Below, in pieces: positions 1 through 64,000 of a stretch of DNA of 64,000 nucleotides. Source of the DNA: Thozetella sp. PMI_491 (taxonomy: Eukaryota; Ascomycota; Sordariomycetes; Chaetosphaeriales; Chaetosphaeriaceae); assembly GCA_021432635.1 (NCBI GenBank), contig MU270040.1:256323-320322 (forward strand), in the 5' to 3' direction. Each line of letters begins with the position of its first letter. Position 1 is the first letter of the stretch. A program made the translations under genes and the position numbers. The notes under the pieces are model-generated. The model searched no databases, was not told where the DNA came from, and was given only the letters and a program-made list of their open reading frames with translations.

Positions 1-2977
1 CACCGAGCGATGTTCACAGAGTCGAGACCACGCCAAGGCTTGCGTCGCCCGTCCACCGAGGAGCGAGCCAATGAATTTCTTCTTCGAGAAAATAGAAAAC
101 AGTAAAGACTTGTGGGACAGTACATTAGTATTAACGCCTCTGTCTGCCCGGTCTGATCGCGGCAGGTGTGGCGTTTCGGGCGCTCGTCATCCTCTCACCG
201 GCTGTATGCGTGCTTCCAGTTAGTGTTTTGGTTCTCTATCTCTCCTGCCAAGGCCAATGCAGCCGCGGCAGGTTCGTGTAACGAAAATCTAGATTCTGTG
301 AGGCTGATCGGCGATTTGTGCAACGATTGATAATGCCTTTAGACAAGGGCTTGCCCGATAAGAAGCAACGACCCTGCCGCCTTGGCGTCAGCCTCAGCCA
401 CGAGACGGCCACGATGTCTAGGTAGGGCTCTCCGCACGAGCTCGGCTGCCCGGCTATCGCGCTGACCGAGGTCTCCTGTGCGAGACTCTCGCGTCTCGGC
501 CCGTCTCCGTCGTGGAAAGAAGGTGGAGGTGTTGCACGCGGGGCAAAGTCGCGGAGGCCTCGTTGGGGGCCAGCGGAGTTCAGGTACATCAATGTCCGCG
601 TCCGGCGTGTGGGTTGACTTTGTTCATGGAATCTCGCTTGTGCGGCTGCCAGAAGATCTGAGCTGAAGTTGATCGTCGCACATGGCCAATAAGCTTAGAG
701 GGAGCCTTTGCAGTCCGTGACTAGAGCGTCCTAGTGGCAAAGACGTTGCAGCTGGGGGCCAGAGGACGGCCTGGATTGGCTCGTGCATGTTGCGCCTCAT
801 TGAGGGTTCCCGCCCTCTAGTCCCGGGAGGGAAAAGTGGCTGCCATGACAGCGCCCCCCTGACTGCCAGAGCCTCTGGGTATCTACCGAGTAGCCTGGCG
901 GCCTGAGACCTCGTCTTTGGGGGGCAAAAGCCAAAGTACAGCGGTGACGTTTCTTGCGTACTGCGGGCGGACCGTTGGTGAGAGGGGGATGGCTTGATTG
1001 TTGGGAGGGCGCAGGTCCGTTGGGGGATTATATCGGCCATCGCCTCGCAGCATACCCACATACCCGAATGCTACCTCTGGGCCTTATTTCTTCTTCAGGA
1101 ATAGGCTTGCATGCAAGAATAATGATATCTGATACCCGACACCCGGCATGTATCCGGGATGTGCCGCCCCGATCCTGCTGGTGGCCGCCGCTTCAGGGCC
1201 TCCCCGCTCGTGGTGGTGTGAATGGCGGCTGACATTGGGCACCATCGCGGCGCAGACCTCCAAGGCTCTTGCGCAACCTTGGGGTCATAAGACCAACGAG
1301 AGGAGCACGCTATCCGCATTCGTGTTGTCCCGAGCCGAGTGGGGAGGCTGAGAATATCGATATCCACTTGGGCGCTTCTACGGATGCCGCTGTTTCGTGC
1401 ACAAGCTCATCTTCTACGTCATTGTAGGGCGATGAGCCGGGTTGCTTGATTTCAGAAGCAATTCTAAGTCAGATTTGTGGTCCCGAGCGGCAAGATGGGG
1501 GTTTAAGGGTGCGGCAGCACGCCATCTGCTGGCTTGCTGGATTCGTATGCCCACAGATTCACGCGGAACTCGCAGGTTAGATTCAGCCGAGTACCTATCT
1601 GCCTAGACCAGCGCCCCGTTCACTGGCCAATCTTTGCGCCTTTCGGCGGAGGGCTTCCTGTTCAAGGGCTGGCGTGCTTAGGTACATGGGCTGGTAGTAT
1701 GTTGGAACCTGGACGAACAAGTTCGGGGTTACAATGGTTCCATGCATGCGGGGAGCAGTTTATTGCCTTGTTGGGTGTGAACGCAGCCGTGTGATTGGTG
1801 GAGAGCTAGATGCCTTGTCGCACCATGCCAATGGTCGGACTGCGATCCTCTCCTCCGGTAACCTATCAAACCTAGGTACCTACTGAGATCATGTCGGCGT
1901 GTTAAAGAGACTTGACAGAAAACCGCTCACGACTACGAGATATGATTTGCTGTTCTATCCGCAGCCTCCTCCTCTCGGGCAAGCTGAGTGGCAGACACCT
2001 GCATATCGCCCCCTGCAGAGCTGTACAGGGCTGCACACGGCCCGCCATCACGTACTCGGGGGTCGTTCCGCCGGGGCCTGTGAGGTTCTTGTGCAGGATA
2101 AGGTCAGATGAGCATCTTTTACTGCCTCTTGAGGAAGCCTGACGTGAACCATCATTACTTCTTTTGGCCATTCCATTGTCTGCATCAGGCGAGTGGCCAC
2201 CAGTAAGACGCCAAGTTGGCACTACACCACACCCAAAAAGTTTGTATGGTCACATCTCACCACTATCTTGAAGATGGCCCCATCTCCTTCCACTTAGCCA
2301 AGCCATCCTCCTCTAAAGCGAGAGTACGGCAATGGCGGCTACGTCTAATGGAGTACTGCGTTAGCCCTCGTCTGTCAGCCACCAGAATTGGGCCGATCCT
2401 CATGCATGTCTTAATTATTCGGCAAGATTCTCAGGGATTTGAGAAAAGAATCAAAGTGTGATTTGCTGAGACATCTTTGGTACTTTCTGTATACGGGACT
2501 AGCTCGGGGCACGCGAAGTGCACGTTGGCAAGCCTGAGGGCTTGGAAATGGGCCGATCAAGCCTCACGGAGAGCCCAAGCTAAAGGAGGACTAAGATAAT
2601 TTTCAAACTGGGAACCAACAGGCGGAATAACTTACCAGACGAGGCTTCCCGTCCCACCGGATCAACCCAGTGTCGCCCCCGTGCGCAAAGATGACCACCT
2701 AGTGGACCCAGAAGCCTCGGTCGATATACGAAGCTTTGTATTTGCCTACCTTAGCTTGCTATATAAGCGAGCAACCTCCGTAGAAAGTAAAAGGGCTCTT
2801 TATCATCCATTTGCGCAACAAACCAGGCAATAGTAACAACGAATCATACTTCACTGTCGCTGGTCACTAGAAAATAGCCTAGATGATACCATAAGACACA
2901 GCCAAACCACTTGACTTAATTTGTCTTCTCTTTTTGGCAATTTATCGGCTCTTTCCGGGGTAGTTCTACGAAACATC
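1..2977. other. Gene-free region with no recognisable product
   Basis: Six-frame reading gives only short overlapping frames with no family resemblance, no signal peptide and no coherent splice chain, so I call no gene. The stretch holds two AGGTAC-type motifs, at 1679-1688 and a palindromic one at 1871-1882. The last 220 bases are the promoter and leader of the halogenase gene. Degraded genes too old to recognise cannot be excluded. Confidence 0.5.
2760..2766 (+). promoter_or_regulatory. TATA box of the halogenase gene
   Basis: TATATAA lies 212 bases upstream of the chosen ATG at 2978. The spacing leaves room for a leader of about 180 bases rich in CA and short pyrimidine runs, which is common for fungal genes. 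It is the only strong TATA-like match in the 300 bases before the gene. Confidence 0.45.
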
Positions 2978-5041
2978 ATGCTTACCCGTCCCGCCCACCA
3001 CTTCGCTGCTCTGACGGCATCTCATCCTGAGCTCTCGGACTCGGACCTCCTTAACTCCAACAATCAATCTGAGTTTACTGGCAAGGCCGATGTCGTTGTG
3101 GCCGGTGCTGGGATAATAGGGCTCATCTATGCCATCCAGCTGAAGACCTTCTCCCCTGAGCTTAAGATCTCCGTCTTCGAGAAGAGCTCTGCACCAGTCC
3201 AGAAGATAGGAGAGTCAACCTTGTCCTCGTTCTCCCGGTTCACCGATGGCACCATCATGCCCAATGACTACCTCTTTCGACTCTTCGGGATGAAAGACGG
3301 CCTCCAGTTCTACTGTCTGGATTCCGAGGGCAGGGAGGTCACTTGCGAGGATGTCGGTGGGCTTGACCTATCCTTCCAGCTGGACCGCCGCATGTCGGAG
3401 CTACTCTTCACCATGTGGGCGCAAAGCCTGGGGGTGAATGTGTACCATGGGGTTGAGCTCAACTTTGAAGTTGACAAAAGCGAAACGAGCGTAAGACCAC
3501 CCAGGTCATTAAGAATTGCTTCAGAAACATTGACTAGCCTCCTAGGACTCATCCAAGCCATTCAACCCACCTACTGTTACAGCCAAAAAGTTCCCTTCTT
3601 CAGCCGATACCCGAGTTGACACCCGTTTGGTCTGTGACGCCTCCGGCTTTTCGAGGAGGTTGACCTCTAAGTTTGGGAACAAGGAATACTTCCCTGGGTG
3701 GAACTGTGACGCCTATTGGGCCTATTTTAAGTCCAGTATGCAGCCAGACTCCTCGAGTGTGTACTTCGATGCTAATGACCTTGACCCAACAGAGGGAGAC
3801 CACAAGGCCGAGGCCCGCTTAGACCACTGGGACTACCCAGCTACCAAGCACATGTGTATGTTACCTCAGCTCGTGCTATCCCAACCCTGCACGAGTATTT
3901 TGCACTAAGTTAACATCGTTCGATAATAGGTTTCCCGGAGGGCTGGGGCTGGTTTATCAAGCTCATCTCATGGCACAAAGCACCACTGGCTAATCTCATG
4001 GACATGGTTGCGTATCTTATCGATAATGCCAAATCAGATGTCCCGGCGATTCAGATCCCTTCCACCAAGGAGCTAGCGCGCATGTTCGGCTGCCCATTCG
4101 AGTACATTGTTTCTATTGGCTGGGCTGTTCGAAACGACTACAAGTTTCCCGAGAACCTTGACGAGTATGGGGCGACCGAGTCGGAGCGAAAGTTTCATTA
4201 CTTCCAACGCAAGTACCCAACGCTTGATGGACTCATGAACGACGTCTACGAGCTACTCCCAAACTACTACGGCCCTCGCACGTACTTTGTCCGCAAGACC
4301 ATGACATACCGCAGCCCAGTCGTCGCCGGCAACGGGTGGTTTGCCATTGGCAACTCGGCGGGTTTCACCAACCCGTTGATTTCTCCAGGTATCAATGCCG
4401 GGATCGAGACTGCGTTCCTTGCTGCCACCCACACCCGCGATGTACTCGCTGCCCCAGACTCCCAAGCGCTCGCCCTCATGCAGGCGAAGGCGAAAGAGTA
4501 CCAGGCCTATTCGCACGACTTCATGATACCCCGCTTGTCCCAGATGAACCGGTTTTGGTACACTACATTCCGTGACCATCGCTTGTTCGACGCGCTCATC
4601 AAGTGTTTCTGGGCCTGCGGCGTCGGCGCGGTGAGCACTCACTACAAGCGCCGTTTCGATTCCGACGATTTGAAGTGGCTAGTAGGAGCCGGAAGTGACG
4701 ACTTCCAGGAGCTCGTCTCCGAGTTCTTCGACATTGTCGACCCTTTCAGCACGGACACCGTGGAGCCTGAGGTTGCGGAACAGGTCTATGAGCTGAGCAG
4801 ACAGTTCCTGGCACGCCGAACCGAGCTCTACCCCGCCAACGCCTGGGCTAAATATTTGCGGAAATACAGTGACAAGCTCCAGCTGGTTGAAGGCAAACAC
4901 GAGCGAGAGGTCGGAGGCAACTGCTTTGCCGTCCGCTGTTGGGGCTGCAAGAGCTGGATCCACAACCTCATCGAAGCCTGCCCCGTCTGTGGGACTAAAG
5001 TTCGCGGAGGCAGAGGATGGTTCCGCATGTGGTTGTGGTAG
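2978..5041 (+). CDS. Flavin-dependent halogenase
   Basis: Predicted 629-residue FAD enzyme from three exons (about 2978-3490, 3591-3855, 3930-5041). The FAD-binding GAGIIG lies at residues 43-48 and a GES loop at 78-80. The halogenase signature W-G-W-F-I is at about 265-269 (WxWxI, with Lys where Pro is usual). F-T-N-P-L-I-S-P-G at 405-413 matches the FxxPxxSxG chloride/FAD loop typical of flavin halogenases. Such enzymes use FADH2, O2 and chloride or bromide to halogenate activated carbon. The tail from about residue 596 carries CWGC and CPVC, a probable zinc ribbon that I do not know from characterised halogenases. The start at 2978 is the first ATG in frame. The first intron's acceptor is unusual (purine-rich), while the second join is clean. 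Probably a tailoring enzyme for the nearby polyketide. A monooxygenase of the same fold is the main alternative. Confidence 0.85.
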
Positions 5042-5656
5042 AGGGCCCGAGCCATGCACTATGGCCATCTTTCGTGAGTGTGATCCTGTTTGCTACAATG
5101 GGTTCTTGCCGCTTGTCTGAATTATAGTTATGTGTATGCGTTAGTTCCCTATTCGGTGTATGTCTTTGGCTTCTTTATTCGGCGCGACAGGGGGTTGTGG
5201 ATTGATCAACGGAGAAGGCCTCAAACACAACGGTTCCAGGGCGTAACAGAGTAAGGTGATCTACAAGGGGAGAAATGGGTGCTCAAACGTGTGTATTCAA
5301 GCAAGATACAGTCATCCGTTAAAATAAATCAGTATCTCGTTGGAAACTCTAATGTGATGACAGCAGTTACTCGATCATGGAAATAGCAAGTATAGCGGGA
5401 TCCAAAGGCTTGAAAGACCGAGTATATGTTATTCATTTCTACTTGACAATGTACATAATATAAGTAGGGAAAAAAAGAAAAGGAAAGGACCATGTCGCAA
5501 TGCTATATCGAATTGCGAATCAGTCGGCTTAGGGTATATATCCGTCGAGTCTATATGCAGTGGCGTCGCTGAAACAAATTTTGAACCCATCCAAGAAATG
5601 CTGTGTAGACATCGATGCTGCTGTGAGCATCTCACTAGCGGCCCTGTAAGCGCTGC
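5042..5656. other. Tail-to-tail intergenic region, halogenase/peroxidase
   Basis: This 615-base stretch separates two convergent genes and should hold both 3' ends. I see AT-rich runs and short homopurine tracts around 5461-5490, but no coding frame with family resemblance. Confidence 0.5.
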
Positions 5657-6951
5657 TTAGCCGAAAATCTTTCCAAGAATGCTCGAAATAATGCTGGAAG
5701 CCAAGTTGGCGATCGATGAACCAGACCGCAGCGCCTGCGAGATAGTGTCGGACCCGGAGGAGCGGCCGGAGGTGCCCATCCACTTGGTGAGGTAGGCCTG
5801 GTCCGGAGCATAGTAGTATGAAGTACGCGAGGGTAGAACCTTAGAGCAGTCGGTGAGGCTGTTGATGTTGTAGACCCCAAGCATGCTGAGGCGGACATAT
5901 TCCCGAGCGTAGTACTGATTAAACATCGTTAGCTAATATCCTGTGCATACAAGGTCTTGCAGGATGTTCTTACCTCGTTCCAGTCATTGCCGCCGTTGGT
6001 CTTGGCAAACTCCTTGAACTCGCTGGCCGTGCGGGGGTCTTGCGAGAGGACGATGTCACTGGCGAACTTGAACACACGAACGGGCGCAGTGGTGATGGTC
6101 TGAGTGTAGAAGAGAACATCCCAGACACCCGGAGTGCTATCCTGAGGGTCGAGGGCGCGGGTGGTGTTGACGAAGCGCTGCTGGCTAGTAGTATGAGCAC
6201 CGATGAGAGCAACGAGGCCGTTTGGTTGAATGGTCTTATCCTGGAAGAGCTTGATGAGCGCATCGGCAGGCTGGTTGACTCCGGGTAAGAGACCGTCAGT
6301 GCAAGCCGCGCTGCTGTCCTTGCGCCCAACGTAGGACTTGATGCGGGGACCAAGAGGGCACACCACGGTGGCGACCGTGGCCCCCATTTGGATTAGATCG
6401 GCCATGCTGACGCCATACGCCTTGTAGTTGTTGTACCAAGTCTGCATCTGGGCGACGATCTCCTGGAGGCCATTGTTCTCTGGCCGAGTCATCTCAGCAG
6501 GGGCAAGGATGATGGAACCGTCAGCACCACCACCAGTGCCGGTGTTCTTGGACCATCCGGCAGCGTCGTGGAAGCCTAGACGAATCGCTCCGCGGGCGAG
6601 GGCGTTGCAGCGACCCGCGGCTCCGGTGAAAGTGCTCTTCATGTCGTTGCTGATGTACTGCCAGATGCAGCAGGTATCCTTCTGGCAGGCCGTAGAGCCC
6701 TTTGCTGGTACCGAGTACCTCCATGTGTCGGTGCTCTGGCCGTTTCCACCGAGGATAATGCTCTTGACATCCTTTCCCACGGCAGAGAGACTGTTATCCG
6801 GGGTATTGACAAGGTCGCCGATTAACTCAAAAGAGTCACCCGCATCGAGGCCTGCTCTACGCTGGATATCCTGCAGCGTCTGGGCCATACCAGGGTAGGC
6901 GACGGTGGTGTGGCAGAGAGCCAATGTCGAGGCTAAGGTAGTAAACTTCAT
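5657..6951 (-). CDS. Secreted class II haem peroxidase
   Basis: Predicted 411 residues from two exons (5974-6951 and 5657-5914) joined in phase by a 59-base intron. A signal peptide occupies residues 1 to about 18. The distal haem site is R124 and H128 (RLGFHDAAG), followed by the Gly-rich calcium-site region GTGGGADGS. The proximal haem ligand is H253 in GAHTTSQQRF. Several Cys in the first 120 residues and a later pair fit the disulphide pattern of fungal class II peroxidases. These secreted enzymes use H2O2 to oxidise phenols, dyes or lignin-like substrates. I could not confirm an Mn site or the surface Trp of lignin peroxidases, so it is best called a generic peroxidase. The Ser-rich C-terminal tail is typical of the group. 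The ATG used is the first in frame and begins the signal peptide. Membership of the neighbouring cluster is possible but unproven. Confidence 0.9.
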
Positions 6952-7088
6952 TTTGATGCGTGAATGAGGATTCAAGGTCGAGTTAAGAGAGCGACGATCT
7001 GCAGGTGTGCTGTTTAATGACTTCAGATCAGTGATCGCTGCTGTGTGAGTTGAGAATCAAGTCCGGATTTCATCGTTACCCCTCAGTC

Positions 7089-7097
7089 CTTATATGC
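7089..7097 (-). promoter_or_regulatory. TATA-like box of the peroxidase gene
   Basis: On the minus strand CATATAAGG lies about 140 bases upstream of the peroxidase ATG, at a plausible distance for a core promoter. This is inference from position and sequence only. Confidence 0.35.
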
Positions 7098-9569
7098 CTG
7101 TGGTGAACGCAGCGGTATCAAGCAGTCTATAATGCAACCCTGGCCCCCTTTTTCGGAGATCGCGATTTTGTTCTTGGCGGCCACACATACTAGCAATGTC
7201 CTATTGAAAAATTTCAGCCACAAGGGGCTCCTATCCCTTTGTTCCGGACTAACGGGTCAGGAACAGGGACTTTCCCACGTGTGGTCCAGAATCTGAAGAC
7301 ACAGCAGCAGGAGACCCCTAGAGCCATGGCGCTTTTCTTCATCCCTAACGGTAGGCGGAGGATTGCTTTGTTCTACCAGTTTGGTAGGGGGTGGTCAGTC
7401 TGGTGGCCAATCAGCACGATACCAAATAATACGCCAACTAGTCGGAGCGGAGTCGGGTCTATCCCCGCCTTAGTTGGGAACCCGCGAGGTCTAGACAGGG
7501 AGAGACAATGTTAGTGCCGACGGCTTTTCATTCGTCAACGCCGTCAAGGGCCTGGAACCTCCCTAGAGAGGGTCTCAAGATCACTAGGCCAGGAACCGAC
7601 GGGCAAGTGCCGGCCGAAAACATGGACTTTGAGGGGCCATTATGGATCATCTTTTCAGCTCAACAGTGTAGGAGTGGATGAGGTAATATTTCACCGTCCT
7701 TTACTCATACCCCTTTCTTCATCGTGTGGGGATGCGCTATCGCGGGGTACATCGAGTACCCCTCCCTCACAGATACCTCGGCGTCTCGAACGCTGGTACG
7801 ACAGCTCATGTTGATTCAATCCCCTCTACAAGGGTTAACGAGTATACTCTCATTGTACTACCTGTCGAGGCTGACTATGAGACCTTCTCGTTATCCTTGC
7901 CTGAGCAAGTAGCGTCATTAGGTCCATTCAACTTCAGCCGGGGTATTGCTAGATCTGGCACACATTACTATCTGAGACATGTCTGGTGGGCATATAGAAC
8001 AAGCACAAGACGTGTGCTGGCCAAGGTAGGGAATATCCTCGGACGCCAGCAGCCCACTAATCGGAGTTTGCCGGCATTACCATTGTACTTGACACATAGC
8101 TATGCAAAGGCGTATGGCATTCTGCTAGATTTCATTATGACGCATCGTTAACTTATTACCTGTCGGCATTCTTGGGCCTCGTACTTGTGCGGCATTTAGG
8201 ACAGCGCACCAACTGCTTGCATTCTTCAAGGCCTCCCCAGCCACTGAATATCCCGCCTGACGGGCGGATTCGGGTATTCTAGACCTTGTTGGGTGGCGAG
8301 CTTACAATGATCAAGTAGCGAGGATTCGACAATGGCTTCTCCGCACCTCCAAGAGCGCACGACTTGGAGTCAAGGCATCCCGTCCCAAGATATGAGGACA
8401 AAGGAGGTTGAACTTGCCAAGGCGCTTATTAGGCGCTACCAAGTGACAGCAATTCCCAAATTAGGCAGCGCGCTAAGTACCGGATAACACACTAAGGCAA
8501 GTAGACGGCCTCAACTCCCGAGCTAGCGTATTGGTCTCCTTCTTCCCCTTGTTATTTCTCTCCGGTAGCGACTGATGCGGCGATCGTTCTACGGCAATCG
8601 AGGGATGGATCTCTAGGCATCGAACTTGGCCTCTGGTCGTTGGACATGGCGCACGGCCGGGCCCCTATAACCTCCATCTGGCCGCTCTTATAAGCCCCGA
8701 TGTAATTTCGGAATCGATCTAAATATCAGCCAAAGGCGAATAAATATGCTAGTTGGTTATCTCTCTGTGGCCGATTGAGAGTCTAGCAGCCTAGCAGCTG
8801 TCTGGACTACCGCAGTGTCCATTTCCGAGCGAAGGGCGAGCTGGATATTTGTATATTGAACTTTGCTAAACCCTTCTACTAGAGCGATAATTAATGTATC
8901 ACATGTGAGGAACATCGAAGGCTGCCAGTGATATAGAGGGTGACTCGGTGCACACAGTTGCGGCAGAGGTCGCTTCCTATATATATGTGAGATATACAAT
9001 GTATATGATGTCTTCTTGCGGATTTAGGCAGTTATAGCCTACGTGCCATCTCACAAACTCCTATTGGGCGGCTTCCGTGTACATTTGGAATCTATCCGCC
9101 AAATATTATTGTATAATCAATTATCAACTACCTCACAAGTCTCATGGAAATATAGCTGTAGCGATTTATGAAGACACCACACTTCGTTCTCCTGTTTTGT
9201 CTTACTATCGCTCGGCTGACGGACAGTCACTTCACAAATCTACTAGGCTTTGGTTACTTTTTAAGCTCGCCTATAGCTAAGCTTTGGGAGGAAGAAAGGA
9301 TTGGTGGAAATAGATAGACTTAGTTATAGGAGTGCTTTTGTATACAGAATGAGAGTGTGAATGGTATACTTAGCCGGAAAAAAAAAGAGAAACAAAGAAG
9401 ATAATAAAAGCGGCAAAAAAGAGCGATGGAGCAAAGGAAGTGCAGCCAAGCGAAATAACAGAAAGCAGACTCAACAAAAAGCAAAAAAAAAACAACAGAA
9501 AGCAGACACAATAGAAACGGGGACGACAGAAAAAGAGCGACAGGACTTTCACCAAACCACCGCCTCCCC
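7098..9569. other. Intergenic region with possible coding relics
   Basis: No intact gene is visible. From about 7730 to 8460 several short plus-strand stretches read like eroded coding sequence (described separately). From 9365 to 9560 the plus strand is extremely A-rich, which corresponds to a T-rich 3' region for the DUF7689-like gene on the minus strand. The rest is AT-rich with no recognisable element. Confidence 0.4.
7732..8460 (+). pseudogene. Possible relic of an unidentified gene
   Basis: The frame from 7732 to 8151 is open for 139 codons and has coding-like composition, including an aromatic stretch near HYYLRHVWWAYR. Beyond its stop, further short pieces read like protein in shifting frames: around 8200-8258 (a Phe-Lys-Ala-Ser-Pro segment), 8294-8392 (a basic Arg/Trp/Lys segment) and about 8409-8460. 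I do not recognise the family. The pattern suits a decayed gene better than one with introns, because the joins lack good splice sites. It may instead be chance. Confidence 0.2.
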
Positions 9570-11350
9570 TTACTCCTCAGCATCTTCACCCACCTCCTGC
9601 TCCTCCTCAACCAAACCCTCATGGTGCCCCTCGTGGTGCTCCTCCTCCTGGTGCTCCTCCTCCTCCTCATGCACATATTTGTCTAGCCAAGCCTCGAACT
9701 CGTGCTGCTCGGCCTTAATGTTACGGTCTCCGTGTAATTCGGCGGCATGGATCTGCGCCAGAACCTCGAGCCAGATGTTGTGGTTGTGGCCGTGGGGATC
9801 GGTCTCGTGCTCGTGCTCGTGCTGCAGACGAGCGAGGATCTCCGGAACAGCCGCGTGGCCGCGCTCGACGACGGCTTGGAAGAGCGGGTCCACGAGGACC
9901 TTTTGGTGGGCTTCCTCAATAGCGGCGGCAGAGGGGGTCTACGCGGAGGTGGTTAGTAAGTAAGGTTATAGGATCGGGAGATGTTGAATGTGAAGTCAAG
10001 AGACAGGGTTAGGAGGGATTTTAGAAGTGGTATTAGGGTGAGAGAATGTATGTAATAGGAAGGAGAGGGGATAGAAGAAGTGATAGAAAGAGGGGGGGTG
10101 GGGGGGTGGATAAGGAGACAATAAGAGGGTTAGCGACATATAAAAAGACTCATACCTCGCTGTGCTGGTTTGTGTTTAACTCGTCCTTACGCTCGGCAAA
10201 GGCCGCAATGGTCTTCTTGGTCGTGCCCGCGCTAGCGGCCTCGGCCTTCAAGACCACGGACGCGAACTGCTTCAGCGTACCGCTATTGACCTTGCCCTTG
10301 AGCTTGGCCTTATCGATGTCGTAGAGCGCGCGGGCGGCGATAACGTCACCCTTGGCCAGCTTATCGGTAAGTAGAGGTACGATGCCGGGGCCGAGCTTCT
10401 TAAGGTTGGCGTACGCGGGGAGCTTGAGCCATCGTCCCGACTTGGAGCTGGGGGATTTTGCGACCGCCGCGCTCCATGCGGTATAGGCCTTGATGAAATC
10501 GGCCGTGAGCTTGTTGTCAGGCTTGCTGCTAGGCGGCGGGGTACCGGTCTTGGGCGGGTTCTTGGGCGGAGTAGTGGTCTTGGGCGGGCTCTTAGGCGGA
10601 GAGGTGGTCTTGGGCGGACTCTTGGGCGGAGGAGTAGTCTTGGGTGGGACTTTGGGCGGAGTAGTGGTCTTGGGCGGGACTTTGGCCGGAGTAGTGGTCT
10701 TGGGCGGGACTTTGGCCGGAGCTTTTGGCACCTTGGGCGTAGTTGTCTTGAGGGACTGGCGGGTTAGGTTGGCATGCTCCTGGACCACCGCCAGCTCGTC
10801 CTCTGTGGGCTCCTGGTGCTGTTCCATAGCTGTAAGGTTGAAACGTGGAGTTCCCGCTTTGTGCCAGTACTCTACGACCGCCCCGAAGTCTTCGTCTCCC
10901 GTACCTCCCGTAGTATCGTCAGGATGGTCTTGATCAATCAGTTCCCAATTTCCCAGCTTGCATGAGGTCTTGCCGTCGACAATGCGGGCAAAGTGGATAA
11001 TCTCGCGGCTTGGGAATCTGTAGAGCGCGATTGTCCACCCAGTAGCCGGCGGAGGGGGGTTAACTTTTTCGAAGCCGTTGTCCCTCACTGCCGAGGGTCA
11101 GCATACACTCCTTTTATTTCCTGCTCCTTTACTCACACTTCTTATAGACAAAAGTCTCGTTCAGCTCGTCGTCTGCTTCACCGTCTTCCACCCAATCGTC
11201 CAACCCCAGAGCCCAGCCAAAACAGTTTAGGTGCCAACCGGGCCGGCCGCGAATTTTCCACTGCGTTCCCTTCAGGCGTGGGTAGCCATCTTCGATCTTC
11301 TTCCTCTCTGCTGCCGTTGGATCTCTGGGGGGGCAAGTTGACGGCGGCAT
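9570..11350 (-). CDS. DUF7689-like protein, Pro-rich linker, acidic His-rich tail
   Basis: Predicted 504 residues from three exons (11137-11350, 10156-11087, 9570-9938), each join in phase. The N-terminal about 170 residues contain NCFGWALG, an HFARI segment and a GAVVEYW segment. From memory this resembles the family called DUF7689, which has a Cys/His arrangement suggestive of a papain-like fold. A linker at about residues 190-265 consists of repeated TTTPPKVPPK-type units. The C-terminal third is helical: one segment W-x-x-A-V-x-x-S-P-x-S...L-P-A-Y, then a His-containing block with an IHAAELHGD segment, ending in a strongly acidic, His-rich tail (about 35 residues of E, H and Q). The second intron is long (217 bases) and purine-rich on the plus strand. 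The biological role is unknown. The family name is a recollection, and the gene structure is better supported than the function. Confidence 0.7.
10540..10740 (-). repeat. Coding tandem repeat, Thr-Pro-Pro-Lys linker
   Basis: About seven imperfect units of 30 bases encode K-T-T-T-P-P-K-(V/S/N)-P-P repeats inside the DUF7689-like gene. On the plus strand they read as repeated cttgggcgg(g/a)actttgggcgg blocks. Such repeats usually form extended, flexible linkers and are prone to length change. Confidence 0.8.
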
Positions 11351-12655
11351 GGTGTTAGCTATTATAGAGCAGTGTTTCTAGGCAAGGAAGAAAGGGCAAA
11401 AAGAGGCGAATTAATGCAGAACTCACTGTGGTGCTGGAGCTTCCTCAACACAATCTCGAACAGGATGAGAGCTGCTTTTATATCCCACGAGCTGCGCAGC
11501 CGTTAGGTCTCTCTCGGCTTGATCGTGCCCGTGGCCCTCGGGTTGTCAGCGAATCGTGGTCTTCGAGCTGTTGGCGGATCGTGCCCGTGACCCTTAGGTT
11601 GTCGCCGGATCGTGGCCTTCGAGCTGTTGGCGGATCGTGCCCGTGACCCTCAGGTTGTCGCCGGATCGTGGCCTTCGAGTTGCTGGCGGATCGTGCCCGT
11701 GACCCTCAGGTTGTCGCCGGATCGTGGCCTTCGAGCTGCTGGCGGATCGTGCCCGTGACCCTCAGGTGGTTGACGGATCGTGGCCTTCGAGCGGTTGGCG
11801 CGTTGTGTCCCGGGGCTGGGAGATGATCGTGACCTCCGTCTCTTAGCAAGTCTTCGTCCAACTGACTAGAGCCGCGGTGAGCCGCGGTGAATCTAGGCGC
11901 TCACGTCCCTTATATCTGACGTTCTGATCCTAGCGGGTTTCCTCGCCGCATGCGCCTTGTGCACCTGATGGGCTAAACCCTGACGACGTTTCTCGTATAT
12001 CGCGTGGTATCGTATATAAAACAAGAAAAGGAATAGTCCTTAACCCTATAAAAGTCTGAGTTTAAATCTGCGGAACCGTAAGCAGTGCGTCAGCCGGCCG
12101 TCGGCCTCTTCTGAGTGGCCAGTATTCTGAGGCATGTGCTGAAGGATAAGCCGCTAAGCCCCCGAATAACTCTCGTGAGTTACATCGCCATGCCAGTGAA
12201 TAACTCCCACCGTCCTCGCCAATAACGTCTCGCGGCTGTCGCGGTTATGAGCCAGTGCGACGGCCGGGCATCCACACAGACGACCCCAAAAGTAATGATA
12301 CAGACTGTTCCGTTGTAGATTGCATCTAGCTGTGACGATCTTGTGTTCATAGTTATATGTATCACTTAAATGGTACTCGCCTTGCCCTAGCCTGATGACC
12401 ATAGTATGTGTGTTTGCTCATTACAGACCTTCTCCATTCGTACCTCAACAAGAGTGTGGGATAATACAAGCAATTTTGGAAACGGATTGCTACTGACCTC
12501 GTCAAGCTTAGGTACTCCGTCACTTGTCATCATCCAGGAATAATCCTCCGTGTACATTGACGGCCCGGCATACGTCCTTCAGAAATGCTTATTTTACTGC
12601 GGGGTCAACCAATTTCTCACCAAAGCAGCATTCCCCCCGCTTGCACAAAATCGCA
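11351..12655. other. Intergenic region with a minisatellite
   Basis: Apart from the 56-bp tandem repeat at 11521-11800, I see no coding frame with family resemblance. Just after the array lies a direct duplication of gagccgcggt at about 11870-11890. The last 150 bases are the leader and promoter of the FSH hydrolase gene. Confidence 0.5.
11521..11800. repeat. 56-bp minisatellite, five copies
   Basis: Five head-to-tail units of exactly 56 bases start at 11521, 11577, 11633, 11689 and 11745. Each begins GATCGTGCCCGTG and ends near TTCGAGCTGTTGGCG. The inner copies differ at only one or a few bases, while the first and last are more diverged, the usual pattern of an array that homogenises internally. 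GGATCGTGGCC in the middle of each unit echoes its start, so the unit may itself derive from a 28-base duplication. The array is not coding in any convincing way. Confidence 0.95.
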
Positions 12656-13488
12656 ATGCGCTTCGTGTGTTTCCACGGAATAGGGTCCAATGCGAAGGTG
12701 AGTATGTTCTGCGGGGCGAATTAGGAAGACATTGTATCAGTCCTCACTGACAAAAGGCAGGTCCTCGAGCAGCAGACAGGTACTTAGCCGCTTCCCTATT
12801 CTACGCAAGCTAGAACGCACTTCCTGACGGGATGCCCAGAGAGACTGCGCCAAGCTCTTGGCCGCCAACACGACTTCTCTTTCATGAATGGGACTGTCTT
12901 AACAGAGCCCCCAAAAGGTGACTCTCTTCTCGGCCCTCGAATGCCCTGCCGCAGTAGCAGAGTCCAAGCTAAGGATGTGGCTCATCGATAGGATTCGAGT
13001 CCGATGCCCCATCCTATCGATTTGTCGGAGAAGACAAGGCACAGCTACAAGCGGCTCGAAATGGCGTCTTGCGGTACATCGCTACCCACGGACCCTTTGA
13101 CGGTGTGCTGGGGTTCTCTGAAGGTGGCGCGGTGGCTGCATGGCTTCTGCTCCATGACGCACAAACCCCTTCGCCACAGTTCGCGTGCGGCATATTCTTT
13201 TGTGCAGCCGCACCTATGGATGAGGATTCATGGCTTGCGGGGAAGATGAGCAACGTGACCGAGGCTGCCGGCAATGTCTTGATCAATGTCCCCACAGCGC
13301 ATATCTGGTCCCAAGCAGGCGACATTTTTCCAGGAATGGGCCAGAGACTGGTCTCCATGTGCAATGTAGAGCTACGAGAAGATTTTATTCACCATCTTGG
13401 CCACGAAATCCCCGGATCACGGTCCGAAGAATGCATGCCTGGAGCTCTTCGTGCGATTGAGCGGACCATTGAGAGAGCAAGTCAATGA
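12656..13488 (+). CDS. FSH-type serine hydrolase
   Basis: Alpha/beta hydrolase of the fungal FSH1/LovG-like family. The N-terminus MRFVCFHGIGSNAK is the family's first strand and oxyanion loop. After an intron beginning at about 12698 come VLEQQT and a short segment ending GTVLTEPPK. The last, long exon (from about 13000) carries GPFDGVLGFSEGGA with the catalytic Ser. It continues with HIWSQAGDIFPG, where the Asp lies, and HHLGHEIPG with the catalytic His. I infer about four exons. Small middle exons are uncertain, but the start and end are clear. Members in biosynthetic clusters release or trim polyketide chains from a PKS. The gene runs tail-to-tail with the MFS exporter, 103 bases apart. 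Confidence 0.8.
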
Positions 13489-13591
13489 GGGATGTTTCAC
13501 GCTTCTACTTGAACTTTATAGATCTCCACGAAAAGCAATATCAAGATTAAGAAATAGTGGAATATGAGCGTTGTTAAATATCTGGAGACCA

Positions 13592-15668
13592 TTAAACCAA
13601 GATCTGCTCCTTTTTCCACAGCATCAACGCGGCCGGAATTTGGCCGGCGGCAGAGGCACAAAGAACGAACGTTTGTCTGTTATAGCTCTCTGCCAGTAGC
13701 AGTCTAATTTGAGTCTGTAGATCGTGCGGCAGAGATGCTAGCTCTTGCGCTAGCTTGTTCAAGATGTTAGTTTCGGAAGATTGAAGGAGACCGCCAAGCT
13801 GGGACCTGAGGTAACCATTGAAGACCGATGTGCACACGGCAATCATGACAGTGCTACCAATCAGGCGGAATTGATTGCCTGCCCCCATGCCCACGGCTAT
13901 CTCAAATCAGTACTTGAACTTACGTAGGCAAAGTTTGTAGAGCACTTGCCTTGATCCCGCGGCTCAGTCACTCTGGGTATCATGAGAAAGAACATGATGA
14001 AATTCATCCCGCATCCAAATCCAGCAATAATTTCGAATCCATACATCCGAGGAGCTATGTCCAGAGACACTGGCAATGTAGCCAGAAGGGCATAACCTAC
14101 GACTTGTAGACATGCACCTAGCATAATCACGAAGAGCGCTGGGATCTTGAACTTGCCTGCCATACCCGCGGCCAAACCCGTACCAAACGGCACAGCGAGA
14201 GAAAAAGGTATTAGTCTCACGCCCGCATCCAAACCAGAGAGTCCGTGAACGAGTTGAAAGCGTTCAGGCAGCTGGAATATAGAAACGACAATTGGTCCGC
14301 CAAGAAAAAACAAGCCTCTGTCTCACCATTAGTTGCCACCCAGGTCTGTAGAGCTGTGAACACCTACAGTAGAAGACCAACCATGACGCGTTGCTGAAAA
14401 AACCGCCATGGAAGAACGGGCTCTTGCATAGACTCACTACGTGTAACCCGGCGCTCCCAGAGAAATAGCAAGATCCAAAGACAAGCAGAAAGAACGAGCA
14501 GTGTGATCACATAAGCTGAGTTCCAAGCAAACTCGGCGTCGGCTTCCTCGAACCCAGCTGTCAACGACAACACTGCAAAAAGCAAGATTACGCTCCCTAG
14601 GATGTCCACCTTTTTGAGTGTTGATTTGGAAAAGAACTGCTGGCACATGTGCGAGCGGCCGCTAGGTTGTCTGAGAAAGCCAAAGTGTGCAGGCATACCG
14701 GCGAGTGTGAAAGCAAGAGCCACACAGGAGATTGGGACGCTGGTGGCAAGTTAGCAATACTCGGGCAAGTTACATACAAGTACGAATGGTTCAACCGAAC
14801 TTAATGATGAAGATCCACCTCCAAGTTGTATGAGAGCTAATGACGCCACCGACGATTGGGCCAAGGAGTAGAGCAAGCGAGCTAACCATCGAGAGCTGCG
14901 AGACAAATTTGGCGTATCGCTCCGGTGGAACGAGGTCCGTGACGATGACCTGGCTGAGGGAAAAGCATCCTCCGCCGCCAATGCCCTGGAAGGCGCGAAA
15001 AATGATGCTGTACAGTCGGAGACTCAGCAGTTGATTCACGAGTAAATGCCAAGAAAGGGCGCTTGCATAGGATGGGTAGGAAGGCAGAGGGGAATGCTTA
15101 CAGCTGCGTCATGGTCTGTGCAGCGCTGCAGGCGGCGGAAAAGACAATGAAAATGATGATTGATGTTGCGAAGATGCTCTTGCGGCCAAAGATGTCGCTG
15201 AACTTGGCAAATATGACGATGACAGCTACAGCGAATAGCTGCTATGAGCCACGGGTGACGCAACTTGGGGCAGTGTTATGGCATCTACTAACCTGCGTAG
15301 CCAAGGAGATAGGTAGAGAGGATCCAGGACGCCTTATCAAACCCATTTAGCTCACGGGTGATAGCCACGAGCGAAGTTGTCACGACAGGTATTTCGAGAT
15401 TGACCATGAAGACCTGGACGGCCAGACTAAGATCTGCAATCAGTACGTGTGGGCGGCATATTCGGCTTACGCAGTGACCATCTGCGACCTACGCAATTGT
15501 GACAAGCCAAAAACGCCTCCCGTTAAGATACCGCTGGGATGCCTCGCTTACTTCCGGGGTGGCGTCCCCGGATGTAAACTCATTGCTGGGAGTGTCTGGG
15601 AATGCCTTCTCGGTATCTCCATCCGAAGCAACGCTGTTTGAGGCCGGGTGCCCTCGAGAGAAAGCCAT
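13592..15668 (-). CDS. MFS drug/metabolite exporter, DHA type with about 14 helices
   Basis: Multi-exon major facilitator transporter. The start ATG at 15668 begins a Ser/Asp/Glu-rich cytosolic N-terminus. Then follow VTTSLVAITRELNG, the motif A-like AKFSDIFGRKS at about 15200, RAFQGIGGGGCFSLS (motif B region) and GPIVGGVISSHTTWRWIF (motif C region). The C-terminal exons (14313-13897 and 13894-13592) carry further hydrophobic helices and end in a short Lys-rich tail. These are the hallmarks of the DHA family of proton antiporters, which in clusters export the product or confer self-resistance. At least six introns are needed, and their exact edges are not all certain. No frame break was found that cannot be explained by an intron. 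It lies beside the FSH hydrolase and is divergent from the rhodopsin-like gene. Confidence 0.8.
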
Positions 15669-16476
15669 TGCGTCTTGGATTCTCGAGAAGCTTTAGAGTA
15701 TGGAGATACCTGTCATTGCGAGTGTTTCAAGATCGACGGAGTGCACTGAGGGCAGCCGTAGTAAGAGGTTGGCTGAACTGGGAAGGTCAGTGCCGACTGA
15801 ATCCTAAGTCACCTGAAAGCCCAAGCTCGACGGCGATTCAGTCCATCTAATTCTCCCAATTGATACGCGACGTACGAGGTCTGCACGAACATCTAGCTGG
15901 TTGCTACGAAGATGAAAAGCTTGTACCGTGCCCTGCACTGTATGCATTCAGTTCAGGACCATAATCTATCCGTGAATCCTACCCACATCAACCACAACGT
16001 GGTCTGCACGCCTCCGCGCCTTGATGGTGGGTTCATTTAAGCACGAGCAAAGCCTGCAGCCAACAAATACGCCGACCGCAGGATAAGCACTCTGATGGTT
16101 GGTCCAAATTCCATAGGATCGGTCTGTCTATTGGCTGCGGAATTGTCGGGTCCGGCATTATCGGCTGTGGGATTGGGATTGCTTGTTGGGCGCAGCTTTT
16201 CTGTTGGCTGCAGCAGTGCGGTAGCACACGGCGAGTGCCACGGTCTGCAGGGGAACGGATGACCGTTGCGGCGCTGGTGGCCCTGAAAGCCAAGTCGGGG
16301 GCGATACCGATTGCCCCGGGCGCCACCTAGCAAGCGGTAGTAGTTGACTATCCCGTATGGTAAATCGAATTCCAGACTTGGTGGATATCCACCTTCATAT
16401 CTCTCCATTGTCCTTGCAAAGCACTACCTGCACCCTCCTAAGACATCAATGTGCAGCCAGCCGATTCTGCGGGACC
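15669..16476. other. Divergent promoter region, MFS exporter/rhodopsin-like gene
   Basis: These 808 bases separate two genes transcribed away from each other and presumably hold both promoters. Short frames on the minus strand (16033-16408) show no family resemblance. I found no convincing TATA box. Confidence 0.4.
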
Positions 16477-18016
16477 ATGTCACTGCCCGGGTTTGATCAA
16501 CTGACGCCGGAGAAGCAACAAGAACTTCTCGATGGGCCAGCATTAGCGCCGCCTCCGGGGGTTACCCCAAATTTGGTTGACCCTTCGAATGGCAACAGCC
16601 TCGCCCTTGTCGTCGCCATTCTATGTCTCTCTATCGTCACTCTCCTGGTGCTAGTGCGCGCCTATTCGCGCGCATTTGGACTCAGACGGTTCCGCCCTGA
16701 GGACTGTAAGTGGCAACTTCCAGCAACATGGACACCGTGGGCGCTGCCAGAGCTAATAAAGATTATTCAACAGTTGTCGGCTTATTAGCATATGTGTGCA
16801 GCTTCCTCGACATTTGACACTGCTCAGACTATGTCGCTAACAAAGGTCTGGTTGCTAGGCATTCTACTGCGCGTACATGTACTGCGTTTTCCGGTTTCTC
16901 CGCAATACCGGCTTCTTTGTCCATCAATGGGACGTCCAGCTAAATAAGATATCCGAATTTCTCTACGTACATAACCCTAGTTTAGCCCACTGCAGGTCCC
17001 AGTCCTCTGTTATAGCACTGCTGATACGAAGAACATCAGATTATTCTCATCGGTTCTGTCTTTTATGATATGGTCATTATGTGCATCAAATTAGCCATCA
17101 TTCTCGAGTGGCTACACATCTTCGTCCCGGCAGGCCTACGAGGTGCCTTCTTCTGGATCTGCTGGGTCGTGCTAGTCATCAATACGCTCTACTATATTGC
17201 CAACATCATGGCCATCAACCTGGCTTGTGTGCCATACCGGGCTATCTGGGATATAACGATCGAAGGTCGCTGCATCGACACAAAGCCGGTGTATCTGAGC
17301 GCAGCCGCCATCAATATGTTTTCCGACCTTGTCCTCTTCGCCATCGTCCAGAGAGTCATTTGGGGTTTGCGATTGTCGCTAATGACCAAATTCGGGGTGT
17401 CTCTCATCTTCGCTGCCGGAATCTTGTAAGTGACCTCATGATCCAAACAGGCTGTAATCGGACCCCCCGTCTCCTTGCTAACGAGCGACGCGCGACTGGC
17501 AGCGCGTGTGTTGCTGCTGGGTTTCGACTAGCAGTCACGGCCACTTTTTTGACCGATGCAGACATGACCTACTCGGTATCCGCGGTCATCATGTGGGCTG
17601 TGGGGGAAATGACGTCTGGGTTTCTTGTCTTCTGTGTGCCTACGGCACCAAATGCGGTCCGGCAAGCCGGGCTCCCGAGTAAGATCTCAAGCATGTTCCA
17701 GTCACTCACAAGCCGCTCCAAGGGCGACGAGGAGTTGTCGAAAACTTCAGCAACGTCCTGGCCGTATCAGCAGCCTAGTGCAGGCGCGGCCCACCGCAAG
17801 AGGGATGGCGATGATCTGCTGCTCACGACTAATGTGTCATACGAAATCGCGCCGTGGTCATCAGACGAGGCCAGCAATCTCAGGGGAGTAGCAATGGAAA
17901 GCCCAGGGGGAGTCATCCGGACAACACATATGGTCACCACCTCACATGCAGGCGACAGTAAGGAAGTTAGCCAAGAGATACATAGCCGCCAGCATCCCTG
18001 GATGGGCCCCCAATAA
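16477..18016 (+). CDS. Fungal rhodopsin-like seven-helix membrane protein
   Basis: Integral membrane protein of the fungal 'rhodopsin domain' family (not a true opsin). It has a soluble N-terminus of about 40 residues. A first helix follows (LALVVAILCLSIVTLLVLV), then the family's charged loop RRFRPED. Further exons encode VGLLAY and GFFVHQWDVQLNKISEFLY. A long exon at about 17045-17426 has three helices and the conserved GRCIDTKPVYLSAAAIN. The last exon has W-A-V-G-E-M-T-S-G-F and a polar tail of about 110 residues. About five exons; edges are approximate but each join keeps phase. Members are widespread in Pezizomycotina, some near secondary-metabolite genes, and their molecular role is mostly unknown. 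A sensor or accessory role in this cluster is only a guess. Confidence 0.75.
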
Positions 18017-18907
18017 GGTAGATTCTCTGGGTTTTCGGCTGCAGAGCCTTGGAAAAGAACGTCTGTACAAACTTAGAATAGTTGAATTGTTATCTATCGG
18101 TATTTAGGTATCTCTTCGGTCGACTTCGCCGCTTTCTGTGCGTTGCCCCATTCCATGGTGCAAGACAGCTGATGATCGTTCAGCCGAATGAGGTGTCCGG
18201 GATTTCTTTGAGAAGCCAGGAGATATTAACTTGTGTAGATACAGCGTTCCAGCCGCCTAAAACGTCAGTGTCTCTCTGACCCGCCACTTATAACCCATCT
18301 TGGTAGTGTAACGGAGCCACCAGCCAACCAGCTCTCCATACGTTACAACGGCGCACATCTGCATTGCATAGTACTTCTCTCAGCATTCGTACCACCAACT
18401 TTTCTGACATGTGCTTGCTAGGAGAGGTCTCTCGGGCCCTGCACTGCCGTACTTCCACGCCCTGCCTCTTGCATGCTCGGGCTCCAGCTTGCTATGGCTC
18501 CGAGGCTCCTCTTGCAAATGTCAATATACGAACCTATAGCTTTTCCACTGGTTCAAAAGTGGAGAATTTTGGGGGGGGGATAAAGAGCCGAATGAATGAG
18601 TAGCAGGGCAGTAGGATGTTGTTTGCTGGTGCAGAGGTACAGTACAGTACTTAGGTACTCTAATTAGGCCAAGGTACCACGTACGGTGGGGTACCGATCT
18701 ACAAAAGTCAAGTACCCGCTGATGCCCTCTACATAATAAGGTCGCTACCCGCTACCATAGGCCATTTCAATTCCGTTGGCCTGACTTCTCGAATCCTTCA
18801 CTCCCCTCTCAGCTCCCGCGCCAACTTTGTTTCGACTCGGCCTCTGAAGGACTCCTCCTTGCGCCGACTGCATTCCAAGCCAGCAAATCCAAACTAATAT
18901 TGCAGAG
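18017..18907. other. Intergenic region, GTAC-rich P450 promoter
   Basis: No coding frame is supported. At 18637-18715 the tetranucleotide GTAC occurs eight times in about 80 bases, including AGGTAC and GGTACC forms, 190-270 bases before the P450 start. A G-run lies at about 18570. The cluster of short palindromes suggests regulator binding but is unproven. Confidence 0.4.
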
Positions 18908-20839
18908 ATGGCCTTCGGCAGTGTATTCGTTTCCTCGGCGATATACATCGCCTCGATCTCCTTTCCTTTGGTGAGTCCTACCCCAAATTCCCGATCTCCG
19001 CTGCTGACCTATGCCGCCGCAGATCCTGATTCTCTTCTGCTATCGCACTTATCTGGATCCTTTGAGCAAATTTCCAGGGCCTCCTATTGCCAGATTGTCC
19101 GATGGCTATGCTGGCTTTTATGCTCTGTCGCGAAGACTTCACTTGGCTACGTATCTAGACCTACAGAGATACGGCCCAGTGGTACGTCTCGGACCCCACA
19201 AGCTCGTTTTTAACTCTGTCGAAGCTTTGCGAGGTAAATAGCCCTGATGGTAGAAAATAGAACGCGTACCACAGAGGAATCGTGGGGAGATCTGACCGAC
19301 ATTCTAGATATTTACGACAATGAGAGAGTCACCAAATCACATGTCTATTCACTCACTCTGAATGCCAAGAAGCCAAGCCTCTTCAACGCCATCGACAAGC
19401 ACCAGCATAGAAACAAGCGCAGACTTATCGCGCGGGCCATTAATGATAAGTCGTTACGGGAATTCGAGCCTACTATGCTTGGGGAAATCAACACATTCAT
19501 GCAGCAGCTCATGAAGGAAGCACGCAGAATGCAGCCTGTTGACCTCTCAGAGCGTTCGAAACAGCTGGGCATGGATATCGTTGGGCTTCTCGCCTTTGGC
19601 TACCCCCTGAAAATGCAGACCGAGCCAGCCCATCGCTTTATGATCCGCGGGCTCAAAGTTGGCACTTTCCAAAACAATTCTTTTATGCAATGGCCGTTGC
19701 TCAAAAGCCTAGGGATTCATCACTTGTTGACGATCGTGGGCCGGGCTCAGCGGATGAAGTATCTTCAGGTGTTGCGCCACATGATCGGCAATCGACTCTC
19801 TGAGGCCAAGCACGCTAGATGCGATCTCTACTCCTTCACGGCTGACCATTTAGACGACCCTGCGAATGGAATCGATGCAAGCGAACTATGGAACGAGGCA
19901 CTTTTCTTCTTCCCTGCAGGTATCTTCGCCCATTGTGGTGGCTATTTTTTATGTCACATTGACACTGACATAAGATCAGCGGGTGACACAACGTCAACCG
20001 CCATTTCAGCCCTGTTTTTCTACCTTTCTCGGAATCCCGACGTGTACCAGAAGCTAGCTGAAGAGATCCGGATCACATTCAGCCAAAGTGACGAAATCCG
20101 TAATGGTCCGAAGCTCGCAAGCTGCCGGTATCTCCGTGCCTGTATTGACGAGGCTCTGCGCATGTCGCCGCCCGTGGCCGGCACACTGTGGCGAGAGCCG
20201 CACGCTGACGAGCAGGCTGGCCAGCCCTTCGTCGTAGCAGGGCATGTAATCCCGCCTGGGACGCAAGTCGGCGTCAGCATCTACGGCATTCACCACAATG
20301 AGAAGTATTTTGATGAGCCATTCGTATTCCGCCCGCAGCGCTGGCTCGACGAAGACACCGAGACGCTACGCCGCATGCATTCGGCGTTCTGCCCCTTCTC
20401 GATTGGTGCGCGTGGCTGTGCAGGGAAGTCTAGTAAGTATTTGCGCAAACCTCGTCGACTTTTGGAGAGCACGTGAGGCTACCGGTCCACTGCTGATGGC
20501 CGGGGGTGGCGAAACGCTCTCGGTCACTGCTTGATTCCTTCCTCCCTGATCATCCAAGACAGTCCCTGCTCGGTCACTCGTAAAAGCACCATAGCTGACA
20601 GAAGCCGCGCAGTGGCGTACCTAGAGACGAGCCTTATCATCGCTACGACGCTCTGGTATTTCGACTTCCAGGTCGCTCCAGGAGAATCCGGCAAGGCTGG
20701 CGCGGGCGTGGAAGGCCGGATGGATGGCAGAGGACGGCCCGAGGAGTTCCAGCTGTGGGACAGTTTTGGATCTGAACATATTGGCCCAAATCTCATCTTC
20801 CAGCCTCGGGAGGAAGCCTTGAAGGAGCTCAAAGGGTGA
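18908..20839 (+). CDS. Cytochrome P450 monooxygenase
   Basis: Membrane-anchored fungal P450. A hydrophobic N-terminus (MAFGSVFVSSAIYIASISFPL) is followed by the proline-rich hinge KFPGPPIARLSDG. The helix-C type WxxxR region is replaced by H-R-N-K-R-R-L-I-A-R-A. After an intron at about 19919-19979 the helix I oxygen-binding motif AAGDTTST is restored. The EALR (ExxR) motif lies near 20150, the PERF-like region reads FRPQRW, and the haem loop F-S-I-G-A-R-G-C-A-G lies near 20398-20430 with the Cys ligand. A final exon, from about 20610, ends at 20839. About five exons. P450s of this kind hydroxylate, epoxidise or desaturate the polyketide. The substrate cannot be read from sequence. Its position between the transporter and the PKS supports a tailoring role. 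Confidence 0.9.
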
Positions 20840-21349
20840 TGGACGGATAGACTCCGACATCACACCGTTCTCTGGACCTATCCAGTGGTGAAGATTGCAC
20901 CCAGGCTCCACTAAATTGATTAATTACTACACTGTGTTCCTTCACATGCTTGACTTGCCGCTAACCCGTATACCTTGCTAACAAATATCTACGGTACGTG
21001 CTTACCACCTGCCCAGTAGATCGACTGTTGGCCGCCAAGGAATGTGGCGCAGGGATGCTGTACGATGGCACTTAAGCACTGCCGACAAAATTCCACCCAT
21101 TGGTTGAAGTTGGTAGTAGCTCAAGTCCAGCTCACTGCCCTGTACGTTCGTGTATCACCAGTTGGCGGTGCTAAAGGACTTTTGACTACAGTTTGCTTCG
21201 GCCAAAGATATTGTCTAGCTGGAGGATCGTGGCTAACAATACCAAATCTCCAACAGGATAAGATACCAGGATTCTATCGAGGATTCAACATTGTGCCACC
21301 TTCCCAGAGTTGCGAGCCTTGATCTGGTCTAAAATTTTTGTAGACGAGT
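20840..21349. other. Intergenic region between P450 and thioesterase
   Basis: These 510 bases hold the 3' end of the P450 and the promoter of the thioesterase gene. I see no coding frame, repeat or clear TATA box here. Confidence 0.45.
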
Positions 21350-22343
21350 ATGTCATCGCCAACAACTCCGATCGAGGCCGCCATTGCGGTCACTCCTGCT
21401 CCAAATTTGGGCTCGGACACGTATACCAATGCCAGGCAAGCCAGCACCATGTCGATTCGCGTTGCTCGTAGAAACTATTTGCTGACACTATTTCGCCAGT
21501 CCCTTAGCACACCAAGCAGGCGCGCGATCAGGCCGAGGGGCCTTCATCGTGTCACAGGCTCTGTCGGCAGCCAGCGCAACACTGCCGGAAACATGGCGGC
21601 TTTACTCTTCGCAGTCGACATTCCTTGCGCCTGCTAATCCGCAGGAACGTATCATATATCGTGTCGAGCGCACCTTCAGCGGACGTGTGTGTTCGACACG
21701 GACAGTGCACGCAACGCAGTCCGAGGTCCCCGTGTATCTCGCCGTGGTGTCGTTCCAGAGTCTTTCCGCCCTCGAAGGCGCTAACGTGCTAAATTACGGA
21801 TTGTCGATGCCCGATCTCGACGGGGTACACCCGGACGACATCGATGCGGAGTCGCTACAGACGATGCGACGCGCCATGGTCGGCGAAAAGCTATCATTGC
21901 CGCAGCTCGCCGCGGATGATAAGTCACTGGATTGGCGGCCCCTCGGCATGGACTTCGTCGAGGATCCGTCGAAGTTCCGCCTACGCGGGTTTGTTCGCGC
22001 ACCCGCCGGGCTGTCGACGGCAAGTCCAGCTGTTCACCTTGCGGCATTCGGCTTTGCGTCCGACGAGATGTCCTTTGGGCCAGCCCTCGCTGCCAATGCC
22101 ACAGTACTGGGAAGGGGTTTTCGCAACATATCTACGGCCGCTAGCCTGACACACAACATCTCTTTCCACGATCCGCAAGCCCGGATTGATGACTGGGTTG
22201 TGCTGGAACGCGACACGACCTGGGGTGCCAGTGGAAGAGTTCTTGTGTCTCAGCGGATATGGGGCTTGAAGAGTGGGCGGCTCATCATGTCAGGGACGCA
22301 GGAAGCTCTGATTCTACTAAAGGTAAAGACCGCTAAAATGTAG
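21350..22343 (+). CDS. Acyl-CoA thioesterase II-like protein (double hotdog)
   Basis: Resembles TesB/acyl-CoA thioesterase 2. The N-terminal exon reads IEAAIAVTPAPNLGSDTYTNAR, and the next exon contains R-G-A-F-I-V-S-Q-A-L-S-A-A, the family's R-G-x-x-G-G-x-x-x-A-Q-A-L block with altered glycines. The middle has FVEDPSKFRLRGFVRA, and the second hotdog ends with HNISFHDPQARIDDWVVLERDTTWGASGRVLVSQRIW, where the catalytic D...T/S...Q region of the family falls. One intron near 21410-21490 joins two frames; its exact edges are uncertain. These enzymes hydrolyse acyl-CoA or acyl-ACP thioesters. Similar genes accompany reducing PKSs, where they can release or recycle chains. The substitution of the GG pair in the first hotdog is a mild oddity. 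Confidence 0.8.
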
Positions 22344-24056
22344 GTGGCGAAATGTTAGATCCATAATCTGTCTTAACACAGCGCTATGTTCGACTAGGAA
22401 TACACCTATTCTGTGAATAGAGGCGTAGAAGTATATAATTACTAGGGTATCGTCCGCCTCTCCAAGTTGCTTCGCTGAGGGCCTGTATCAACGGCTTTTA
22501 ATATAGTGGATTTCTTCACAAGTTAAAATCGGAAGCTAGTGTGTTTATTATATCACCGGGGAAACCGCATGCTGTCAGAACTCGACAATGTCGCCTTCAA
22601 CACCCGCCCCCTGCTTCATGGCCGATGTCAGAGCAGAGCCTTGCCGCTTGAACTGGAGATTGTGACTTGGGGAGCTTATACTCCTCCCAACCGGAGGCAG
22701 GCTATAGCCAAGGCATACTTCGGGGCGCGGTGCAGTACGTGCCGGCCGCCAAGTGGCGTACAAACCGATCGCATTGAACTTTTGGGACGAGGCCCCTCGG
22801 CAGTCCCCTGCGATACCATTTTGGTGCCTATCAAGATCCGTAAGAAAGGCGGCCGCCGGTGTCATGATTCACCGGTGCTTATCTTGATGTCTGTGCCGGC
22901 GTAGGATTCTGAGACAGTGCGCACCGCCTGGACATCTAGTATGGGCCGGTGGCACTGCACGAATTGCTTTGGCTAGTAACTACCTCCCAATGTAGAGGCC
23001 AGTGAGCATCCTGTAGAATAAAAGTGTCGTAGTTCAGTAGAATTTGCATCACATCGGCACATCGAGCATGGCCGTGCCCCAATCGTCAATCGGCCCTACA
23101 AGTCCTGCAGCATCCGGAAGCAAGACTTCCGGTCAAACAGACACTGCATTACGCGTGAAGACACGCCCCGACATAGCCTGTTGTGATCAAGAAAGGCACG
23201 CAGACTTCCGGGACAAGCGGATTGTAGCTATAAACGGAGTATCAGCCCGAGTCTCAGGCTGGTGTCTCGCGCACTGCATGCTCTCTGTCGGCCCCGCTTG
23301 CGTGTACCCTAGCCGACCTTCCCTTCCTAGACAAAGACATTGGGGCATATTCTTTCGCGCAGATCTGACAAAATCTCGCACGCAAGTACTGATGATTGTT
23401 TGTCTACGTGGTTTCTTCCACATCCGTGTCACATCTCGAGGCTCTCGGCCCCTGTCGGAAATGATAGTTGGTGCTGCACGGCAATCACGGATGGCCGCGT
23501 ATCTATATAGACTAGGGACGTGGCACAGCATCCCAACTCGACCAACCAGGCAGACGGAAAGTGATCCCATAGAATAACAGCAAATAAACGACGAGTGATC
23601 TAACAGCATAGACAGGAGATGATCCAGCAGGATATACGGGAGTGATCCCTCGGGATAGACAGGAGGTGATCCAACAGGGTAGGCGGAGAGTGAACAGAAC
23701 CAGTCAGATAGCTGGAAAGGGAACGAGTTTCGGCTCGCAGCCGACGTCGTAATGTCCCGTAATCTGCCGTAATCAATCTGTACGACGGCATCGCCTCCTA
23801 GGCCCCCCACATGAAGTGCAGCCGCTCGGGGACTAAGCACTTGTTGCTACTGATGACTACGGTACTTGGTCATCCAACAAGAAGAACTTGCATTTTACTT
23901 AGGGCCCCTCTGTGTCCAAGAAAAGCAGCCCCATCGCGCCACTGTTGCTTTGAGCCAAAGTAGTCTCGCTTCTGCAAGATATCACTGTTACCTGAAATCG
24001 TTGAACTTAGTTAGCTTCAGATCAGAAAACTTAGCACCAGTCCCTCTTTCATCACC
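22344..24056. other. PKS upstream region with a degenerate tandem repeat
   Basis: No gene is supported. Open frames at 22539-22904 and 23187-23840 have no family resemblance, and the second runs straight through the 24-base repeat at 23596-23692. The last few hundred bases are the PKS promoter and leader. I see no clear TATA box. Confidence 0.45.
23596..23692. repeat. Degenerate tandem repeat of about 24 bp, four copies
   Basis: Four imperfect units share the pattern TGATCC-A-C-A-G-G-x-T-A-x-x-C-x-G-G-A-G (for example tgatccagcaggatatacgggag and tgatccaacagggtaggcggagag). They lie 360-460 bases before the PKS start codon. They could be a minisatellite or a set of regulator sites. Nothing in the sequence decides between these. 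Confidence 0.7.
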
Positions 24057-27000
24057 ATGGAGGACGACATTGCAATTGTAGGAGTGTCGTTCAAGCTGCC
24101 TCAGGGGGCTGAGAACGAGTCGAACCTCTGGGACATGCTCGAACATCGAAGGAATGCCATGACAGAGTGGCCAAAGTCGCGGATAAGCCTTGACTCCTTT
24201 TACGATGCAGATCCATCCAGCCACAACAGAGTCAGTACTGAAAATTTTGCCCTACTGCGTCTTTTGATAGGATACAGGACAAGCCCTTGCTAAGCCCATT
24301 CTTGTGCTTTAGCTGCACGGACGAGGAGCTCACTTCCTCGAGAGTGACCCTGCCGCCTTTGATGCGCCATTTTTCTCGATCACAGCGAAAGAGGCGGCGG
24401 CAATGGATCCGCAGCATCGCATGGCTCTTGAGGCATCCTACCGAGCATTTGAAAATGGCAAGTTGTCACTCAGTTGCCTCACTTGATCGACAACTGACAT
24501 GGCATTGAGATTAAAGCTGGTATGCCAGCTGAGAGCCTTCGGGGTTCGCAAACCGGCGTGTTTGCTGCTTCTATGTCAGACGACTACTCTAGAATGAACG
24601 CGAAAGATATCGAAGGCGTTACAAATCTAAGTATTGCCGGTACGGCGTTATCTCTTCTCCCCAACAGAATCAGCTGGTACTTCGATCTGCAAGGACCCAG
24701 TCTCCACATCGACACAGCTTGCTCTGGCAGCCTAGTAGCTCTTCACATGGCATGCCAGTCTCTACGCACTGGCGATGCCACAATGGCTCTCGTGGCTGGC
24801 GCAAATCTGATGCTTGGACCCGAGGGCTCATTAATGCTCTCCAACGGGAATTACTTGTCTCCCGATAGCGTGTGCTATAGCTTCGATCACCGTGCCAACG
24901 GATATGCCCGGGGAGAAGGTATTGTTGCTATCATCATAAAGCCTGTGCGTGATGCAGTCCGGGACGGTGATATGATACGTGCAGTTATTCGCGCGACGGC
25001 ATCTAATCAAGACGGACGAACTCCCATTCTCACACAGCCAAGTGCTGATGCTCAAGAAAAGCTCATACGGAGAGCGTATCAGAAGGCTGGTCTGGACTTT
25101 GGGCCGACTCGCTTTTTTGAGGCACACGGCACTGGAACCGCAGTCGGCGATCCGGCGGAGATGAAGGCCATAGGTAGAGTTTTCAGGCGCTACCGATCAG
25201 AAAAGGAACCTCTTTACGTGTAAGCCCACCTCCCCTCTTTAACACTCTGTCAGAGTTTAGGGGCTAAGATCCGACAGTGGCTCATTAAAGTCAAACATCG
25301 GGCACCTAGAAGGAAGCGCAGGCCTGGCAAGTGTTGTAAAAGCCATTTTGATACTCGAAAGGGGTCGTATCCCGCCCAATGCGCTATTTGAAAGGATGAA
25401 TCCGAATATTGATGCCGACTTCTATCACATTGAGGTCCCCACAAAATCTATACCATGGCCAGCAGAAGGGCTACGCAGGATTTCTATTAACTCCTTCGGT
25501 TTCGGTGGAACCAATGCACATGCCATCATTGATGATGCTTTCAACTACCTTCATGGCCACAATATCAAAGGAAACCATTGCACATCTCCCTCTCCAGTCG
25601 CTCCATCAATGGCCAATGTTCACGGCAATGGAGTGTGTGATGATAGCCTGAAGGCTGCCGAACTAGCACACACGACAAACGAACATCGCCCCTTATGCGA
25701 CTCAAAACAATTTCAACAAACGAACGGAACAGGATCTTGCGCAAACGGAAACGGAACTCTAGATCTAGGTCGAAAGGCATACACAGAATCCGGCAATGGT
25801 GTATGCAATGGGGACGCAGATGGCATGCCAAAGCCTGAGCCATCTCCTCGCCTGCTTGTCTGGACAGCAGCTGACGAGTCAACCCTCAAGAGTACTATTG
25901 AAGCCTACCAGACATATTGGCAGGATCATGTCTTCAAGACCGGTGATGTCAAGCTTGATCAACTAGCCTATACTTTGGCTGCCCGGCGGAGTACACTGCT
26001 CTGGCGGACATTCTCCGTCGTGGGCCAAGATTCAGAGTTACGATCTGCAAGATTTACGCGGGCATCGGCAGATACAACTCTGCTTTTTGTCTTCACTGGG
26101 CAAGGAGCTCAATACGAAAAGATGGGCCTTGAGTTGATCAAGTATCCTATTTTCGAGGCGACGCTGCGGAAGATTGATGCGATCTTTAGGAGTTTGGGTT
26201 GCGCTTGGACTATATTTGGTGAGTATCTGCAAATTCTTGCTCACCTAGAAGATAAATTCAGAAATGTAAACCACGGATCACTTACGAGGCGACAGATGAA
26301 CTTGGTCAAAGTAGCAATATTGATCTTCCGGAGTACAGCCAGCCTCTATGCACAGCCCTACAAATTGCGCTGGTCGAGCTACTGAAGAGTTTTAACGTCA
26401 TTCCTAGTGCTGTCATCGGCCATTCATCAGGAGAGATAGCCGCCGCGTATACGAGTGGCGCGCTATCTCTGCCTTCAGCCTGCAAGGTCGCATACTTCCG
26501 CGGGCTAGTTACAGGGAAGCTGAAAAGGGCATCCGTGAGCTCTCCGGACGCGATGCTCTCGGCAAACCTTTCAAAGCATGCGATAGCAGACTACCTATCT
26601 CGAATAGATCCTAAACTAACCAGGCAAGTCTGCGTTGCTTGTATCAACAGCCCAATCAACTGTACTCTTTCTGGGCCTGAAACGGCCATCGACATAGTCA
26701 AACAGCAGCTTGATAAAGACGAAATCTTTGCACACAAGCTCAAGACTGGAGTCGCATATCACTCGCCGACAATGATGGCTGTGGCAGCTGAATATGCCGA
26801 GTTAATGGGTTCGCTCGAGGCTGGTGATAGCACGGAGTACTTAGGTATTCCCATGGTGTCATCGGTCTCGGCCAAGCCTATCCTTTCGACTGCGTTATTG
26901 TCGACGGCGCAGTATTGGGTGGATAATTTAGTTTCGTCTGTCAGATTCTCTGAAGCATTAATCGCTTTGACGCAAGGTCCCTTAAACATAACCTACGCGC

Positions 27001-30000
27001 CAATTTCGCACATTGTGGAAGTTGGCCCTCACCCTGCACTTCGTCGCCCAATCCAGGATACGCTGAATCAAGGCAAGAGCAGGAAGAGACAGATGCGCTA
27101 CACCAATGTTCTGCATAGGTCTAGGCCGGCGCATCAAGCCACACTAGAGTTTCTGGGCCAGCTTTTCTGCGATGGGTACCCTGTCTCGCTTACAGCTGCG
27201 AACCGACAAAGCAGCGTCAGCAACCAAACTGCTTTTTTGGTAGACAGCCCAGAGTATCCTTTCAACCACAGCCGCACGTACTGGAGCGAGGCTAGGCTTA
27301 GTCGGGACTTCAGATTGCGCCGTAGTGCTCCTGGAGATTCGCTGGGCGCGAGATGCCATGACTGGAACCCTTTGGCGCCGAAGTGGAGGAGGTTCATCAG
27401 TGCAGAGTCCACTCCCTGGACCAAAGACCATGTCGTAAGCCTCTAATTTGCTGTCCGCATTGCATATACAAACAGATCCTAACCATGCGCGAACAGGTCA
27501 TGGGTACTGTGCTATACCCTGGGGCCGGCATGATAGTCATGGCAATTGAGGCAGTACAACAAATATGTGCCGAGGACCGCACAGTGGCTGGTTACACAAT
27601 TAAAGAAGCACGCTTTCTCAGCCCTATCATCATCGGGAAGAAGTCTGAAGAGAGTACTGAGACCATTGTCGAGTTGAGGCGTATTCAAAATCCTTACGAG
27701 AAGGAATCGAGATGGTCTGAGGTCAAAATCATGACGCAGATCAAAGATCGTTGGACCGAATGCTTTCGAGCTACCATTCAGACACAGTACGAAGATGATG
27801 GTGCCACAACCCAGGTTGACGCCGGTCGAGAGAGGCAGTGCTGGAACACGGCTGTTATCGACCACCTGAAGCATGCTACTGATTCCTGCACAAAGCGGGT
27901 CGACTCTCAGGCATTCTACAGGTACTGCCACAATTCTGGACTACAGTACGGCGAGACTTTTCGGCTCGTGAGAAACATTAGTTGGGACGGCGCCCGCTTG
28001 GCAGTAGCCCAAATCGATCTGGTCCCATCGGAACATCAAACATCCAGTCTCGTGCATCCAGCTGTGCTTGACAACACCCTGCAGGTCATACTCGCCCAGG
28101 TCTCCAACGGTCTTTCGGAACAGTGTTCCGCATACGTGCCATATCGCCTTTCTAATACTTGGATATCGGCATCTGGATGGAAACCACATCAACAATCTTG
28201 CTTGCATATTGCTGCAGAGCGCGTCGCAAACCCGAACGTACAAGAAATTACTGCCACCGTCCATGTTTTAGGCAACGATGGTACACCTTTATGTGTGTTC
28301 GAGAGTGTTACAATGTCGCAGGTTGCAGGAAAGCAAGAAGACGACAGTATTGGGAGGTCGAAGCTTCTCTATGGAATCGAATGGAAACCGCAGCTCAGCC
28401 TAATGAGTCGTGAGCAGTTGCGCCACGCATGCAATGAGGATGCTTTTACTCAAGACGAAACAGCGATGGCAACATTCCGTACGGCTCTGGAGCCTGTTTT
28501 GCTCAAAATACTGAACAAAGTCAGCAAGGAGCTTACCGACGCAGACCTACATCGCCTTAAGCCGTCTATGCAGAGCTACGTACGATGGATGAGACACCAC
28601 TTAGAAAACTTCTCGACCCCTAAAAAAGAAGAAGAAAGTACGGATGAGGACCTTCAGAGACTTCTGGAGGAAGTTAAAGTCTTGTACCCGCCGTGGGAAA
28701 TATTCCCTGCCATCGCTCAGAGTTTAAAGCCTGTGTTGCTCGGCGAGATCGACCCTCTGCCGATCGCCTTTGATGAAAGAGGTTTGGCCGAGAAGTTTTA
28801 TGCCGATATTTTTTCCACGGCATGCCGCAACAGTTTCCGCGAATTTATCGACCTGCTTTCTCACGAAAACCCAACTATGCGAGTGCTGGAGGTCGGTGCT
28901 GGAACGGGCGGAATGACGCGACATATTTTATCCAGCTTGGCCGACTGCGAGGCGCGTGATGGCGGCACAAAGTTCTCCGACTACACGTACACCGATCTCT
29001 CTCCATCTTTCTTCGAGGCGGCCCAACTTCGTTTCCAAGAGTTCAATGATCGCTTGCAGTTCAAGATTTTCGACCTGAATCAGAAACCAGTTGATCAAGG
29101 CTTCGAAGAGGGGACGTATGATCTAATCATTGCCGGCTGCGTGTTACATGCTACAGGAGACCTGAAATCGGTGCTGCAACACCTGAGGTCTTTGCTCAAG
29201 CCTAACGGACGGCTTCTCTACCTTGAGGTAGTGACGCCTGAAAACATCACAACCAATTTTGCTTTCGGCGTACTTCCTGGGTGGTGGTCATCGGTCGAGG
29301 ACTACCGAGCACTATCCCCCACCATTACCGAGCAACAGTGGGATGAAGTTTTGCGCGAAAACGGATTTTCCGGCAACGATCTCATCATCCGGGACTACAA
29401 AGAGGAGGCTTGCCACACTTTCAGTCTCATGGTTTCCACTCGCAACGCTCTGTCCACCGTAGCGGCTACAATGATGAAGCGTCTAAAAGTGGTCGTACGT
29501 GGACCATCAGATACGAAGGCGATTGATCTAGCCAATACTCTCCGCCTTACAATGCAGCAGTACGAATCCGATATCGTATTCCTAGACCAAGTCAGCGACA
29601 CTATTTTCACTGACCGAGACGTGGTAGTCTCATTACTTGAGATTGACGCCCCTTTCTTGGCCACCATGCGCGACACAGACTACGGAGTTCTGAAATTATT
29701 GATCCAGAGAACTTCCCATTTGATATGGATTGCAGTAATATCCCTTGAAGATCCCAGATGTCCGGAATATAGTGTGATGCAGGGGTTCCTTCGAGCGATT
29801 CGCTCTGAGAACGTCGATAAACATATCGTCACGCTTGGTATCGAGATTTCCTCTCAGCAGCATGAAGTCACTAGCTACTGCGCAGATTACGTGGCCAAGA
29901 CGTTCACGGCCTCGTTCGAATCGGGGTCCGACGAGCTGGAGTACCTCGTTTCTAACGGGCAGCTTCTCACTGCGCGGCTTGCGCAAGACGAAGCGCTGAA

Positions 30001-32230
30001 CACGAAATTGCGCTCCTTGGTCAAGCCACAGCCACGGAGTGAACCGTGGATGTCAGGACCGCCGGTGAAACTGACGGTGGGTACGCCTGGATTTCTTGAC
30101 CAGCTAGAGTTCATCGAAGATGAGTCTCATTCAGATGATCTTCACCCACACGACATCGAGATCGAGTCTAAAGCATGGGGCCTCAACTTTCGCGACGTGC
30201 TTGTGGCACTGGGCCGAGTCGCTGGCGATGACCTTGGCTACGACTGTGCCGGTGTCGTAACACGGGTTGGATCCGCCTGCGATACAACACTCCAGCCTGG
30301 GGACCGGGTCTGCGGGGGTTCTGTTGGCTGCATGCGGACGTTCCCATGTGGTCGAGCTACCAGCTTCGTCAAGATTCCAGAGACACTTTCATTCGAAGCC
30401 GCGGCATCACTTGTTAGCCCAGCTATCACAGCATGCTACTCACTCATTGAAGTTGCTCGTTTAAGCAAAGGAGAAAAGATCTTGATCCACGCAGCTGCAG
30501 GAGCTACTGGCCAGATGGCTGTACAAGTCGCTTTAATGTTGGGGGCCGAAGTCTTTGCTACTGTCGGATTCGATGAGAAGAAGCAATACCTTGTCGACAA
30601 ATATAACATCCAGCCAGACCATATATTCTATAGCCGCGACACCACCTTTGCCCGCGGCATTATGAGAGTAACGGACGGCTATGGTGTTGATGTAGTCTTG
30701 AACTCACTCTCCGGAGATGGGCTTCAAGCCTCATGGGAGTGTGTGGCTCCACATGGCCGATTCATCGAAATTGGCAAGGCTGATATCACGGCCAACTCAA
30801 CATTGCCAATGGCATGCTTCGCTCGAAATGTTACATTCTCTGCAGTAGACCTGCACCATATATCACTGGAAAGACCGGCATTAGCTTACAGACAACTCGA
30901 GAGGGTGATGGGTCTTCTAAGGGAGGGTATGATTCAAAACCCTTCACCATTGAATATTTACAACCTGGAGAATATTGAACAGGCCTTCCGGTATCTCCAG
31001 AGTGGAAAGAGCATGGGCCGTATCATTATTGGCGTCGAAAAGTCAGATTTGACCCCCAAGAGACTCCTGGAGCGGAGCGACTGGAAGTTGGACGCCCATG
31101 CCTCCTATGTGGTTGTGGGCGCTTCAGGGGGGCTGGGGCGAGCCATCAGCAAGTGGATGGTTGAAAAAGAGGCGAGATATCTCATCTTGCTATCGCGATC
31201 AGGCGAAACATCTACAGCTCTAGCAGAAGTCACAAAGGATCTACGGGCGCAAGGCGTTGTCATTGCGGCGCCCGAGTGTGACGTTTCCCTAAAGGCCTCG
31301 TTGTCTACTGCACTTGAAGAGTGCTCGAAAACCATGCCTCCGATCAAGGGCTGTATTCAGTCAGCTATGGCACTTCATGACATCATCTTTGACAACATGA
31401 CATACGCCCAGTGGAGGGAAACGACAGGATCAAAGGTGCAAGCCTCGTGGAATCTCCACGCGCTTTTACCCGACGGTCTCGACTTTTTTGTGCTTCTATC
31501 GTCGCTCGCGGGTATCTATGGAAGTATCACCCAAGCCAATTATTCAGCTGGATGCAGCTTCCAAGACGCCTTAGCACGATACCGAACATCACGCGGCCAA
31601 AAGGCTATCTCGCTAGATCTCGGCTGGATGCGCAACATCGGCATTGTCGCTGAGACGGCTTCGTATCAGCAAGTGCGACAAGCCGCCAACGATATGGCTG
31701 CCATCGAGGACACAGAATTGGTGGCTCTGCTCGAGCTCTACTGCGACCCTGATCGCCCCATCCTGCCTAGTGCGCAGAGTCAGCTGCTCGTCGGCGCCGT
31801 CACTCCGGCCGATTGCCTCTCGCGAGGTCTGGCGCCGCCAACATTAGCGTTGCGGCCCATGTTCTCCGGCTTTTCAATGATTGTCGGAAAGAATGGATCC
31901 GATCGCGTTGATGGTGGTGATGGAGGGCCCAGTTTTGCCTCATTATTCCGGCAGGCAACCGAGGCCGCAGAGCGTGGCGAGGTAGTGGTTCAGGGACTTG
32001 CCACGAAGCTAGCTAGGGCCATGTCCATCGCGGTCGATGATGTAGAGCCGAGCAAGCAGCTATCTGACTACGGCGTGGACTCACTGATGGCCGTCGAGCT
32101 ACGCAACTGGATAGCCAAGGACTTCGGAGTCAACTTGGCTGTCTTTGAGATTATGGGTGCGAGAACTATTGCGGCGATTGGAACTTTAGTGGCGGAGAAG
32201 AGTGAGGGGGAAAAAGAGTGTGATAGCTGA
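24057..32230 (+). CDS. Highly reducing polyketide synthase (KS-AT-DH-MT-ER-KR-ACP)
   Basis: Iterative type I PKS of roughly 2,600 residues in about seven exons. [14 protein letters not shown] (Cys, near 24715), [12 protein letters not shown] (His, near 25120) and [12 protein letters not shown] (Lys/His, near 25290, restored across an intron). AT: FTGQGAQ and [11 protein letters not shown] (Ser, near 26420). [12 protein letters not shown] (HxxxGxxxxP) is restored if the 27435-27496 intron uses its second acceptor, and [10 protein letters not shown] supplies the Asp. [14 protein letters not shown] near 28886, with GVLPGWW downstream. [14 protein letters not shown] and [21 protein letters not shown] near 31120, then SSLAGIYGS...QANYSAG with Tyr. 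[17 protein letters not shown] near 32070, the phosphopantetheine Ser. All catalytic residues I checked are present, so it should build a methylated, variably reduced chain from malonyl units. There is no releasing domain, consistent with the separate thioesterase and FSH hydrolase. Confidence 0.97.
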
Positions 32231-33068
32231 GGGGATTTAGTGAAGTAGGGCAAGGTGGCCCGATCTAGCTTTTCTTTTGGCCCACCAGAATGCTTTCTCA
32301 GGACCATTTATTTAGGTGATAACTCGGGGTAGCGCAGCCATTTCCTTACGCAAACCGGACTACCTCCAGCAACCTTAGTTTTCTATCATTTCTACTATTA
32401 ACAGCATCTCTACTGAATGAGTTAAGCTATTTTGATATTTCGGCAGATGATGCAGAGCTCAAAATGTGCCTCGTTTGAATTGTTCTGCCTCGTTGTAGTC
32501 GCATCTTGACGCGCTCGAGCCTATCTACGAGTGTCTGCACCGCCGGCTCAACTTCACAGCGCGCAAGCAGTCCGAGTGGAGGGCCAACGAAACGCTACAC
32601 CTACAGTACTTCACGTATCACGGCTGGACTTGGATCAGCGAAGGTGAAGGTGGAAGAGAAAGCTTTGCCGACGCTCTCTGGCTTATTTTGGCAGAAAGAT
32701 GAGGCCTCAATGGGAGGCCGCAGCCGCCGTGTTGACATTAGATACCTCACAGCCACAACAGACGCGTCGCTGCCTGAGGCGTAATGCTTGTCCCCGTGAC
32801 TCGAGTCGCAATTCAGCTCGTCTCAACTGCAATCCAAACCCGGCCCCAGATCCAAACCAGCTCTCCTGGGGACGACGAACCCAATTCCCCAGTATGGTTG
32901 CTCACCAGTAGGTGAGATCACCGATGATTCTTCCGAAATCTCAGCACCTACAGTCAATCCTGAAGCATTCTACCCGCGCAGCCTTACCGGCCTCTTTTCT
33001 CTGAGATTCGGCCCTCCGAGGGTCTCTGGGAAAGTCTCCATCATTTGGATAGCAATCTATTTCGACCG
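32231..33068. other. Intergenic region after the PKS
   Basis: Contains the PKS 3' end, the gene relic at about 32503-32790 and the promoter of the NACHT receptor gene. Nothing else is recognisable. Confidence 0.45.
32503..32790 (+). pseudogene. Fragment of a conserved fungal hypothetical protein
   Basis: From about 32503 a 66-codon stretch reads as protein: LEPIYECLHRRLNFTARKQ, then SEWRANETLHLQYFTYHGW and on to a stop at 32700-32702. Just beyond, in another frame, comes an A-V-L-T-L-D-T-S-Q-P segment. From memory this resembles the C-terminal half of a fungal hypothetical family with an A-N-E-T-L-Q-L-Q-R-x-A-x-E core followed by a V-x-L-D-I-S strand. It begins after a plausible splice acceptor (gttgtag), but no upstream exon is visible, so it is probably a decayed end of a gene. 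Confidence 0.35.
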
Positions 33069-36000
33069 ATGGATGATCTTTCGGGGCCGCCCGAGCCACT
33101 ATTACCTGGGCACATCAGTCCGACCGGACTGACCGTCTTGACCAGACCTGATAGCGCCGAAGTAGAGTGAGTAGCGTCTGTGACAATCGGACGGACTGTG
33201 TCTCTCATTGGAGCGTATTTCTGAGACTTGGTAGTATCGTCTTTGTCCATGGCTTCACCGGCCATCCCGAGAGAACGTGGACATACACTGGCGCGGCTGG
33301 AGCAGAAGCCATATCTAACCAAGGCTCCACCCTGGACCGTCATTTTAGGCTCAACAAACTCCTCAAGACGGAAGCAAGCTCAAATGGCAGGGCGCATATA
33401 AAGAAGGGAACCTATTGGCCTCTTGCCCTCGTACCAAGCACTATCCCGAGTGCCCGTGTTCTCACCTATGGCTACGACACGAATGTACGTCATGTCGCTG
33501 CTGGCCCTGTTAGCCAAAATACACTCTATGATCATGCGGCCGACTTTCTTGCCGCATTGGAAGCGGAACGTCGCGCAGCTCCCCACCGCCCCCTCTTGTT
33601 TGTTGCCCACAGCCTAGGCGGCCTAGTCGTGAAGGAGACGCTGCGGCGCTCACGGGGCTACCACAAGCAGCCGTCGCTTCGAAAGATTTTTGAAGCGACT
33701 GTTGGGGTCATATTCTTTGGCACTCCCCATGCCGGGGCAGATCCCTGTGGTGTCGTCCATGACGTAGTTATATCGCTTGCCAAGGCCATCGGCTTCAAAG
33801 TCAACGATAAGATTGTGGAGGCCCTTTCCCCATCAGCCGAATATTTAAACCAGCTTAGAGATGAGTTTGTTAGCATGATCGACGAAAGAGGATGGTTGGT
33901 CCATTCCTTTCAGGAGCAATACGCATTGTCTGGATTCTTCGGCAAGAAGGTTCGTTCCAGAGGCCCTCACGTTGACTTTCGCACGTGTATTCTGACTATG
34001 TTTCCTTCAGGTTGTCGAGGACGCATCCTCATGCATTCGGCATCCGGCAGCCGAGATAGTGCAGCACATTGGCAGGAATCATCGAGACATGTGCCGATTT
34101 TCCGGATCTCAAGATGCAGAATACCAGAAAGTAGCGGCAGCCCTCAAACGCATTGCTGAACATCGCACGGTCAACAGAGTTCTAGACAGCCCGAGGGTAG
34201 GGCAGAAGCGACCGAGGTCTGACTTAAACGACGATGACGACTTGGTCCAGGTTCCCAACCACAAACCACGAATCTCTTCCCGTTCTGGCAGGACGAAAAC
34301 CAAGTTAAGTGACGAAGAACTTGCTGCTATAACAAGGGATCAAGCAGTAGAGGCCAGCCGTCAGAACCTTTTGTCTTCTCTTACGTTTAGGCAAATCGAC
34401 AGTCGCTTCACGATGATCGAGCGAGCCCATTCCAAGACTTGCCGATGGCTGCTCAATGAGTCTGCTTACTGCGACTGGCTCGATGCTCAGTCTTTAGATC
34501 ACCATGGCTTCCTCTGGATCAAAGGAAAACCCGGGGTGGGCAAATCAACAATCATGAAGTTCGCCCTCAATCAGGCCAAGAGCAACAGGAGCCAAGGAAC
34601 TATTATCCTCCATTTCTTCTTCAACGCAAGAGGCGCAGAACTGGAGAAGTCTACACCGGGCCTCTATCGGTCACTCCTATTCCAGCTCTTTCAATCTGCC
34701 CCGGACATGTGGCAGTCACTAGATGTGCTGGCCGACACGAATCTTGAGGAACTCGAGACCTGGCACATCCAGCAGCTTAAAGAACTTTTCCGCTCCGCTG
34801 TAGAGCGCCTGGGGAAACGGCAAGTGTTCTGCTTTGTGGATGCCCTCGATGAATGTGAAGAGGATCAGGTCCGAGACATGATCTCCTACTTCCAATCACT
34901 TGCCGACTTTGCGATTTCTGAAGGATTGCATCTTCGCATCTGCTTCTCCAGCCGCCACTATCCCCACATCACCATTGACCACGGTCTGACGCTTGTTCTC
35001 GAACAACAAGAGGGACACGACCAAGACATTAGAAATTATATTGCGTCAGAGCTCCGAATCGGCAATGGGGAATACGTCTCCGAAGTTAGGCAACAACTAG
35101 AAGAGAAGTCGGCTGGCATCTTTATGTGGGTAATCCTTGTCGTAAGGATATTGAATAAGGAGTACGATCGAGGAAACATTTACTCCCTCCGGAAAAGGCT
35201 CGAACAGATCCCACCAGGCTTGTATGAGCTCTTCACAGACATTTTGACAAGAGATAACGAACACCTTGAAAGTCTCTGGCTCTGCATCCAGTGGGTACTA
35301 CTCGCTAAGCGACCCATGAGCCGAGAGGAACTCTACTTTGCCATGCTCGCCTGCTCTGGTGATTCCAATCTAATAAGCTGGGATCCCAAGGAAATATCGA
35401 TTGCTGACATGGGGCGCTTTATCTTGAGCTGCTCTAAGGGTCTGACAGAAGTTACCAAGAAGACACACACCGTCCAGTTTATCCACGAATCTGTCAGAGA
35501 TTTTATCCTCAAAGAGAATGGTCTCAGCAAGATCTGGCCCCATTTCCAACAAAATTTCATCGGCAGCGGTCATGACATACTGAAGCGAGGCTGTGAAGCT
35601 CAGATCCTCGCGGCCTCGGGTATCCAGCCTAGGCGTTTTCCATTTCTCAAATACGCCGTACGCAATGTTTTTCACCATTCTGACACCGCTCATGCCTCTG
35701 GGATTGACCAATCCGGCCTTTTTACGTCTTTTCAACTGCCAATATGGATAGCTTTAAGTAACGCCCTCGAGCAGTACCCAGTCCGACACTATCCTCCTGA
35801 CGCGCATCTTTTGTACGTGCTCTCTGAGTACAACGCATTTCATCTTATCCAGGATCATCCCGAGGTCTCAACTCACTTCGAGATCAAGGGCGGGAGATGC
35901 AGACGGCCCCTGTTTGTTGCCATGGCTCACGGTCATGCGGAGACTGCTCGAATTCTCTTCGCCTCCTCTTTAGGTTCAGAGCATTGTCAGTGCGGAACCA

Positions 36001-36821
36001 ACATGCCATTCAATGATATCAACATAAGTGCTTATGGGAGAGATTTCGGCTCCGAGTCTGATTCCGCTGCCTTACTTGCAACGATAGACCGGGACGACAA
36101 GGTCACTTCACATGGGTTACTCCGCCTCCTCTCAAGCAATTTCAAGGATATGCCCGCTGCCGAGCAGGACGCTATTCTGCAAAGTGCTGTCCGGTCTGAG
36201 AATATGGATTTCTTTATGTTGACCTTAGAACACACGTTCGGTGCCATTAGTCCTCATCAAGCGAGAATCGCCGTGGTCGAGTATGCGGCTAGAACCGGCA
36301 TCAAGGAATGTTTCGAAATGATGACAGGTTTTATCGCCCCAAAAGAAGCAGCTGAGCCTCGCTCCAGCCCAGTCTCGGATCACATAAGCAGGGGTATGGC
36401 TGGTTTTACGCGTTTCTTAGGCACTGGGCTTACTCCTATGTACCTTGACGTCCATTGTTCCGATAACCGAACGCCACTCTCCTTCGCAGCAGAAAAGGGC
36501 CATTCCGAGATTTGCAATATATTGGTAAGGTCCCGGAAAGTCTATCCGCACTCGAAAAGTAACCATGGCAGGACTCCCATTGCGTATGCCACCGACAACG
36601 GACATGCTGGCATTGTCCAGATGCTACGCAACACTAGAAAGAGATATTTCGTTGCACCATCGCGAAATATAAACCCTCCTGGCGCCCTAGAAGCTGTCTT
36701 TAGAGGCAATATAATAAACTGCGATTCACATGGGCTTCCCAAGAAGAGGGGCGATGAGGGCCTCGTACAGCAAAGAGAGGACACCGGGATCTCTGATCAA
36801 GGACAAGAGGAATGGACATAA
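33069..36821 (+). CDS. Alpha/beta-hydrolase-NACHT-ankyrin receptor (fungal NLR-like)
   Basis: Predicted 1,207 residues from three exons (33069-33166, 33235-33949, 34011-36821), all joins in phase. The first restores LTVLTRPDSAEVDIVFVHGF across an intron. Residues about 30-270 are a serine-hydrolase domain with VAHSLGGLVV (Ser159) and FFGTPHAG. Next come the family's E-D-A-S-S-C-I-R-H-P and N-H-R-D-M-C-R-F blocks, a charged linker and a NACHT NTPase. The NACHT has Walker A GKPGVGKST (about 443-451), Walker B FVDALDE and the sensor region CFSSRHYP. The C-terminus has a long alpha-solenoid region and only two clear ankyrin repeats (NRTPLSFAAEKGHSEICNIL and a following unit). Fungal STAND proteins of this layout act in non-self recognition and regulated cell death, with repeats sensing and the N-terminal domain executing. 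The ligand is unknown. A second member lies at 57769-62361. Confidence 0.92.
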
Positions 36822-38197
36822 ATTCCCGTAATGCTGAGGACAAATTCTACCGCAGTCCAAGGGACATGGGGATCGAAGAGTGTATTAAAGCGGGCTACTC
36901 ATGACCGATAGTGGCAGCGATGATACCCTTGATCAGCGTTAGCGGAAAGAATAAGACCGTCCATCTTATAGAGGGTTAGATGGCGCCCCTGGTTGCCCTC
37001 GTGTATAACCTTTACCTAGTATTTCCTCCAGAGTGAATCTTAAATATACGAATACAATAATACTAATATCAATATTGGGACAAGTATCTGCAAAAGCTCG
37101 GCTAAGCCGGCAAAGGCAACTAGGCAAAATTTAGCGGACGGTGTACCTAGTAACCACCGTACCATTCAAGAGAATGAAAAGCCCATAAATTCTAACGCGC
37201 AGTCCTTCATTCTTATTTGTACAAATTTAAGAGTTTGGTGGCCTTATTTGTCAAATGATATTGCGATAGTTATAAATACTACAAGATTTCCAGGGGGTTA
37301 ACTGTAGAGCTCTACTTCTACCCTTTTAGCAAAGTGCGTATTTTCTACCATAGTATTAAAGTAAGATAACTAGGCAGATCTCACTGCCAAAAGTCGGTCT
37401 ACCTACCAATATAAGCAGCCAAAGCCACCAATAGTCACTTCAGGAGGATCTTCGGATTACCTACGGTGCTCCGGCAGCGGATACAGCTTGGATGAAGGAA
37501 CCAGGACATCGGTGAGCTTCACTTCTCGAGGCTGACATTTCAGGTCCTGATTAAGACGACGAGCAGGACCTAAAGATGCTAAGCTTATCACATTTTCGGC
37601 CTCTATCTCTAACCTTCGTGAGCTGGCTGTTTTGATTGGTAGAATTCGGCCGTCGCACGCCATATCGCAGCGGCAAGTTGATCATGCCGCTGCAGTGCGC
37701 CATGGCAGCACTCAGAAAATGAGGGCATGGTGGTGTGCAATAGGAGTGCAAGAACAGGATGCTGCCTCAGCCTCCTTTCTAGATGTTGGTTGGGTCGGTG
37801 TGCGGCGTAACTTGGCACATTCGCTTTAATTGGTGTGGTCGTAAGGTCAAAGAAGCATAGCCGCCCTTACGCGTACAGTGTTTGTCCCACGCATTTCTGG
37901 AATGCAGCACACTTGGGATGTTGTCTCAATTTAGCCGAACGCGAAAGCCGCGACGATCATGCCGCTCGATTGCAGACCATGTGCCGCGTCAATCAAAGTG
38001 CCTGTGTTATAAAGTGACCGGCTATTCCGGGTAGTAGCCTGGACACGTTTGTATTGCGACGGATGGACAAAATCTCATCCTCGCTATTCTCGCATCGCAT
38101 CTTGATTCAGATCCCACGGGAACGACTTTCCAGTGCTCGTAATACAACGGTATAAATCTGCACTGCGCTGTGCGGTATCCCTTGTATCCTTAGCGCG
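36822..38197. other. AT-rich intergenic region without recognisable gene
   Basis: From about 36990 to 37440 the sequence is AT-rich and rich in TA steps, as seen in mutated repeat DNA. I could not identify any element. Short frames at 37457-37829 have no family resemblance. A TATAAA-like site at 38152 precedes the next gene by about 45 bases. Confidence 0.4.
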
Positions 38198-39155
38198 ATG
38201 GGTTCTGCGGAAGAGATCGCTTGGTTACAGCCGAAGAGGGTCTCGAAAGCGTTGCCGCATCCTGTTTTCAGAGTCCTCATCCTAGCCCTGGGACTCATTG
38301 CATTATTTACGTTCCGCTTACCTGTACGTCACCGTCATTTATTAATACCAAGCTTTGCTTTGGCTGTCTAACTTGCGTGTTTCCCAGGTGGCAGCCAGAA
38401 AAGATGACCCTAAGGGCGTTTCTAGGGAGGAGTCCACCCACGTCTTCTACGACGTCCCCAGGGCGACTAATGCCAACCATGTTGCCGTAATCGTCGAGCC
38501 AGAAATGATGCCCAACATAATTCTTTTAATGCTTCATTTTGGCACTGTTCTGGGGTCGGCTTGGCAGGTCGTTCTCTATACCGATATGGAGAAATGGAGG
38601 ATGCCAACAGCACATGCCTTCCAGCGGGCCATCAAGCTGGGTCAAATCCAGATCCGGTTCCTCCCAAAGGACACGAACCTAACCGACGACACCTCAAAGT
38701 CCCGCTTCCTCACCAAGCCGTGGCTGTGGCAGCAGCTTGAGTCCGCCCCGCGCGTGCTCGTCTTTCAGAAGGACAGCATTATATGCTCTAATTCAGCCTT
38801 GGCGATCGAGAACTTCCTCCCGTACGACTTTCTAGGGCCAATCATCTCAGAGGGACACGGCCAGGGCTACAGTGGCGGCCTGTCTATCCGAAACCCGTCC
38901 CTTTTCCTGAAGATTGCCAACGAGTCGGACTTTGAAGTGGACGGAGATTCGTCCGAGGAAGAGTGGTTCTACAAAAAGATCAAGGAGCGGCCGGACGCTA
39001 TCCTGCCTAATGCGGATGTTGCGAAGGCCTTCGCGGTGCGAACATCATACTATGATCAGCCCGTGGGCTACCTCCAGCCAAGTCGTTGGCAAGCGACTAA
39101 GATGGATAAGATCGAAGCATACTGCCCGGAGGTAAAGCAGCTGATGGGGCACTGA
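38198..39155 (+). CDS. DUF5672-family type II membrane glycosyltransferase-like protein
   Basis: Predicted 297 residues from two exons (38198-38323 and 38388-39155) joined in phase 0. A short cytosolic segment is followed by one N-terminal helix (FRVLILALGLIALFTF), giving a type II Golgi-like topology. The lumenal part has VAVIVEPEMMPNI, SAWQVVLYTDMEKW and RVLVFQKDSIICSNSALAIENFLPYDFLGPII. The Gly-rich G-Q-G-Y-S-G-G-L-S-I-R-N-P follows. This is the pattern of the DUF5672 family, related to GT-A glycosyltransferases. The usual DxD is replaced by Q-K-D-S in this segment, as in other members as far as I recall. It likely transfers a sugar to a glycan or glycolipid, but the donor and acceptor are unknown. 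Confidence 0.8.
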
Positions 39156-39392
39156 ATAACAAGGGAACACGGAACTCCTTAATACCCCGATTGCAGTTTA
39201 CAAATACAAGGCCGCTATTCCAATTTGAAGTACATGTCTGGTGACCACCCGAAAGACCTAGTAGGAACGGTTCGATTGCAACAAGAATTCGCGGTGCCAC
39301 CCTAGTCCTTTGCATACAACGCCTCCACTAAAAAAATTCCTGGGGTTGGGTCATGTTACCACACCGTCCCATGATACTTTGTACCGGCTATA

Positions 39393-40532
39393 CTAATACG
39401 TGCTCTCGCTAATAGCAGATAGTCCGGTCATAATCTTCCTATCGGTTCCGTCTTGACCCCTGAGAGCTGGAGTAGACACTTGCCGAGAGACCACAGCGCC
39501 ATTTTGTGGCCTTGGTATTAGATGCACGCCGTATGACTTTGTAGGCGCTGGTAGTCCGTGACTCTTGGCGACGATCAGCTGCTGCAGGAATTCCAGTTTT
39601 GCGTCCTTCATCCGGCCTTCCTTCTTCGAGTCCTCTAGCCGTCGCTGGCTTGCACCAAGGTCCACGCGGATGCGGTTCCGCTCCAGGATGACGCCTTGGC
39701 GCTCCGAATCTTGCTCTTCTAGTTGCTGAGATAGACGTCGCTGCTCAGCTCTCGACGACTCCAACTGTCGCTCTGCTTCCTCCAGGCTTCGAGTTTTCTC
39801 CGCCATCGAACTGCCCTGCTCCTCTAGTTGGAGGAAGAGGTGCTGCTGCTGTACCCTTAAAGCCTCCACTTCCCGCTCCCTCTCCTTCAAATCTCTATCT
39901 TTCTTGGCCAGTGCTACCGTCTGTTCTCTGATCTTCTGCTGGCGTAAATCTACGTCCTTGATCACGCCGGCGACTGCCTCCTTGAGCCTGTCCCTCTCTT
40001 GGCTTAGTACATCGCTTCGGCTTCTCGACTCATTGGCCATCGCTCTGGCGGCCTCGACCAGCTCTTCCTTTTCTGTTGTCAAATCGTTGCATTTTTGAAT
40101 CAGACTTTTGATGACCTCTTCCCTCTCCTCCGCGCGCTCAGCTATCGCTCTCCCCACAAGGGTCTCTTTTCGCTCAGTCTCCGTCTTCAAGATCTGCACC
40201 TCGTTTTTATGCGCGTCCCAAAGTACGTCCATCTGGTGGTACGCATCTTGGAGATGCTGGTGTGTGCTAGATACCACGTTATTGCTCCTACGCAGCTCTT
40301 CTTGGATATGGGCGTTCTCCCTCCGAAGTTGATCCACCTGTTGCTGGAGGGATCGAAGTTGCGATAGGTTGGCATCGGAAGAGTTGAAGCTCGTAGAAGC
40401 TCCTGTGATTGTCGCTGAGGCTTGTGCTGCTCTTGCAGCGTGACTGGAGAGCGCAGCCTGGAGACGGAGTACCTCAGCCTCGAGATTTGCAATTGTCTCT
40501 GTCTTCTTTTTGCTGCCGCCGAAAATCCCCAT
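39393..40532 (-). CDS. Long coiled-coil protein with possible N-myristoylation
   Basis: Single-exon gene of 379 residues with ATG at 40532. The N-terminus MGIFGGSKKK has Gly2, a small residue at position 6 and a following Lys cluster, a fair match to an N-myristoyl plus basic membrane anchor. Residues about 15-330 are almost wholly heptad-like and rich in E, K, R, Q and L, with segments such as RSLQQQVDQLRREN and REREVEALRVQQQHL. This predicts a long parallel coiled coil. The C-terminal about 50 residues are Pro/Ser/Gly-rich and probably unfolded. I recognise no enzymatic domain. It could be a scaffold or tether. Family assignment from coiled coil alone is unreliable. Confidence 0.75.
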   Translation of the reverse strand: MGIFGGSKKKTETIANLEAEVLRLQAALSSHAARAAQASATITGASTSFNSSDANLSQLRSLQQQVDQLRRENAHIQEELRRSNNVVSSTHQHLQDAYHQMDVLWDAHKNEVQILKTETERKETLVGRAIAERAEEREEVIKSLIQKCNDLTTEKEELVEAARAMANESRSRSDVLSQERDRLKEAVAGVIKDVDLRQQKIREQTVALAKKDRDLKEREREVEALRVQQQHLFLQLEEQGSSMAEKTRSLEEAERQLESSRAEQRRLSQQLEEQDSERQGVILERNRIRVDLGASQRRLEDSKKEGRMKDAKLEFLQQLIVAKSHGLPAPTKSYGVHLIPRPQNGAVVSRQVSTPALRGQDGTDRKIMTGLSAISESTY

Positions 40533-41190
40533 GATGCCTGGGTTTTCGCATTCAGGGCTGCGTTACTCTCGTGGATGGCTTGGTTTGATTTAGATGTAGT
40601 AAGCAGAGAAGACGACGTCCAGCCTAGACACAATAGGATATGGTACGGCTGGAGGCCCTCCGATTAGGTAGCTTCCCCAACACAGATTGGGGGTGTGGAC
40701 CAATTATTTCCATGTGATAACTGCGGTTTTCGGGTGAGCCTCGCAGGCGTTGTCTGTGGGCACTCGCCGAAGCCAAGAAATGCTAGTTTGGCACTTTGGG
40801 CAGGCTGTGTCAGGTAGCGTTGGGCAGAAACTGCACAAAGCAGATCAAGGCTGAACTGAGCCATGGCTGGAATACAAAGCCTTCAGTGGGCTGTCTACAA
40901 ATATGCTACTAATTACAGTGCCTGCACATTGGTGAGACACCTGCCCATCCTTTGGCCGAGGCAGCCCACGAAGCTAGAGCCGTCCCAGCTCGGGAACATA
41001 GCTTGCTAGACCTCGCTGGATTCACCACAGGACATGAAAAGAAGAGGCTCTTGTAATGGATATTGAGTTCAATTTAGTTTAAGTACTCTACATAGACTAA
41101 AGAAGCGTTCATTGGTTGCATTCAAAGCAAGTGTAATCCCAACCTTGTCTCCTTGGCGCATTTCCTCAGCAATCCCCAAGAGTCAGGTAG
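40533..41190. other. Intergenic region with a Cys-rich micro-frame
   Basis: Promoter side of the coiled-coil gene and 3' side of the ubiquitin-like gene. A minus-strand frame at about 40704-40850 encodes a C-x-x-C-x7-C-x-x-C cluster followed by Cys and His (discussed in findings). No start codon or partner exon was found, so I do not call it a gene. Confidence 0.35.
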
Positions 41191-42017
41191 CTAGGAAGCA
41201 TAACCGCCCCGTAGACGAGCTGTAACATGGATAGTACTCTCCTGGCTTAGGTTAATACGCGAACCATCCATGCCGAGAACTCGAGGTTCTAACTCACTTT
41301 GCCTACTCCATAGTCGCGAAGGGACCGCTCTGTAGAATAAAGGTCAGCGGTTCCTGCAGCGGGAGAGTTCCGCCAATGAAGATGGTACTACTCACGGTCA
41401 TTTTGCTGGTTTGACGGCCAGATCTGCTTGCCGCCCCAAAGAAACCGAAGCCACTCGACGTCTGTCACTTTCTCTTCGCTGTATCGCGAGATGACATCCT
41501 TGACAGTACTGTCTAGCGGCACCTGGTTAAGTGTCTGCGTCTTGCCATCCAGATCGCGGAAGAAAAGACTAGATAGAATGACCGGTGCTTGCTCGGGCTC
41601 GTCGGGGCCAGGGTAGGGAGGTGGCAGCGGCTGGTTTGCGGATCGAACGAAATAGATTGTGTCACCCTACGGCGAGGTTAACATTTGGAGTGTCAGGTGA
41701 GCATCGGCGGTGGTTTACGTTGACAATGTTGTACGATGTTAGAGTCCTGTCCACTGAAGAAAGTTAGGTACTTTCTACTCGGACCAGAGGCAGCAGACCT
41801 TACGATCGTCGAGCATTGTATTGGCGTAGATGCTTCGAAGCTGCTCCCAAGACTCAGACTGGCCAAGATGCGCCGCGATAGCCTTGTTCAACTCCCTCAC
41901 AGTCTTGGAGACGTTGAAGTCCTGAAGAATGTTGGACTCGCAATCATTCGCTGTCAGCTCCTCGAAAAAGAGAAACTCTGTCGCGAAGGCTTCCTCAGCC
42001 TTGGTCAAAGCTGCCAT
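41191..42017 (-). CDS. Tandem two-domain ubiquitin-like modifier ending RLRGG-YAS
   Basis: Predicted 200 residues from five exons (41804-42017, 41719-41753, 41396-41666, 41298-41329, 41191-41241). Every join is in phase with GT-AG ends. Domain 1 (about 8-90) ends DRTLTSYNIVNGDTIYFV, matching ubiquitin's GRTLSDYNIQKESTLHLV. A Pro-rich linker (PLPPPYPGPDEPEQ) follows. Domain 2 (about 113-197) has FFRDLDGKTQTL, then VEWLRFLWGGKQ, then RSLRDYGVGKESTIHVTARLRGG. These align segment by segment with ubiquitin's FVKTLTGKTITL, RLIFAGKQ and the strand leading to LRLRGG. Gly197 is followed by only Tyr-Ala-Ser, so a ubiquitin-type protease could expose the diglycine for conjugation, as in ISG15-like and precursor ubiquitins. 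Helix and Lys positions are otherwise very divergent from ubiquitin. The gene is divergent from an RBR ligase 487 bases away. The short exons make automated annotation likely to miss it. Confidence 0.8.
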
Positions 42018-42504
42018 ATTGACGCGAGTGATAATAGTTTTAGAAGAGGTCTTGGATATACTACGTGTGCGCAAGCAGCCCCAGACGGCCTCGGAGCTCG
42101 GTTGATTTAAGAGGAATAGATAAGGGCCGCCTTAGAGTTCGGCTTGTTTCTATCGGGAGGAGGAGGAGGCCCCCCGCGGTTGTGTTTCTGCCTCGGGCTC
42201 TTGCACCGCCAGGAATCTGCACTCCGCAGCTATCGAGCCTATCACCGCTAGAGTGTGTCGGGGTAGTACCAGGCGGATTCTCGGTGTTTAGCTGATGGTG
42301 TGGCAGGTCCAAAGTGCCATTCTGTCTGCCTTTGAAGCGGAGCAAAACACAGCCTTCTGTCCACTACGTAGTGTCTCTTAGCACGGGGACCAGGCTCCCC
42401 CAGCCTGGAGAACAAAAGATAAGACTACAGCTAGCAGAAACATAGTTCTCTCGAATAATTCAGTGGCCAAAGTGTTGCCAGTCTGGAGTTCAGAATCTGT
42501 TACG
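42018..42504. promoter_or_regulatory. Shared divergent promoter of the ubiquitin-like/RBR pair
   Basis: The 487 bases between the two start codons must hold both promoters. A perfect 12-base palindrome, CACTACGTAGTG, lies at 42362-42373, 131 bases before the RBR start and about 345 before the ubiquitin-like start. No TATA box is evident on either strand. The arrangement suggests joint control. Confidence 0.55.
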
Positions 42505-43963
42505 ATGGACGACGACGAGCAAGGGGAGATTGAGGATTGGAAGGCATGCTACGAGATCAGCTTGATTTTCCAGGCGCGTCCATCGCCTTGGCAAAAGTGC
42601 ATCAATTGTTCCAAAGTCAACAGGTACGCCGGCGACGTCTTTCGCTCGACATTTTGGACCGCCACGAGATGCCATGCCGGCCACAGCCAGGCCCGTCCAG
42701 AGGAAACCAGGGGCGGAACCAACACACCTCAACTAGGGGTCTGCGGAAGCTGCGACAAGGACTATGTCTTTAACGTGGTCAAGGGGAAGCTCACTTGTCG
42801 TCGCGACAACTGCCGGCGCGTGGTAAGAGTCAACAAAGCCGCGGTGCGGAGCGTGCTCTCAGCACCCGCGGACCAAGATCTTCTTCTGTAAGATCCAATC
42901 ACCTCAGACCAAAGGCAACCTATTCGGCTTGGCTGACCACGATCTGTCGATTCAATAGCAAATTTCTGGCATGTGTGGATAAGTACAACGTGTATGAATG
43001 CGCGATTCACTGCGACCGGAGCACGTTTGATGAAGGGACCGCACCGCCGACGAGCGAGTGCGACCACGATCGGCAGGTCTGCAACGATTGTCTGAAGTCC
43101 CTGTTTGAATCTTCTATCCGAGGCGGCCGGCTGAAGGAGCTTGCGTGCCCCGACGTTCAGTGCAGGAAGCAGGTTACTGTCCAGCTGGTCCGCCAGCTGA
43201 TCTCGCCTGCGTGTGCCAAGATGTACAACCCCGGCTTGCAGAAGCAAGAAACCCGGCGACAGATCAGTACAGCTAATTGCTCGGCCTAGATACTTCAAGA
43301 AGCTAGCCTTCGAGGCCATGGCCGACGACCCGAACTTCCGATGGTGTGTCTGCGGGCACGGACAGATCCACCCGGCTGGAGGTAGGAACAGCACTAAGAT
43401 GTTCAGGATGACCGGGAAGGCTGACAACACATACAACAGAGGCCGCCCCCGAGTGGAACTGCCTCGCCTGCAAGCAAAGGCATTGTTTCGTCTGCAAAGA
43501 TGACGACGAGGGCGACGCCCCGTGCGAACACCTGGCAGGCCTCGACCGGGCGCGTAGACAGCAAAAGGACGAGCTGAAGAAGCAGGCCCTGCAGGCGCTG
43601 GAGCGCCATCAGCGCGACGGCCGTGAGCAAACCAATACTCGAGCAACGAAGGAGGAGATCGCGCGGTCGACCAAGCGGTGCCCCCGGGCTGGGTGCCAGA
43701 TCCCTATCTTCCGAGACGACGGGTGCGCCCACATGACGTGCAAAAAATGCGACGCTGATTTCTGCTGGTCCTGCAAGGTCATCTGGAAGCGGACGGGGAA
43801 GAACCTCACGGTGCTGCATCTCGACACTTGCCGGATCGGGACGAAACGAAGGACGGCGCTGCGCTCGCTGGACAAGCGAGGCTATGGAAAGGACTGGAAT
43901 GTCGACCGGGGCTACGATACGTCACTGGACAGCGACCTGTGGCTCATTAGCTCGCAGCAGTGA
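42505..43963 (+). CDS. RBR-type (RING-IBR-RING) E3 ubiquitin ligase
   Basis: Predicted 420 residues from four exons (42505-42887, 42959-43222, 43290-43381, 43440-43963), all in phase. Residues about 30-125 form an extra Cys/His-rich module (QKCINCSKVNRY, RCHAGH, GVCGSCDKDY, KLTCRRDNCRR). RING1 spans about 135-200 (YECAIHC ... CDHDRQVCNDC ... CPDVQC). The IBR reads FRWCVCGHGQIH ... WNCLACKQRHCFVCK ... CEHL. A basic, Gln/Arg-rich helix (RARRQQKDELKKQALQALER) leads to RING2/Rcat: CPRAGCQIPIFRDDGCAHMTCKKCDADFCWSCKV. The Cys in G-C-A-H-M is the position of the catalytic Cys in parkin-type ligases. It would receive ubiquitin, or the neighbouring modifier, from an E2 and pass it to a substrate. Head-to-head pairing with the ubiquitin-like gene points to that as its likely client. 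The second intron (67 bases) was placed by conserved phase. Confidence 0.9.
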
Positions 43964-45928
43964 AGCGCTGCGAGGCGGCTCTAGTAGGCTGGGGAGGCGG
44001 GAGAGAGAAGCAGTGCGGCGCTTGGTCTCCGGTGCTTGTTCCCCGGAGGGAGGGCGCAGGATGGACTTCGCTTAGTTTCACCGGGCGGGCCTGCCGATCC
44101 TCACGCCGGGCCTGGACAGGGATGGGGATTTTGTCCAAAGGGACGAACAAAGGCATATCGGATGGCGGCACCGCCAATCGACGTCAGCTTAGAAATTTAG
44201 ATGAGTATCTAGACCGAGCCATGGAAGGCGGCCAGCTTCCCTTCCATGACCACCTATGAGTCGCAGCAGTTAGTAGATCCCACAATCGGGGAGAGCAAGA
44301 TCTGCTTCGTAGAAACGCTAGCTCTGCTGCTCCAGTGCTTCCAAGTAATACCCCCAGAATGCGGTCGCGGTTAAGCTTCTCACGATGCACGCGGGAAGGA
44401 ACGGCAACAGTATCCTGGCTTCCGGGTGCCGTGCCAAGTATGTGCCGCGGGTCAAAGGCGGTGCTGACCTACCGCAGGTTGGAGATTGCTATCTTAAGAA
44501 ACTCTTGCCAGTCATCCGACATTCGGCGGAAGCGGCGACAGGCGACAAGCCCACTTTGGTGGCGGTGCAGGGTGCGGGCAGGTCCTCAGCCAGTCAGGTC
44601 CTCAGCAAATGGATTTTTTTTTGGTCAAGTTCGCCCGCTTTCTGGCTACACTACGGATACTACAGGCTCTAAATGTCTAAATTTCTAAATGGAATCAAAG
44701 GGGCCGCAGTGGGGTTGCTCTAGCTTCGATCCTAAGGCAGCAGCTCCGGGGAGAGTCGATCGCTATTCTGCCTTGGCTGCAAATCGCCATCGCTCCACGA
44801 CGAACGGTGTCGGCGTCGTTGATTCCTCCGTCACTTCCACGGGAGCAGGTGCGCTTTCGTGTGAAGCAGCTGCCGGCTGCACCTGCCTTGGTGGAACTGA
44901 CCGACTGGCCGCACAGCTACACTCGGTCCCAAGTGATATTCTCTCGGACTCCGCATGCCAAGCATAATTTACGCTCTCCCCCTGGTTGCTCAGCCGCCCC
45001 TCTCTCCATGCGTCCTACCACGAATAATCCCGCCCATCACTCTATTCGATCGCCATATGCCTACCAAGGTGCGGCGACGTCTTGGAGGACCTTATCTGTG
45101 CCGCAAACCGTCCAGCTGCGCTGTGAAGCCCAAATCGGCCCTGCGGGAGATCCTTGCTGATCCTCCCGTCTCTTGTGCACGCAAGCTCGCCCAGCAATCG
45201 CCCAGCACTCGCCGAGCACTTGCCCAGCAATATCACGGCTTGGCATGGCGTGGCACGCATAGTCGGGACCCAGGCGGGAAGCACACACCTCTCGGTGCGA
45301 GAATTGGACGTGCCGGAGCGGCCGGTTGGGTTTGGCCGCGTCTGACGAACAACTCAAGAACTCCAGGGGCCTCCAAGACCACTTCTCGGGCGCGCGCAAT
45401 GCAGGCCTGGTCTCTCAGCTATGGACCTTCTTTGGGCGCCCAGTGCTGTCTGCGGCTGACTGCCAAGACCGCCGGCCGCCACTGGCTGAGCCAGAGCCCC
45501 CGCTAGTCTGCTGTACCAGGTCTTGGCACCAGCGGCTTGCCGCCAAGGGTTGCTCGCGCGGGGATCCCCCCTTCTTTAGCGGCGAAATCTGGTGGCCTAG
45601 GCGGGAATAGCTTACCGTCCACCCCTACAAGAGCCCTCGCAGGTGGGCGGCTGAGGATGCGCAGCGTAGCACCCCCGTGGTTTCGTCTCGCAAGCGCGTC
45701 CACACCCCAGTGTTTAAAACCCAGGGGTGCCGCCGTGCTCTCTTGGTGACGATTGTTTTTAATTCCATCGTTTTAATACCGACTCCCATAGCGCGGCGCC
45801 AATTCCCAGACCCGAAGCATTCTCGAAGCCGCCGATCGCGACCCGACTGCGAGTTAAGACGACCCGTCGAACCGCGTGCTTCTGACCCGCTCGGAATTGA
45901 AACAAGGTCTCCAACAAGCGCGCGACCA
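43964..45928. other. GC-rich intergenic region without supported gene
   Basis: Long frames occur here on both strands (for example 44955-45506 plus and 45625-46098 minus), but none has family resemblance, a convincing start or biased codon use. They are explained by high GC content. A short imperfect repeat of cccagca(a/c)tcgcc lies at about 45190-45235. Confidence 0.45.
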
Positions 45929-47391
45929 ATGGCGACCTTTGCGGTCCTGAGCCTGGCTTTGGCTAGCCTGAGCTCTGCGTCGATTCTCCCCCGCGCCCTC
46001 AACAGCGACAACAAGTTCATTTCCTTCCCCATCAAGAGGTCCGAGGCGGCAAGGCCCCTCACGCTCGACAGGAGAGACAACTCGGTGACGCTGTACAATG
46101 TGACGCAGGTGACATATCTATTTGAGCGTGAGTTTCACCCCGACGGTCGACCAAGGCGGCTTGGTAAGGTCTAACACAGCTTCCATTCCAGTCCAGATCG
46201 GAACTCCCGCACAAAAGGTCGATGTCGTCCTCGACACCGGCTCGTTCGAGCTCTGGGTCGACCCCAGCTGCTCAACCGCCTCTACCGCCCAGCAGATCCA
46301 GCAGTGCGAAGCCGCCGGCACCTACGACCCATCAACATCGAAGACCGTGAAGGACTTGCAGGTGACGAAGAAGCTGACATACGGCAAGGGCGAGGTGGAT
46401 ATCCAGTACATCTCAGACAACATTGCGATAACAGGCAGCAGTAAGCAGACCAGAGTCAGCGGGAGCTGGAGCATAGGATCGCCGGCTAACATTACTTCTC
46501 CCAGATGGCACCACCATGAAGAACGTCGTGTTTGGCCTCGGCCAGGGCAGCGACGAGCTGGCCTTCGGCATTGCCGGCGTTGGCCACGGCCTGGGCTTCA
46601 ACTTCAACAACACCCGCAACCTGATTGACGAGCTGCAGCACAACAACATCACCAACGGCAGGTCGTTCAGCGTGGCGCTGGCCAGCAAGGATGCGAACAA
46701 CGGTGGCGTAGTCATCTTCGGCGGCATCGACACTAAGAAATTCACCGGCTCGTTGATGAAGTTCACGAACCTAGAGCCGCAGATGGAGAGCGGCCGGCTT
46801 GGCCCCTGGAGGTACTGGATCCAGATGGACTCGGTCGGCATCACGAAGCCCGGCAGCTCCTCCAAGACGTATTCTAGCTCTGGCCAGGCTATCGTGCTCG
46901 ACACGGGCTCCACGCTCTCCTACCTGCCGCGGTCCGTCATCAGCCAACTCGGATCGGACATGGGCGCCACCACCGCCTCGGACGGCACCCTCTCGGTTCC
47001 CTGCTCTCTGGCGTCCCAGAGCGGTACTGTCGATTTCACCTTCAGCGGCTTCACGCTTAAGGTGCCTTACCATGAGTTCATCTGGGAGGTTGAGGCCAAC
47101 CAGTGCTTCGTCGGCGTCGCCCCCCAGAGCTCAGGGACTACGGCATTGCTGGGCGATTCCTTCCTGCGCTCTGCCTACATGGTCATGGACCAGGATAACG
47201 AAGCGATCTATCTTGCCCAGTATAGCAACTGTGGCCAGAATGAGAAGACGTTTGTACCCGGCACCAACTACACCGGAGAGTGCTCGGCGGCAAAGGTGAA
47301 CGCTTCGCCGCGCTCGGTGAGCTCGTCAGCGAATATGTGGACCCTAGGCGCGATCGGGCTTGGCTTCCAACTTCTCATGATGCTCTTCTAG
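45929..47391 (+). CDS. GPI-anchored aspartic protease (yapsin-like)
   Basis: Predicted 444 residues from three exons (45929-46127, 46192-46440, 46505-47391), all in phase. There is a signal peptide at 1 to about 18, then a propeptide with a dibasic site (LDRRD). The mature enzyme opens with FELQIGTPAQ and the first catalytic motif VVLDTGSFELWVD. The flap region lies around KLTYGKGEVDIQY, and the second catalytic motif is IVLDTGSTLSYLP. LLGDSFLRSAYMV precedes the C-terminus, a usual A1 family feature. The tail is Ser-rich and ends in a hydrophobic stretch (MWTLGAIGLGFQLLMMLF), the usual GPI-anchor signal. Fungal yapsin-like proteases sit at the plasma membrane or wall and process secreted and wall proteins. 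No odd residues were seen. Confidence 0.93.
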
Positions 47392-48372
47392 AACACACGG
47401 TGTCGCGCGGGGGCGCACGGGGTTGGGTTTTGGAAAAGATTCACAGTTTAGGCTTTAGAGCGGTGCATTCTTAGGTGCATTTTTAGTCCCCCTAGGAGCA
47501 CGGAGAGCCGGGGAGGACGACTTCATGACCTCATTTTGATACCTGCATGTTACATAGTTTCTTGCCATGTTATTACCAATACATTTTCTGGCATAGACAC
47601 TCTTGCCTCTTGGCCGTGAATACTCGAATCCTCATCTTGCCAAGTCGGCTCCAGCCACCAGAATTCACCGGATAGATATCTGCTAAATCGATGAGACAAA
47701 GCTCGATACTCGACCCCATCACCAGCCCCGACAAGCCTCCTTGTTGTGCCCCCTTTCGCCCCTTGGCCGCGAAGCCGACCGCGGAGAGCCTGTTTCCTCG
47801 TCGCTCCAAACATCTCGGCAGCGGTTGCCCGTTTCACTCTTGTCGAGGAAACATCCTCGTCGTCCCCGTCCCAACGCGGCCCAAGATGGGTTTTCTCGCC
47901 AATCTTGCGGCTCACAGCGGGGCTGCACCGCGTCGAGGTCCCAAAAGTGCGATGGCGGCTAAACTCCGACGCCCCCAAGCTGGACCCCCTCCGTTTCGAG
48001 CAGCTTCCGGGTAAACACCCTTTTGGGACGCACGGAGCCGGTTGGTGGGCACACCTCCCGCGTGCCGTGTCCGAGCGCAGCCCGTCAGGAGGCGACTACC
48101 GGTCGGGTGCGGGGGGCGAGGATGCAGGGGCACACACTATCACCGCCGGTAGGGCGGTTCTCGTCACGATGGAAGAGGCGGGATTTGGACGAGGATATAA
48201 GGAGGGGGTCGCCATCCTCTCCGGGGTGCCACGAAAAACAGCATCATCATCGGATTCATGCCATCTGCCTGAACGCATCGAGTGCGCCGTTCCCTTTTCC
48301 TTTCTCTTCGCTTCTATTCTTCTATACCACGGCAGGTCCGTCTTTTTTTCACTTCTTACTACCAGCAACAAA
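47392..48372. other. Intergenic region and promoter of a secreted protein
   Basis: No gene is supported. The long plus frame upstream of 48373 is an extension without start support. A TATA-like GATATAA at 48194-48200 lies about 175 bases before the next ATG, and a pyrimidine-rich leader occupies 48290-48360. Confidence 0.5.
48194..48200 (+). promoter_or_regulatory. TATA-like box of the secreted-protein gene
   Basis: GATATAAGG lies about 175 bases before the ATG at 48373, followed by a CT-rich leader. This is a common fungal core promoter layout. Support is positional only. Confidence 0.4.
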
Positions 48373-48957
48373 ATGAAGGCCTCAACCTCGGTCGTCCTCT
48401 CCGCTCTGGGTTCCGTCGCGGCCCTCAGCATCCCCCCTGTGCAGAGCCGCCAGGAGCTCAACGCCGACGTCGTCGTGGTGAATCCGGCCACCGCCGATGT
48501 CAACCAGCTGTTCGCAGGGGCGCCCCTCTCGATCGCGCAAGTGTCGGCCCTGGCCGCCATCAAAATCAACCCCCTCCTGGTGCCTTCCTTCGGCGTGACC
48601 AAGGGCATCACCGCCACGGACGGGAGTGCGGACTGCCAGGGGTCCAACGGCACAGCGATCCCGTGCTTCTGCCCGCCCAACCCGCTCGACTTCCTGCAGA
48701 AGCTCGACTTCGCCGTCAACCAAAACGGCAGCAGCGTCCTGGGCACGCCCATCCGGTTCAGCAACGACATCAACGACCATTCGGAGCAGGCCATCAAGGA
48801 CCGCGCCACCGCCAGCATCATCGTGCTGCAGAACTTCAACGGCACCTTTGGCGTCGGCTGCCCGGCCGCCTCAGCCCCCGACATCCTCAAGCAGCAGATC
48901 ACCGGGCAGCTGAGCAACGAGACGGTGCGCGATCTAATTGTCGCCGGCGTGCAGTGA
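48373..48957 (+). CDS. Small secreted protein of unknown function
   Basis: Single-exon gene of 194 residues. A clear signal peptide (MKASTSVVLSALGSVAALS) is followed by Q-S-R-Q-E-L. The mature part contains an early Cys cluster (SADCQGS...PCFCPPN), a middle N-x-x-F-S-N-D-I-N-D-H region and a single late Cys (GVGCPA). Composition is that of a folded extracellular protein with about two disulphides. It resembles hypothetical secreted proteins common in plant-associated sordariomycetes, but I cannot assign a function. The start is set by the signal peptide, although the frame stays open for another 200 codons upstream. Confidence 0.8.
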   Translation: MKASTSVVLSALGSVAALSIPPVQSRQELNADVVVVNPATADVNQLFAGAPLSIAQVSALAAIKINPLLVPSFGVTKGITATDGSADCQGSNGTAIPCFCPPNPLDFLQKLDFAVNQNGSSVLGTPIRFSNDINDHSEQAIKDRATASIIVLQNFNGTFGVGCPAASAPDILKQQITGQLSNETVRDLIVAGVQ

Positions 48958-50706
48958 GGTGCATAAGTGGCAGCCCGCCGTGTTCCGTCCGACAGTGTTC
49001 CTGAAGGATGTGGAAACGGCGTGTTTCTATGCTATGCATGCTAAGCAGCATTAAGGAGGCGCAGTTCGCACATGGTTGAAAATGGTTTGGGCGGCGGTCC
49101 TGGAGCACTGGGTATACCGGGGTCTGCTGGTTTCTTCTTTATCGGCGTCGGTTGGTAGTTTCATTATCCATAGTTAACACGTTCCCGGTTCTACAGCTAC
49201 CTTACGCATTATCGCCTTTTAGGTCCTGATCTCGTGCTGTGTGGCCCCTTGTTGCTCATATCCACTACTTACACCAGTTCTGTGTGACTATTCGTGCGAA
49301 CTAGCCTCGTCTGCTCTTGCAAAGGCCTCACGCAGGTTTCGACTGTAGACTATCGATGCCGCGCTAGTAAGCGATCTGGGCTTGCTCAAGGCTGAACTCA
49401 GCCTGCTTTGTTCTGGACTTGGAGCTAGGCTGGTTGACTATCGCATATAGCGGCCGATGCCTCCTTTTCCAATCAATATTGCGAGAAGGGCATGTATTCG
49501 GTTGTACTACAACCATCACCGCCTAAAGCCTGTTTCCTGAGCACTTGCGATTTAAATCCAAACGATTTGAAGCCAGTGAGCCAAGAGTTTTCAATCTAAA
49601 GAAAGTTGGTTCACAGCCTTACATAATATAAAGCCTCTATAGGATCTATATCATCGCGCTTAATTGCCCTTTCTAGTAAGTTATTTATTAATAGTCTATT
49701 CGGTTCATAGGGCATTCTTGGAAAAGTTCTTTGACCGAATAATGATGTCGCACAGCCTGTATGTTGGTGTTGCACAAAACACACATGCATTCCTTGTGTA
49801 ATGGTGGAGCATGGATACAATGAGCCGCTCTCGCTCAGTCTAAAGCAGGACCACTGAGACAATCTGGGTCTAGTGATACAAAGATGAGAGAGAACATCTG
49901 CGAAGCCGCAATGTGTAGTAAGCTTTTTTCCAAAATGAAAGTGTCTTCAGCGCATAGCAAGCGCGAGAAAGCGTTTGTAGTTTCTCGTTTGCACTCATGC
50001 AAGGGAAACGATGCTGTAAGTAGCGGGAGAAGGTGAACGCCTCTCTTTTTCCAAATGAGAAGTATTAGTGGGAATTAGCTAAGAGACGGAGAATGACTCT
50101 ACTCTCGTATAGAGTGGAGGGTCAGAAATGTTAAGCAAAACATCTAGTACACTCGCTGGCGGACCTTCGAAGTTAAAAGAGCAACAGAAGGGATTAATAT
50201 CTTGATGGGTGTTAGCCAATGCCGAGCTCTCGTTCCCGACTGACAGAGTTTGCCGGTTGCCAAGAAGTATTTACAGTGTAGCTGAGTTGAGTCAATCACA
50301 AAGCAGCACTTTGCAATTAACGAATCATCTATTGGTAAGCAAGAACGCTTTGTCTCGTATTATGAGCAGGGAGTGGAAATTGCAGAGGTCCGGTTTACAC
50401 TTATATTAACCAAGTTGTCTGCCAGAGAACTACCATGTTTTATCCATCCGATGTTGTACAAACTGTGGCAGGCGGTTGTCACACGAGCGCCTCGGCTTCA
50501 CTTGAAACTGGCGCATTATAATGTTTGTCTATAAAGCATGTGCTCGCCCGTTGGAATCTGTTAACACCAAGTAACTATATTCATCATCAATATCGTTTTA
50601 GGATACAATAAGTTCCCTCTTCGTAAGGCGTCTCCTACCTTGGCCTATTTCATTACGTCTGTGACTAACATTATATCGTAAAACAGACCCTTCAGTAATC
50701 CACAAA
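48958..50706. other. Gene-free AT-rich region
   Basis: No coding frame is supported over 1.7 kb. The region holds the 3' end of the secreted-protein gene and the promoter of the Cys-rich gene. TA-rich stretches at 49600-49700 and 50560-50690 could be mutated repeat DNA, but no element could be identified. Confidence 0.45.
50529..50536 (+). promoter_or_regulatory. TATA box of the Cys-rich secreted protein gene
   Basis: CTATAAAG lies about 175 bases before the ATG at 50707, a spacing like that of the other TATA-bearing genes in this window. Support is positional only. Confidence 0.4.
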
Positions 50707-51069
50707 ATGCCTAGACTTCCATGGACTTTGTTGGTCGCTCTCCTCGCATCGGCTGCTACAGCAGGCAACTTGAAAGCTCCGACTCCTTATGAGGCTTGCG
50801 GTCGCGGTCTTCCGTGTGCCGACAATTACAAGTGCGTCGACGATTCCCGCGACGGCTGTAGGTTGGCCATGGACTGTCCCGGAATTTGTGTTCCAAATCA
50901 AAATCCTACCTGCAAATTCGGATCCGAAAAGAATTCTTGTGGTAAAGGAGGAGGCTTAGTGTGTTATCTTGACCGTAATCGTGGGTGCGCGCCGGAAGTC
51001 TCCTATTGTTCAGGGATATGTCTATCCCCTATCCCCGGAACGACAAGCCAGTGTTTCATAGACAAATAA
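50707..51069 (+). CDS. Small Cys-rich secreted protein (carboxypeptidase-inhibitor-like modules)
   Basis: 120 residues, single exon. The signal peptide MPRLPWTLLVALLASAATA is followed by two modules. The first reads ACGRGLPCADNYKCVDDSR, then DGCRLAMDCPGICVP. The second reads CKFGSEKNSCGKGGGLVCY, then RGCAPEVSYCSGICLSP. Each module has the C..C..C..D-D/R..C..C-x-G-I-C spacing seen in fungal small secreted proteins that resemble metallocarboxypeptidase inhibitors. Such proteins are frequent among effector candidates, but inhibitory activity is only inferred. The frame closes soon after the second module, and sequence just downstream (to about 51196) looks like the remains of a further module. 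Confidence 0.75.
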   Translation: MPRLPWTLLVALLASAATAGNLKAPTPYEACGRGLPCADNYKCVDDSRDGCRLAMDCPGICVPNQNPTCKFGSEKNSCGKGGGLVCYLDRNRGCAPEVSYCSGICLSPIPGTTSQCFIDK

Positions 51070-51476
51070 GTTTTTCAGCGTGAAAACTCGTCTTGCATCA
51101 GGGATACATTTCTTTACGAAGAAGGAAGATCTAATAGGACCCTATTCTTGTAATGGGATATGTATTTCTCAAGACGCTATAAAAGATGGAAACTAAAGAC
51201 CCCCGAGTAAAGAAGCATCTCGCTATTTCCAACTTGCTATCAAATACATTGAGATCTTGCTGTGCGTGCTGAACAGAGGTACCATTGATGGAATCGAGAT
51301 TTGGTCTAAACAGTGGCATTCGAGAGCAATACCAAAGGCATCTCCGACCAATAATCTATATTTAACGAAACAAGAAACTCATGATAAAAGTTTCCATAAC
51401 CAAGTACAGCTCATTATTATTAGCAGAGTAAATTACTTGGTATAAGACCATGTTCTCAAACCCGAGACCTGCCCCC
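51070..51476. other. Intergenic region after the Cys-rich gene
   Basis: Up to about 51196 it holds a degraded module related to those of the preceding gene (a Y-S-C-N-G-I-C-I-S segment). The remainder is AT-rich 3' flank shared with the convergent large gene. Confidence 0.4.
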
Positions 51477-54400
51477 CTAGCACCCATTCAGCCATACCGT
51501 CACCGCCGATGTGTCAAAGGCGACGTCGAGGTACTCGGCGCGGCCATCGCCGTTCAGGTCGGCGAACTGAAGTCCCATCGCATTCCCGCCAACACCCGTA
51601 GCGATCGTACCATGTGGAAACCATGTGACCTTGGCCGCGTTGGGCCCGTTGTCTGGCCCGCCGCCGTTGAGCCACAGCTGCGCACTGCCGGATTTCCGGT
51701 CTACCGCGAGGTAGTCAGCACGCCCGTCTCCGTTGATGTCGGCGAATACTACGCTGTCCCGTCCTACGCCTACCCCGGTGGCGATCGTCCCTTGCGGTAA
51801 CCAGCCGACCTTAGCCGCGTTCGGGCCATCATCCGGCCCGCCCAGATTGAGCCACGCATCGACAGAGCCGTCTGTGTTGACGTATAGGTACTCGGCCCGC
51901 CCATCGCCGTTCAGGTCCGCAAACCGTACGCCGGCCCCATCTCTTCCGACCCCCGTCGCAATCGTTCCCTGCGATAGCCATCCGACCTTAGCCGCGTTCG
52001 GCCCGTCATCTGGCCCGCCTAGGTTCAGCCACGCGTCAACACTGCCGTCGTCGTGCACCCACAGGTACTCGGCTCGCCCATCGCCGTTTAGGTCGGCGAA
52101 TAGAACGGTTCCACGCGTCGCGCCAACACCAGTTGCAATAACTCCGCTGGGGAGCCACGCCGTTTTAGCCGCGTTGGGCCCGTCATCGGGTCCGCCGAGG
52201 TTCAAGAAGGCCGTCACGGCACCCGCGCTGTCCACCGACAAGTACTCGGCGCGTCCGTCCCCATTGAGATCAGCAAACCGTACGGCAGTGGCAAGCGGGT
52301 AAGTCAAAGTCTGTATGTCGCACTTTGCTGTCGAGTCCAACAACTGCTGTGTTAGGGGCTGGTTCCCGGTCGGCTCGCAGTCGCAGAGCCCAGACACGGG
52401 GCTAGCAGCCGGTAAACTGGGTCAGCTATACCTGGGAATCCTATAGGGGGCAGCAGGACGGGACAGGAAGCAGAAATTAATATGTATGTAGGGATGTAGG
52501 CAAATTATAGAGTAAGATGCACTTACTTGCTCGCGCACGATGCTGTTAGCCATAGGTCGGCGCCTAGTCCTGCGCCGTTGGCAACCTCGCCTTGCGAGAT
52601 CCATGTCGGATCGTGCGCACAAGTAACAAGCTCACCCGACCCGCCGGGCACGGGGTTTCCGATCCAGCCAAGATCGCTGGCAGCTGTTAGTGCAATGGCC
52701 CACTTGACGGCCATCTTATTGTATCCCTCATCGTTGGGGTGAAGACCGTCGAATAGATCGGCCGTGGTGACCGCCGACGGCATGTCTACTATCATGACGT
52801 GCTGTCCGAGCTTCGCGCGCGCCACCATCAGGTCCGTGATGGCGTTATTGTACAGCGGAATCAGCGACGAGGTTCCTGCGTTTGTTGACGGGATAATTCG
52901 CGCAACTATGATTACTGCGTCTGGCATCGCCGTTAAGAGTTGCCCAACCAAGCTATCAAGCCGCTGCGGTGCGGTACTTGGGTCTGACGGTAGGTTCAGA
53001 TCATTAGTACCTGCGTGCAGCAGTATTACGTTGGGACGCTCGTTGTAGGCGCTAGTGAAGGTGGCAATCTGTGCAATGGTCGCCCCATCATGGCCTTCGT
53101 TCTCGTTCTCGGTCATGGTACCCGACCGTAGCGAGCCAACCATCTGTACCGCGTTGCTCGCACCAACCAAGATCTCGAGCAGGTCTCCCCGGTAGCCGTT
53201 CCCGTCTGTACTCTGGAAGCCGTTGGTGATAGAGTCTGTAACGAGTTAACACTGCCCTTTCTCGTCTGGAAGACGGGTCTAGACGCAGAGCGCCATCTTA
53301 CCACCGAGCGGCAGGATCCGTAGGCTTTTGCCCTGCAGCCAGCCGTCTGGCGTATAGTCGCCCGCGGCAAACGCAATAGCTTCCTCCGCCGAAATTTCGT
53401 CATAGTCTGTGTCATATTCGGTGACGGTCGGTGGGCTGGCTGTAGAATTGTCGCCCACCCAATCGTCTAAGAATATGTCCACAGCGTTGGTGAGAGGGGT
53501 CGGGTCAGGTTCTCCGTACCATTGGGAGAAATACTTGGCTGCTGCATACCAAGCATAGTTATCGGCTAGATATCGAATTAGCGCTTCTGTTGAACTATGG
53601 GACATAGAAAGGGAGCTTGTCGCACCGTTTAGATACGCGTACTGTGGGGCCTTAATTGCGAACAACTCGGCTAACGCAGCGCCGTAAACCTTTTCCCCCT
53701 CCGTTGCTCCGGGCCTCGTTACGAACAGATCATGGACGACCACTATTATAAAAATAAAATTAGTAAGTTCAAGAATGCCTTGACTAGGCTTGTTTACCAT
53801 CGTCCGTTTCAGTGATCTTGGCGAGATGGGACATCTCGTGAAGGAACTGCGTCCCGCTCGTACGCATCTTGGTCACATCCTTAGAAATGCTCGGGTTAAA
53901 GTTCAAGTCGTACCTGACATTATCCACGGTCTTGAAGTTAACGAAGAAGGCGTTGCAGAAGATGATCTGCGCCTTGCCACCAACGCTTAGTGCGTAGCCG
54001 CCCATGCCTGTATATGAGTTGCAGTTGGTGTTTTTCTCGTTGGGCTGGTCTTGTTCGCAGTAAACTTCAATTCTTCTCCCAGCGAGCCAGTCGAAGAAGA
54101 ACCACGGGTACCAATTGGCGATGTTGTCAAAAACCTCTGCTGGGCATTAGATTCCATGAGTTAAATAGTAACGATAAGTGTCCTCACTAAAGATCTGCTG
54201 TTTTATGTGGTCATTTTCATCGTTGTTGTTTAGAAGGCCCCCGAAATACCGTGTCTCGAGCACGCCAGCCGGTTTCCAACCCGGTCGTTCGTTGGCACTA
54301 CCGGCGTCGAAGAGAAATGGGTTTATATATTTCGCGATGGCCAGCATGTCCCGTTTTGCTGCGTTCACGATCTCCTTACCGGTCACTTGGCTAGACTCCA

Positions 54401-54551
54401 CATCGTACTTTCTGTTGCAGCCGCCGTACTCGCTAAAGTCATTGCGCCGATGCAGTGTCGCATTGTGAGAGACAGCGGGCCGGTCTTGAACTTTAAGCCT
54501 TGCAGCGTCCGAGACATAGGCAAGCCACAGCAGATTGGCTAGGAAGTACAT
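51477..54551 (-). CDS. Secreted metallopeptidase-SGNH hydrolase-FG-GAP fusion protein
   Basis: Predicted 925 residues from five exons (54188-54551, 53798-54136, 53302-53742, 52527-53235, 51477-52401), every join in phase. A signal peptide covers 1 to about 17. Domain 1 is a deuterolysin/lysine-specific metalloendopeptidase-like peptidase: GTQFLHEMSHL (HExxH, His221/His225), a following Asp-rich block and the late D-N-Y-A-W-Y-A-A-A-K-Y-F segment. The same exon then runs into LRILPLG, and the next intron restores GDSITNGFQSTDGNGYR, block I of an SGNH esterase (Ser383). LLHAGTND (block III) and FDGLHPND (catalytic Asp-His) follow. The C-terminus has four full and one partial FG-GAP/VCBS repeats of 59 residues, each with a calcium-loop-like DLNGDGRAEYL. 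The fusion is supported because one exon spans the peptidase/esterase border. It probably degrades extracellular protein and carbohydrate esters. I do not know this combination from the literature. Confidence 0.85.
51480..52300 (-). repeat. FG-GAP coding repeat, about 177 bp, four full and one partial copies
   Basis: Units of 59 codons, for example FADLNGDGRAEYL, then DAWLNLGGPDDGPNAAK, then GTIATGVG, follow head to tail at the 3' end of the fusion gene. The two central units are nearly identical at protein and DNA level, while the terminal ones are diverged. This suggests recent expansion or gene conversion. Confidence 0.9.
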
Positions 54552-56708
54552 CGCACTGGTGATGGTGATGTTTGGCCGATAGTTTTGAAAGCCTTTGAGC
54601 TTGGTTTTGGCGTTTATATACTGGATAGTTAATCACCATTAAGAGTCAGGAGAACTGCTCAACTTTAATTAGCACAAGTACTGCGTATAGAGTGACATCG
54701 TGCATGACTGTGCCAATAAAACGTGGAGTTCATGGGCTAGTGACCTATGTATTGGGGCTGGCCCCTAGCGAGCTAAAGATAACCTAAGTTTCGCCCCTGG
54801 TACGTACCTAGGAAGTACCCTAGTTGTTGCCGAGACTGAAAGTCCTGTGCGGCAGGCGCTTAGTTCGTCCAGAATGACGGTGCACAGCATACCATTATCC
54901 CCCTATCCATGTCACTCAGGCAAAACCTCGCCGGTCAGCTGTTCCGTCTCTTGTCGATGCTCGCCTTACTAGCCTTCCGAGGACTTGCGCTATCAGGTGT
55001 GGTGAACTTCGACACTTCGAAGAAAGCAAGTCAGGGCATTTTCACGGTGACTCTGGTACATATGAGTTTTGTATCACGACAAGTGCCTTTCTACGTGGAT
55101 TTCGTGGGGGCGCAATCAGACGGGTTTGTAGTAGTTATGCTTACTACAACAAGTCCCTACCTATACGAACATCCTAGGCCTGCCGACTAATAAAGACAGA
55201 TCTATGTAGGAAGCGGCTGCTGTGTTGCAATGCATTTTGCGGTAAGCACTAGCAAGCTCTGTCGCTTAAAAAGCCTCAGCCAGTAAAGGAAGCGAACTCC
55301 TCGGCCTTACAAGCAATAGTAAATACCTAACCAGGTGCTTACGAGATATAACATGGGTAATTAGTGGAGCTTTACATAGCATGATGGAGGGAGACTAGAA
55401 AGAGGTGGGTCACGAAGCGGTAAGGTCTGCTGTGGCGCTGGCTTCTCGGTGCATGCGATAATAGTCCTTAGAAACGGGAAGTAGAACACGAAAATGAGAA
55501 AGAAAGGTATAATAGGAGGGAAAGGGCTATTATTTATTCATCCGAGATACTTGAGGCGATTGGGTACAAGATTCGAGACCTCTGAGGCTAATGCTTGGTA
55601 CCTGTGGTAGCCCGGTGTTGGGGCTGCCGGAAACGACAGAGCCTCGCCAACCGTCTTCAGCAGCCTAAACACCAGGGTTTGGGGGGTGTTTGTAGATAGT
55701 GTTCACAGATTACTTTCTTTCCTGGCACTTACACAAAGAACACTATTTTTAAGACCATTCCTAGACGTACGAACCGACCAAATACACTCTTTTGCCGCAT
55801 ATTATGAGACCTTGCCCCATCCATTTGACTCTGGTCAGTGTACACCCTTCGTTGTGCTGATTTTGCTCTCTCCATGTACCGCTAGACTTTACGCTGTTGC
55901 AGTGGCCATCTTTGGGAGTCTTATGACTGTAATCTTTGGTCCCACACTACGGCTACTGCACTAGCGGGTGTAGATGTCGGTATGTGTGTGTGGTTTGGAG
56001 TGGTTTGCTGCGATCACAGCCACCCCCAAATGCGCAGGCAGCGCTGCACTGGTCCCCTGATTCACCAGTATAGCACTTGCGACGATGCGCGTCCTGCTTG
56101 GATGAAACTAGACTTGGAAACATAATGGAGGAGTGAAAGCTTTCCTGTATTACACCGGAGATTAAAAGAGCCTCAACCAAATTATATCGCTGTCTTTCAA
56201 GTGGCTATTAATTGAACTAGGTTTTTCTCTGTGTTGAAAAATTGGCATCCTTAAAGCTGAAACGAGATTTAGTCTAAACAATAGCATTGCATATTAATTA
56301 ATGTGGAAGGCATCGACGAGTTCTCCACATCAACGAAGGAAGAAACTCAATATTAAAGTTTCCACAAGCAAGCAGGTAGGTCTCTCTCGACCACATCAAA
56401 ATTAGCTACAGTGCAGCGCGAACTGGGCTTTTGGTGGTTGCTAAGATCGTAGTCTATGTCTCCATCCTAGAAAAAGTTACCCACATGGCGGTGAAGGCTC
56501 CACGACGAGTCGACGCTGGACCCCCATCCAGGCTAGACTCAAATCGTTTCCAAGACATCGGACATCTTGATAAGATGGTCGAAACTCCACTGGTCTCTGA
56601 CACTTTGTGAAATGTAATTACCGAACTGCTTAAGATTGTAAAGTAAGGGCAAAAGAGAAGAAAGTATCAAACACCGACCCACTGGGCGAGACTGTTTCAC
56701 AGAGGAAC
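54552..56708. other. Gene-free region between the fusion gene and the SDR
   Basis: Short frames at 54909-55190 and 55686-55964 have no family resemblance. The region is otherwise AT-rich and presumably holds the promoters of the two divergent neighbours. No repeat or recognisable element was found. Confidence 0.45.
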
Positions 56709-57558
56709 ATGGCCGCACTTTTGAAAGGTGTTGCATACATCACGGGTGGCGGGGCAGGTGAGAAATCCTTTCCTCTTGTTGATCCTTCTCACGACTCATC
56801 AAGCTCTAGGCATCGGGCAGGCCACCGTTCTGGCATTTGCCAGGTACGGCGTGCGTGCCGTGACCATCACCGACATCAGCCGCAAGCATCTAGACGATAC
56901 GGTCAGGCGCCTGAAAGAGCAGAGCCCTCACGTTGATGTGATGGCCATCGAAATGGATGTCGCGAACGAGGAGGCGGTGAACGCCAGCGTGTCCGATACT
57001 GTCGAGGCTTTTGGATCTCTCGACCTGGCCGTGAACAATGCTGGCCTTGGAGGCGCAACGAAACACACCGCGGACGCAACGAAAGACGAATTTCAGCGCG
57101 TGGTTGATATTAACCTCACCGGGCTGTGGATGTGCCAGCGCGCCCAACTCCGGCAGATGCTGCAGCAGCCAGTAGACGAGTCGGATCCTCGGGCTTTCAG
57201 AGGATCGATCGTCAACGTTTCTTCCATGTACGGCCTGGTCGGCGTGTCCAAGTTCACCCCGGTGACTGCCTACGCCCCTACAAAGCATGCCATCCAGGGA
57301 CTCGTCAAGTCGGACGCCATCGCATACGGGTCGGACAGAATACGTCTCAACGCTATCAATCCTGGCTTCGTTGAGACAGCTCTCTTTCTCGATAACGTGA
57401 AGGGAACCCTGATTCAAAATGAACTCGCAAAAGTCCCGCTGGGAAGGGCTGTAAAACTAGAAGAGGTGGCCGACAGCATTTTCTATTTGTCTAGCAGGAT
57501 GGCTAGCTACGCCACAGGCTCGGCCCTGGTCATTGATGGGGGTTATACCTCGGTTTGA
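56709..57558 (+). CDS. Short-chain dehydrogenase/reductase
   Basis: Predicted 265 residues from two exons (56709-56757 and 56810-57558). The intron interrupts the Rossmann motif, which is restored as T-G-G-G-A-G-I-G. Downstream motifs are D-x-x-R after strand 2, N-N-A-G near residue 95 and the catalytic Ser in VNVSSMYG. The Y-A-P-T-K motif supplies Tyr and Lys, followed by N-A-I-N-P-G-F-V-E-T. The C-terminus has A-T-G-S-A-L-V-I-D-G-G-Y, all classical SDR features. It should be NAD(P)-dependent, and the Asp-containing end of strand 2 (TDISR) favours NAD. The substrate is unknown. It lies beside the second NACHT receptor, tail to tail. Confidence 0.93.
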
Positions 57559-57768
57559 TGGACATAATCTGTCTTTGAGAGGCGCCAGTGCGGGAAGGGG
57601 TTGGCCCGTCTTCTTGTACCTTTTGCTCTATCGAAATTTGTAGCTAGAATTATGACTGGGTATCCCAACTATTTCAAGGTTTTACATGCCTTTCTCCAAA
57701 GCCGTATTATCAAAACAATATGATTCCATCCGATGGCCTTGCAGACCACGGCGATTTGAAACGAAAGA

Positions 57769-60700
57769 CTAGGGGCTGTCGTGTCTTTTGATTCGTGCTT
57801 TCTCCTCCATTGCATCCTCCAGTAACTCCCGCACATCCTCCATGCTGGCGAGATCCAATGGGCGCAGCCCGTTCGAGTCCCTGGCCGTGGGATCCGCGCC
57901 GTTACGCAAAAAGACCCGTACCAGCTCTTTGACGCCGCGCCATGCGGCGAGGTGCAGCACTGTGTTGCCCGCATTGTCGGCGGCGCACAGGTCGGCGCCA
58001 CGTTGCAGCAGGAGCTTGGCGTTGGCGATCGTTACGGCCGGATCAAACTCGCTGCTCGTCACTAGCGAATGGTAGGTCCAGAAGACGTGGTGCAGCGGCG
58101 TCATGTCCGCGCCGTCCCGGGCGTTGACATCAAGCGCTGTTCCACGGCCCAACAGATACCCAAGCGTCTCGGTAGAGTCGGGGCTACTTGAGGTGGCAGA
58201 GAGGTGAAGCACGGTCCGGCCGCTGTCGTCCCGGGAGGTTATGTCGGCACCTTTTTCAAGAAGCCATTCTACTACGGGTAGTGCGCCACGGCCGGCGGCT
58301 ATGTGGAGCGCCGTCAAACCTTCTCTGTCCGCGAGGTGCAGATCTGATTCTTGGTAAAGTAGCTTCTCAAGTAGGCTGACATGATCCTTTACTTGGCGGT
58401 TGAGTATGGCGAGGTGGAATGGCCGGTGGCCAAGCATGTTGAGGGCGCTCCTATCGGCACCATACCGGAGGAGGGTTTCGATGAAGTCTTCGGTTGTCAT
58501 TCGCGCCGCAGCGTGGAGTGGCGTATTGCCTCGCAGGTCCGGCTCATCTACTGGCAAATTACGCTGAAGTAGATGTGAGAGAACTGCTGGTGTCTCGTTC
58601 CATAGCGAAAGATGCAGGCATGTCGCCTCTGTATCGCCGAAGGTGATGTGCGGATCAGCGTGGTTGCGGAGTAGCGTCTGCACCGAGGCCACACTTCCCG
58701 CCATGCAAGCGACATGCATGAAAGATACACCAAAAGACCCAGCACCGGAGAAGTCGGTCCCGAGCTCGACAAGACGCTGGAGGACGTCGGGGTGGCAGCC
58801 AGTAAGATGCCAAAATAGTCGAATGGAGAAGGCTTCGAAGTCGAACTGGAAGAGGTCGATGCCGCCGAAGATCACCTGGGACATCTCTCGTACTTTCCGG
58901 ATCGCGCCTTCTGCTAGCGGAGTGCGTTCGTCCTTGGTCCTCGCCTTATCAAGCGCGATATCTTTGTTGCGATACCATAGCCCAGCAATGGCGCTCAGGC
59001 GGATCTCTGCGTGTGCAAAGGTCATCGGGTCTGCCTCCAGCAACATCTGGACGATCTCGAGGCTGCCGCTCTCGGCAGCAGACAAGAGCGCAAGATTAAT
59101 GTGCATTCCATCGTAAGCAAATGTAGTATCTGCCGGATCTGCACCATGTTCGAGGAGCATCTTCACAATCTCAACGCTCCCATGCTTGCACGCCAGCACC
59201 AGCGCTGGTAGAGATTCGTAAGGTATTTCCGTGGACTCGAGGACCGCTTGGGCGTGCGAGTATGTCGCCGGTAATCTAACCTCGGCGCCGTGCTTGAGGA
59301 GGACCTGGAGAGTCTCTTGGTGTTTCTTCCATACGGCGACCTGTAGGTAGGACCGGCCGCCTTCTAGCAGGATGTTCACCTCGGCAGCGTTTCGCGATAG
59401 ACTAAGGTTTACATAAGAGGCAATGTTGTACTCAACAGCGAGGTACAACACATTGCAGCCCAAAGAGTACTTTTCACCTTGGTGGATGGCATTGTACAAC
59501 GAGATGTAGTTGTTGAAGGATTCGGAGTCCGGGGAGCCAAATTGCTGATCGATGAGCTCTGCGTGCGACGTCCCCTGCTTCTCGGCCTCCTGGCAGTGAA
59601 GAAAGCAGAATTCGGTCGTGTAAGTAAGGAGTGGGAAACCGCTCTTATGAGAGAGCTGCGAGGGTTTGTCAAGCGTGAGACCGGACCGGATGTGCGATGC
59701 CATCTCCTGTACCTCCTTGAACGACAGATACTGGATGCAGCACTTGGCTAAGGTGGAATGCCCTTCCATAGTGAGCGCGTCTACCTTTTCCACAGATGAG
59801 CCTTGCCGGCTTGACAAGAGGTAGTCTTTGACAGACTGGTGGATAAATTGAACGACGTAAGTGTGGTCTGAGTTCGACAGGTCCTCGTCAAGCCATGCGT
59901 CTTTGACAACCTTGACTTCGAGAAGGCCTCCGCAGCGACTGTGTATGCGCCTCCTCATCGCGGAATCGTCTTGTACTATCTTGTCGGATTCGGTGAGGGC
60001 TTTGTGCGATGACGCGGGCGGGCTTGTGATCAACGCCATCACATATCGGAACTCGCGGAGACTTAGCGGACGCTGTGCGCTGAGGACAATCGCGAGCATC
60101 GTATCGGTTTCTTTGGAGTATCTTGGGTTGATGCTGGCTAATAGCAGCGCAAACAGGCCGCCAAGCTCCTCCGGGATGTCGTCGATAGCCTCCCTCAGCT
60201 CGGCCACGGTGGCACCGTCGCTCAGAGCGGCTTGAATTCTCTCGAGGGCCAGGTGAGCCCAAAGGAAGATACCATCGGCTTTCTGGATTAACTCGGTCTT
60301 GAGCTGCTTCATCTCGTCGCTGGCCCCTGCCAGCAGAGCGAGAGCTGTCATACGGTCATTTATATAGGCGGCAATGTCCGGTCCGTTCCTCTCCTCCATC
60401 CTAAAGCCACTAGGCACAGAAGGGCCGGTGATGCTAGGAAGGTCTCGGCAGGAAATGCAGATACGGACGCCGTCCTTTTCCAAGGAGGCATCCGCCTTGG
60501 TGGCTGCGTTGAGGAAGGTGACAAGCTCCGCTATTCCCTCTTTGCCACCATCGCACTCGTCCAAGGCATCGATGATGAAGCAGATCCGGCCCTGCTGCGA
60601 CGCATGGCCGACGACCGCTCGTAAAGCCCTCTTGAGATTGTTCAGCTGCCAAGTCACGACATCTAGCTCCTCCGCGTCGTAAATTTGAGCCTGGGTGAAG

Positions 60701-62361
60701 CCTGAGTCCATAGCTGTAGATAACCAATCGTCTAGCATCGCGTCGAAAGACGATGGACATTGTCGCAGTACTTGGCCAAGCGCTAGACGGAGGAAGCCAT
60801 CAAATGAGTGTTCTCGCGGGGTGCCTCTTGTGTTGAAGGCGTGCTTGACGAGGACTCCAAACCGCTGCCGGTACCTTCTTAATAATTGAGTCGCCACCTC
60901 GTTCATCAGCAATGATTTGCCGCTCCCGGGTTTGCCGGTTATCGCGAAGAGACCTTTCCCGCTCTCTAACCAGCGCGTTAACTCGCCGTCAGGCGCCCAC
61001 ACCCAAGACAGTGTCTTGTGGTGGGCCTCTTTGGACTGGGTGGCATTGGACGATACGCTTAAATCCCCCAGGCTTCGTACACAGGCTTGTCAAGACAGTC
61101 AGTTTGGCACCTCAAACGAATATTGTGATTTACTCACCACGTAGCATGCGCTCGGCGTATCCTAGAGGCCAGATTTGTTAGCGAAGTGAACTAGCGTCGC
61201 TCTTTTATGACTAGTTTTGGAGAAGAGGGATAGATCCCGAGGGGAGAAAGAAACGAACCATCCTTAGAACTTGTCGCCGCTTCCTCGAGTATCTTTGACA
61301 CTTTCCGCCGCATAGTTTGGCAGAGGGTATGATATGCATCATCGTTGACACTGTCAAATCGGACAAGGTGCTCATGATCTCTCGCTACTGGGATATTCTC
61401 GGAGTATTCCGAGTCGAGCACAGCTGAGTCTTTCTCGACGACCTATGCATGGTAAGCATCGGATAACTCTGACTCGGGTAGGGCAAGATGGGATAAACCT
61501 ACCAGCTCGTTCAGCGGATACCGTGGGACCTGCTCGTAGAAGTTTACGATAGATATCTGCCCCTTGACCCTCATGAAGTCGGAATTTACAATGAATGATT
61601 CGTTCGCCCTGGGCTGCAGCATGTTTTTGACGTTTTTGGGTAGCTCCTTGCTTGCAAGCTTCATAACCGAAAGTCCCATCTTAGAAAAAGACTTATCAAG
61701 CAAATGGCTACCTCGGTGGGGTGTGCCGAAGAAACATATCAGTTTCGTTGAGCGTAAAAGCTGTTCATCTGTGTTGTGGTGCGAACTGATCACAAGTGCC
61801 TAGAAACAGTCAGGAGGGAATTGGCAGCGGCAGTTGGATTGAGGCTTGGTCTTTTAGTACCTGTTTCACTACAATACCACCCAAGCTGTGGGCGAGGAAC
61901 GCGATGGGGCGTTTTTCTTGCTATCAGAAATCTGTCAGTCTTTAGCCACTTAAAGTGGTATGGACACAGAGCTGGACAACTCACAGCAGACCCGATGCGA
62001 TTGTTCTTGAGATGGAGAAGTAGGCTCTCCGCATGTTGATACACTCCGAGATTGTTAGACGAGCCCCCGGACACATCTGCGATGTAGCCAAACACCATAA
62101 TGCGCGCAGTAGGGAACGACCTCGCGAGGTCCGAAGGCCAGTAGAAGCCTGTGGAGGCATCGCGAAAAGTATGGTAGGGAGATCCGTTCAGCCCATGGAC
62201 GATGAGAATGCTTCGAGTGGTTAGAAAAGCTAACTACAGGACGACAACAGAGACTGCGTAACTCACTCTAGCTCGCAGGCCACGGGGTCGCTGAGAACGG
62301 TGATGCCCTCGCGACGGACGACCTCCGGCGATCCGGGGGAGCGAGGGCGATGCGCACTCAT
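57769..62361 (-). CDS. Alpha/beta-hydrolase-NACHT-ankyrin receptor (fungal NLR-like), large
   Basis: Predicted 1,400 residues from seven exons (62267-62361, 61985-62210, 61861-61920, 61503-61799, 61259-61442, 61138-61161, 57769-61085), all in phase. The hydrolase domain has LDILIVHGLNGSPYHTF, then AFLAHSLGGIVVKQ (Ser119), then CFFGTPHRGS and VVEKDSAVL. A linker ends KTLSWVWAPDGELTRWL, the usual entry to the NACHT. The NACHT has Walker A GKPGSGKS (about 346-353), Walker B FIIDALDECDGG and C-I-S-C-R-D-L-P. The C-terminal half carries about ten ankyrin repeats, such as LPALVLACKHGSVEIVKMLL, EGLTALHIAAGRGALPVVEW and GNTVLHLAAWRGVKELVRVF. Placement of exon 6 (24 bases) rests on phase and is the weakest point. 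The role is probably non-self sensing and cell death, as for its shorter relative at 33-37 kb. Confidence 0.9.
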
Positions 62362-63444
62362 ATCGTTGTTGAGTTCGTTCTCCTGATGCTGCCGCTCCAG
62401 CCCTTTGTGCGTAACCCAACCGGAAAGATTCCAGCGCGATCTGCTTACTGTCGGCAAGCTGGCAGGTTTACCTTGGGAATAGTGGCAAATGGCAAGTGCC
62501 CGGAACCTGCCATGGAGGGCAGCAATAGCAATGAAGCCGTCGTCAAAACAGAGGAGAAAGCCGTTCCATGTCCGCAGGGCGCATGACGTGGACGTTATGC
62601 CACGGCCTCCCGCGTCGGCGCGGCCGCTGCAGGGGACCTGAGCACCACCTCCCACGAATAGCTATGTACCCTAGGTACTTACCTTAGGCACCTACGCAGG
62701 CCAAACTTGTAGGGCAGACTCGGTGGGGCTTAGCAGAACTAGTGACCGTGAAGGGGTGATTGATTGGCTCGCCAAGGAGTTGGATGCGTATGAGATCTGA
62801 GATTGCCGCCATGGCGGCCTCTCCAGCTGTGCATAGCCACCCGGTCCTTGTGCGCGGCTCCGCAGCAGCAGGGAGCTAGCTTTGAGAATTATCGGTTGAC
62901 ACCCCGTTGCCAAGATTGTATGGATAGGCATACCCAATCCCAACTACAAGCCACAGGACTTGAGCGGGAAGCTGGTTCAGAGAGAGGTTTCGGTAGAGCT
63001 GCCGTAAATTATCTCTATCGCCTGCTCTGGGATTCTAGAATACACAGCACAATTCGCTCCATAAGTACCTAGTGGACGCGCAAAGAGCGAAATTGGATTG
63101 GGGCGCCGAGGTCTCGGCCTGGACATGCGGGTGAGTGAGGTGGCTGGCGGTGGGTAGGGGTGTCTGCTGAACAGGCATCCTGACCCCCTCCCCCCCCCCC
63201 CCCCCCCCCCTTAAAGTAGTGGTCAGACAGGGCTGGCCCAAATAGGAGGGGTCGTAGCCTTGTGTTCCTGGAATGATAATAGCGCCTGTACTGGGGGGTA
63301 GCTCTTAATTCATGGCTCTCCCCGATCGGCCTTGCAAGCCTCTCCTACTTTCGATCTTGCCTTTGCGCGACCGTAAAACCCCTCCCCTACGGTTCGTGTA
63401 GACAAGCCGTACTGGAATTGGTACACGGTGCCTCAAGAGACACA
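62362..63444. other. Intergenic region with a C21 tract
   Basis: No gene is supported. The region holds an AGGTAC-type cluster (62663-62694), a further AGTACCTAG at about 63065 and a run of 21 cytosines (63190-63210). It separates the divergent NACHT gene and the gene at the window end and probably contains both promoters. Confidence 0.45.
63190..63210. repeat. Homopolymer of 21 C
   Basis: An uninterrupted run of 21 cytosines follows CCCCCT. Such runs vary in length between isolates and are error-prone in sequencing, so the exact count is uncertain. Confidence 0.9.
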
Positions 63445-64000
63445 ATGCCCAGTGAGTAGCTTCGTGCAGCCCTGAAGCGCCGCCGAACGCCTTCTAACGT
63501 GTGCAATATCCTAGGCCCTTATCCGACCCCTCCCGCCCAGCCGCGGCACCGGTTCTTCACCCGCACGCGCCGTCACAAAGACAATACCGAGCACGTCGGA
63601 CGTACGAACGACATACAGACCTTCTTTGAGGCTCCGGACTTCGACGAAAAGGATCCGAAATGGGTCGAGTATGCGCCGCCCTCTCTCCCCCTCGCCAAGA
63701 AGAACAAGCATGAAGGTGCGGCGTTCCAGATCTACAAGCGGCGCAATACGGCGGGCAAGAGGGAAGGCTACTTCGTACAGAAGATTCGCCTGCAAAGTCC
63801 CTACCTGCGCGATGCCCTCAAAGAGACGCTGGAACCTTTCGGCATCACGTACAAGGACAATCTCTACGCCGACTCGACCGCCCCGCACCGGGGGTTGTTC
63901 TTCACCCTCGACCGCATCGCAGAGCTGAGCAAGACTGCCGACGATGAAGTCACTCGGAGCCATTGTGAGCTACTCTGCACCCTCGTGGAGGAGATATTCG
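63445..64000 (+). CDS. N-terminal part of a probable AAA+ ATPase (cut by window end)
   Basis: Partial gene. The first exon is ATG-CCC-A at 63445-63451 followed by gtgagt. An intron to about 63515 (atcctag) restores MPSPYPTPPAQPRHRFFTRT and the frame stays open to base 64000. The readable 177 residues include FQIYKRRNTAGKREGYFVQK, then IRLQSPYLRDALKETLEPF and LFFTLDRIAELSK. From memory this resembles the N-terminal region (DUF7025-like) that precedes the AAA ATPase in large fungal proteins, where an 'I-x-S-x-x-L-R-x-x-L' segment is usual. The ATPase motifs would lie outside the window, so the assignment is tentative. The very short first exon explains why a simple frame search does not show the start. 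Confidence 0.5.

Follow-up and report, generated by a model that had tools for sequence, protein, structure and literature searches.

Head-to-head genes for a two-domain ubiquitin-like protein and an RBR ligase in the fungus Thozetella sp. PMI_491, and a second, diverged pair in the same genome

Introduction

The closest precedent for the mechanism that we propose for the locus described here is ISG15 with the RBR ligase HHARI. To our knowledge, the ISG15 gene is not itself paired with an E3 gene. HHARI (ARIH1) is among the reported ISG15 E3s, and ISG15 orthologues are reported from vertebrates only (PMC9722776). HERC5 and TRIM25 are further ISG15 ligases. Bil, a bacterial ubiquitin-like conjugation system with E1 and E2 enzymes, has been likened to ISG15, according to the excerpt of its description (PMC12948488). 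In contrast to Bil, the Thozetella locus links a modifier and an RBR E3 alone, without E1 or E2. The Bil gene layout includes a DUB and is not known to include an RBR. NEDD8 is a ubiquitin-family modifier that has a C-terminal Gly-Gly, as does the protein reported here.

Here we describe, in Thozetella (Sordariomycetes, Chaetosphaeriales), a divergent gene pair encoding a ubiquitin-like protein (UBL) and an RBR-type ligase (RBR). No such UBL-RBR pair is described among the literature matches listed, which consisted of titles and abstract openings, with subscription literature mostly outside their scope.

Results

The pair lies on contig 26 of the 72.3-Mb, 157-contig genome of Thozetella sp. 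PMI_491, within the 64,000-nucleotide stretch that was analysed (the window). Its two genes are divergent, with 487 bp between their start codons. The spliced models of the UBL and the RBR are each 100% identical over their full length to an NCBI protein of Thozetella sp. PMI_491, and NCBI labels both as hypothetical proteins. The features of the pair are as follows.

41191..42017, minus strand: UBL gene GQ53DRAFT_824541, 200 aa, five exons (42017-41804, 41753-41719, 41666-41396, 41329-41298, 41241-41191); spliced model and full-length identity to the annotated protein
41640..42017, minus strand: UBL domain 1, aa 1-92 (spliced), ending without Gly-Gly; hhalign to ubiquitin
41577..41639, minus strand: UBL linker, aa 93-113, with a PPPY motif inside
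41613-41624, minus strand: PPPY motif, aa 98-101; codons checked
41191..41576, minus strand: UBL domain 2, aa 114-197 (spliced), ending in RLRGG and then the tail YAS; PF00240 at aa 118-194
42018..42504, no strand: intergenic region, putative shared promoter
42505..43963, plus strand: RBR gene GQ53DRAFT_842164, 420 aa, four exons (42505-42887, 42959-43222, 43290-43381, 43440-43963); spliced model and full-length identity to the annotated protein
42505..42887, plus strand: family-specific Cys-rich N-terminal domain of the RBR, aa 1-127; conservation in aligned members
42999..43163, plus strand: RING1, with ligands C142, H145, C162, H164, C169, C172, C191 and C196; ligand counts in 14 members
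43345..43525, plus strand: IBR, C235 to C275, split by the intron 43382-43439; Pfam and ligand counts
43679..43831, plus strand: RING2, C327 to C377; aligned to ARIH1 and parkin RING2
43724-43726 and 43730-43732, plus strand: catalytic-position Cys342 and His344, respectively, in RING2

The sequence-only reading that preceded this work had placed a head-to-head pair at exactly these positions and had described both genes as split by short introns. The spliced models agree with it on both points, with four introns of 50–66 bp in the UBL gene (50, 52, 66 and 56 bp) and three of 58–71 bp in the RBR gene (71, 67 and 58 bp). Its suggestion that annotation might have missed the pair did not hold; both models equal NCBI proteins exactly, and we reject an annotation gap here.

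The window also holds two NLR-type genes, at 33155-36818 (plus strand) and 57772-61089 (minus strand), with NPHP3_N/NACHT and ankyrin repeats by Pfam. A stretch that reads as hydrolase-like (33155-34156; no Pfam match) seems to precede the first of them. A highly reducing polyketide synthase occupies 24498-32227 (plus strand), with dehydratase, methyltransferase, KR and ACP in 27362-32227, and there is an FSH1-type hydrolase at 12973-13485 (plus strand).

Pfam matched the UBL to ubiquitin (PF00240, E = 8e-14) in two stretches. The two UBL domains were also compared separately by hhalign, as profiles from seven homologues. Domain 1 matched ubiquitin with a probability of 91% (E = 9e-7) and domain 2 with one of 99% (E = 4e-20), and the two domains matched each other at 96%; two unrelated controls, one of them UBL domain 1 against the RBR N-terminal domain, gave 0.1%. 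Judged by sequence profile only, from this comparison and Pfam, the UBL has two tandem ubiquitin-fold domains. The best 60 PDB matches to the UBL were ubiquitin, polyubiquitin, ubiquitin fusions and engineered ubiquitins.

A UBL profile search gave ten proteins, seven of them family members. Our counts use P0001, P0002, P0003, P0018, P0019, P0021 and a 194-aa model of a second Thozetella UBL, on contig 14, which replaces P0020. Left out were two polyubiquitins, P0022 (read as such, although it is present in one alignment) and P0023 (on its name, polyubiquitin-B-like), and the weak match P0024 (E = 2.5e-3). In domain 2, R42, K48, H68, R72, G75 and G76 are present in all seven members and L8, K11, L73 and R74 in six; K6, K27, K29 and K63 are each found in one of the seven, and K33 in none. 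The C-terminus reads RLRGG in six members and RVLGG in the seventh, the contig-14 UBL, and in each of the seven a tail of 1–9 residues follows the Gly-Gly. Domain 1 ends without Gly-Gly in all seven, and PPPY lies between the domains in six of them.

PPxY motifs bind the WW domains of Rsp5-type ligases. On its sequence, the PPPY linker of the UBL could thus be a candidate binding site for WW-domain ligases. Among fungal HECT genes, RSP5 is described as the most conserved (PMC5913265).

The UBL resembles ubiquitin and linear di-ubiquitin in that polyubiquitins are its best PDB matches among those listed and that its domain 2 is 38–40% identical to the Thozetella ubiquitin genes. It differs from linear di-ubiquitin in that domain 1 ends without Gly-Gly, so the UBL should not be split into monomers, and from ubiquitin in the scarcity of K27, K29, K63 and K33. 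We also considered whether it could be NEDD8 and rejected this identity: position 72 is Arg in 7/7 UBLs, not Ala, whereas a NEDD8-like gene on contig 51 of Thozetella reads LALRGG.

Pfam matched the RBR to IBR (PF01485, E = 4.7e-14) in two stretches; only IBR-type families, and no Ubl domain, were found in it. Counts for the RBR are based on 14 sequences, namely the 14 proteins of the RBR search minus the partial P0016, plus the contig-14 RBR. The profile of these sequences matches ARIH1, parkin and RNF31 across RING1 to RING2. The RBR has the features of an RBR E3: RING1-IBR-RING2 with zinc ligands, and in RING2 a catalytic Cys with Cys-x-His. C342 and H344 are kept in 14/14 aligned members, and the second ligand position of RING1 is His in 12/14 and Cys in 2/14. 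In the RBR mechanism as described, a His two positions away from the catalytic Cys plays a part (PMC11354881).

The RBR shares with Ariadne/parkin-type RBRs (ARIH1, ARIH2, parkin, RNF31, CUL9) the RING1-IBR-RING2 order, the catalytic-position Cys and Cys-x-His. Its family is set apart from them by a C-terminal signature, GYD.SLD..LWL, and by a Cys-rich domain of its own at the N-terminus. In the N-terminal domain, C32, C35, C56, H60, C80, C83, C98 and C103 are each kept in 13/14 members, the remaining member being gapped. Its first ~125 residues gave no match to Pfam or to solved structures, and we regard it as a candidate UBL- or substrate-binding domain. The profile E-values and the full-length homologues rule out a chance reading of the UBL and RBR domains. 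What the sequence-only reading had said of these domains also stands. Its two beta-grasp domains and C-terminal RLRGG are recovered by Pfam and profiles, RLRGG being followed by YAS, and its full RING-IBR-RING ligase with a catalytic Cys agrees with the Pfam IBR matches, the profile matches and the presence of C342 throughout.

Searches of the Thozetella genome uncovered another such pair. On contig 14, a minus-strand RBR and a plus-strand UBL lie head to head, with 643 bp between them. This diverged pair was not part of the sequence-only reading. A shortened family RBR was also found. These features are as follows.

L034 4571-5363 (contig 14), plus strand: contig-14 UBL gene, 194-aa model with both domains and one GC-AG intron
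L035 5768-6584 (contig 47): lone family RBR fragment, IBR-side and RING2 exons only

Compared with the window pair, the contig-14 UBL is 29% and the contig-14 RBR 39% identical, and all seven intron positions and phases agree (UBL 1,0,1,0; RBR 2,2,1). Frames are open throughout in both pairs, and introns are GT-AG except for the one GC-AG intron. The NCBI model of the contig-14 UBL has 158 aa and lacks part of domain 1. When 29 kb around the contig-14 pair were compared with the 64-kb window (tblastn, E 1e-3, open frames of at least 50 aa), similarity was confined to the pair. We therefore reject a large segmental duplication carrying the pair. The flanking Pfam matches of the two pairs also differ, among those compared. 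The two intergenic regions share a single inverted 9-mer, so that no promoter motif common to both pairs was found. The contig-47 fragment is 57% identical to the contig-14 RBR over the last exon, and the UBL-profile scan found no UBL beside it.

With three UBL-family queries, genome searches detected members of the UBL family on no contigs but 26 and 14, an exon on contig 29 aside, so that both family UBL loci found (2/2) are paired with a family RBR. The other matches to these queries were ubiquitin genes (contigs 8 and 3), the contig-29 exon, which is of the ubiquitin family, and a Dsk2-like match on contig 4. We rejected the matches on contigs 4, 31 and 51 as UBL-family members, because their sequences read as Dsk2-like, RAD23-like and NEDD8-like, respectively. 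Distinct from all these is a gene on contig 7 (L045 3600-4469) that has two or more ubiquitin-like repeats, of which one ends in RQRGGG; no RBR on contig 7 was among the IBR-search matches listed.

The IBR family gave at least 20 matches at at least 15 loci in the genome. A UBL-profile scan of all 13 other RBR loci detected a UBL at none (0/13), with ~1.5 kb covered on each side at contigs 34, 16, 2 and 39, flanks that are too shallow to exclude an upstream UBL there. Exon-wise searches for conjugation enzymes gave at least 10 E1-type (PF00899), at least 32 E2-type (PF00179) and at least 19 USP-type (PF00443) matches in the genome, all lower bounds, and none on contig 26 or 14; USP was the sole DUB family searched. 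With no E1, E2 or USP match near either pair, neither is a complete cassette, and these steps would be borrowed.

The search for the RBR gave 14 proteins including the window RBR, 13 of them from 12 named species. The UBL came from three named species, all of them among these 12 (Thozetella, Sporothrix eucalyptigena and Cadophora sp. MPI-SDFR-AT-0126; 3/12), and the other 9/12 gave none. Both protein searches were confined to annotated proteins sharing 5-residue words, so these misses are weak evidence; even so, they count against universal pairing. The sequence-only reading had held that finding the two genes independently in most genomes would refute it, and our result (RBR in 12 named species, UBL in three, by the 5-residue-word search) addresses that condition in part.

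In Sporothrix eucalyptigena, the UBL (tag _009167) and the RBR (tag _009168) are both on contigs sized 104,975, and in Cadophora sp. MPI-SDFR-AT-0126 both are on contigs sized 1,609,245. The Sporothrix tags are consecutive. From the equal contig sizes, and not from gene orientation, we infer that UBL and RBR share a contig in both species. A family RBR thus occurs on a contig of identical size in 2/2 other named species having the UBL. The UBLs P0002, P0003 and P0018 come from contigs of 933–1,688 bases and are therefore uninformative on neighbours. Sporothrix and Thozetella belong to Sordariomycetes, Cadophora to Leotiomycetes and Amniculicola to Dothideomycetes.

In the RBR tree, in which 4/13 inner branches reach the support star, the Pleosporales, Helotiales and Sporothrix proteins form three groups, with supports of 90/99, 90/91 and 99/100. 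The contig-14 copy groups with a Clohesyomyces protein (support 82/84), not with the window copy; long branches meet here, and the tree gives no placement of the contig-14 RBR.

Discussion

On these sequence features, we consider it reasonably probable that the two genes of the locus form a conjugation module, in which an ISG15-like modifier has an RBR E3 dedicated to it and E1, E2 and processing enzymes are borrowed. The UBL would be a two-domain modifier made as a precursor, and a housekeeping protease would trim its 1–9-residue tail, exposing Gly-Gly. Charging may then fall to the ubiquitin E1 (Uba1), since Arg42 and Arg72 of ubiquitin, which have a role in E1 choice, are both retained in domain 2; Arg72 and Gly75-Gly76, the marks of a Uba1-charged ubiquitin-type modifier, are found in 7/7 UBLs. 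From a shared E2 the UBL would move to Cys342 of the adjacent RBR, and this ligase would then attach it to targets. Recognition would be the task of the linker and of domain 1, which lacks a terminal Gly-Gly. We infer how the UBL is processed and charged, what its targets are, that it pairs with this E3 and that the two are co-expressed.

That two pairs in one genome keep seven introns at 29% and 39% identity, with different flanks, argues for such a module, as do R42, K48, H68, R72, G75 and G76 in 7/7 UBLs and C342 and H344 in 14/14 RBRs. Against it stand the RVLGG end of the contig-14 UBL, the lack of an E1, E2 or USP match near either pair, the finding of the UBL in just 3/12 named species with the RBR in a limited search, and the lone RBR fragment on contig 47 with no UBL found beside it. 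The sequence-only reading had proposed a self-contained module of modifier and dedicated E3. The linkage is strengthened by the contig-14 pair, Sporothrix eucalyptigena and Cadophora, so that a partnership once drawn from position now has the support of another pair and of linkage in two further species; the absence of PF00899, PF00179 and PF00443 matches from contigs 26 and 14 gives no support to "self-contained".

The UBL might instead act on the RBR non-covalently, activating or inhibiting in trans a ligase whose real cargo is ubiquitin, although we think this unlikely. Gating by ubiquitin-like partners is common among RBR ligases, and parkin's own Ubl domain and NEDD8-cullin regulate RBRs non-covalently. 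The lack of a Pfam Ubl domain in the window RBR and the linkage of the genes at several loci would suit such a partner, and the PPPY linker, in 6/7 members, could be its docking site. However, a regulator need not keep Gly-Gly and a short tail, and 7/7 members do, with R72. It is also quite improbable, in our view, that the genes are mere neighbours sharing a promoter, the UBL being served by the general machinery and the RBR being an ordinary ubiquitin ligase. Fungal genomes often have divergent genes lying close together, no UBL came from 9/12 named species that have the RBR, and Thozetella has one lone shortened family RBR. Those misses are weak, coming from annotated proteins with shared 5-residue words, whereas each of the two UBL loci found in Thozetella has its RBR partner, the flanks being different, and both other named species with the UBL (2/2) have the two genes on equal-sized contigs.

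If the two genes were a selfish or decaying element with no part in conjugation, this would account for the patchy finds, for two copies at unrelated places and for the shortened RBR relative on contig 47. NLR-type and polyketide synthase genes lie nearby in the window, and the contig-14 RBR groups with the Clohesyomyces protein instead of the window copy (82/84, on long branches). We nevertheless judge this reading very improbable, given that both pairs keep full open frames and the catalytic and Gly-Gly residues at 29–39% identity, and that the RBRs of Pleosporales, Helotiales and Sporothrix fall into three groups, if in a tree with 4/13 inner branches starred.

The two-gene conjugation module thus remains the reading that we favour, and the pair seems to function in the manner of an ISG15-type modifier that has its own RBR. 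The UBL, like ISG15 (PMC9722776), has two tandem ubiquitin-like domains and a C-terminal RLRGG (LRLRGG in ISG15) followed by a short tail, which is trimmed off in ISG15 and predicted to be so in the UBL. We liken the two by features and not by alignment, and do not file the UBL as ISG15. More tentatively, and with low confidence, we suggest that these genes may be a lineage-specific fungal counterpart of ISG15, found in Leotiomycetes and Sordariomycetes and, as regards the RBR, in Dothideomycetes too, in which modifier and RBR persist and duplicate as a divergent unit, borrow Uba1 and shared E2s, recruit Rsp5-type ligases through PPPY and serve in stress or non-self defence. A fungal two-domain modifier linked to one RBR would offer a tractable two-gene system for studying how an E3 chooses a UBL over ubiquitin, and the UBL-RBR pair would also help to ask how new modifiers arise.
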